Positions 1 to 30,746 of a stretch of DNA of 30,746 nt are shown piece after piece. The stretch's first letter is position 1. Each line of letters begins with the position of its first letter. The position numbers were made by a program, and so were the translations under genes. A model generated the notes under the pieces. That model saw only the letters and a list, made by a program, of their open reading frames with translations. It was not told the origin of the DNA and did no database searches. Source of the stretch: a virus; the IMG/VR virus record IMGVR_UViG_3300034109_000671, positions 1 through 30,746 of that record. One strand, 5' to 3'.

Positions 1-107
1 GTGAACGTGCCGCCGTTGGTCGTGACGCGGGTCGCCCAATCCAGAGCTTCCGGGTGGGTGCCGCCAGAGGCTCGCGGCCGAAGCAACCTAGGACTCATCG
101 GGCACAT
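1..107 (-). CDS. Partial tail-fibre-like protein, running off the left edge
   Basis: An open minus-strand frame starts at an ATG at 105-107 (or the in-frame ATG at 96-98) and is still open at base 1. The translated stretch ends in ALDWATRVTTNGGTF, a pattern of the 'acidic/aromatic...NGG' kind often found near the start of domains in phage tail-tip and fibre proteins. It follows the fibre-like gene at 144-704 in the same reading frame, separated only by a TAG stop and 36 to 45 bases. No clear Shine-Dalgarno sequence precedes either ATG. Too little is visible to name a function, and the call rests on position and this short pattern. Confidence 0.4.
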   Translation of the reverse strand, partial: MCPMSPRLLRPRASGGTHPEALDWATRVTTNGGTF

Positions 108-143
108 GCGGGAATGTCCGTACTGTAGGGATGTGAGGCCGCG

Positions 144-704
144 CTAGATCACACGCCACCGCGACAGCGCGGTGAAGTAGATCAGCAGGGCGGCGCCGCC
201 GTTGGCGGCCATGACGTAGTCGCCGGCCCACGGCACGACCAGGCGGTTCGCCTCCGTGCTCGAGGTCGACTGGTGGCGGAGCGTGATAGCGTGGCTGCCA
301 GTGTTCACCAGGAGGATCGCCTGGCCGTTCGTGCCAGCGACGACCCCGGTGATGTTCCGGGCCGCGCTCGCGTCGAGCCGGAAGATGTCGCCGGTCCCTG
401 GGTTGTAGTTGTTCTGGTCGGCCGTGAGCTGGGCCGGGCTCGTCACGACGTTCGGGATCGCGTCAGCGCCGCCCGTCTGGTGAGTCGACGCATGGGTCGC
501 CGCCGCGTAGCTGCCGCTCGCTTGCTTGCCGTCGAGGGCCGTCTGAAGGCCGGTGATGTCGACGATCGCGTGGGTGTGCGGGAGGTCGCGGATCGAGCCG
601 AGCGTGACCTTCTGGGTCGTCGTGCCGGCGGCGTTGGTTGCCGGGACCACGGCGGCCGCGTTGGCCGTGCCGGATGGCAGTGCGGAGATCTTTACGTCGG
701 GCAT
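144..704 (-). CDS. Tail-fibre-like protein
   Basis: This 186-residue protein is rich in Ala, Thr, Gly and Asn. Residues about 43-62 carry the sequence HTHAIVDITGLQTALDGKQ, a segment very common in trimeric tail-fibre shafts, followed by HASTHQTGGAD, another fibre-like His-Thr stretch. The C-terminal part (about 100-186) is predicted to be beta-rich and could be a head or tip domain. Its start codon overlaps the stop of the 51-residue gene upstream, so the two are translationally coupled. It lies downstream of the replication genes rather than next to the tape measure gene, an unusual place for a fibre unless the phage genome is circularly joined near here. Function is inferred from composition and motif only. 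Confidence 0.7.
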   Translation of the reverse strand: MPDVKISALPSGTANAAAVVPATNAAGTTTQKVTLGSIRDLPHTHAIVDITGLQTALDGKQASGSYAAATHASTHQTGGADAIPNVVTSPAQLTADQNNYNPGTGDIFRLDASAARNITGVVAGTNGQAILLVNTGSHAITLRHQSTSSTEANRLVVPWAGDYVMAANGGAALLIYFTALSRWRVI

Positions 705-859
705 CAGTTCTGCTCCGTCCGGAGGTAGTTCCCGTTCTCGGCCTTAAGCTGGTCGCCGGCCTCGGTCAGGATCGTCGCCGGCGATGCCGGGCGGCGCTTC
801 AGCCGCTTCCGCATCAGCGAGAGGATCCGGAGATTTCGAGGCCGGTAGCGGATCGCCAT
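704..859 (-). CDS. Small basic protein of 51 residues, fibre-associated
   Basis: The frame is open further upstream, but the ATG at 857-859 gives a 51-residue product beginning MAIRYRPRNL, and starts upstream of it would lie inside the HTH gene at 867-1202. The N-terminal half is strongly basic (RKRLKRRP). The C-terminal half reads ILTEAGDQLKAENGNYLRTEQ, resembling the 'LTEAG..L..E.G..L.TE' repeats I know from short phage structural proteins next to tail-fibre genes. It overlaps the start of the fibre gene at 704. It may belong to the virion, but this is a weak inference. Confidence 0.5.
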   Translation of the reverse strand: MAIRYRPRNLRILSLMRKRLKRRPASPATILTEAGDQLKAENGNYLRTEQN

Positions 860-866
860 GGTCGTG

Positions 867-1202
867 TCAGTGTCCGGTCGGCCTGCCGTTGCTTGAACCG
901 ACCCAGGCCTTCTCGCGCTCCTCGTCCGTCCATCGTGCCTGGGCCTCGAGCACGAGCCTGCCCCAGATCTCCTCGGGGCTGGGGTCTGGCGATGGTGGCC
1001 GCCGGTTGCCGCCACGGCCGCGCCTGGGGAGGTCGGCGAGCTGGTCGTTCAGCCGCGCGCGGATCACGTCCACCGTGACGCCGGCCGCCCTGGCGACCTC
1101 GTCGCGGCTTCCACCGGCTGCCCACAGCTCCCGCGCCGCCTGCTCCTGCTCGGGCGACAGGAGCCGCTTCTGGCACGGTCCAGGGTCACGACGGCGGCGC
1201 AT
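867..1202 (-). CDS. Helix-turn-helix protein, possible late or early regulator
   Basis: This 111-residue protein has an HTH-like segment at about residues 15-52: LSPEQEQAARELWAAGGS, then DEVARAAGVTVDVIRARL, which fits a resolvase or sigma-like HTH. A second conserved-looking block, PSPEEIWGRLVLEAQARW, follows at about 73-90 and is of a type seen in small phage regulators. Its start overlaps the 3' end of the RusA gene by 17 bases, so it is translated from the same early transcript. It could regulate late genes or be a small terminase-like DNA binder. The HTH call is moderate and the biological role is open. Confidence 0.6.
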   Translation of the reverse strand: MRRRRDPGPCQKRLLSPEQEQAARELWAAGGSRDEVARAAGVTVDVIRARLNDQLADLPRRGRGGNRRPPSPDPSPEEIWGRLVLEAQARWTDEEREKAWVGSSNGRPTGH

Positions 1203-1650
1203 CGGGGAGCCTCGTGATCGTGACCACCGTCCGGGCCAGCTCGCCGCGGCTCGCGTATCGCTTGCGACATCGCCCCTCGACGACCTGGCTGTCGTCGTGC
1301 CAGATCGCCCCGGAGTTGGTGATCGCGTCCTGGACGCCCTTCGCGAGGTTGTCCCAGTCGCCGTTCCGGTGGCCGGGATAGCCTGGGCTCCCGGCCCGCA
1401 GCTCGCCGCCCTTCGTCAGGTGTGACGGCGGCCGCTCGAAGACCGCTTCGATGTCGATCGCGTGGGGGGCGTCTGTCGACTGCCAGCCGCGCCGCTTGGC
1501 CTCCAGGGACGCGCGGATCTGGAGCGCTTGCTTGTAGATGCCGATCCCGTTCTTCGTCGGCGTGTACATCCGCCCGCCGCGCGTGCTCCGGGGCCGCGGC
1601 TGCGGGATCGGCGGGCCGTCCAGCGAGAACGTGATCGAGGTCGCATCCAT
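1186..1650 (-). CDS. rusA: RusA-family Holliday junction resolvase
   Basis: The frame is open far upstream, but the ATG at 1648-1650 gives a 154-residue protein of normal RusA length starting MDATSITFSLDGPPIPQPRPR. RusA family features are clear. The N-terminal beta strand has a PPIPQPRPR motif. The acidic active-site cluster is GDWDNLAKGVQDAI (residues about 97-110: D98, D100, N101, D108), then IWHDDSQV (D119, D120). RusA enzymes are homodimeric Mg-dependent endonucleases that resolve four-way DNA junctions, here presumably made during phage recombination or replication before packaging. It sits at the end of a recombination and replication operon with the Sak4-like ATPase and SSB-like protein. 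Confidence 0.9.
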   Translation of the reverse strand: MDATSITFSLDGPPIPQPRPRSTRGGRMYTPTKNGIGIYKQALQIRASLEAKRRGWQSTDAPHAIDIEAVFERPPSHLTKGGELRAGSPGYPGHRNGDWDNLAKGVQDAITNSGAIWHDDSQVVEGRCRKRYASRGELARTVVTITRLPDAPPS

Positions 1651-1691
1651 GCGACCCCGAAGGTAGGCGGGCCGCAGCCTGAATCCAGCCT

Positions 1692-1991
1692 CTAACGGTC
1701 GGCCAGGGAGACCGCGTGCCGGTACAGATCGTCCGGGTCCATCCGGTCGTAGTACACGCAGATCACGACATCGGCATCGACGCCGTACTGGCCCTTCAGC
1801 AGGGCCCGGAGCTGGTCGAGCTTCGTCGCCGCGGCGTGGGTGAACTTCTCCGGGAACGAACAGCGGATGTACGTCGCCCGCCCCCAGGCGTGATCGTAGA
1901 AGATCTGGGCCGGGGCGTGCTCGTACTTGCCGGGGGCGTAGACCGTCCGGCAGGCCTCGGTCATCTGCTCGGCCGTGATGTCGAGGATCAT
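1692..1991 (-). CDS. Hypothetical early protein of 99 residues
   Basis: I do not recognise this protein. It begins MILDITAEQMTEACRTVY and is rich in aromatic residues (IFYDHAWGRATYIR, VVICVYYDRMD), with a helical N-terminus and a mixed acidic C-terminus. Its start overlaps the end of the replication-initiator-like gene at 1988 by four bases (ATGA), showing translational coupling, and the RusA gene follows 41 bases later. Position suggests a role in replication or recombination. No catalytic or metal-binding motif is evident. Confidence 0.6.
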   Translation of the reverse strand: MILDITAEQMTEACRTVYAPGKYEHAPAQIFYDHAWGRATYIRCSFPEKFTHAAATKLDQLRALLKGQYGVDADVVICVYYDRMDPDDLYRHAVSLADR

Positions 1992-2851
1992 GCGGATGCG
2001 GCCTCCTGGCGGAGCTTGTCGGCCAGGGCCCGCCGTGTGGCCTCGAACCGGGCCGCGTCGTCGCCCTGGAAGCCCTGGGCCGGCGGCCGGTCGTCCGGGC
2101 CGCGCGGGCCGGGGCCGGCCTTCGTGGCTGGCGGCTTGTCATACTGCCCGCCCAGGACGCGGTCGACGAAGCCCTGGCCGCAGAGCTGGGGCAGCGTGAC
2201 TGGCGTCCGGAAGTAGCGGCACTGCGGGAGCCGCTGGATCGCCTGCTGGGCCAGCTCGAGCCAGCCGGCCTCCGCGAGCCGCGCCTCGGCCTGCTGCGGC
2301 GGGGCAGGGGATCGCCACCGCTGCGGGTCCTCGTCCCGCCTGCCGGCGTTCCAGGCGGCTTGCAGGGCGTCCCAGTCGGCGGCCGGCGTGGCCGCTGCCG
2401 GCTGCTCCGGCTTCCGTCGCGCAGCTTTCCGCGCGGAGGAGGAGGAATCTGTACTCTCCTCTCCTCTGCTGGCGCGCGGCTGGCGCTGCTGCGCCATTTC
2501 AGCGTCAGCGTAGCGCCGCTGCCGGTCGTTTTTGCAGGCGCGAGCCTTCGCCGCCATCGAAAACCGACGACCCCATCCTGGGATCGTGGCGGTCCCGACC
2601 TCGGCGTCGAACTCGATCCAGCCTACCGACTCGACGTGTCTCCAGAATTCCGCCTCGCCCCCGCAGACCCTCGCGAGCCGCTCCGGGGTCGCTCTGGCCG
2701 TTCCGTCCGCGGAGTTGAGACTCGCCCATCCCCAGAGCTGGAGGAGGCGGTACACGACCACCTCGACGCCCTGGCCGGACAAGTCGACGAGCTCCTGGAC
2801 CTCCGGCTTCGAGCCGAGGGCGATGTCGACTGGTATCCACTCACCGGCCAT
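1988..2851 (-). CDS. Replication-initiator-like (replisome organiser) protein
   Basis: The 287-residue product starts MAGEWIPVDIALGSKPEVQEL, the typical opening of phage replisome-organiser proteins with an N-terminal winged-helix domain (residues about 1-100, including VVYRLLQLWGWA and ATPERLARVCGG). A low-complexity linker at about 115-160 holds a serine run and many Ala, Arg and Pro. The C-terminal half (160-287) is helical and could contact a helicase, as lambda O or DnaD-like proteins do. It overlaps the winged-helix gene at 2841-3221. Its place between an ssDNA-binding protein and a resolvase fits origin binding. Exact family is not certain, and no helicase or polymerase gene is visible, so host enzymes would be recruited. 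Confidence 0.65.
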   Translation of the reverse strand: MAGEWIPVDIALGSKPEVQELVDLSGQGVEVVVYRLLQLWGWASLNSADGTARATPERLARVCGGEAEFWRHVESVGWIEFDAEVGTATIPGWGRRFSMAAKARACKNDRQRRYADAEMAQQRQPRASRGEESTDSSSSARKAARRKPEQPAAATPAADWDALQAAWNAGRRDEDPQRWRSPAPPQQAEARLAEAGWLELAQQAIQRLPQCRYFRTPVTLPQLCGQGFVDRVLGGQYDKPPATKAGPGPRGPDDRPPAQGFQGDDAARFEATRRALADKLRQEAASA

Positions 2852-3221
2852 CAGTTGGCCCTCCTACTGTTGCGTTGGCGATCGCCCACAACCTCGCCCC
2901 GGCCGTCCCGTGGCCCTTCTGGCGAACCGCGAACCCGACGGCCTCGATCCGGCCGGCCCTCGCGAGCGACGCGATCACCGGCCCGAAGGCCCGCGTGTCG
3001 TGCGGCACGATCCCGGCCGCGATGCACTCGTTCACGAGCTGCTCGCCGGAGAGCGGGCCGCCAGCGCGGCCGAGGGCCGACATCACGACGACCTTCGCGG
3101 CCTCGCGGTCCCAGCCGGCGGCCTCGGCCTTCGCCTGGCAGGCATCGGCGGCCTTCTCGCCGGCCGCGCGGGCGGCCGCGAACATCGGGAGATCACACTG
3201 GGCGTCGATGAAGGTCGGCAT
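2841..3221 (-). CDS. Winged-helix-like early protein
   Basis: The ATG at 3219-3221 overlaps the stop of the upstream gene (TGATG), so I chose it over an in-frame start further up. The 126-residue product has FAAARAAGEKAADACQAKAEAAG at its N-terminus, then a helical block and RAFGPVIASLARAGRIEAVGF at about residues 78-98, which has the recognition-helix-plus-wing pattern. It ends with QKGHGTAGARLWAIA. The 'AFGPV...L.RAG.I..VG......GHGTAG...W' pattern recurs in small early proteins of many temperate phages. It probably binds DNA and works with the replication-initiator-like protein encoded directly downstream. Function is unproven. Confidence 0.6.
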   Translation of the reverse strand: MPTFIDAQCDLPMFAAARAAGEKAADACQAKAEAAGWDREAAKVVVMSALGRAGGPLSGEQLVNECIAAGIVPHDTRAFGPVIASLARAGRIEAVGFAVRQKGHGTAGARLWAIANATVGGPTDGR

Positions 3222-3421
3222 CACAGGGCCTCCACGCCGGGGCCGGATGTCGATGTCGCCCGGTAGGCCGCGGCGGCCGTCTCGGCGAGCTCGACGCACT
3301 GGAGCGCGGCCTCGGTAGGGTCGCGGCCCTGCTCGACGACCTCGAGGGCCAGCCTCACGACCAGGTCATGGGCAAGCTGCCAGGTCCGCTCCTCCCAGTC
3401 AGGACGAAAAGTCGCCACCAT
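3221..3421 (-). CDS. Hypothetical protein of 66 residues
   Basis: A small helical acidic protein beginning MVATFRPDWEERTWQLAHDLV. Its start lies inside the 3' end of the recombinase gene (23-base overlap) and its stop overlaps the next start, so it is tightly packed into the early operon. There is no recognised domain. It looks like a real gene because the frame is bounded by coupled starts and stops on both sides. Confidence 0.5.
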   Translation of the reverse strand: MVATFRPDWEERTWQLAHDLVVRLALEVVEQGRDPTEAALQCVELAETAAAAYRATSTSGPGVEAL

Positions 3422-4247
3422 GATTCCCTCCGTGGATCAGTTCCGGGGTCTTCGGCGCGTTCCGTCGCACCTGGGTCCAGTCGATGTACGCCTTCGCGGC
3501 CAGGTCCATCGTCCGATGGCCCAGGTGATGCCGGGCCTTGCCGGGCTCGGCCATTTCGATGTGGGTCGCGCCGCTCCTGCGGAGCCATTTCGATGTCCCG
3601 CCGATGCCGACCTCGTCGAGGAACTGCCGCATCAGCCGCATGGACTGCCGCTTGCCGACGGCCCAGCCGAGGATCGTCCCGTCCTGCGAGTGGGCGAGCA
3701 TCTCGCGGCAGGCTTCCAGGCAGGCCGGCGAGAGCGTGCGGACGATCGGGTCGCCCGTCTTCGACTGCGTCCACGAGATCGTGTCCCGGTCGATCTGCTC
3801 GCCCCGGAGCGCGAACAGGTCGCCCCACCGGCTCCCGGCCTCGTAGCCGAGCAGCAGCCAGGCCCGCAGCGTGAGCCCCTTCGACGCCCCAGACAGCAGG
3901 AGCTTCCGGTCATACTTCCGCGTCGCCTCGATCGCGGCCCGGAGCTGCTCGACAGTCCAGGCCTTCGTCGGGGCGCGGCGGGCTTTGATCCGGACCACGC
4001 CGCGAGGGGCGTCCTCGATCAGCCGGGACTCGTAAGCCCACCGCCAGAGCGAGACGAGCACGACCCGCTCCGACCGGACCGTGACGCTACTCCGCTCCTC
4101 GGATCGCCGCCGTAGAAACCGATTGACGGCCTCGGCGGTCGGATGCTTGACGAGCTTCGCGATCCTACGGACGTTGTTCCGGTAGGTCGGCGTGACGACC
4201 CGCTCGTCCAGGTATCGCTCCGCGATGTCTGCGAATGTGATGTCCAT
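3399..4247 (-). CDS. Tyrosine recombinase, operon-borne second copy
   Basis: I chose the ATG at 4245-4247 (MDITFADIAERY, preceded by AAGGG) over one 51 bases upstream, which would add a short Arg-rich tail. The 282-residue protein has an N-terminal SAM-like core-binding domain (about 1-90) and a C-terminal catalytic domain. Visible catalytic positions are R140 (GSRWGDLFAL), K163 (TQSKTG), R223 in KWLRR, H244 in LGH and the nucleophile Y254 (AKAYID). The usual His of the HxxR box is Lys220. It lies inside the early operon, not beside attP. It may resolve genome multimers or act with the integrase at 8207, whose RWGD...WTQSKTG core it closely resembles. Confidence 0.85.
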   Translation of the reverse strand: MDITFADIAERYLDERVVTPTYRNNVRRIAKLVKHPTAEAVNRFLRRRSEERSSVTVRSERVVLVSLWRWAYESRLIEDAPRGVVRIKARRAPTKAWTVEQLRAAIEATRKYDRKLLLSGASKGLTLRAWLLLGYEAGSRWGDLFALRGEQIDRDTISWTQSKTGDPIVRTLSPACLEACREMLAHSQDGTILGWAVGKRQSMRLMRQFLDEVGIGGTSKWLRRSGATHIEMAEPGKARHHLGHRTMDLAAKAYIDWTQVRRNAPKTPELIHGGNHGGDFSS

Positions 4248-4264
4248 CGTTTTCCCTTGTGTTG

Positions 4265-4283
4265 GCCCGCGTCTCGTGCGGGC
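4265..4283. other. Short hairpin upstream of the second recombinase
   Basis: GCCCGC and GCGGGC form a perfect 6-bp stem around a 7-base loop, 18 bases before the recombinase start. It would fold in the mRNA leader just before the ribosome binding site. There is no U-run, so it is not a standard terminator; it could tune translation or be chance in GC-rich DNA. Between it and 4415 I see only two copies of GCCGGCGTT (4331-4339 and 4352-4360) in an otherwise gene-free stretch. Confidence 0.35.
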
Positions 4284-4415
4284 GACCGGCCGAGTCACTC
4301 AGCGAAAGGAGGTTTTTCCGAGCCTCGACTGCCGGCGTTGGTCCGCACTAGGCCGGCGTTACGGGCGGATGCGGCTCCGTGCTTCGCCGCTGCGGCCACC
4401 GCGGGCCGGCGGTAG

Positions 4416-4697
4416 CTACCAGGTCGGTGAGTCCCACGGCACACTCCGCTTCCTTAGTCCCTCAGCCTGCGCCGTCAGCCTCACGGCTCGGGCTTCGATG
4501 ATGTCGGCCGCGTCGCGGTCGGCCTCCGCTCGGTCGACGTACCAGCCGTCGGCCTCGTGGAGGACCTGGCCGCAGCGGACGAGCGTCTGCTCGCCGAGCT
4601 GCTCGAGCTGCCCGACCATCGTGATCGTGCCCACACCGTGCGGCTCGATCATGTCGGTGATCACGACCTTGTAGACCGTGTCAGAAGGGGATCGCAT
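4416..4697 (-). CDS. Hypothetical early protein of 93 residues
   Basis: Starts MRSPSDTVYKVVITDMIEPHG and shows a beta-rich N-terminal half followed by an acidic helix (DRAEADRDAADIIEARAVRL). It overlaps the end of the SSB-like gene by 17 bases and so belongs to the recombination operon. No domain is recognised. It ends with WDSPTW. The stretch between its stop and the recombinase start (4248-4415) has no gene. Confidence 0.5.
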   Translation of the reverse strand: MRSPSDTVYKVVITDMIEPHGVGTITMVGQLEQLGEQTLVRCGQVLHEADGWYVDRAEADRDAADIIEARAVRLTAQAEGLRKRSVPWDSPTW

Positions 4698-5166
4698 CGG
4701 GATTGCCCTCCGTCGTCGCCGCGTGGGCCTTCGCCGCCTGCGACCGCTTCGCGGCCGGCTTCTCCTCGGCCTTGGCCCCCGGCACGTCGGCCACCATGGC
4801 CGGGAGGAACTTCCGGGCGTTCACGAACACCTTCCCGGCGTTGCCCTCTCGGTGGTAGACCTGGCAGCGAACCCACCGGCCGGCCAGGTCGCCGACCTCC
4901 GTCGCCCGCCACTGCTCGGCCGTGAGGCCGATCGCCTTCGCCAGGCTGGCGACGATCCGGGCCGCCCAGTCCTTATCCTTCGGCAGCTCGACCCACACCC
5001 AGCCGTAGCGCGGCTCGCTGTGGGCAAGCGTGACCGTCAGCCGCTTGTCGGTCTCCGTCACTCGTTTGATCTGGAACGTGTGCTCACCTTCCGGCACGAG
5101 CTCACGCTCCAGGGCGGTCGGCTGCGCCGGCTCTTCCAGGTCGATGTCCTCAAATCCCCAGTCCAT
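4681..5166 (-). CDS. DUF669-like single-strand DNA-binding protein
   Basis: This 161-residue protein begins MDWGFEDIDLEE and has a beta-rich core (about 20-120) with KRVTETDKRLTVTLAHSEP and WVRCQVYHREGNAGKVFVNARKFLP, matching my memory of DUF669 phage proteins. A disordered Ala/Lys linker then leads to the C-terminal tail GNPDAIPF, very like the DDIPF tip with which bacterial SSB proteins recruit partners. I infer it coats ssDNA during phage recombination. It lies two genes after the Sak4-like ATPase, a partnership known from other phages. The start at 5166 is followed by a plausible leader; no other start competes. Confidence 0.7.
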   Translation of the reverse strand: MDWGFEDIDLEEPAQPTALERELVPEGEHTFQIKRVTETDKRLTVTLAHSEPRYGWVWVELPKDKDWAARIVASLAKAIGLTAEQWRATEVGDLAGRWVRCQVYHREGNAGKVFVNARKFLPAMVADVPGAKAEEKPAAKRSQAAKAHAATTEGNPDAIPF

Positions 5167-5178
5167 AGGTCAGTTCTC

Positions 5179-5421
5179 CTACTTCGCTTCCGTTCCACTG
5201 CGGCCCGTATACGCTCGGACCGCTTCGATCATTTCTGCCGTGTAGCCCGCCGGCCCCGGTGCCGCTCGTGTCCTCAGTCCCGCGACCACGAGGGCCTCGC
5301 GGATCCGCTTGTCGCTCCGGTGGACGCCGGCCGACCGGCAGGCCACCACGAACTCCTTCCAGGACATGCCGCCCGTCTCGTCGCGGCGACGTTGGGCGGG
5401 CCACCGGTCAAACCACGACAT
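5179..5421 (-). CDS. Hypothetical small early protein
   Basis: An 80-residue basic protein (MSWFDRWPAQRRRDETGG) with a possible small HTH in SWKEFVVACRSAG and RSDKRIREALVVAGL at about residues 20-48. It overlaps the 3' end of the Sak4-like gene by 14 bases and precedes the SSB-like gene by 12 bases. A second Met at residue 19 is an alternative start and would leave 62 residues. It may be a DNA-binding accessory to recombination; that is inference from context. Confidence 0.5.
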   Translation of the reverse strand: MSWFDRWPAQRRRDETGGMSWKEFVVACRSAGVHRSDKRIREALVVAGLRTRAAPGPAGYTAEMIEAVRAYTGRSGTEAK

Positions 5422-6364
5422 CCGCGCCCTCTGGTTCGATGGTGTTGTGGCGGGCGTTGACCTCGCCCATCAGTCCGGCGACCTCCACGTCGGAGAGCTG
5501 GCCGTCGCTGGCGAGCTCCTCGATCCGGTCGCCGATCCGGCCAAGGGTCCGGACATCCTTCGCGTCGCGGATGTACTGGGCGATCTGTTCGACGAGCGGC
5601 ACGTCGGCCGGGGCCTTCTTCTTCGCGGCCACAGTTGCGGCCACGGCCGGGGGCTCGAAGATGGTGGCGAGCGAGCCGATGCCCATCGGCATAACGGACG
5701 GCAGGCCGAACCTGTTCTTCGCGTCCCATGCCGCCGACCGCTCGGCGTACATCACCCGCTCCTTCCCGCCGGCCGCCTTCTTCCGGCCGTCGGCCCCCTC
5801 GACGATCGAGGTTTTATAGGTCGCGAAGAGGAGGAGGTCCGACCACTCCTTTACGATCGGGGCGGTTTGCTTCGTCAGCTTCAGCTCGTAGCGGTCGAAG
5901 CCGTCTTGCATGTCCGGCGGGCTGGTCCGCTTCACCTGGGCGTGTGCGACCAGCACGACATGCAGGCCGCGGGCCACCAGGTCGTCGGCGAGCTGGAGGA
6001 ACCGGCCGATCCGCTCGGCGACGAGCGTGTATCCCTTGCCGAAGCCGAAGTCCTCGATCGACTTCTTTCCGCTCGTGCGGAGGATCTGCTCGATCATCGC
6101 CCGCTCGGCCCAGTCGACGGAGTCGATCACGACCGTCTCGAAGCCCTGGGCGTCGCGGGCCAGCTCGTGGAGCGAGCCCTCGAGCGTGGCCCAGTCGGGG
6201 CATGAGACACGAGCCACGTCCAGATGTCGCGTCCCGTCCTCGGTGTCGAGGACGAGCGGCGTCGGGAACTGCGACGCGAGCGTCGACTTCCCGATCCCCT
6301 CGGTCCCGTAGATCACCGCCCGCACATGCGACCGCTGCCGGCCGCGCACAATCTTCAGAGCCAT
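5408..6364 (-). CDS. Sak4-like RecA-fold ATPase for recombination
   Basis: This 318-residue protein has a Walker A motif GTEGIGKST at residues 20-28, a Walker B-like strand ETVVIDSVDW at about 95-104, and the later strand LHVVLVAHAQVKR at about 153-165 typical of RecA-fold phage ATPases. These match 'phage nucleotide-binding protein' or Sak4 single-strand annealing family members, which stimulate annealing together with an SSB. The C-terminus has a flexible AAKKKAPAD linker and a helical tail (residues about 260-318). It starts the recombination block, followed by the SSB-like gene and, further down, RusA. A role as a DnaB-like loader is an alternative I cannot exclude. Confidence 0.75.
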   Translation of the reverse strand: MALKIVRGRQRSHVRAVIYGTEGIGKSTLASQFPTPLVLDTEDGTRHLDVARVSCPDWATLEGSLHELARDAQGFETVVIDSVDWAERAMIEQILRTSGKKSIEDFGFGKGYTLVAERIGRFLQLADDLVARGLHVVLVAHAQVKRTSPPDMQDGFDRYELKLTKQTAPIVKEWSDLLLFATYKTSIVEGADGRKKAAGGKERVMYAERSAAWDAKNRFGLPSVMPMGIGSLATIFEPPAVAATVAAKKKAPADVPLVEQIAQYIRDAKDVRTLGRIGDRIEELASDGQLSDVEVAGLMGEVNARHNTIEPEGADVVV

Positions 6365-6368
6365 ATCG

Positions 6369-6590
6369 TCAGTCCTCCCGTGAAATGAAGCCGGGGGCGT
6401 TTCCTTCCACCCCTCGGCCGCGGTTGCATCCCTTCCCGGCCGGCCTCCGCCGGCATCCTCCGCCGTGGCATCCGTTGCCGCGGCGGTCCTCCTGAATCTT
6501 CAAGGCCACGATCCCCAGGGCCGCGACCGAGATCACGAAGAGCGTGATCGAGAACGCGAGGCCGGCGATCACGAGTCCGTCGAGCGTCAT
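6369..6590 (-). CDS. Small membrane protein with Cys-rich tail
   Basis: The ATG at 6588-6590 overlaps the stop of the upstream gene (ATGA). The 73-residue product has one long hydrophobic helix, LVIAGLAFSITLFVISVAALGIVAL (about residues 5-30), then a charged turn and a GNGCHGGGCRRRPAGKGC tail with three cysteines. It probably spans the inner membrane once with a cytoplasmic or periplasmic Cys-rich tail that could bind metal. The function is unknown; superinfection exclusion is a possible but unsupported idea. The stop lies four bases before the Sak4-like gene start. Confidence 0.5.
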   Translation of the reverse strand: MTLDGLVIAGLAFSITLFVISVAALGIVALKIQEDRRGNGCHGGGCRRRPAGKGCNRGRGVEGNAPGFISRED

Positions 6591-6829
6591 TCCCACGACC
6601 TCCCGTCGGTGTCGTTCACGAGCGCGGCCGCCGCATCGCGGACAACCTTCGCCCGCAGGCGGGCCGACTTCAGGGCGATCGGGGCCGAGGCCTCGACCTC
6701 GTAGGCCAGCAGCTCGTCGAGACTGCGGTAGCAGGCGAAGAGCCGCTGGAGGTTGCCCGCGCATCGCTGCCGCCAGCTATGCCACGGGCCGGGCCGGTTG
6801 GCCGCTCGGTGGTGTGCGGTTCTGGTCAT
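6587..6829 (-). CDS. Hypothetical protein of 80 residues
   Basis: A basic, mostly helical protein (MTRTAHHRAANRPGPWHSW ... LDELLAYEVEASAPIALKSARLRAKVV). It starts two bases after the stop of the preceding gene and overlaps the following membrane-protein gene. No known domain or motif is visible. It is kept because of its tight operon fit and codon use like its neighbours. Confidence 0.5.
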   Translation of the reverse strand: MTRTAHHRAANRPGPWHSWRQRCAGNLQRLFACYRSLDELLAYEVEASAPIALKSARLRAKVVRDAAAALVNDTDGRSWE

Positions 6830-6831
6830 GT

Positions 6832-7074
6832 TCAGAACTCCGCGATCTGCGAGGCGGCGATCGTGTGGGCCTGGCCCTCGTCGTCGCGGACGATCAGGCC
6901 GTACCAGTCGGCCCGCTCGACCTTGCCCTGGCGGGGCATCGCTCCGACGGTCGGCGAGAACCAGATCGAGTCGCCGACCGCGTGGGGCGTCGCGCGGCCG
7001 TAGGTCTCGGCCATCCCGGCGGCGGCCGCTGCGGCCTCCGCGTCCCCCGGCATCCGTTCCGTGTTGGCGTGCAT
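6832..7074 (-). CDS. Hypothetical early protein of 80 residues
   Basis: The ATG at 7072-7074 is preceded by GGAG nine bases upstream, better than any start further up the open frame. The protein (MHANTERMPGDAEA) has an Ala-rich helix and then a beta-rich C-terminal half with HAVGDSIWFSPTVGAMPRQGKVERADW, reminiscent of a small SH3-like or KOW-like barrel. It stands near the start of the early operon, after the candidate micropeptide. Function is not known. Confidence 0.5.
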   Translation of the reverse strand: MHANTERMPGDAEAAAAAAGMAETYGRATPHAVGDSIWFSPTVGAMPRQGKVERADWYGLIVRDDEGQAHTIAASQIAEF

Positions 7075-7109
7075 GCCATTTCTCCGTAGCGTGTAATGAG
7101 GGGCAAAAA

Positions 7110-7181
7110 TCAACCGGCCATCCCGGCCGCGAGAACCCGAACGATCACGAGAACCAACTCGATCCAGACCTCGACGTTCAT
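7110..7181 (-). CDS. Candidate membrane micropeptide of 23 residues
   Basis: A minus-strand ATG at 7179-7181 follows a strong GGAGG at 5-9 bases upstream and opens a 23-residue frame, MNVEVWIELVLVIVRVLAAGMAG, ending in TGA. Nearly the whole peptide is one hydrophobic helix that could span a membrane. An in-frame ATG at 7193 would add four residues but lacks a ribosome binding site. It would be the first gene after the promoter at 7239-7268. Small size makes chance a real possibility. Confidence 0.35.
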   Translation of the reverse strand: MNVEVWIELVLVIVRVLAAGMAG

Positions 7182-7238
7182 CTGTGCCTCCATGCACTGG
7201 TGACTCCCACTGCCGAAGTCATCCATGACGTGGCGGGG

Positions 7239-7268
7239 AAGATATCCACAGTATCGTGAAATGGTCAA
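7239..7268 (-). promoter_or_regulatory. Candidate sigma70-like promoter of the early operon
   Basis: On the minus strand TTGACC (7268-7263) is followed after 18 bases by TATCTT (7244-7239), close to the -35 and -10 consensus. It lies between the terminator at 7279-7312 and the first genes of the early operon. The sequence GATATCCACAGTATC across its -10 region contains a GATA/TATC dyad that could be an operator. No other good promoter is visible before 7074. Confidence 0.5.
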
Positions 7269-7278
7269 GGCCAGCTTC

Positions 7279-7312
7279 AGAGAAAAAAGAAACGGCGGTT
7301 TTCGCCGCAGAA
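7279..7312 (-). terminator. Rho-independent terminator after the excisionase unit
   Basis: Read on the minus strand, GCGGCG, AAAA, CCGCCG form a stable stem-loop followed at once by TTTCTTTTTTCT. It begins about 20 bases after the stop of the membrane-protein gene at 7332. It would end the transcript that carries the excisionase-like gene, and so separate that unit from the early operon. Confidence 0.7.
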
Positions 7313-7331
7313 ACGCCGCTTCGTGGGCGTG

Positions 7332-7643
7332 CTAGCGTCCGGTCGCCTGCGAGATCATGTCGGAGAGCTGTCCCTTCGAGACGCCCTCCGGCACGACGAG
7401 GCCGAGCTTCTCGGCATAGGCGAGCTGCCGCTCGGTGGGCGGGTCGCGCCGCCAGGCATCGGGGACGCGCGGCCAGGAGAGGATCGCGGCGGCTGCGGCC
7501 CACGCCGACACTGCCGCCATGCCGACGCTGGGCTTCTGGCTGAAGAGCGAGACGAAGGCCGTGATCACGCAGACGCCAGCCACGAGCAGGAGGCCGGTCG
7601 AGCGGACGGCGTAAATCGCCAGTGTGGACAGCTTCGCGAGCAT
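7332..7643 (-). CDS. Membrane protein with C-terminal SAP-like helix pair
   Basis: This 103-residue protein has two predicted membrane segments, LAIYAVRSTGLLLVAGVCVI (about 8-27) joining on to a hydrophobic stretch, and VGMAAVSAWAAAAAILSW (about 40-57). A soluble tail then reads TERQLAYAEKLGLVVPEGVSKGQLSDMISQA, a 'RQ..YA.KLG....G.sK..lS..I' pattern like small SAP or helix-loop-helix modules found on DNA- or protein-binding proteins. It lies between the excisionase-like gene and a terminator. I suggest a membrane-tethered accessory, perhaps for immunity to superinfection, but there is no direct evidence. Confidence 0.55.
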   Translation of the reverse strand: MLAKLSTLAIYAVRSTGLLLVAGVCVITAFVSLFSQKPSVGMAAVSAWAAAAAILSWPRVPDAWRRDPPTERQLAYAEKLGLVVPEGVSKGQLSDMISQATGR

Positions 7644-7663
7644 GGCACCTCCAGTGGGTCTGG

Positions 7664-7909
7664 TCAGGCTGCCGTGCCTCCCTTGCGTGGCCGCCCGCCG
7701 CGCTTCTTGTTATTGGCGGCCGCGTCCTCGTTTCGCCGCTTCACCTCGTCGAGATAGTAGTAGACGCGACGAGGGGAGTCCACGATTTTCGTCAGGTCGC
7801 CCTTCCGTCCCCAGTGGCGGATGTTGCTCGCGTCGATGCCGAGCAGCTTCGCCGCTTCGTCGGCGGTCACGACCGGCTTCTTCGTCTTTTCGTGGATGAA
7901 CACCTTCAT
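7664..7909 (-). CDS. Excisionase-like / MerR-type HTH DNA-binding protein
   Basis: This 81-residue protein holds a winged HTH of the excisionase or MerR N-terminal type: VVTADEAAKLLGIDASNIRHWGRKG at about 13-37 (HTH), then LTKIVDSPRRVYYYLDEVKRR (wing and following helix). The C-terminus is a basic NNKKRGGRPRKGG tail. Its start follows GGAGGCT. A 10-bp perfect inverted repeat lies 18 to 49 bases upstream, a natural autoregulatory or Xis-binding site. Together with the attP-like remnant and integrase next door, a recombination directionality factor is the likely role; a lysogeny repressor is an alternative. Confidence 0.65.
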   Translation of the reverse strand: MKVFIHEKTKKPVVTADEAAKLLGIDASNIRHWGRKGDLTKIVDSPRRVYYYLDEVKRRNEDAAANNKKRGGRPRKGGTAA

Positions 7910-7926
7910 AGCCTCCGGAAGGTATT

Positions 7927-7958
7927 TTCCGGCGGGGGCGAATCAACACCCGCCGGAA
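7927..7958. promoter_or_regulatory. Perfect 10-bp inverted repeat upstream of the excisionase-like gene
   Basis: TTCCGGCGGG at 7927-7936 pairs perfectly with CCCGCCGGAA at 7949-7958 around a 12-base AT-containing spacer. It lies just before the excisionase-like start at 7909 and about 50 bases from the attP-like remnant. A TTGACG is found just upstream on the minus strand. It could be an operator, an arm-type site for Int or Xis, or a hairpin in the leader RNA. No U-run follows in either direction, so a terminator is less likely. Confidence 0.55.
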
Positions 7959-8003
7959 TTTGCCTCTGGCCCTCGTCAACCCATACGGTGAACTAGGACC
8001 GAA

Positions 8004-8069
8004 TACACCCCGCTGGGCTCGAACCAGCAACCTTCGGTTCCGTAGACCGATGCTCTACCGGAACTGAAC
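8004..8069 (-). other. attP-like core: 3' remnant of a tRNA-Arg(ACG) gene
   Basis: On the minus strand this stretch folds as the tRNA from the D stem onward. The D stem is GTTC/GAGC, the anticodon stem TCGGT/ACCGA encloses loop CTACGGA (anticodon ACG), the T arm is GCTGG-TTCGAGC-CCAGC, and the 3' acceptor strand is GGGGTGT plus discriminator A. The matching 5' acceptor strand is missing; the bases before 8069 do not pair. Temperate phages that integrate into tRNA genes carry such a 3' end in attP and restore the host gene on integration. Its position between the excisionase-like gene and the integrase fits exactly. Confidence 0.75.
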
Positions 8070-8149
8070 GGCCAACGGTGCCGCGTGCCGGACTTTCAGG
8101 TTTTGCGGGGCGTTTGACGGGCCTGCGACGGAACGGAGACTGTCGCGAA

Positions 8150-8180
8150 CCTCGCCACGGTGAGGGGGTCGGAACCCCTT
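8150..8180. promoter_or_regulatory. Dyad and hairpin in the integrase leader
   Basis: An imperfect 16-bp dyad (CCTCGCCACGGTGAGG, 8150-8165) runs into a short stem GGGGT-CGGA-ACCCC (8165-8178) about 30 bases before the integrase ATG. These may bind a regulator or fold in the leader RNA. The bases from 8070 to 8149 show no gene and no obvious repeat; they could hold arm-type integrase sites. Confidence 0.35.
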
Positions 8181-8206
8181 GCTGTGGTACGCCTCGAGGT
8201 CGCACC

Positions 8207-9127
8207 ATGTTCCGAAGATCAGGACCGCACACGCTGGGGGAATACGCCCGGACAGGCTACAGCCTGCTCCGGGACGTTCGACCGTCCACCGTCCGGCAAT
8301 ACGTCATCGTGGCCGACCTGTTCGAACGCTGGGCCGGTGGGCCGGTCCCACTCGACCAGCTCGACGAGCGGAGCGTCTCGGAGTGGCTGCGGGACTACTC
8401 GGCCGGCAGGAAGCCCGCCACTGTCCGCGGGAAAAAGAACATGCTCCTCGCCCTCTGGCGGGCGGCCGCCGACGATGGGGCCTGCGAGGAGCCCGTGTCG
8501 CGACGTGTGCGGAAGACCAGGGTCCCGGCCTCGGTGGTCACGGCCTGGACGAAGGCCGAGGTCGAGCAGCTCCTGGCCGCCTGCCACGGCCTGCCGCGCT
8601 GGCACCGCTGCGGACTTCGCCGAAGTGTCTGGTGGGACCTGGCCGTCCGGGTCGCGTGGGACTCTGGCATCCGGTGGGGCGACCAGATCGCCCTCCCGGT
8701 GTCGGCCGTCCGGCCCGACGGGTCGGTCTGCTGGACCCAGTCGAAGACCGGGAAGATCGCCACGTTCCGCTTCAGCCCGTCCACGATGGCGGCCCTGGAG
8801 GCCAGCCTGAAGGCCTGCCCGCGGTCGCTGGTGATGCCGTGGCCGTCCTCACACGAGACATTCCGAGACCAGGTGAAGAGACTCGTGAGGCGGGCCGGCA
8901 TCCGGGCCGGGACATGGAAATGGATCCGCCGGGGGTCCGGCACCGACGTCGAGCTTCAGCAGCCCTACGCCGGCCACCGGCACCTCGGCAACACGCGGGC
9001 CGTGTTCGAGGCCAGCTACGGGGACCAGTCGATCCTCGGCGGCAGCGTGCCGCCGCCGCGCGAGCTGCTCGTGGCGGCGCTTGCCAGTCAAGCCAGGAAA
9101 GATACGGGGGGGGGGGGGGCACTCTAA
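8207..9127 (+). CDS. int: Tyrosine integrase of the phage
   Basis: The start ATG at 8207 follows GAGGT by six bases; the frame is open upstream but across the attP region. The 306-residue protein has a core-binding domain (about 8-95) and a catalytic domain with R156 (GIRWGDQ), K180 (TQSKTG), R241 (in KWIRRG) and nucleophile Y271 (FEASYGD). The usual His of HxxR is Lys238, and the box III His is Asn262 (HLGN). It is the only convincing plus-strand gene, next to the tRNA remnant, so it should carry out attP x attB recombination. Its 3' end holds a 14-G tract encoding GlyGlyGlyGly. Confidence 0.88.
   Translation: MFRRSGPHTLGEYARTGYSLLRDVRPSTVRQYVIVADLFERWAGGPVPLDQLDERSVSEWLRDYSAGRKPATVRGKKNMLLALWRAAADDGACEEPVSRRVRKTRVPASVVTAWTKAEVEQLLAACHGLPRWHRCGLRRSVWWDLAVRVAWDSGIRWGDQIALPVSAVRPDGSVCWTQSKTGKIATFRFSPSTMAALEASLKACPRSLVMPWPSSHETFRDQVKRLVRRAGIRAGTWKWIRRGSGTDVELQQPYAGHRHLGNTRAVFEASYGDQSILGGSVPPPRELLVAALASQARKDTGGGGAL
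9106..9119 (+). repeat. 14-G homopolymer at the integrase 3' end
   Basis: Fourteen consecutive G residues run from 9106 to 9119 and encode the Gly run just before the integrase stop at 9125-9127. Loss of one G would replace AL-stop with a basic tail of about 12 residues; loss of two (or gain of one) would give another tail of about 10 residues. Such tracts vary by polymerase slippage, but could also be an assembly or sequencing error. Confidence 0.9.
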
Positions 9128-9170
9128 GAAGATCGGGCAGCGTGGCGTGAGGCGGTCGGCTTGACGTATG

Positions 9171-9869
9171 TCAGGCGGCCACAGGCCCCGGCAGGGCCAC
9201 GGCGGCCCGCAGCTCGTCGAGGCTCCCGTCGTTCACGATCCGGCGGTCGACCAGGTCGGCGGCGACGCCGGCCTCGGAGGAGTGGTAGCGGACCCCCTGA
9301 CCAGTTCCGTCATGGGGTCGCACGACCTCCCAGACCTCGCCGCCGGCTCGCCGGACCCAGGCGGCCTCGTTGTCGAACCGGATGTCCGCGACGACCACGG
9401 CATCCCAGCCGGCCTCGGCGAGCTGCTCGACGCGCCGCTGGCAGAGCGAGACCCAGACATCTCGGCCGAGCTGCTCGCGGCCCCACTCGGTGCCGAGCGT
9501 CTGGAGCAGTTGGCGGGGCGACTTGCCGAGGCCGGGGAGCGGCCGCTCCTTCGCCTGGCGATCTCGGAGCAGCGACTCCGGCAGGCCGGTCATCGCGGCG
9601 ACCATCGCGTAGAGCGGGTCGGCCAGTTGGATCGTCACGGCCCCAGGCACCATCGCCGCGACGGTGTTCTTCCCGGCCCCGGCCCTGCCCGTGATCCCGA
9701 TCAGTCGCATCGGTCGCTCCTTCCGTCTCGCCTGCCGCAGCTCGCCGATCATCCACAAGGCCAGCGAAGCTAACGTCCCGCCAGACCCAGTCCAGCAGTT
9801 AGCCGGCCCCAGCCGGCGGCAGAGCGTCTCGGCCTGGTCGAGCTGCTCGAGCGAGAGGCGGGTCGACAT
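9171..9869 (-). CDS. Deoxynucleoside monophosphate kinase
   Basis: The kinase domain starts at about residue 54 (MRLIGITGRAGAGKNT, Walker A at 61-69) and continues through LADPLYAMVAAMTGLP, SPRQLLQTLGTEWGREQLGRDVWV and VVVADIRFDNEAAWVRRAGGEVWEVVRP, all typical of phage dNMP kinases that feed dNTP pools. The first 53 residues (MSTRLSLEQLDQAETL ... RRKERP) look like a separate helical piece. This may be a fusion, or the ATG at residue 54 may be used as an internal start. The gene starts one base after the stop of the HExxH gene and is the last gene of the late strand before the convergent integrase. Confidence 0.8.
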   Translation of the reverse strand: MSTRLSLEQLDQAETLCRRLGPANCWTGSGGTLASLALWMIGELRQARRKERPMRLIGITGRAGAGKNTVAAMVPGAVTIQLADPLYAMVAAMTGLPESLLRDRQAKERPLPGLGKSPRQLLQTLGTEWGREQLGRDVWVSLCQRRVEQLAEAGWDAVVVADIRFDNEAAWVRRAGGEVWEVVRPHDGTGQGVRYHSSEAGVAADLVDRRIVNDGSLDELRAAVALPGPVAA

Positions 9870-9870
9870 G

Positions 9871-10170
9871 TCATTTCCCGATGTAGCCGCGCCCCTCGAC
9901 CTGGTCGGTCAGCCGGTAGCCTAGGCCGTAGAGGATCTCGGACAGCGTGTTTGCAACGGCGGTCGTGTGCTCCTCCGTGGCGAAGGCCTGGAGGGCGTGA
10001 AGGGCCTCGTGGATCTCCGTGTCGAGCCGGGCCTGGCCCGTGTGACATGGAGACGAGTCGATCGTGATCTCGCGGCGGCCGTAGTCGCACAGCCCGAAGG
10101 CCGTCCGCATCTTCCGGTAGACCCACCGCCACCGCCTGCCGCCGATCTGAAAGACGCGCGGCCGCGACAT
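9871..10170 (-). CDS. Small HExxH zincin-like protein
   Basis: The 99-residue protein has a beta-rich N-terminus (VFQIGGRRWRWVYRKM), a middle strand RREITIDSSP, and then DTEIHEALHALQAF (HEALH at about residues 53-57), the zinc-binding HExxH of minimal metallopeptidases. A downstream acidic helix, ATEEHTTAVANTLSEILYGLG, may hold the third ligand. This outline is like ImmA/IrrE- or SprT-related proteins in reduced form. Its start lies a few bases from the metallophosphoesterase stop. Targets could be a repressor or a virion protein; nothing in the sequence decides this. Confidence 0.6.
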   Translation of the reverse strand: MSRPRVFQIGGRRWRWVYRKMRTAFGLCDYGRREITIDSSPCHTGQARLDTEIHEALHALQAFATEEHTTAVANTLSEILYGLGYRLTDQVEGRGYIGK

Positions 10171-10171
10171 A

Positions 10172-11179
10172 TCACGAGCTCCGGACCTTGCCTTCGGACG
10201 TGATCCTAAAGTTATCCACGTCGAACTCGCCGTCCTCGCGGACGTCGACCATCGCGAAGCCCCAGTTCCAGCGGTTGATCCTGGCGTACTCCGGCGTCAG
10301 GTCGCACAGACAGCCGGTCGACCAGCAGAAGGTCTCCGCGTGCCACATGTCGCTTTCCGCGTGTCCGCTGGACCGGTGCGAATGGCCGACCAGCACAGAG
10401 GCCAGCGTCCGGAGGAACGCCCCGCGGGCCACGTTCACCGGCGCGGCCAGCCCCTTCGGCAGCTCGTGCCCATGGAGGACGGGCAGCTTCCCTAGCATGA
10501 CGGGCCGCTGATCCTCGACGAGCTCGATGTCGTGCTCGGCCAGATGGAGCCACGCATGGAGGCTCGTCAGCCGGTCGCTCGACAGCTCCGGGGCGTGTTG
10601 CCAGATGTAATGATTCCACCGTTCCTCGTGGTTCCCTGCCTTCAATACGATCGGGATGTCGGGGAACTCCTGCCGCAGCCAGCCGAGGAACCCGCGGACG
10701 GCCTCGAGCTCGCCGACAAAGTCGCGGGACCTCGGGTCCTTCATCCATCGGGAGATCGAGTAGAAGTCGCAGATGTCGCCGTTGAGGAACAGGGCCTGGA
10801 TGTCGGCGGCCTTCAGGTACTCGACAGCCGCGGCGACCGCGACCTCGGAGTGGTAGGGGACGTGAACGTCGGACAGGATGCCGACTCGGCCTGTGACCTC
10901 GAGCGTGTAGGGGCTCCACCGCTCGGCCTTCGACGGCGGCAGGCCGTAGACCACGCCAGCCTGTCGCGGCGGCCGAGGGACGACAGTCCGCTTCATGTCC
11001 TGTCGGTTCGCCGTGCCGTTCACGCCGAACTGCCGGGCCATCCGCTTGCGGGCCTGCTCGATCGTGATGGCACCTTTGCTCTCGCGGACCAGCCGACGGG
11101 CCAGCGTGCGAGTCGGGGCGTCGGGATGCTCGGCCGCCAGCCTGCGGGCCATGGCGGTAATCGGGTCGGCAGCGGGCAT
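10172..11179 (-). CDS. Calcineurin-like metallophosphoesterase
   Basis: This 335-residue protein has an N-terminal HTH-like part (about 1-60: ARRLAAEHPDAPTRTLARRL, IEQARKRMARQFG) and a C-terminal phosphoesterase domain. Metal ligands appear in order: D104 and H106 (SDVHVPYH), D135 (NGDICDF), N183 and H184 (AGNHEER), H236 (LHGHE) and H266/H268 (VGHSHRS). Such enzymes hydrolyse phosphodiesters or phosphomonoesters with two metal ions; in phages they may act on nucleotides, DNA ends or modified RNA. The DNA-binding-like N-terminus suggests a nucleic acid substrate, an inference. It is co-directional with the tail genes and followed by the HExxH gene. Confidence 0.8.
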   Translation of the reverse strand: MPAADPITAMARRLAAEHPDAPTRTLARRLVRESKGAITIEQARKRMARQFGVNGTANRQDMKRTVVPRPPRQAGVVYGLPPSKAERWSPYTLEVTGRVGILSDVHVPYHSEVAVAAAVEYLKAADIQALFLNGDICDFYSISRWMKDPRSRDFVGELEAVRGFLGWLRQEFPDIPIVLKAGNHEERWNHYIWQHAPELSSDRLTSLHAWLHLAEHDIELVEDQRPVMLGKLPVLHGHELPKGLAAPVNVARGAFLRTLASVLVGHSHRSSGHAESDMWHAETFCWSTGCLCDLTPEYARINRWNWGFAMVDVREDGEFDVDNFRITSEGKVRSS

Positions 11180-11230
11180 CCTTGCCTCCTGTCGTGCGGT
11201 CTGCCTGTGATACGCCCCCCGGTGGGTGAG

Positions 11231-11626
11231 TCAACGGGCAACCGGCCCCCACTTACCAACCGGGCAGGCTTGCTCCGCCCATGAGAGCTTGCTCCGCCAA
11301 TTCCGCTCCCGCACCACCGGGCATCCGCACTGACTGCACGCGGTGCCGTCGTAGTGCTCGCACTGCTGGCAGATCGCGTGCCGCCGGTCGATCTCGGCCT
11401 GGTCAGCCAGGGGCATCCCGGCGGCGACGTGCTGGGCGGCAGCGGCGGCGAGGTTGACGGCCTTCTGGGCGAGGCTCGGCCCGCGTGGCCTTGGATACGC
11501 CGGGTGCGTCTCGTCCACCGTGAGCGTGTCGCCGTCCTCGGCCACGATGCAGGCGGCCACCTCGTCGAGCGTGTAGCCACGCTGCGTGGCCCTGGCGACG
11601 AACTGTTGACGCGGGCCTGTAATCAT
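11231..11626 (-). CDS. Zn-binding tail-associated protein (CPxGKW type)
   Basis: The start ATG at 11624-11626 overlaps the stop of the Cys-rich gene (ATGA). The 131-residue protein has a helical N-terminus (VARATQRGYTLDEVAACIV), a Pro-rich linker and a C-terminal zinc-ribbon-like part, AICQQCEHYDGTACSQCGCP then EQACPVGKW. The 'CxxC...CxxCGC...CPlGKW' pattern is familiar from small proteins encoded beside phage tail-fibre genes. It may help assemble or attach the tail tip; the role is not established. Confidence 0.65.
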   Translation of the reverse strand: MITGPRQQFVARATQRGYTLDEVAACIVAEDGDTLTVDETHPAYPRPRGPSLAQKAVNLAAAAAQHVAAGMPLADQAEIDRRHAICQQCEHYDGTACSQCGCPVVRERNWRSKLSWAEQACPVGKWGPVAR

Positions 11627-12390
11627 GGAAACAGGTTGCACGGGTCGGCCGCGCACATTTCGCCGCTGTGCCATGTGCCACCGAGGCCGTCGCAGCCGTC
11701 CAGCGTCTGCGGCTCCATGCACTCGGTGCCGGTGCCTGGGTCGTGGCAGCAGGCCCCGAGGCACTGGGCCTGCGGCGTGCCGGGCGGCCCTCCGAAAACG
11801 TAGTTCGAGTGTCCGCACGCTCCAGGCGCTGCCAGCGTCGGCGCGGCGTCGTTGCCGCTGCAGCAGATCGCCTCGTCGCATGGCGACCCGAGAAACGAAA
11901 ACGAGTCAATCACCAGCGCGCCACCGCCAGCGCCAACGAATGTTAGGTCGCATGGCCGAACCTCGCAGGCGAGATACCACGCCACTCGGCCGTCGAGGTA
12001 GACGCCCTCGTACCACTGGCCGTCGTCCGGTGGAGGGTTGGCGATTATCGTGGCGTCTTTGGGGTCGCCCTCTACCGGCGTCCACGGGCCGTCGCAGTCG
12101 TAGAGCGTTCCGTCCTCCGAGCGAATGAGCAGCCAGTAAGGCTCCGGAAACGCAAACTCAGGAACCCAGACATCGGGGGCCGTGTAGGCAAACACCCCCC
12201 CAAACCCGCTGGCTGGACTAACCCACGTTCCGGCCGCAAAAAACGTACCTCTGAGCACCCACCCACGAGCCACTCCGCCGGGGAAGCTGGCGCACGGATC
12301 GCACGGCTCGACGTCGCAGCAGCAGGCCGCGCCGGTGCCGATCTTGCCGCTGTGCGTGATGATCGCGCCGTTGTGTCTGACGATCGCCAT
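11623..12390 (-). CDS. Cys-rich tail-tip protein with GACC module
   Basis: This 255-residue protein has an unusual number of cysteines: ACCCDVEPCDPC near residues 22-33, paired Cys in the middle, and the C-terminal module LGACCHDPGTGTECMEP...GCDGLGGTW...MCAADPC at about 215-252. That last 'GACC...C...C..GGTW....C....C' spacing is what I remember from repeat domains in secreted planctomycete proteins. The first 20 residues (MAIVRHNGAIITHSGKIG) look like a tail-tip N-terminus. It may be a receptor-binding or tip protein stabilised by disulfides, as its place after the tape measure genes suggests. The exact role is inference. Confidence 0.65.
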   Translation of the reverse strand: MAIVRHNGAIITHSGKIGTGAACCCDVEPCDPCASFPGGVARGWVLRGTFFAAGTWVSPASGFGGVFAYTAPDVWVPEFAFPEPYWLLIRSEDGTLYDCDGPWTPVEGDPKDATIIANPPPDDGQWYEGVYLDGRVAWYLACEVRPCDLTFVGAGGGALVIDSFSFLGSPCDEAICCSGNDAAPTLAAPGACGHSNYVFGGPPGTPQAQCLGACCHDPGTGTECMEPQTLDGCDGLGGTWHSGEMCAADPCNLFP

Positions 12391-12391
12391 G

Positions 12392-12877
12392 TCAGGCCGG
12401 GCAGTCCTCGAGGTCGATCCACTTCAGGCAGCCGAGGTCGTGGGTGAGGGCCTGCTTCTTCGCAGCGTCATACCCCGGCAGCTCGGTTAGGTCGCGGCCC
12501 GCGATCGACGGACTCGCGCAGCTTTCGCTCTGGTTGTCGCCAGCCTCGACGAGATACCAGGTCCCGTTCACGGCACGGGCCACGATGACCCATGTGCCGC
12601 TGGCGACCTTGTGCATCTTGTTCACCGCGTCAACGGTCTGGCCCGTCGACTGCGTCTCGCCCGGCGGCGTCCCGTCCTCCCAGACGTTGAGCGTGGCGAT
12701 CGTGTCGCGGTTCCACACGGCGGAGGTCTTGCAGAGGCGGACCGGATCGCCGTCGTCGCCGCCCTGCCGGAACCGCAGCCCCGGCATGTCCCGATTGCCG
12801 CGCTCGTAGGCCAGCGTGGCCGCGGCCACACGGCGGGCGTCGTTCTCGTTCCACGAGACCTTGCGAGGCGAGGCCAT
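12392..12877 (-). CDS. Tail-tip protein, unknown
   Basis: A 161-residue protein starting MASPRKVSWNENDARRVAAATLAYERGN, with beta-rich segments (NRDTIATLNVWEDG, GTWVIVARAVNGTWYLVEAGDN) and a few cysteines towards the end (ESCASP, LGCLKWIDLEDCPA). It lies three bases from its upstream neighbour. The SGTW.I.A..V.gtWYL..A stretch resembles surface-exposed virion proteins. I do not recognise a family. Confidence 0.6.
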   Translation of the reverse strand: MASPRKVSWNENDARRVAAATLAYERGNRDMPGLRFRQGGDDGDPVRLCKTSAVWNRDTIATLNVWEDGTPPGETQSTGQTVDAVNKMHKVASGTWVIVARAVNGTWYLVEAGDNQSESCASPSIAGRDLTELPGYDAAKKQALTHDLGCLKWIDLEDCPA

Positions 12878-12880
12878 GCG

Positions 12881-13810
12881 TCAGGCCTCCGGCACGATGA
12901 ACGGCTCGCCGAACGCTCCGGCGAAGGCCTTCTCGGGATAGACGTTCGCCCCAGCACCGCCGCGGATCACGCTCGGGGCCTCTCCGTCGGCCTTCTTCGT
13001 GCCGTTGCTGTTCAGGGCCACGGGTTGCTTCACGGCCTTCCCGTCGGCCCCGACGATCGCCTTCCGCTCGCCGCTGACCAGCTCGTGAAACCCGCAGTCC
13101 CACGGCATCACCTTCCAGGTCTCCGGCTCGTACCTGAACTCCCAGGCCGTCTCGACGATCGTCAGCTTCTCGTCCTCGCCGCCCTCGACAGGTTCGCCTT
13201 CCGCGCCGTTGTCGGCGGTCTTGCCTCGGGCGACGTTCTCGATCTCGCGGCGCTTGGCCGACTTGAAGTAGCACTTCCAGGTGAGGGCCGGACCGCCGGC
13301 CCAGGTCTCGGAGTTGACGGACCCGGCGTACTCGACCACATCGTCCCGCCAGCTATCGTCCTGGTAAAACTTCGTGAGGACCCAGGTCGTCTCCTCCCGC
13401 TCCTTCTCCAGCCCCTCGATCGGGTCGCCGGCTGCGTTCACGATCATGCCGCCGTCGCGGTCACGGAACACCGGCACCGTCGACGCGCCGCCCTGCCGTT
13501 CCCAGAAGTCCTCCGGGATGCCGTCTCCGTTGAGCTTCTCCCGCGGCGGCGGCGGGTAGAACGAGACGTCGAGCCGCCAGAGCATCCCGTCCTGATTGCG
13601 TGGCGCGAGCTTAAACTCCATCGCCTTACAGTCGGCGTTCTCCCAGTGTGCGGAGTACCAGCCGCAGGGGACCGCCTTCACGATCGTCTGCTTCGATGTC
13701 AGCGGCGAATCGACGCGGATCAGCCAGGCCTCGTCATAGCGCAGCGGCTCGCCGACCTTGCCGGAGAAGCCGGTCCCGTCCGCCACGCGCCGCCATCCGA
13801 TCACAGCCAT
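12881..13810 (-). CDS. Tail protein after the tape measure (possible distal tail or hub component)
   Basis: This 309-residue protein follows the tape measure gene by three bases, the slot usually filled by a distal tail or baseplate component. It is acidic and aromatic-rich (CGWYSAHWENADCKAMEFKLAPRNQDG, WRLDVSFYPPPPREKLN). No transmembrane segment, catalytic motif or recognised fold is evident. Its beta-rich outline agrees with a virion structural role. It might instead be an adhesin; this is not resolvable here. Confidence 0.6.
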   Translation of the reverse strand: MAVIGWRRVADGTGFSGKVGEPLRYDEAWLIRVDSPLTSKQTIVKAVPCGWYSAHWENADCKAMEFKLAPRNQDGMLWRLDVSFYPPPPREKLNGDGIPEDFWERQGGASTVPVFRDRDGGMIVNAAGDPIEGLEKEREETTWVLTKFYQDDSWRDDVVEYAGSVNSETWAGGPALTWKCYFKSAKRREIENVARGKTADNGAEGEPVEGGEDEKLTIVETAWEFRYEPETWKVMPWDCGFHELVSGERKAIVGADGKAVKQPVALNSNGTKKADGEAPSVIRGGAGANVYPEKAFAGAFGEPFIVPEA

Positions 13811-13813
13811 GAT

Positions 13814-15340
13814 TCAGTCCAGAGCGAAGGGGTAGGTGTCGTCGCCGGCCGCCGTGTTCTCGGCGATCTGCTCGAGGACGGAGAGCTGCTGCTGCTGAAC
13901 GTCGGCACCGTTGCCGCGCATCAGCCGGAACATTTCCGAGACGCCCTCGCTCGACCGCGAGTCGATGCCCTTCAGAGCTTCGTTGATCGACGCGATCTCG
14001 ACGGTCTGGGCGATCTCGACAGGGGCGGGCTTGGCCTCGTCGATCGCGTTGGCCGAGGCGTTGGCCTGGGCGATGGCACCGTCGAGGGCCGTCGTGAGCG
14101 GGCCAGCGATCGCCTGGCCTACCGGCGCGGCGTTGGTGGCGAAGGCGTTGGCGAAGCCCTCCTGGGCGGCCGTGAGGTTTTGCGTGATCCCGTTCGAGAT
14201 CTCCTGGTTGAAGGCCTGGGCCCCGGCGACGACGGCGTCGAGCGTCGACGTGTCGAAGCCCAGGTACTGGCCGATCTGCTGGGCCACCGTGGCGAGCGTC
14301 TCGAAGGCCCCAGTGAAACCCAGGATCACCATGCCGAGGCCAGCCTGGGCGGCGTTGAAGACGCCGGACAGGAAGTTTGCCGCCCGGTTGAAGAAGTCGC
14401 CCACCGCGCCCCACTGCTGCCCAACCTGGGAGAGATACTCGAACGTGCTCCCGAAGTTCTGAATGATGAAGTCGCCGATCCCGGCCAGGAACCGCGCCGC
14501 CTGGAGGATGCCGTCGCCGATGGCCTGGCCGATGTTCGCGCCGCCGATAGATCCGATGAGGTTCGAGAAGCTGGTCACGACCGCGTCGACCGCCGGGGCG
14601 AGGTAGGCGACGATCTGCTGGACGACGCCCGCGATCGCCTTCTGGGCCCGCGTGAAGGCGTCGTTCATGGCCTCCACGTCCTGGCCCTGGGCATTGGTGA
14701 GCGTCAGCCCGAACCGCTCGGCCTCCGCGCGGGCCTCGGCGATGGCCTCCGCCCCACCGTTGAACAGCGGCAGGAGGTCGGCCCCGGCGCGGCCGAAGAT
14801 CTGGACGGCCGCCGCGGCCCGCTGGGCCTCGGTCGGGAGGGCCGCGATCGACTGGGCGATCGCGTCGAACCGGTCGGCGGCGTTCAGGCCGGCGAGCTGC
14901 TCGACGTTCAGGCCGAGGTTGCCGAAGGCGGCGGCCGCCGTCTTCGATCCGTTCGTCGCCTTGACGAGAGCGACGTCGGCCTTCGTGGCGGCCGCGCCGA
15001 TCTGGTCGAGCGAGACGCCGGCCAGCTCGCCGGCCAGGCCGAGGCCCGCGAGCTCGCCGTAGGTCATCCCCAAGCGGGCCGCCATCTTGCTCGTCTGGTC
15101 GACGACCTCGCCCTGGGCCGCGCCAAACCTGACGAGGCTCCCGACGGCCTGCGACGCCGACGAGGCGATTGACCCGAAGAGCTGGGCCCCCTGGATCGCG
15201 ACGAGCGACGACATCCCGGACCGCAGCGACTTTGCCGAGGCCTCGAGCGATTTCATGCTGGACGATGCCCGGTTGACGCCGGCCGTCAGGCCGCTCGTCG
15301 ATGCCGTGAACACCGCTGATACTTTGCCGATCGCCGTCAT
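13814..15340 (-). CDS. Tape measure protein, short
   Basis: The 508-residue protein is Ala/Gln/Gly-rich and helical, with the typical N-terminus VSAVFTASTSGLTAGVNRAS and the coiled SSSMKSLEASAKSLR. The middle contains hydrophobic stretches (IVAYLAPAVDAVVTSF, AGLGMVILGFTGAFETLATV) found in tape measure proteins of phages that insert into membranes. It is encoded right after the tail assembly chaperone frameshift pair, the standard order. Tape measure length sets tail length; at roughly 0.15 nm per residue a tail of about 75 nm would be expected, which is an estimate from known phages, not a measurement. Confidence 0.85.
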   Translation of the reverse strand: MTAIGKVSAVFTASTSGLTAGVNRASSSMKSLEASAKSLRSGMSSLVAIQGAQLFGSIASSASQAVGSLVRFGAAQGEVVDQTSKMAARLGMTYGELAGLGLAGELAGVSLDQIGAAATKADVALVKATNGSKTAAAAFGNLGLNVEQLAGLNAADRFDAIAQSIAALPTEAQRAAAAVQIFGRAGADLLPLFNGGAEAIAEARAEAERFGLTLTNAQGQDVEAMNDAFTRAQKAIAGVVQQIVAYLAPAVDAVVTSFSNLIGSIGGANIGQAIGDGILQAARFLAGIGDFIIQNFGSTFEYLSQVGQQWGAVGDFFNRAANFLSGVFNAAQAGLGMVILGFTGAFETLATVAQQIGQYLGFDTSTLDAVVAGAQAFNQEISNGITQNLTAAQEGFANAFATNAAPVGQAIAGPLTTALDGAIAQANASANAIDEAKPAPVEIAQTVEIASINEALKGIDSRSSEGVSEMFRLMRGNGADVQQQQLSVLEQIAENTAAGDDTYPFALD

Positions 15341-15341
15341 G

Positions 15342-16009
15342 TCATCGCCTCGGGAACGCTCGGGATAGCTTGCTTAGTTCCGCCTCGATCTCGTCCGGTG
15401 TCATCTCTCGGTTTGGGTCATAGCCGGGGAGGAACTTCTCCTCGAACTGCTCTTCAACCTTGCATCCAAGGCCCTTTAGGATCATCACCGTCTGCCGTGC
15501 CGTTCTCAGCCAGTCCTCGCCGAAGGGCTCGACGCGGTAATAGGCGAGCCACATCTGGAACTGTCGGAGACTTAGCTCGTACTTCCACTCCTCGGGGTTA
15601 GGGATGCGATGGTGTGCAGCGAGCCGGTACAGGAACAGATCTACGAGTCCTGCCCGGCTCCGGAGTTTTTTTCCAATTCCGCGACGGCGTCGTCGTCGTT
15701 CCGGAGAACCGTCTCCCAACACTTCTTGTAGAGCCACATCACGACGCGCGGGCTCGCGTCGAGGAGGCCCTTCGACTTGTCGGCCGACAGGAGCCGCTTC
15801 CCGTTCTCGTCGGAGAGGCAGGCCGCGATCGTGTCGACGATCAGCTCGGCCGGCGGTGCCTTGCCGTCGAGCTGCTGGTGGGCGACGGCCAGCTTGTGCC
15901 ACTCGCCGTAGGACGGGTAGCGGAGCCTCACCGCCTTCTCGACGCCGGGGGGCGTCACCTCGAGGAGCTCGGGCTTATGTTCGCCGAATAGTTCAGATGC
16001 CGTTGTCAT
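15342..16009 (-). CDS. Tail assembly chaperone, long -1 frameshift product (G-T type)
   Basis: The short chaperone (15641-16009) is read to the slippery sequence A AAA AAC at 15671-15665. A -1 slip then continues in the overlapping frame as KKLRSRAGLVDLFLYRLAAH, ending at 15342. The fusion would have 115 residues from the first frame and 107 from the second, 222 in all. The second part (RIPNPEEWKYELSLRQFQMWLAYYRV ... ELSKLSRAF) is the T domain, which binds the tape measure protein. The T frame has no convincing own start, and the tape measure gene begins one base after its stop. Frameshift is standard in lambda-like tails; efficiency is unknown. Confidence 0.8.
15641..16009 (-). CDS. Tail assembly chaperone, short product (G type)
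   Basis: A 122-residue protein starting MTTASELFGEHKPELLEVTPPGVEKAVRLRYPSYGEWHKLAVA. It resembles small phage tail chaperones placed between the tail-tube and tape measure genes. Its C-terminal DDDAVAELEKNSGAGQDS is read only if no frameshift occurs. The start follows the last tail-tube-like gene by three bases. It should bind tape measure protein with the long form during assembly. Confidence 0.8.
   Translation of the reverse strand: MTTASELFGEHKPELLEVTPPGVEKAVRLRYPSYGEWHKLAVAHQQLDGKAPPAELIVDTIAACLSDENGKRLLSADKSKGLLDASPRVVMWLYKKCWETVLRNDDDAVAELEKNSGAGQDS
15665..15671 (-). other. Slippery heptamer A AAA AAC for -1 frameshift
   Basis: In the chaperone frame the codons are GAA AAA AAC, so A AAA AAC is a canonical heptamer. 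After slipping back one base, reading resumes at CTC (15665-15663) and joins the T frame, which stays open to 15342. I did not find an obvious pseudoknot, though GC-rich pairing just downstream is possible. Confidence 0.8.
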
Positions 16010-16012
16010 GTG

Positions 16013-16405
16013 TCAGTCGGTGTCCAGTTGGCCCATAAATCGAAACCGTGCCGCGCCGGTCAGGAACTGCCCGACGTTGCCCGTCACCTCGAAGGATTCC
16101 AGGATCGCGTAGTTCTCGAAGCCGCCGCCGTCGAACGTGACGATCAGGTAGGCCTCCAGGCCCGTGTCATCCGAGACAAACGGAGGGCACCCGAACAGCG
16201 TGATATCTACGCCGCCTGGTTCAACACCGGTACACGCGATCTCTCGCAGGACGCGGGCCGTAGCCCCGGCTCCGATCACGTCGCTCCCGACGTTCGTCAC
16301 GTCCTCGATCACGGCCGTCGCTGGCGTGACCCGGAAGGATGTCAGGCGGCCGATCGGAGTCCCGCCGAACGTGACGGTCGAGCCCTGCGAGGTTGGGGTC
16401 GGCAT
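16013..16405 (-). CDS. Third tail-tube-like protein
   Basis: This 130-residue beta-rich protein (MPTPTSQGSTVTFGGTPIGRLTSF, AVIEDVTNVGSDVIGAG, GFENYAILESFEVTGNVGQF) has the length and strand pattern of a single tail-tube barrel. It stands just before the tail assembly chaperone, where the major tail protein is normally encoded. It shares the MP-T...G.tvtf opening and the 'DvTn..s' strand with the two genes upstream. I think all three descend from one ancestral tail-tube gene. Which one forms the main tube is not decided by sequence; this one, nearest the chaperone, is a good candidate. Confidence 0.6.
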   Translation of the reverse strand: MPTPTSQGSTVTFGGTPIGRLTSFRVTPATAVIEDVTNVGSDVIGAGATARVLREIACTGVEPGGVDITLFGCPPFVSDDTGLEAYLIVTFDGGGFENYAILESFEVTGNVGQFLTGAARFRFMGQLDTD

Positions 16406-16438
16406 GGTGGCCCTCGGCCGTAGCGGCGAAAGCCTGGG

Positions 16439-16783
16439 CTAGGTGTAGTCGCTGGTGAAGTTCGCGACCCCCTTCACCAGGGCCCCGGCCTCGTTCGAGA
16501 TATCGGCGTCGATGCACTTACAGAGAACACCGCCGAACGTGTTCGTCGACCCCACGGCAGGGGCCGTATCGCCCAGGAACTCGACGGCGACGGTGACGGT
16601 GATCCCCTCGCCGCCGGGGCCGTTGTCCGTGAGCCCGTCCTCGTAGACGCGGTCGGCACCGTGAGCCAGCGACAGCGTCGAGGCGTCGAGCTTGTTGTCG
16701 CTCGTCGACCGGGTCTTCTTGATCGTGACCTTCGTCGCCCCGGCGATCCCGTAGGCGTTGCCTTGTGAGGATGTCAGCGGCAT
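16439..16783 (-). CDS. Second tail-tube-like protein
   Basis: A 114-residue protein (MPLTSSQGNAYGIAGATKVTIKKTRSTSDNKLDASTL) with a beta-rich pattern and the segment YEDGLTDNGPGGEGITVTVAVEFLG that lines up with YADPVLVDGAGNSATVTCSATGFLKG of the gene before it. Same length as its neighbour (114 residues) and five bases from its stop. These features make a duplicated tail-tube or tail-terminator module likely. A short gap (33 bases) separates it from the third copy. Confidence 0.6.
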   Translation of the reverse strand: MPLTSSQGNAYGIAGATKVTIKKTRSTSDNKLDASTLSLAHGADRVYEDGLTDNGPGGEGITVTVAVEFLGDTAPAVGSTNTFGGVLCKCIDADISNEAGALVKGVANFTSDYT

Positions 16784-16789
16784 CTCGGA

Positions 16790-17134
16790 TCACTCCTCCT
16801 CTGACGGGTAGTAGGACCAGTTGGCCGACCAGGTCGCATATTTGCCGACCTCGTAGACCTCTTCCGTGTCTTCGCAGATCCAGCCGGTCGTCGTCGCGAT
16901 GTCCGTCGGCTCCGGGGCGGAGCCCTTCAGGAAGCCCGTCGCCGAGCAAGTCACCGTAGCGGAGTTGCCGGCCCCGTCCACCAGGACAGGGTCGGCATAT
17001 TCCCGCTCGGCGCTCGCGAGGTCGGTGACGTCTTCCTTGGCGGCCGAGGCCGTGACGTCGATCTCCTTCAGCGAGACGCGGGTCGCGCCTGCCGGGATCG
17101 TCGGGCCACCGGAGGGGAGTCCGGAAAGCGGCAT
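16790..17134 (-). CDS. First tail-tube-like protein
   Basis: A 114-residue protein opening MPLSGLPSGGPTIPAGATRVSLKEIDVTASAAKEDVTDLAS. The 'GATRVslKeidvT.sa...DvTdLas' strand pair fits a small phage tail-tube fold, and YADPVLVDGAGNSATVTC matches the corresponding region of the following gene. It follows the tail-completion gene by four bases. Ordinary siphoviruses have one tail-tube gene, so a triplet is unusual. Confidence 0.6.
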   Translation of the reverse strand: MPLSGLPSGGPTIPAGATRVSLKEIDVTASAAKEDVTDLASAEREYADPVLVDGAGNSATVTCSATGFLKGSAPEPTDIATTTGWICEDTEEVYEVGKYATWSANWSYYPSEEE

Positions 17135-17138
17135 GTCG

Positions 17139-17555
17139 TCACTCCTCCCAGGAGATCGCGTAGGTCTGCTCGACGATGTACGTCGGGTCCTCCCGGCCGT
17201 CGAGACGGACGGCGTCGCCGTCCCGCTCGTCGGTCAGAAGACACGAGTCGATCGTAAGGTCGCCGACCGTGCCCTTGAACCTGTTCAAGGCCGCGCCGAT
17301 AGCCTCGGCGATCTCCCAGGCCTGGACGTGGCTGTCGGCGTAGATGTCCAGCCGGAAGGTCGCGGCCGGCGGGAGCTGGTTCGCTTCCGGTGTGGCGTCG
17401 AGCGTGTCGGCCAGGACGAGCTCGCGGGTCGTGTTCTCGCGGACGTAGACGACATAGGGCGGGTCGCCCGTGCCGGTCATCGCCACCGGCCAGGCCTGGC
17501 AGTCGGCGACGGCGTCCTCGATCGCGCCTTTGATCCACTTCTCGGGAATTGGCAT
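17139..17555 (-). CDS. Tail completion (terminator) protein, DUF3168-like
   Basis: This 138-residue protein (MPIPEKWIKGAIEDAV, then YVVYVRENTTRELV) has strands with TFRLDIYADSHVQAWEIAEAIGAALNRF at about 70-97, the characteristic 'idvya.......a..l...i...L' outline of phage tail terminators. It lies directly after the HK97 gp10-like gene, the usual slot. It would cap the tail and form the tail side of the head-tail joint. Its start overlaps the previous stop by one base. Confidence 0.7.
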   Translation of the reverse strand: MPIPEKWIKGAIEDAVADCQAWPVAMTGTGDPPYVVYVRENTTRELVLADTLDATPEANQLPPAATFRLDIYADSHVQAWEIAEAIGAALNRFKGTVGDLTIDSCLLTDERDGDAVRLDGREDPTYIVEQTYAISWEE

Positions 17556-18043
17556 CAGTTGCCTCTGTACTTTCCTTTGCCGGCCGGGATCTTGTCCTTG
17601 AGGGCGTTCTCGAAGGCGGTCGCCATGCTCTTCGCGAGCGACGCCGCGGCCTGCGGCCCGAACTCGGCCATCGCCCGCTCGACCATCCGGCGCGGCTCGA
17701 TGCCCTTCGTCGTGCCGAACTCAAGCCAGATTGCCTTCCGGCTCTGGGCTCCGGCCTTGTAGCCGAGGACTCCGAACACGGCGTCCTTCGACGCCTTCGT
17801 CCTGACAGCGACAGCGGCCCGGAGCTGGCCCGTCGACCTGGGCTTCTCGCCCTTCTTCCGGCGGCCGCGCTTCATCCCCTCGGGCGGCGTGTATCGCTTC
17901 AGCACCGACCGGCCTGGCCGGAGCGTGCGGGCCATAGCCGACTTCAGGTACTTGTTTCGGATGTTCTTGGGGAGCGTCTGGAACGCCCGCACGAACTGGC
18001 CGATCTCGTCGTCGAACGACTTGTCGAGCTGGACGGAGATCAT
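17555..18043 (-). CDS. HK97 gp10-like tail/neck protein
   Basis: The ATG at 18041-18043 overlaps the stop of the head-tail adaptor gene (ATGA), making it the natural start rather than the longer open frame. The 162-residue product has FVRAFQTLPKNIRNKYLKSAMARTLRP, the basic loop KRGRRKKGEKPRS and ARKAIWLEFGTTKG-like text (KAIWLEFGTTKGIEPRRMV at about 103-121). The 'E.Gt.......p.pf' region is diagnostic of HK97 gp10-type proteins, which work at the neck and tail completion. Confidence 0.8.
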   Translation of the reverse strand: MISVQLDKSFDDEIGQFVRAFQTLPKNIRNKYLKSAMARTLRPGRSVLKRYTPPEGMKRGRRKKGEKPRSTGQLRAAVAVRTKASKDAVFGVLGYKAGAQSRKAIWLEFGTTKGIEPRRMVERAMAEFGPQAAASLAKSMATAFENALKDKIPAGKGKYRGN

Positions 18044-18378
18044 GCCACCTGCTCCTCGACGGTGATCTCGAGCTCGGTCCGGCCAGCCCGCTCGACGACG
18101 GCCGAGACGTAGAGCAGCCGGTCGCCGCGGCTGGCCCACCGGAGCCGCATCCCGCCGACGATGTCGGGGAACCAGCGGCAGCGGACCACGGCCTGGAGCG
18201 TGCCGCCGACCTGGGCGCGGTTCTCCGCCTCGACGTAGCTCTGGGCCTCGTAGCTGCCGTGGAACCGGCGGACCTCCGGCCACTCCTGGCCGGCCACGAG
18301 GCCGCCGTGATCGTCACGCTCGGCGACCGGCCGGGACTCGGCGACGAAGGTCTCGGTGAGCAGGCCCGCGGGAATCAT
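18040..18378 (-). CDS. Head-tail adaptor/joining protein
   Basis: A 112-residue beta-barrel type protein (MIPAGLLTETFVAESRPVAERDDHGG) of the SPP1 gp16 or phage head-tail-joining class. Its middle part (AENRAQVGGTLQAVVRCRWFPDI) and the strand GDRLLYVSAVVERAGRTELEITVEEQ are typical. It stands between the gp6-like connector and gp10-like genes, and directly follows the connector stop. Confidence 0.8.
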   Translation of the reverse strand: MIPAGLLTETFVAESRPVAERDDHGGLVAGQEWPEVRRFHGSYEAQSYVEAENRAQVGGTLQAVVRCRWFPDIVGGMRLRWASRGDRLLYVSAVVERAGRTELEITVEEQVA

Positions 18379-18942
18379 TCACCAGCCCCCGGAGTGTGAC
18401 TCGCTCGCGAGCAGGGCCTCGAAGGCCTGCGGCAGCTCGACGGAGCTGTTCGCCGCGAGGACGCCGCGGTTCTCGAAGAGATGCACGACGTAGAGCAGGA
18501 TCGCCGACTTCAGCCGGCGGGAGACAGGCTGGGCTTCCGTCGGGCCGGCCCAGTATTCGACCACGACCTCGCCGGCCGGGCTGGCGTCGAGCTCGACGTA
18601 GGCCGGCATCGCGTCGGCCTCGGCCTCGTACTCGCTGCCGGCGAGCTCGTCGCCGTCGACCGTCACCGCCAGCTCGTGGTTCTCGTCGACCACCAGCGGC
18701 GGCCGCGGGAGGGCGAACTTCCGGCCGACCGGCTTTTTCCACTTCGCCCGGTACTTCTTCAGGACCAGCGACCGGCCGAGGCGGGCCTCGAGGAACTCGC
18801 GGGCGGTCGCGATCTGGCCGGCCAGGAGGGCGTCGAAGTCCTCCTGTTCCGGCATCATGCCGAGCTGCGCCTTCGCCTCGTCCAGCGTCACCGGCTCCAC
18901 GTCGGCCTCGATGTCGGTCACGACGAGCGTGTCGGGTCGCAT
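18379..18942 (-). CDS. HK97 gp6-like head-tail connector
   Basis: This 187-residue protein has the helical pattern VEPVTLDEAKAQLGMMPEQEDFDALLAGQIATAREFLE and the C-terminal helix RRLKSAILLYVVHLFENRG, both typical of gp6-like connectors that sit under the portal. The central part is beta-rich. Length is in the usual range with a longer middle. It is one gene after the capsid gene and right before the adaptor, giving a standard head-tail joining module. Confidence 0.85.
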   Translation of the reverse strand: MRPDTLVVTDIEADVEPVTLDEAKAQLGMMPEQEDFDALLAGQIATAREFLEARLGRSLVLKKYRAKWKKPVGRKFALPRPPLVVDENHELAVTVDGDELAGSEYEAEADAMPAYVELDASPAGEVVVEYWAGPTEAQPVSRRLKSAILLYVVHLFENRGVLAANSSVELPQAFEALLASESHSGGW

Positions 18943-18951
18943 GGCGGGCTC

Positions 18952-19158
18952 CTATCGGGTCTCGGTCGGCGTCGCAGCGACGGCCCGCTCGGCGGCGGGC
19001 CTGGCATCGAAGAGCGGGCGGTCGGCGGGCTCGGCGGGCGCGGCCACGCCGGACTCGACCAGGTGAGCGGCGAGGCCGGGGGTCGCCCGGATCACCTCGC
19101 CAGAGCGGTAGCCCCGGTAGGCCCGGAGCAGCCGGAGCGGTTGCGACTCAGTCGGCAT
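18952..19158 (-). CDS. Small protein after the capsid gene
   Basis: The ATG at 19156-19158 follows GGAGGACGGCT and gives a 68-residue protein, MPTESQPLRLLRAYRGYRSGEVIRATPGLAAHLVESGVA. The 'll.ayrgy..Ge.I.at..lA..Lv..GvA' pattern is common in small genes that follow capsid genes in phages; I do not know its function. The C-terminus is Pro/Ala-rich. A strong hairpin lies just upstream, between it and the capsid gene. Confidence 0.6.
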   Translation of the reverse strand: MPTESQPLRLLRAYRGYRSGEVIRATPGLAAHLVESGVAAPAEPADRPLFDARPAAERAVAATPTETR

Positions 19159-19173
19159 AGCCGTCCTCCGGGT

Positions 19174-19222
19174 ACGCAGCGGCCGGGGGGCTGCATCCTT
19201 GCGGCCCCCCGGCCCGTTGCGT
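19174..19222. promoter_or_regulatory. Strong stem-loop after the capsid gene
   Basis: GGCCGGGGGGC (19181-19191) pairs perfectly with GCCCCCCGGCC (19204-19214) around a 12-base loop. An outer ACGCA/TGCGT pair extends the stem. It lies between the capsid stop at 19235 and the next gene. There is no U-run, so it may reduce read-through or protect the capsid mRNA 3' end instead of acting as a simple terminator. Confidence 0.7.
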
Positions 19223-19234
19223 CTGGTTCTCGCG

Positions 19235-20452
19235 TCAGTCGACGATGAGCTTCGCCACGAACGAGGCGTCGTGGTTGGCGATGCCCACCCGCTGCGTGCC
19301 GCGGTAGACCACGCTGTCCTTCGCGAAGGAGGCGTGCTCCGAGGCTGCGACCTGGAGGCCGTTCGCCTTGTAGGCCACCGCGGTCGCCATGGCGAAGTCG
19401 CCGTAGAGGGCGAGCGTGCCGGTCGGCAGGCCGAGGCAGCGGTAGACCGGAGCACCCATCACGACCGGGAGGACGCGGTCGCCGATCGTCGTCGACTGCG
19501 TGACCACCGAGGCCTTCATAATGTGGGCCCAGCCGGCCGAGCTCACCACCCAGGCGGTGTTCACCGCCCGGCTGTCGATCTTGCCGACGAGCTCGGCCAG
19601 GTCGACGCCGTCGTTGTCGACGCCCTGGGCGACCGTGTTGTCGTTCGAGATCTCGCCGACGAGGCCGTCGATGCCCTTACCGGCGTCGCCCTGGAGCCAG
19701 ACGGTGTCGATCTTCTTGCCGATGGCAAGAGCGAACCGGTTCGCGACGGTCTGGGCCAGAGCCACCACGGCGGCGGCGTCCTCGGCCAGCTCGTTCGAGA
19801 TCTCGATCAGGCGGCCCATCTTGTGGAGGGCGATCTCGACCTTGTCGGTCGTCATCTCGTCCCCGGTCATGGTGCCCTGCTCGTCGAACCAGCTCGCCTC
19901 GATCTCGCCAATCTTCGGCACGACGATCGAGTTCGAACTGGTCTGGTACAGGCTCGCGACCTGGAGGCCGACCGAGCTGTAGCCGAGGACGTCGATGAAC
20001 CCGCGGAAGAGCTCCGGCGAGACGAGCTCGCTGCCCTTGCCGTCGAACGTGGGCGAGGTCTCGCCCATCGCCCGCATTTCGTTCACGTCGCCACGGGCCA
20101 GGGCCCGCAGGAACCGGCCGGCCTTCGCGGCCGCCTCGTTCGAGCCGAAGCCCTTCGCGTCGCGGCCCGGCATCACATGCACGGCGGGAGCCTTCCGCTC
20201 CTCGACCGTCGCGCGGCTGTCGGAGTCGCTGGCGGCCCGAACGCCACGGAGGGCGGCGACCTTCGCATCGAGGTCGTGCTCGGCCTGGGCGAGCTTCGCC
20301 ACTTCGAGGGCCCGCTCGCCGCGCTCGGCGAGCCGCTGCTCGATCTGCGCCTTCTCGGCGTCGTCCTTGGGCTCGATGGCGCGGAGATCCGTGATCTCCT
20401 TCTCGATCGCGACGGATTCGTCCTGGAGCTGGGCGAGCTTGGCGCTGGGCAT
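19235..20452 (-). CDS. Major capsid protein, HK97 family
   Basis: I chose the ATG at 20450-20452, 9 bases after AAGGA; upstream in-frame starts lie in the leader. The 405-residue protein has an N-terminal coiled-coil scaffold (about 1-70: LAQLQDESVAIEKEITDLRAI... ALEVAKLAQAEHDLDAKVAAL), then the linker PAVHVMPGRD where the prohead protease probably cleaves, and a C-terminal HK97 fold (GSELVSPELFRGFIDVL, SIVVPKIGEIEASWFDEQG, EISNELAEDAAAVVALAQTVANRFALAIGKK, VLPVVMGAPVY). The delta-domain scaffold built into the capsid gene is standard for HK97-like phages. The prohead protease is not adjacent but five or six genes upstream. Confidence 0.9.
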   Translation of the reverse strand: MPSAKLAQLQDESVAIEKEITDLRAIEPKDDAEKAQIEQRLAERGERALEVAKLAQAEHDLDAKVAALRGVRAASDSDSRATVEERKAPAVHVMPGRDAKGFGSNEAAAKAGRFLRALARGDVNEMRAMGETSPTFDGKGSELVSPELFRGFIDVLGYSSVGLQVASLYQTSSNSIVVPKIGEIEASWFDEQGTMTGDEMTTDKVEIALHKMGRLIEISNELAEDAAAVVALAQTVANRFALAIGKKIDTVWLQGDAGKGIDGLVGEISNDNTVAQGVDNDGVDLAELVGKIDSRAVNTAWVVSSAGWAHIMKASVVTQSTTIGDRVLPVVMGAPVYRCLGLPTGTLALYGDFAMATAVAYKANGLQVAASEHASFAKDSVVYRGTQRVGIANHDASFVAKLIVD

Positions 20453-20540
20453 GTTTCGCATCCTTGCGTGGCGTGTACTGGAGTGTGGAAAACCTCCCGC
20501 ACGATATGGGCGATTGCCCGACGCTTGAACTTCCGCGGCC

Positions 20541-20852
20541 CTACCGTAGGACGTTTGGGCAGCGACCATCGGGGCAGGGCGGCGAGGCCTTCGCACGCTC
20601 CGCGACGCAGCGCTTGCAGTCGCACTTGCAGGCCTGCGGGATCCTGCCGTCCGGCTTCCACGTCCCGCGGACGCATGTCTGGCCGCAGTCGCAGGCCGAC
20701 GGCGTTGGGCCCGGCGGCGGGGCGACCTCGAGCAGCATCGACGCCCGCGCCGCCGACACTGCGGCCGCGGCCCGCGGGGACTCGCGGTCGATGGCGGCCG
20801 GGTCGGCCGACAGCCAGACGAGGAACGCGATCAGCCAGTTCCAGAGCCTCAT
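20541..20852 (-). CDS. Secreted or membrane-anchored Cys-rich protein
   Basis: A 103-residue protein with an N-terminal hydrophobic stretch (MRLWNWLIAFLVWLSADPAA, about 1-20) like a signal peptide or anchor. An Ala/Pro-rich linker leads to a C-terminal Cys cluster: ACDCGQTC at about 53-60, ACKCDCKRC at about 74-82 and PPCPDGRC near 91-98, ten cysteines in all. The cluster could be disulfide-bonded outside the cell or bind metal. It belongs to the membrane and protease cassette between prohead protease and capsid. A spanin- or Rz1-like envelope role is possible, but the lipoprotein signal is not clear. Confidence 0.6.
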   Translation of the reverse strand: MRLWNWLIAFLVWLSADPAAIDRESPRAAAAVSAARASMLLEVAPPPGPTPSACDCGQTCVRGTWKPDGRIPQACKCDCKRCVAERAKASPPCPDGRCPNVLR

Positions 20853-20855
20853 AGA

Positions 20856-21113
20856 TCAGAGCCCCCGCGAGTGATCGACCACCGGATAGCCGTCGGCCCC
20901 GATCGCGTGCTGGACCGTCCTGGTGTCGGCGGCCGCTGCCGGGGCCGGCTCCGCGAACACCGCCACCCACAGGAGCGACTTCGCCGCGCGGGCGATCCAT
21001 GTGAGGACCGGCCGGTCGGGGCGGGGCGGTGCCTGGTCCGGCTGGCCGGCGAGCCAATAGCCGATAGCGAAGGCGGCGGCGAGGACGAGTAGGGTCTGGC
21101 GGTCGATCTTCAT
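20856..21113 (-). CDS. Two-helix membrane protein (holin-like candidate)
   Basis: This 85-residue protein has a first membrane segment (TLLVLAAAFAIGYWLAG, about 7-23), a Pro-rich short loop, and a second hydrophobic segment (LTWIARAAKSLLWVAVFAEPA, about 37-57). A soluble tail follows. It overlaps the C1 protease stop by four bases. Two helices with a short loop match the outline of class II holins, and the neighbouring protease suggests a lysis or envelope-processing function. This is inference. Confidence 0.55.
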   Translation of the reverse strand: MKIDRQTLLVLAAAFAIGYWLAGQPDQAPPRPDRPVLTWIARAAKSLLWVAVFAEPAPAAAADTRTVQHAIGADGYPVVDHSRGL

Positions 21114-22258
21114 GGCGCGATCCCGAAGAGGTTGGCGACGCTGGGAACGGAAACAGGCTTGCGGATCTCGGGCGGGGCCGGCATCAGAAACCCGCCGTTG
21201 TCGAGGTCACGCCAGCCGAAGCCGGCGACGGAGCCGACCGCGAAGGAGTCCTTCTGGCCGAGCATCCGCTCGACGGTGGACCGCGCCACCCAGAACGAGC
21301 CGTCCGGCTGGTCGGCCGGGAACTTGCCCTTGTAGGTGATCCACTTCGGGCCCCACGAGTTGAGGCAGAGCAGGGCATCGGAGGGACTGCCGTTCTTCTG
21401 GTATCGGACGGCTATGAAGACCATCTGGTGTGCCCACTGGCCGGAGGCGGCCGCGTAGCCGTGCTGGTCGGTCTGCGACGCGAATCCTTGCATCGACGCG
21501 ACCGGGATCGGGAAGCCCGATTCGATCGCGGCCGCGGCCTCGGCCCAGGTCGTGACCATCGCGACATACTGGGCCGGGTGTTTCTTCGCGAGCTGGTCGA
21601 GCCTGCCGCCGTCGCCCTGGCCGCCGTTGCCGTAGGCTCCCCACTTCTTCGCCCGGTCTGCGGAATAGACGCGGAGGTCGTGGCCGCCGATCTCGGAGCG
21701 GTAGATCACGCCCCAGTCGCGGACCCATCGGGCGGCGGCCGCGCCGTAGCTGCCGTCGCTCCAGCCACCTACCGGCGAGCTGCCGTCGCCGGAGCGGCCG
21801 CGGGCCTCGACGCGCGACCCGCCGTAGATCGCTTCGGTACTCGGGAACGGCGGCGGGTTGGCGAGCCGGCCTGTCTCCCAGTCGATCGCCTGGGCCACAA
21901 AAATTCCATGGGCCCACCCCCACGAGACACAGTCCCCAATGCCCTGCCGCTCGACCACCCACGGCCGGCCGTAGAGGGCCTGGTGAGCCTTGTACGCGGA
22001 CCGATAGAGGAACGTGTCGACGCCCTTCGCCTCGCGGACCGCCTCGGCCCCAGCATCCCGGAACAGCGGCTGGGGCAGCTCCTCGAGGAACCGCTCGACG
22101 CCTTCCGGGTTTGGCGTGTAGCCGAAGTTCTCGTCGCCGTCGCCGAGCCAGGCGACCGGCTGCGGGCCGCGGCTGAGTCCTTCGACCACCGCGACGGCCG
22201 CCACGCCCAGGAGCGCGGCGAAGACGAGCCACCGGACGAGATGTCTATCGCGTTGCAT
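21110..22258 (-). CDS. Membrane-anchored papain-like (C1) cysteine protease
   Basis: This 382-residue protein has an N-terminal hydrophobic helix (LVRWLVFAALLGVAAVAVVEGL, about 7-28), an acidic pro-like segment, and a papain-fold domain. Catalytic residues are visible in order: Q105 and C110 in RQGIGDCVSWGWAHG, H277 in GQWAHQMVFIAV and N300 in LLCLNSWGPKW, matching the Gln, Cys, His and Asn of C1 peptidases. This family is rare in phages. Lying among holin-like membrane genes inside the head module, with no other lytic enzyme seen, it may act as an endolysin-like protease against a protein-rich envelope or process exported proteins. It overlaps the upstream two-TM gene by 14 bases. Confidence 0.8.
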   Translation of the reverse strand: MQRDRHLVRWLVFAALLGVAAVAVVEGLSRGPQPVAWLGDGDENFGYTPNPEGVERFLEELPQPLFRDAGAEAVREAKGVDTFLYRSAYKAHQALYGRPWVVERQGIGDCVSWGWAHGIFVAQAIDWETGRLANPPPFPSTEAIYGGSRVEARGRSGDGSSPVGGWSDGSYGAAAARWVRDWGVIYRSEIGGHDLRVYSADRAKKWGAYGNGGQGDGGRLDQLAKKHPAQYVAMVTTWAEAAAAIESGFPIPVASMQGFASQTDQHGYAAASGQWAHQMVFIAVRYQKNGSPSDALLCLNSWGPKWITYKGKFPADQPDGSFWVARSTVERMLGQKDSFAVGSVAGFGWRDLDNGGFLMPAPPEIRKPVSVPSVANLFGIAP

Positions 22259-22817
22259 CGGCGGCGGCCCTCGCGACTGTGCGGTAGGCAGAGACCCAGG
22301 CCGACCGCTGGGCCGGCGTCAGCGGCCCGCCCGACGTGCCGGCGGTCCGGTCGAGGTAGTCCTTGATCGCAGAGCGGGCCCGCGGGTATCGCTCGCCCAG
22401 CGACTGGCCGCGAAGCCGGAGGTCGAAGGCCCGGACGCGGAGGTCGTCGAACGCGACGCCGGTCCGGATCAGCGGCTCGACTTGCATCGCATCCCACTCG
22501 ACCTCGGCCGCGAGCTCGTCGAACATGGCGGAGATCGTGGCGGCATCGACCGAGGCATCGGGCCCGACGAACGTCCCGCGGAGGACGAGCTCGGCATCGG
22601 GGGCGGGGCCGGGGGCCGGGGTCGGCTGCGGGGCCGACGAGCTGCTCGACTGCCACGCGATGGCGGCGGCCGCCAGCAGGGCCGCGCCGATCATGTGACG
22701 CCGCTCGAGCTGCGGGAGGTTGACCAGGCCGGCGGCCTTCCGGATCTGCTCGAGCACCTGGGGGCCGGCGAGGGCGTAGGCGGCCCCGGCCGCCAGGAGA
22801 ACGACGAGCCAGTTCAT
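22245..22817 (-). CDS. Membrane protein with periplasmic-type domain
   Basis: A 190-residue protein: first helix WLVVLLAAGAAYALAG (about 3-18), second MIGAALLAAAAIAWQ (about 42-56), then a Ser/Pro-rich linker (SSSSSAPQPTPAPGPAPDAE) and a C-terminal helical domain (FDELAAEVEWDAMQVEPLIRTG ... SAWVSAYRTVARAAADATR). The design, two membrane segments and an extended Pro linker to an envelope domain, fits a holin, spanin or scaffold for the C1 protease. It begins two bases before the stop of the 122-residue gene. No known family. Confidence 0.55.
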   Translation of the reverse strand: MNWLVVLLAAGAAYALAGPQVLEQIRKAAGLVNLPQLERRHMIGAALLAAAAIAWQSSSSSAPQPTPAPGPAPDAELVLRGTFVGPDASVDAATISAMFDELAAEVEWDAMQVEPLIRTGVAFDDLRVRAFDLRLRGQSLGERYPRARSAIKDYLDRTAGTSGGPLTPAQRSAWVSAYRTVARAAADATR

Positions 22818-22818
22818 G

Positions 22819-23187
22819 TCATGCCCTCACGAGCGGGAGGATCTGCTCGACGGCCCCGGCGGCGAGCGCCACCACGAGCTGCCGGACGGCGGGCCTGGCG
22901 AGCAGCCAGAGCGGGTAGAGGTAGGCCGGAACCGCCTGGTCGGCCACGGCGTCGAACAGCAGGCCGACGGCCTCCAGGACCATCGCCTTCTTCTGCGGGC
23001 CGGTCAGGACGGAGACGGCGTCGAGGCTTTCGACGAGCAGCCGCACGAGGGCCACCATCAGCTCGCCGAACTCGGCCCACGTCAGGCCGTCGGCGGCGGC
23101 CGACTGGGCTGTGGCGATGTAGGCCTTCACCTTGTCGAACATGCCAGCCACGCTCGACGCGGCGGCGACTGGGGCTTCGGCGATCAT
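22819..23187 (-). CDS. Helical protein with hydrophobic C-terminus
   Basis: The ATG at 23185-23187 overlaps the zinc-ribbon stop (ATGA), giving 122 residues starting MIAEAPVAAASSVAGMFDKVKAYI. The middle holds amphipathic helices (GELMVALVRLLVESLDAVSVLTG) and the C-terminal third is hydrophobic (YLYPLWLLARPAVRQLVVALAAGAVEQIL). It starts the membrane and protease cassette. It might associate with membranes or bind the capsid; no recognised domain. Confidence 0.5.
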   Translation of the reverse strand: MIAEAPVAAASSVAGMFDKVKAYIATAQSAAADGLTWAEFGELMVALVRLLVESLDAVSVLTGPQKKAMVLEAVGLLFDAVADQAVPAYLYPLWLLARPAVRQLVVALAAGAVEQILPLVRA

Positions 23188-23339
23188 CGCTTCCTTCTCC
23201 AGACGGTATCGGCCGGCACCACCTGGCGGCGGCGCTCGCGGCAGCACTGGCACTCGACGTAGCGGACCTGGCGGTCGCCGGCCCGCTTGCTCGACTCGAC
23301 GCGGCAGCGGCCGCCGCACTTTGAACAGCTAGCCGGCAT
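23184..23339 (-). CDS. Small zinc-ribbon protein (Com-like)
   Basis: A 51-residue protein from the ATG at 23337-23339, which lies inside the prohead protease 3' end. It has CSKCGG and YVECQCC pairs, the classic two-CxxC zinc ribbon of small phage proteins, with many Arg residues and a basic C-terminus. Some such proteins regulate translation (phage Mu Com). The Cys spacing is the only evidence. Confidence 0.6.
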   Translation of the reverse strand: MPASCSKCGGRCRVESSKRAGDRQVRYVECQCCRERRRQVVPADTVWRRKR

Positions 23340-24003
23340 GGGCTCGCATCCTCGCGACGGCGGCCGCGGCGGCGGCTTTCGCGCCGGCGAGGCGGTCCAC
23401 ACGAACAGCCTCGGACCTCTCGGCAATGTCGCGCTGCTCGGCGGCCGTGAGGTTCTCGGCTCGCCACTTCTCCAGCGACCGGACGGCTACGCTCGTCGCG
23501 TTTCCGTAGGCGGCGTGCGTGACGACCGAAACATCGAACAGGCCGGAGAACTCGTGGATCGTCCGCGTCGCGATCCCTCTCTCGTCCTGGCCCCATGTCT
23601 CGCCCTTCTTCGGGTCGACCGTGAAGGCGAATGAGCTGCCGAACAGGTCGCGCCGACGGATGAGGGTCGTCACGTCGCGGCCGAGCTGCGTATCGGGCGG
23701 GTCGATCTCGTAGTTCAGGCCGCGCTCGTCGGTCGCGAGGCGCAGCGTCCCGGACAGCGTCCGCCCCAGCGGCTGGCCTTCGTGATCGAAGAGCGCCACC
23801 ACGTCGAGCTTCCGCTTCGACAGGACGCGGTCAAACGCGCCGGGCTCGATGACTTCCCGAAAGCCTCCGAGGTCGAGCGACCACTTCTGGTAGGCGGCAG
23901 CCAGGCCGCGAATCTTCGGCGACTCGTCGCCGCGGATTTCGATGGTGGCCTCTTCGGTCTCGTCTTCGACGATCGCGTAGAACCGGCGTTCAAGGTCAAG
24001 CAT
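23329..24003 (-). CDS. HK97-type prohead protease (S78/U35)
   Basis: The 224-residue protein has the domain outline of caudoviral prohead proteases: GLAAAYQKWSLDLGGFREVIEPGAF at about 33-57, the catalytic His74 in ALFDHEGQPLGRT, the serine motif FGSSFAF (S123/S124), and GLFDVSVVTHAAYGNATSVAVR at about 152-173. It would cleave the capsid scaffold and then itself during prohead maturation. It starts within the last bases of the portal gene. Its C-terminus is helical and Ala-rich. Confidence 0.85.
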   Translation of the reverse strand: MLDLERRFYAIVEDETEEATIEIRGDESPKIRGLAAAYQKWSLDLGGFREVIEPGAFDRVLSKRKLDVVALFDHEGQPLGRTLSGTLRLATDERGLNYEIDPPDTQLGRDVTTLIRRRDLFGSSFAFTVDPKKGETWGQDERGIATRTIHEFSGLFDVSVVTHAAYGNATSVAVRSLEKWRAENLTAAEQRDIAERSEAVRVDRLAGAKAAAAAAVARMRAHAG

Positions 24004-25567
24004 CTGTTGGCCCTCCTGCTGGCGGCGTGTCCTGCTGCGGCATCGGCACGGCCCCGGCCACCATCTGCCGGGCCAGGTCTGCGGAGACGGTCGGGAAGGC
24101 GGACGTGATCAGAGCGACGGCCGCGTCGTTCTCCAGAGCACCGGCCGACACTTGCGACAGGACCTGGAGGAGCGCGGTCACTTGGGCACCGTTGAGGGCG
24201 GTCGCCTGGAGGTCGACGCCGCCGCCGGCCTGGGCATCGGCCACCGGCTGCTGCTCGGCCGGCTGCGGCTCGACCGGCGCGGCCTCGTCGGCGGCCGGCG
24301 TCGGCTCGCCGCCTGCGGCCCCGGCCTGGGCGGCCGCGGCTGCGAGCGTCGAGAAACCGAGCTGCATGTAGGTCTGGTTCGCGGCCGGATCCTCGAGGAG
24401 GTCGAAGTCCTCGAGGTCGCGGAGCTCGTTTGGAGCCAGCGCCCCCATATTGAACATCGACTGATACAGGCTGACGCGGCTCGCCGTGTCGCCGCGGAGT
24501 AGGCCGCGGTTGTCGAATTTGGCGTAGACCTCCTCGCCGTAGACCGGCTGGAGGGCCATGTCGAGCGGCCCCTCCATGCGTCGCATCCACGGGAGGAGGC
24601 ACCACACCTGAGCGGAGAGATGCTCCTGCTCGACGTTGGACCATCGGGCCATGCGTGCGTCGCCGAGCAGCGTCGAGGGGACGCCCCAGCATCGGCAGAC
24701 ATCCGGGAGGATCGCGTCCCGCAGCTCCTGGAACTGGTTCGCCTCCATGCTGTTCGACTCGATCGGCTTCAGTCGCGTCTTCTTCGGGAGGACCGCCGTC
24801 TTCCCGCGGTTGCCCGCGCCGCCGTAGACCTCACGGAGAGCTTCGCGAAGAGCGTCGACCGCCTCGTCCGGAATCTTCTCGTCGGTCTCCAGCACCATGT
24901 CGGGCCGCGCGGAGTTGTCCCAGAACGAGGTCGCCGCGGCGTCGAGCTTGCGGGCCAGGGCGATCGACGTCGAGCAGAGCTCCGGCGGGGCCATGCCGAC
25001 GAGGCCGTTGTCGGACAGCCACCGCCAGTGAAACACCTCTTCCTGCCGCAGCGGTCGCCAGACGTGCGACTCGTCGAGGAACTCATAGGAGACCGTGTAG
25101 TCGGTGTGCCGGTGGACCTTGACTCGCGTCGGGTGCATCGGCCGCAGCTCGGAACACCAGCCGCGCTCGCCAGGCATCACGCGGGCGAAAGCGTTGCCGT
25201 GGAGGGCGGTCCAGTAGGCGATGAGCTGATAGAAGTCATAGGCCGACTGCCACGGGTTGGGCCGCTTCCGCAGCGTGTAGCCGCAGGGCAGATCGGCGTG
25301 GATGCGGCGGCCGTCGGCCTGCTGCCGCATCACATGGACCGGCATTACTGCCACGGCCTGGGCGATCCATCTCACGACGCCGAGGATCGACGTCACGCGG
25401 ATGGCGGTCTCGGGCCCGATGTGCGACTGCCAGGCGTGGCCCCAGATGCCGGGGTCGGTCAGGCTGCCGCGGAGCGTGATCGTGTGGGCCCCCTGGAACG
25501 AAGCCCGGCGGGGTCGGCTCGCGGTCCGGCGTGTCGTTCGCTTCGTCGCGGCCTTGGCGCGTGGCAT
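23996..25567 (-). CDS. Portal protein, HK97 family
   Basis: This 523-residue protein has the portal signature segments: ETAIRVTSILGVVRWIAQAVAVMPVHV, HADLPCGYTLRKRPNPWQSAYDFYQLIAYWTALHGNAF at about 92-130, and SNVEQEHLSAQVWCLLPWMRRMEGPLDMAL at about 308-338. Position between terminase and prohead protease is canonical. The N-terminal 25 residues are very basic. The C-terminus has a long Ala/Glu/Gln-rich tail (from about 420) with a possible coiled-coil, a little longer than usual. It should form the dodecameric DNA channel. Confidence 0.9.
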   Translation of the reverse strand: MPRAKAATKRTTRRTASRPRRASFQGAHTITLRGSLTDPGIWGHAWQSHIGPETAIRVTSILGVVRWIAQAVAVMPVHVMRQQADGRRIHADLPCGYTLRKRPNPWQSAYDFYQLIAYWTALHGNAFARVMPGERGWCSELRPMHPTRVKVHRHTDYTVSYEFLDESHVWRPLRQEEVFHWRWLSDNGLVGMAPPELCSTSIALARKLDAAATSFWDNSARPDMVLETDEKIPDEAVDALREALREVYGGAGNRGKTAVLPKKTRLKPIESNSMEANQFQELRDAILPDVCRCWGVPSTLLGDARMARWSNVEQEHLSAQVWCLLPWMRRMEGPLDMALQPVYGEEVYAKFDNRGLLRGDTASRVSLYQSMFNMGALAPNELRDLEDFDLLEDPAANQTYMQLGFSTLAAAAAQAGAAGGEPTPAADEAAPVEPQPAEQQPVADAQAGGGVDLQATALNGAQVTALLQVLSQVSAGALENDAAVALITSAFPTVSADLARQMVAGAVPMPQQDTPPAGGPTDA

Positions 25568-25657
25568 GGCGGAGAGTCCGGAGGCCGGGCGCGTGGAGGC
25601 TCCCGGAGCGAACCAGTGTCCGGGGCCGCGGCGGTTGCTTGAACCGGCCGCACGGCG

Positions 25658-27316
25658 TCAGAGGACGCGGATCCGGTAGTCGTCGAGGCTGCCGGCCGCG
25701 CCGTCGTCCTCGTCGGTCGAGGCCAGGGCCAGGGCGTTCACGAGCGCGGCGATGCCGTCGATCTTCTCCGTACTCTTCGCCTTGTCCGGTTTGATCATGC
25801 CGGTCGCGTCGGTGTAGACGCAGACGTTGTTAGCGTTCCACGCCGCGACCGGGTTGCCGCCGTGCCGGAGCCGCTTCTCGACGACCAGGGCCTCGAGGAG
25901 CTTACAGGGCGCGTTGAGGTAGCCCGTTCGCTGCGGGATGTCCTTCACCGTGAGCCCTTCGCGCTGGAGCAGCGTCTCCAGGGCCCCGGCCTGCCACGGG
26001 TCGACGCCGACGGCCCGGATCTCGTGCCGCTCGCCGAAGGCCACGATGTCGCGGGCGACCGCCTCGTGGTCGAGCCGGTGGCCGTCCGTCACCGTCACCC
26101 AGCCGTCGCGGATCCAGGCATCGTAGGGGATCCCTTCGCGGACGCGGTCGGCCACGGTCTCGCGTGGGACCCAGTATCGCCACTCGACGGCGTAGCTGCC
26201 GTCGCGTTCTTTGAAGACGAAGGCGGCCGCCGTCATGTCGAGATTTGACGCGAGGTCGACGCCGACCCAGCACGGCCGGCCGGCGGTCGGCTCGGCCGGC
26301 CCGGAGCCGCAGGCCGACCAGTCGATCGGCCCGACGAACCAGCGCGAGTCGCCGGCCTGCCAGACGTTCAGCGAGTAGCGGAGGAACTTCGACATCTTCC
26401 GCGGGTCGGTCGTCGCGTCCTGGTAGTCGGCCGCGAACTCGTCCTCGGGAAACGCGATGCCCATCGACGGGTTTGCCTTCCGCCAGACCTTCGGGTCGGA
26501 GAAGTCATCGTCCTCGGCCGCGGCGTAGATCAGACCGAGGAATGTCGGGTTCGCCTTCGGGTCCTTGATCACGAGCTCGCAGTCCTGCCACCATCGCCAG
26601 CCGATGCCGTTCCGGTCGGAGCCCGCCGTCGAGATCGAGATCACGAGGCCGTTCGCCGTGCCGCGCGTGGCGTAGATGAGGGCATCGACGAGGTCCGGCG
26701 AGCGGAAGCTGTGGATCTCGTCCAGGATCACCGAACCGTTCAAGCCTTCGTTTCGCCACGAGTCGGAGGAGAGACAGCGGATCTCCTTCCCGGTCTCGCG
26801 GTTCCGAATGATCGACCGCGAGTCGACGACCTCGAGCAGCTTCGACAACTTCGGCGAAGCCTCGACCGACTGCCGGACCATGCGGTACATCGTGCGGGCT
26901 TGTAGTCGGTCGTTCGCTGCGAGGAACACGTCCTGGGCCGGGGCGTGACAGGTCGCCATGTATTGAGCGAGCTGCGACATCAGGCTCGACTTACGGTTCT
27001 TCTTCGGCACGAAGATTCCGGCCCGCCGGAACCGGAGCCGGCCGTCGGCGCGACGCCAGCCGAAGAGCGGCCGGAGGACCCGCTCCTTCTGCCACTCGAC
27101 GAGCTCGATCCGGCGCGGCTCGCCGCCGCGCTCGTCGGGATGCCGGCAGAGCGTCTCGATGAACTGGCACGGCGCGTTGGCCGCGGCCTCGTCCCACTCG
27201 TAGCCGGGGACGTACTCCGGCCGCTTCGTCGGGGCGATCGGCGCGGCCTCAGACGCCGCGGATCGAGAGCTTCGCGAGGACCGCGGCTTCCGGGTCGTCG
27301 TCTTCTTCTTCGCCAT
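25658..27316 (-). CDS. terL: Terminase large subunit
   Basis: This 552-residue protein has the ATPase domain with a variant Walker A, VPKKNRKSS (about 103-111, Arg instead of the usual Gly), and Walker B SVILDEIH (D199, E200). The nuclease domain shows VGVDLASNLD, AVGVDPWQAGALETLL and KIDGIAALVNALAL. These match TerL proteins of the YmfN/HK97-like class, which cut and translocate DNA into proheads. The start overlaps the small-subunit gene by 68 bases. It has a basic N-terminal extension (KKKTTTRKPRSSRSSRS). Confidence 0.92.
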   Translation of the reverse strand: MAKKKTTTRKPRSSRSSRSAASEAAPIAPTKRPEYVPGYEWDEAAANAPCQFIETLCRHPDERGGEPRRIELVEWQKERVLRPLFGWRRADGRLRFRRAGIFVPKKNRKSSLMSQLAQYMATCHAPAQDVFLAANDRLQARTMYRMVRQSVEASPKLSKLLEVVDSRSIIRNRETGKEIRCLSSDSWRNEGLNGSVILDEIHSFRSPDLVDALIYATRGTANGLVISISTAGSDRNGIGWRWWQDCELVIKDPKANPTFLGLIYAAAEDDDFSDPKVWRKANPSMGIAFPEDEFAADYQDATTDPRKMSKFLRYSLNVWQAGDSRWFVGPIDWSACGSGPAEPTAGRPCWVGVDLASNLDMTAAAFVFKERDGSYAVEWRYWVPRETVADRVREGIPYDAWIRDGWVTVTDGHRLDHEAVARDIVAFGERHEIRAVGVDPWQAGALETLLQREGLTVKDIPQRTGYLNAPCKLLEALVVEKRLRHGGNPVAAWNANNVCVYTDATGMIKPDKAKSTEKIDGIAALVNALALASTDEDDGAAGSLDDYRIRVL

Positions 27317-27755
27317 CCATCACCTCTTGCGGTATGCGGGCAGCGGCCGCCGCCGTTAGTCCGTAGTCCCTGGCGAGCGCGACGAAGTCCCGGCGGGCAT
27401 CGCGGAGCAGCTTCGCGACCGGGCTGGCGGCCTGGCCCTTGTCGGTGGCCGTGATCCACCCCTCGGAGGCGACCTGGTCGGCGAGCTGCTCGATCTCGGC
27501 GTGGAGGCGGCAGAGGATCGCGAAGGCGTCGAGCTGCTCGGCCCGGAGGCGGCCGTCGGCCTGGAGGATCGGGGCGTTCCGGTCCCAGAAGGCGAGCGCG
27601 GACGGGACCTTCGTCACGGAGTCGGGCGGGGCCAGGTCAGCGGCCGGCGTCGATGTCGATGGCCGCGGGGCCGTGGCTGCGATCTGTTTCACGCGGGCCA
27701 TTGCGGCCTGCGACCGCTTCGAGTTTGGGTCAGGCAATCGTCCGCGGCGGCCCAT
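27249..27755 (-). CDS. terS: Terminase small subunit, P27-like
   Basis: A 168-residue protein with the typical start MGRRGRLPDPNSKRSQ, followed by APPDSVTKVPSALAFWDRNAPILQADGRLRAEQLDAFAILC and KLLRDARRDFVALARDYGLTAAAAARIP, matching P27-type small terminases. It should recognise the packaging site in the phage DNA. Its start overlaps the end of the zinc-ribbon HNH gene by 26 bases, as if that gene had been inserted directly in front of it. Confidence 0.85.
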   Translation of the reverse strand: MGRRGRLPDPNSKRSQAAMARVKQIAATAPRPSTSTPAADLAPPDSVTKVPSALAFWDRNAPILQADGRLRAEQLDAFAILCRLHAEIEQLADQVASEGWITATDKGQAASPVAKLLRDARRDFVALARDYGLTAAAAARIPQEVMDGEEEDDDPEAAVLAKLSIRGV

Positions 27756-29151
27756 GGCTTGCTCCGTTTTCTGGAAATCCGGTCAGAAATTCGCGCCGAA
27801 GCGCCTTGGGGCTTTCCGCGTCGTGGCAAGCGCTCCGCAGGGGGTACCCCGTCCTCGCTATGTGCTCCAGGTACGCAGCGCGAGGGTCGGCATAGTTCTG
27901 GTGGCCGTCGATGATGACTGCGTTCCCTTGCTTACCATTGCACGACGCGCAGTTAGTAAACGTATTACTCGCAACGTGCCCATGAGTCAGGTTCAGCGGG
28001 TTGTTGAGCGGCACGATATGGCCGAGAGTGGGAGCCTTCCTCCTGTCGCCCTGCACTGTCTGCTCGCCGCATAGCATGCACTTCCAGCCATCGCGTTCGT
28101 GAACAAAACTCTTCGTTACAGAGCTGTCGCACGGGAGGCCACGAATCGCACAGCGATCTGCATGCGAGCTGGCTATCTTCCTTTTGCTTCCGCACCTCTT
28201 GTTGATGCGACGTGATTCCTTCCTGCACTCCGTGGAGCACAGCTTATCGCGTCCATTCACGAACAATTTCCCGCACCGAACGCACGGACGAAGCGACATG
28301 CGCTTCTCTTCATTGGCGGATTCTGCGGCTTTACGCCTTTGCTCTCTTATGTACTTTCGCTGAATCCTCTTTACCCAATCGCGAACATTCCGCAACGACC
28401 TACTTGCCGCAGTCGCCAGAGACCTGAGCTTCCATCCGCACTCCCGAGAACAGCACTTATTGGCAGTATTGTGCTTCGGTGCGAACTTTTCGCCGCACAC
28501 CAGGCAGGTACACGTCTTGACCTGATTCCATGCGACCTCCCTGCATTGGTCAGAGCAGTAAGATCGACCAACCCGAACATCAGAAGGCTGGCACCGAAAG
28601 GGCTTGCCGCATTGCTTACATGGATGCTCGTAGCCACGCCGCCTTTCGTGATCTGCATGGCACGCCCGCGAGCAAAACTCACCTGAAAGTCGCTTCCATG
28701 TAACCCTCTTGCACTGCTTGCACTCGACCCTGTGGACACAGAGAGAGCCGACCTCGCCTCGACATGCCTCGCACAACTGCGGGGCCGGCCCTCGGCTGCG
28801 GCAAGAGAATTGCGACCGACACCGCTTGCACTGCTCGACCCTTGAAGATGTGGTCCTTTTCTCACGAGGGTTTCTTTGCAGATACTTTCGTTTCAGCTTC
28901 CTAGCGCGAGACGCAGAGCAATCCTTGCACCTCCTCGGAACAGCCCCTCTTCGGCAGCGAAACAGAAAGCCGCCCCCGCAATCCTCGCATGTTCCGGCCC
29001 GATTGGTTGTGCAGTGACTGCAATACTTGGCGTTGCAAGTGGTCGACAGGAACTCTACGGAACACTGCACGCACACGCACCGAACGCCGGCGGCCCTTGT
29101 CCGGCGTTTCCTCTCTCGCTCGCAAGCTCGCCTGGCTTCCGTGCCATCCAT
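27730..29151 (-). CDS. Zinc-ribbon array protein with C-terminal HNH nuclease
   Basis: This 473-residue protein contains about seven successive Cys4 units (for example CVQC...CSHC, CEDC...CKDC, CKRC...CEAC, CKQC...CSRAC, CKQC...CSDQC, CLVC...CSREC, CVRC...CSTEC) over residues 24-310. A C-terminal HNH follows: ERDGWKCMLCGE, LGHIVPLN and NCASCNGKQGN at about 350-420. It reads as a homing-endonuclease-like protein whose zinc ribbons recognise DNA. Its base composition is visibly poorer in GC than that of its neighbours, a sign of transfer, and it lies between an HNH gene and terS. No strong ribosome binding site precedes the ATG at 29151. HNH nucleases beside terminases can also aid packaging. 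Confidence 0.8.
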   Translation of the reverse strand: MDGTEARRACERERKRRTRAAGVRCVCVQCSVEFLSTTCNAKYCSHCTTNRAGTCEDCGGGFLFRCRRGAVPRRCKDCSASRARKLKRKYLQRNPREKRTTSSRVEQCKRCRSQFSCRSRGPAPQLCEACRGEVGSLCVHRVECKQCKRVTWKRLSGEFCSRACHADHERRRGYEHPCKQCGKPFRCQPSDVRVGRSYCSDQCREVAWNQVKTCTCLVCGEKFAPKHNTANKCCSRECGWKLRSLATAASRSLRNVRDWVKRIQRKYIREQRRKAAESANEEKRMSLRPCVRCGKLFVNGRDKLCSTECRKESRRINKRCGSKRKIASSHADRCAIRGLPCDSSVTKSFVHERDGWKCMLCGEQTVQGDRRKAPTLGHIVPLNNPLNLTHGHVASNTFTNCASCNGKQGNAVIIDGHQNYADPRAAYLEHIARTGYPLRSACHDAESPKALRREFLTGFPENGASHGPPRTIA

Positions 29152-29188
29152 GCACGGAAGAGAAACGATCCGCAGCCTGACTCAAGAG

Positions 29189-29509
29189 CTACAAAACACC
29201 GCGTCGGCGTTGCTCGGCCCTGGTCTTCCTGCCGTGGCAGGCAGCACAGCGACAGGCGAGGTTCTCGTCGGCATCGGTGCCGCCGTCCTCGAGCGGGACG
29301 ACGTGATCGACGTGGGCTGCCTGGCCCGACGTGACGCGGCCGCAGTCGCGGCAGACGTAGGCGTCTCGGAGGAGGATCCGCTGCCGCTTGGCCCGCCAGT
29401 CTGCGGTCAGGTAGTGGGCTCGCTCCTTCGTGTGGGTGTGCCGCATCTTGTGCGGCCGCCACCGCTCGACGCGGTCTGGCATGGCGTGACTCTCAATGTG
29501 TAGCGTCAT
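29189..29509 (-). CDS. HNH endonuclease
   Basis: This 106-residue protein has AHYLTADWRAKRQRILLRDAYVCRDCGR and AAHVDHVVPLEDGGTDADENLACRCAACHGRKT, a complete HNH with CxxC metal sites. It starts directly after the previous stop with GGAG upstream. Small HNH proteins next to terminase genes are common in HK97-like phages and help terminase cleave DNA; this one could do so, as could the larger HNH next to it. Confidence 0.9.
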   Translation of the reverse strand: MTLHIESHAMPDRVERWRPHKMRHTHTKERAHYLTADWRAKRQRILLRDAYVCRDCGRVTSGQAAHVDHVVPLEDGGTDADENLACRCAACHGRKTRAEQRRRGVL

Positions 29510-29887
29510 TCACTCCGCGTTCGCCTTGCCCTTCTGGATTCCACGCTCCACAGCGGCTCGGATTTCCTTCTCGGCAACGTCGGCATCTTCCAGTTCAAAG
29601 TATGAGGCGATCACGTCCTCAAGGGATGCTCTCGGCGTCACGTCGCCAGCACCCCCCAACTCTGCGTCGGTCATTTCGTCGTGGTGGGCGTAAACGCAAA
29701 GCCCCTCTGTTTCGGCGTTCCAGAATCCGCCTTCGATCTCAAACTGATCCCGCAGTTTGTCGAAGCGACAGATGAGCCACCTGCTCCACAGTTCCTCCCA
29801 CCGCTTTACGGTGTTCGCCTCAACGGCGTCCATCATCTCCTTGCAGAAGATGTCGCCCTCGTCCGTCTGCTTGCACTTGGTTGCCAT
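29510..29887 (-). CDS. Hypothetical acidic protein of 125 residues
   Basis: The ATG at 29885-29887 follows a strong AAGGAGG, preferable to an in-frame start 51 bases upstream. The product (MATKCKQTDEGDIFCKEMMDAVEANTVKRW) is acidic with aromatic clusters (EELWSRWLICRFDKLRDQFEIEGGFW) and a C-terminal helix (EDADVAEKEIRAAVERGIQKGKA). I do not recognise it. It belongs to the lower-GC right end and is followed at once by the HNH gene. Confidence 0.6.
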   Translation of the reverse strand: MATKCKQTDEGDIFCKEMMDAVEANTVKRWEELWSRWLICRFDKLRDQFEIEGGFWNAETEGLCVYAHHDEMTDAELGGAGDVTPRASLEDVIASYFELEDADVAEKEIRAAVERGIQKGKANAE

Positions 29888-30014
29888 GCACCCTCCTTTC
29901 AGGTGCTGACACAATACAGCCCCCAGCGTGTCTGGCAAGCTGATTTCCCGAATTCAATCGCCGTCAACGACCATCAACAAATGAGCGCGTCTCTACTTTC
30001 GCTCTGTAGTGCCG

Positions 30015-30266
30015 TCAGTCCGCTTTCCGCGAATAAACCGTCTCGTCGTGGCAGTTGATGATTGCCTCTATGGCTTCCTTCAGTTCTGCCGGATTGGTGA
30101 ACAGTCGCTCTAGTGCCGCGCTCACATGAACGCCAACACACCAGGGGAGGGCGGCCTTTTCTCCGCGAGTCCAGCCAGAAACTTCCTTGACCCGCTCTTC
30201 CATCTCCTCGTCATGGTGTTCAATGGCGAGAGAAACGCGGATCACCTTGTCGCAGTCGTATTTCAT
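30015..30266 (-). CDS. Hypothetical protein of 83 residues
   Basis: An acidic helical protein (MKYDCDKVIRVSLAIEHHDEEMEERVKEVSGW) with a second helix pair (ALERLFTNPAELKEAIEAIINCHDE). It follows AGGTAGGGAACTA, a usable ribosome site. It stands between two other small genes in the same orientation. No known family. The gap 29888-30014 after it holds no gene I can support. Confidence 0.5.
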   Translation of the reverse strand: MKYDCDKVIRVSLAIEHHDEEMEERVKEVSGWTRGEKAALPWCVGVHVSAALERLFTNPAELKEAIEAIINCHDETVYSRKAD

Positions 30267-30297
30267 TAGTTCCCTACCTTTTCGCTGTAGCGCACTG

Positions 30298-30549
30298 TCA
30301 CTTTCCGCCAGTTTCCCGCAACCATGCGCCGTCGCCCTCCTGCTCGCCGCACCGCATGGCCGCGTCGGCGTCGAATGCGTCGGCCGCGCCCAGGTCGAAC
30401 CAGTGCGGGTAATGCCGTGCCAGCCTGCGGGCCTCCTCGCGGACGGCCTTCGGTATGCCCTTGATCCCGCCGCCGTATGGCGAGGCGAGGCGGTGGAGGA
30501 AGTCCCGCGTGCGGCAGACGGCGACCGTTCGTTCGTTGGGAAGCGTCAT
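30298..30549 (-). CDS. Small protein of the BPSL0761-like kind
   Basis: An 83-residue protein starting MTLPNERTVAVCRTRDFLHRLASP, then IPKAVREEARRLARHYPHWFDL. The 'M..P.ERT.AV..tR.FL......P..vR..A..LlRHYP...dL' arrangement is what I recall of small BPSL0761-type proteins in phages and bacteria; function unknown. It follows the leader with the candidate promoter at 30679-30706 and is the first gene of the rightmost operon. Confidence 0.5.
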   Translation of the reverse strand: MTLPNERTVAVCRTRDFLHRLASPYGGGIKGIPKAVREEARRLARHYPHWFDLGAADAFDADAAMRCGEQEGDGAWLRETGGK

Positions 30550-30628
30550 GTTTTGTGACAGAAAAGCTGGCTATTTCTTCTATCCAAATCGTATGCGAAA
30601 GGCGACGAAAACCGTATCTTTTTCGGTA

Positions 30629-30649
30629 CGTTTCGGGTTTCGCGAAACG
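30629..30649. promoter_or_regulatory. Palindrome and hairpin in the rightmost leader
   Basis: CGTTTCG (30629-30635) pairs with CGAAACG (30643-30649), and inside lies the perfect palindrome TTTCGCGAAA (30638-30647). Several CGAAA copies surround it. It lies 30 to 50 bases downstream of the candidate -10 at 30679-30684 and before the gene at 30549, where an operator could control the operon. Confidence 0.45.
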
Positions 30650-30678
30650 CGAAAGCCTTACCTAGTCGATGTGGTGCC

Positions 30679-30706
30679 ATTGTACCGGCTTCGCCCACCG
30701 GCGCAA
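30679..30706 (-). promoter_or_regulatory. Candidate promoter of the rightmost operon
   Basis: On the minus strand TACAAT (30684-30679) is a good -10. TTGCGC (30706-30701), 16 bases upstream, is a weak -35. Together they precede the gene at 30549 with about 130 bases of leader. The rest of 30550-30746 shows no gene. Confidence 0.4.
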
Positions 30707-30746
30707 CGCTCGCCGTGACGCTACATCACTCGGCTGAACACTGTGG

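Follow-up and report, generated by a model that had tools for sequence, protein, structure and literature searches.

A cassette built around a predicted papain-fold protease as a candidate lysis module of putative planctomycete phages

A cassette of small membrane and exported proteins grouped around a papain-like cysteine protease, C1, probably serves a group of phages as a module for host lysis or egress, with the protease as the lytic enzyme; we put the probability of this reading at roughly 0.6. Its computed basis consists of the fold of C1, the conservation of the active site, the gene set, the exchange of the cassette for a second kit, the late placement, the lack of hits to the lytic families tested and selection in Blastopirellula. 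We infer membrane topology, protease activity, the substrate, a holin role of the helical protein hel and lysis itself.

The window, meaning the whole stretch of DNA that was analysed, is a complete IMG/VR record of 30,746 bases with nearly all genes on the minus strand. In the head part these genes encode TerS, TerL, portal, S78 protease, the cassette, capsid and head-tail adaptor, and in the remainder tail terminator, tail chaperone, tape measure, metallophosphoesterase, dNMP kinase, Sak4 annealing protein, integrase and replication initiator. Two different tyrosine-recombinase-like genes are present, at 3399-4298 (minus strand) and 8078-9127 (plus strand), the latter being the sole plus-strand gene called in the window. 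Related contigs measure 30-35 kb, and G014 (35,054 bases) appears nearly complete, with a few small and tail-fibre-like genes missing from the window ends. The host is presumably a planctomycete, since relatives sit in Planctomycetota genomes; one relative was found in a genome labelled Alphaproteobacteria, possibly through a binning error.

The cassette follows the genes for the portal and the S78 prohead protease (23329..24003, minus strand; PF04586, 5.4e-37) and precedes the major capsid protein ORF (19235..20596, minus strand; PF05065, 4.7e-23), whose codon use points to a start at about 20461; these two genes are the upstream and downstream borders of what we call the slot. A sequence-only reading of the window had proposed five genes here, for a helical protein, a two-TM protein with a Pro-rich linker, a C1 protease, a two-helix protein and a Cys-rich protein, and all five are real: they are closely packed minus-strand ORFs with codon composition of the coding type. 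The first, hel (22819..23187), encodes a helical protein of 122 aa common to the cassette type of the window (type A) and the alternative type B. It is followed by 2TM (22245..22817, 190 aa), with hydrophobic stretches near residues 4 and 42, a Ser/Pro-rich linker and a helical C-terminal part, and by C1 (21110..22258, 382 aa), which 2TM always adjoins. The last two are g85 (20856..21113, 85 aa), with two hydrophobic stretches, and cys103 (20541..20852, 103 aa), with a hydrophobic N-terminus and a Cys-rich C-terminal half. A sixth small ORF of the same run, zr80 (23184..23339, minus strand), lies upstream of hel and encodes a zinc-ribbon mini-protein of about 50 residues; it starts within the S78 gene, overlaps the hel start and is retained by many relatives with type A and by some with type B. 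The five cassette genes overlap or are separated by at most 3 bases, an operon-like packing: zr80/hel and C1/g85 have ATGA overlaps, 2TM and C1 overlap by 14 bases, and 1 base separates hel from 2TM.

The labels "holin-like" and "secreted" for the small cassette proteins are hydropathy readings, and none of the cassette proteins matched a known family of holins, spanins or endolysins. The holin candidate hel is only moderately hydrophobic and has no family match in Pfam, PHROGs or NCBIfam; like the small TM proteins, which also lack a family match, it was assessed as a holin by hydropathy only. As for spanins, hydrophobic stretches occur in g85 and 2TM, and the cys103 of the window has no lipobox cysteine.

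The AF2 structure of C1, computed from 33 natural sequences (pLDDT 83.8, pTM 0.79), has a papain fold, as the sequence-only reading had supposed. Its best structural match in the PDB is xylellain (Z 21.8, 241 residues, 3.2 A); procathepsins (Z 18-19), the S-layer-associated protease Cwp84 (Z 17.5) and papain 1ppn (Z 16.9) also match. The model points to a papain-fold, C1-like protease that is not a Pfam member: C1 had no match in Pfam, PHROGs, NCBIfam, PDB phmmer or a PDB sequence profile search, and against Pfam Peptidase_C1 (PF00112) the C1 of the window gave no match, the best value (E 0.23) being reached in one of the 33 members. The four proposed active-site residues are conserved among the distinct C1 sequences covering the site (Q105 and C110 in 138/138, H277 in 139/139, N300 in 136/138). 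They supply, in this order, the oxyanion-hole Gln, the catalytic Cys, the His and the Asn, with an NSWG-type motif, as in C1A peptidases (papain, cathepsins, xylellain, C. difficile Cwp84). C1 also resembles these enzymes in its fold over ~240 residues and in its predicted extracytoplasmic location; unlike them, it lies beyond the reach of Pfam and PDB profiles, has a predicted N-terminal membrane anchor and belongs to a phage late cassette. Residues 3-29 form a hydrophobic helix, and because positive charges precede it, hydropathy and charge predict an N-in TM anchor with the catalytic domain outside the cytoplasm. A reading of C1 as a degraded protease was dropped, given the conserved active site and a pN/pS of 0.16.

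C1 has relatives encoded in at least 579 IMG/VR stretches, and a chance-ORF reading of the protease was dropped on that account. The type A genes travel together as one unit: where flanks suffice, C1 is accompanied by 2TM in 67/67 cases, by hel in 65/67, by cys103 in 62/62 and by g85 in 61/62. In 32 of the 38 loci with long flanks the cassette lies between S78 and capsid. A tblastn search of INPHARED phages returned no relative of C1 or papB, the corresponding type B protein. A YeaQ/Transgly_assoc (PF04226) membrane protein is joined to the cassette in two phages (L160:11532-11789, L162:3282-3533).

What fills the slot between prohead protease and capsid can be exchanged: it is either type A or the unrelated type B. 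Visible slots in capsid-anchored loci contained 28 A, 2 B and 0 neither; portal-anchored loci gave 29 A, 3 B and 0 neither, and hel-anchored loci 27 A, 7 B and 0 neither, the three locus sets overlapping. The two type B exceptions among the capsid-anchored loci keep hel and have the remainder replaced. A normal endolysin as an occasional occupant was not seen with capsid, portal or hel anchors.

Type B cassettes in the same slot (L118:5842-8844, L121:4800-8251, L165-L244) carry genes for a small helical protein, a TM protein, an exported protein, papB, a secreted trypsin-like protease and two more small proteins, one of which has a clear TM. The secreted protease matches Trypsin_2 (E 1e-19 to 3e-21) and has a CxxC zinc-ribbon-like N-terminus. 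With 290 residues and invariant C83 and H235, papB is probably a second papain-like protein, a weaker case than C1: its model has a pLDDT of 65 and no Foldseek match below 0.001, and the best aligned chains are of the papain family, with Z up to 12. The papB search returned at least 96 relatives with the same type B gene order. Each of nine full or nearly full contigs carries one kit, A or B. In L241-L243 (25-71 kb contigs) the exported protein and papB occur without the other type B genes. Exported thioredoxin-like proteins (CxxC) are encoded in or beside protease cassettes (L085:9355-9924, L083:2647-3219, L242:6870-7727), and in Blastopirellula such a protein occupies the position of cys103; with partners of this kind at or next to the cys103 position, the catalytic cysteine may be under redox control.

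The location inside the head module, which had seemed odd in the sequence-only reading, is true of the window but proved to be one exchangeable slot, and cassettes also occur elsewhere. Off the slot, both kits often stand last in the late operon, adjoining opposite-strand integrase or early genes (L021, L067, L068, L080, L196, L213/L214). In Blastopirellula the cassette directly precedes the terminase, G016 combines the same cassette with an unrelated head module (lambda-type portal PF05136, GpA-type terminase PF20454), and in G015, where hel was not detected, it lies among tail-fibre-like genes and not at the operon end. Such placement is as expected of a lysis module and unlike that of a head-specific gene; a head-specific role was dropped because the cassette moves. 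Gene order and strand place the cassette among the late genes, in all relatives and once per genome, as in a lysis cassette, and the lysis-type reading suggested for the window fits this position and universality.

A head-tail cluster of ~25 kb occupies the same host locus in four genomes, those of Blastopirellula marina DSM 3645 (L373-L375) and three members of its family (L376-L378, L403-L404, L405-L406), with the order hel-2TM-C1-(g85)-thioredoxin-TerS-TerL-portal-protease-capsid-tail. No integrase or replication genes were recognised in it. Between B. marina and G153 the synonymous difference is mostly 0.42-0.72 in the cluster, overlapping the 0.58-0.68 of the larger flanking host genes, and pN/pS is 0.16 for C1, 0.15 for TerL, 0.08 for capsid and 0.13-0.33 for the larger flanking host genes. 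The cluster looks vertically inherited and under purifying selection, with the protease among the better conserved proteins. Known from genes alone, it resembles a gene transfer agent: as in the Rhodobacter RcGTA type, head and tail genes form a cluster that appears to be vertically inherited and in which no integrase or replication gene is recognised, a likeness confined to the Blastopirellula cluster, which unlike that type has its own protease cassette beside the terminase. In the literature (titles and abstracts) no planctomycete gene transfer agent came up. In G352 a further, diverged copy of the cluster lies elsewhere in the genome.

Six-frame profile searches with positive controls detected no Amidase_2 in 14 contigs and no Amidase_3, Phage_lysozyme, SLT, NlpC/P60, M23, CHAP or M15_3 in 25 contigs including the window. 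PHROGs recognised no lytic enzyme among ~35 window proteins, and Pfam found no lytic family among those genes of the window, G014, G022 and the Blastopirellula cluster that had been left unannotated; the unannotated genes of G015 were covered by six-frame searches and a Pfam scan of 135 proteins (25 of 73 families listed). That no lytic enzyme is recognisable in the window had been said before, and these searches agree and extend the absence of a normal endolysin, for the families tested, to related long contigs. Lysins of families beyond those searched may be present. The cassette itself contains no member of a known muralytic family, and for this reason we say that it works like, and not that it is, a classical holin-endolysin cassette. 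Because a protease and membrane kit is always present and no known wall-dissolving enzyme was found, phages with either kit probably open the host cell by proteases.

Under the egress reading, the phage would produce the small membrane proteins hel, 2TM and g85 late in infection, along with a small Cys-rich protein that is exported. C1 would be fixed in the inner membrane by its anchor, the catalytic domain lying beyond the cytoplasm. It would act as the lytic enzyme and cut peptides of the envelope, either the stem or cross-link peptides of peptidoglycan or structural proteins; setting the timing or breaking the membranes would fall to the membrane proteins. Related phages would exchange all of the kit except hel for type B, with its probable papain-like protein and secreted trypsin-like protease. 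Tentatively, this can be widened to a Gram-negative-type envelope opened by papain-like proteases (in type B also a trypsin-like one) that replace the glycan- or amide-cutting endolysin, in interchangeable kits whose catalytic cysteine may be controlled by thioredoxin-like or Cys-rich exported partners, and which Blastopirellula retains in a domesticated element similar to a gene transfer agent.

Several points count against the egress reading. The interval from prohead protease to capsid is an unusual place for lysis genes; the cassette proteins match no known holin, spanin or endolysin family, the hydrophobicity of hel is moderate, and in G015 the cassette lies away from the operon end and no hel was detected. 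Muralytic activity would also be expected, since planctomycetes have a lysozyme-sensitive peptidoglycan sacculus (PMC4432640). The same fact weakens the earlier argument from a protein-rich envelope and makes wall peptides as likely a substrate of C1 as envelope proteins. It also favours an account in which the cassette aids egress without being the main lysin: the wall would be cut by a muralytic enzyme that escaped recognition, for instance in a tail gene or a small unknown gene, and the kit would strip outer-envelope or surface proteins in a spanin-like manner. Several genes in the sets searched remain without any family, which leaves room for such an enzyme, yet eight lytic families are absent from the contigs tested and no lytic family turned up among the genes left without annotation in four gene sets; we consider this account unlikely.

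Still less likely, in our estimate, is that the cassette alters the cell surface during infection or lysogeny, by superinfection exclusion or receptor removal, and causes no lysis. A predicted outward membrane protease with exported partners would suit surface work, as would the trypsin-like exported protease of type B, but exclusion genes are usually accessory, and here no relative with a visible slot lacks a kit, the kit is packed among late structural genes, and the Blastopirellula cluster keeps it without a recognised integrase. That C1 is a morphogenesis or virion protease, acting during assembly or entry to process proteins of the head, the tail or the host surface, we judge improbable. 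Its place between prohead protease and capsid in the window speaks for such a role; the virion or host-surface processing raised in the sequence-only reading nevertheless becomes less likely because G016 pairs the cassette with an unrelated head module and the protease is predicted to face outward from a TM anchor. Other cassettes lie outside the head module, and an S78 protease is already there.

Among known lysis proteins, SAR endolysins would resemble C1 in having an N-terminal TM segment and an outward catalytic domain, a topology predicted for C1 from hydropathy and charge. Known SAR endolysins are muralytic, whereas C1 is a predicted protease, and compared with their weakly hydrophobic TM, that of C1 is fairly hydrophobic (mean 2.3; Gly/Ala/Ser/Thr/Cys ~40%). 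Cysteine proteases have been predicted as phage lysins before; what sets this cassette apart from them is the family, the anchor, the gene set and the kit swap. For Leptospira transposable prophages, a cysteine-protease endolysin with a holin/antiholin pair was predicted (PMC8705779); compared by description, the part of that account considered here describes no kit swap and no exported Cys-rich or thioredoxin partner. Mycobacteriophage LysA has a papain-like N5 peptidase domain (PMC3314691), and a viral fold search with C1 gave mycobacteriophage Lysin A at E 1.4e-4 over a short overlap. C1 and LysA share a papain-like peptidase domain, but N5 is the N-terminal domain of a multidomain endolysin, is C39-like by HHPred and has no membrane anchor (PMC3314691).

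Titles and abstracts in the literature yielded nothing on lysis by planctomycete phages. If the egress reading is true, hundreds of viral contigs carry lysis proteins of a class that Pfam, PHROGs and NCBIfam do not cover, annotators could name the lysis locus of these phages, new envelope-active proteases would be available, and one could test directly which envelope component holds planctomycetes together; the cluster common to Blastopirellula genomes offers a cultured host for study. Chromosomal C1 relatives in Mucilaginibacter (L087:7860-8774, L088) are uninformative on lysis, since they lack the N-terminal anchor and have bacterial rather than phage neighbours. The neighbours of one such relative include polysaccharide-deacetylase-like and glycosyltransferase-like genes.
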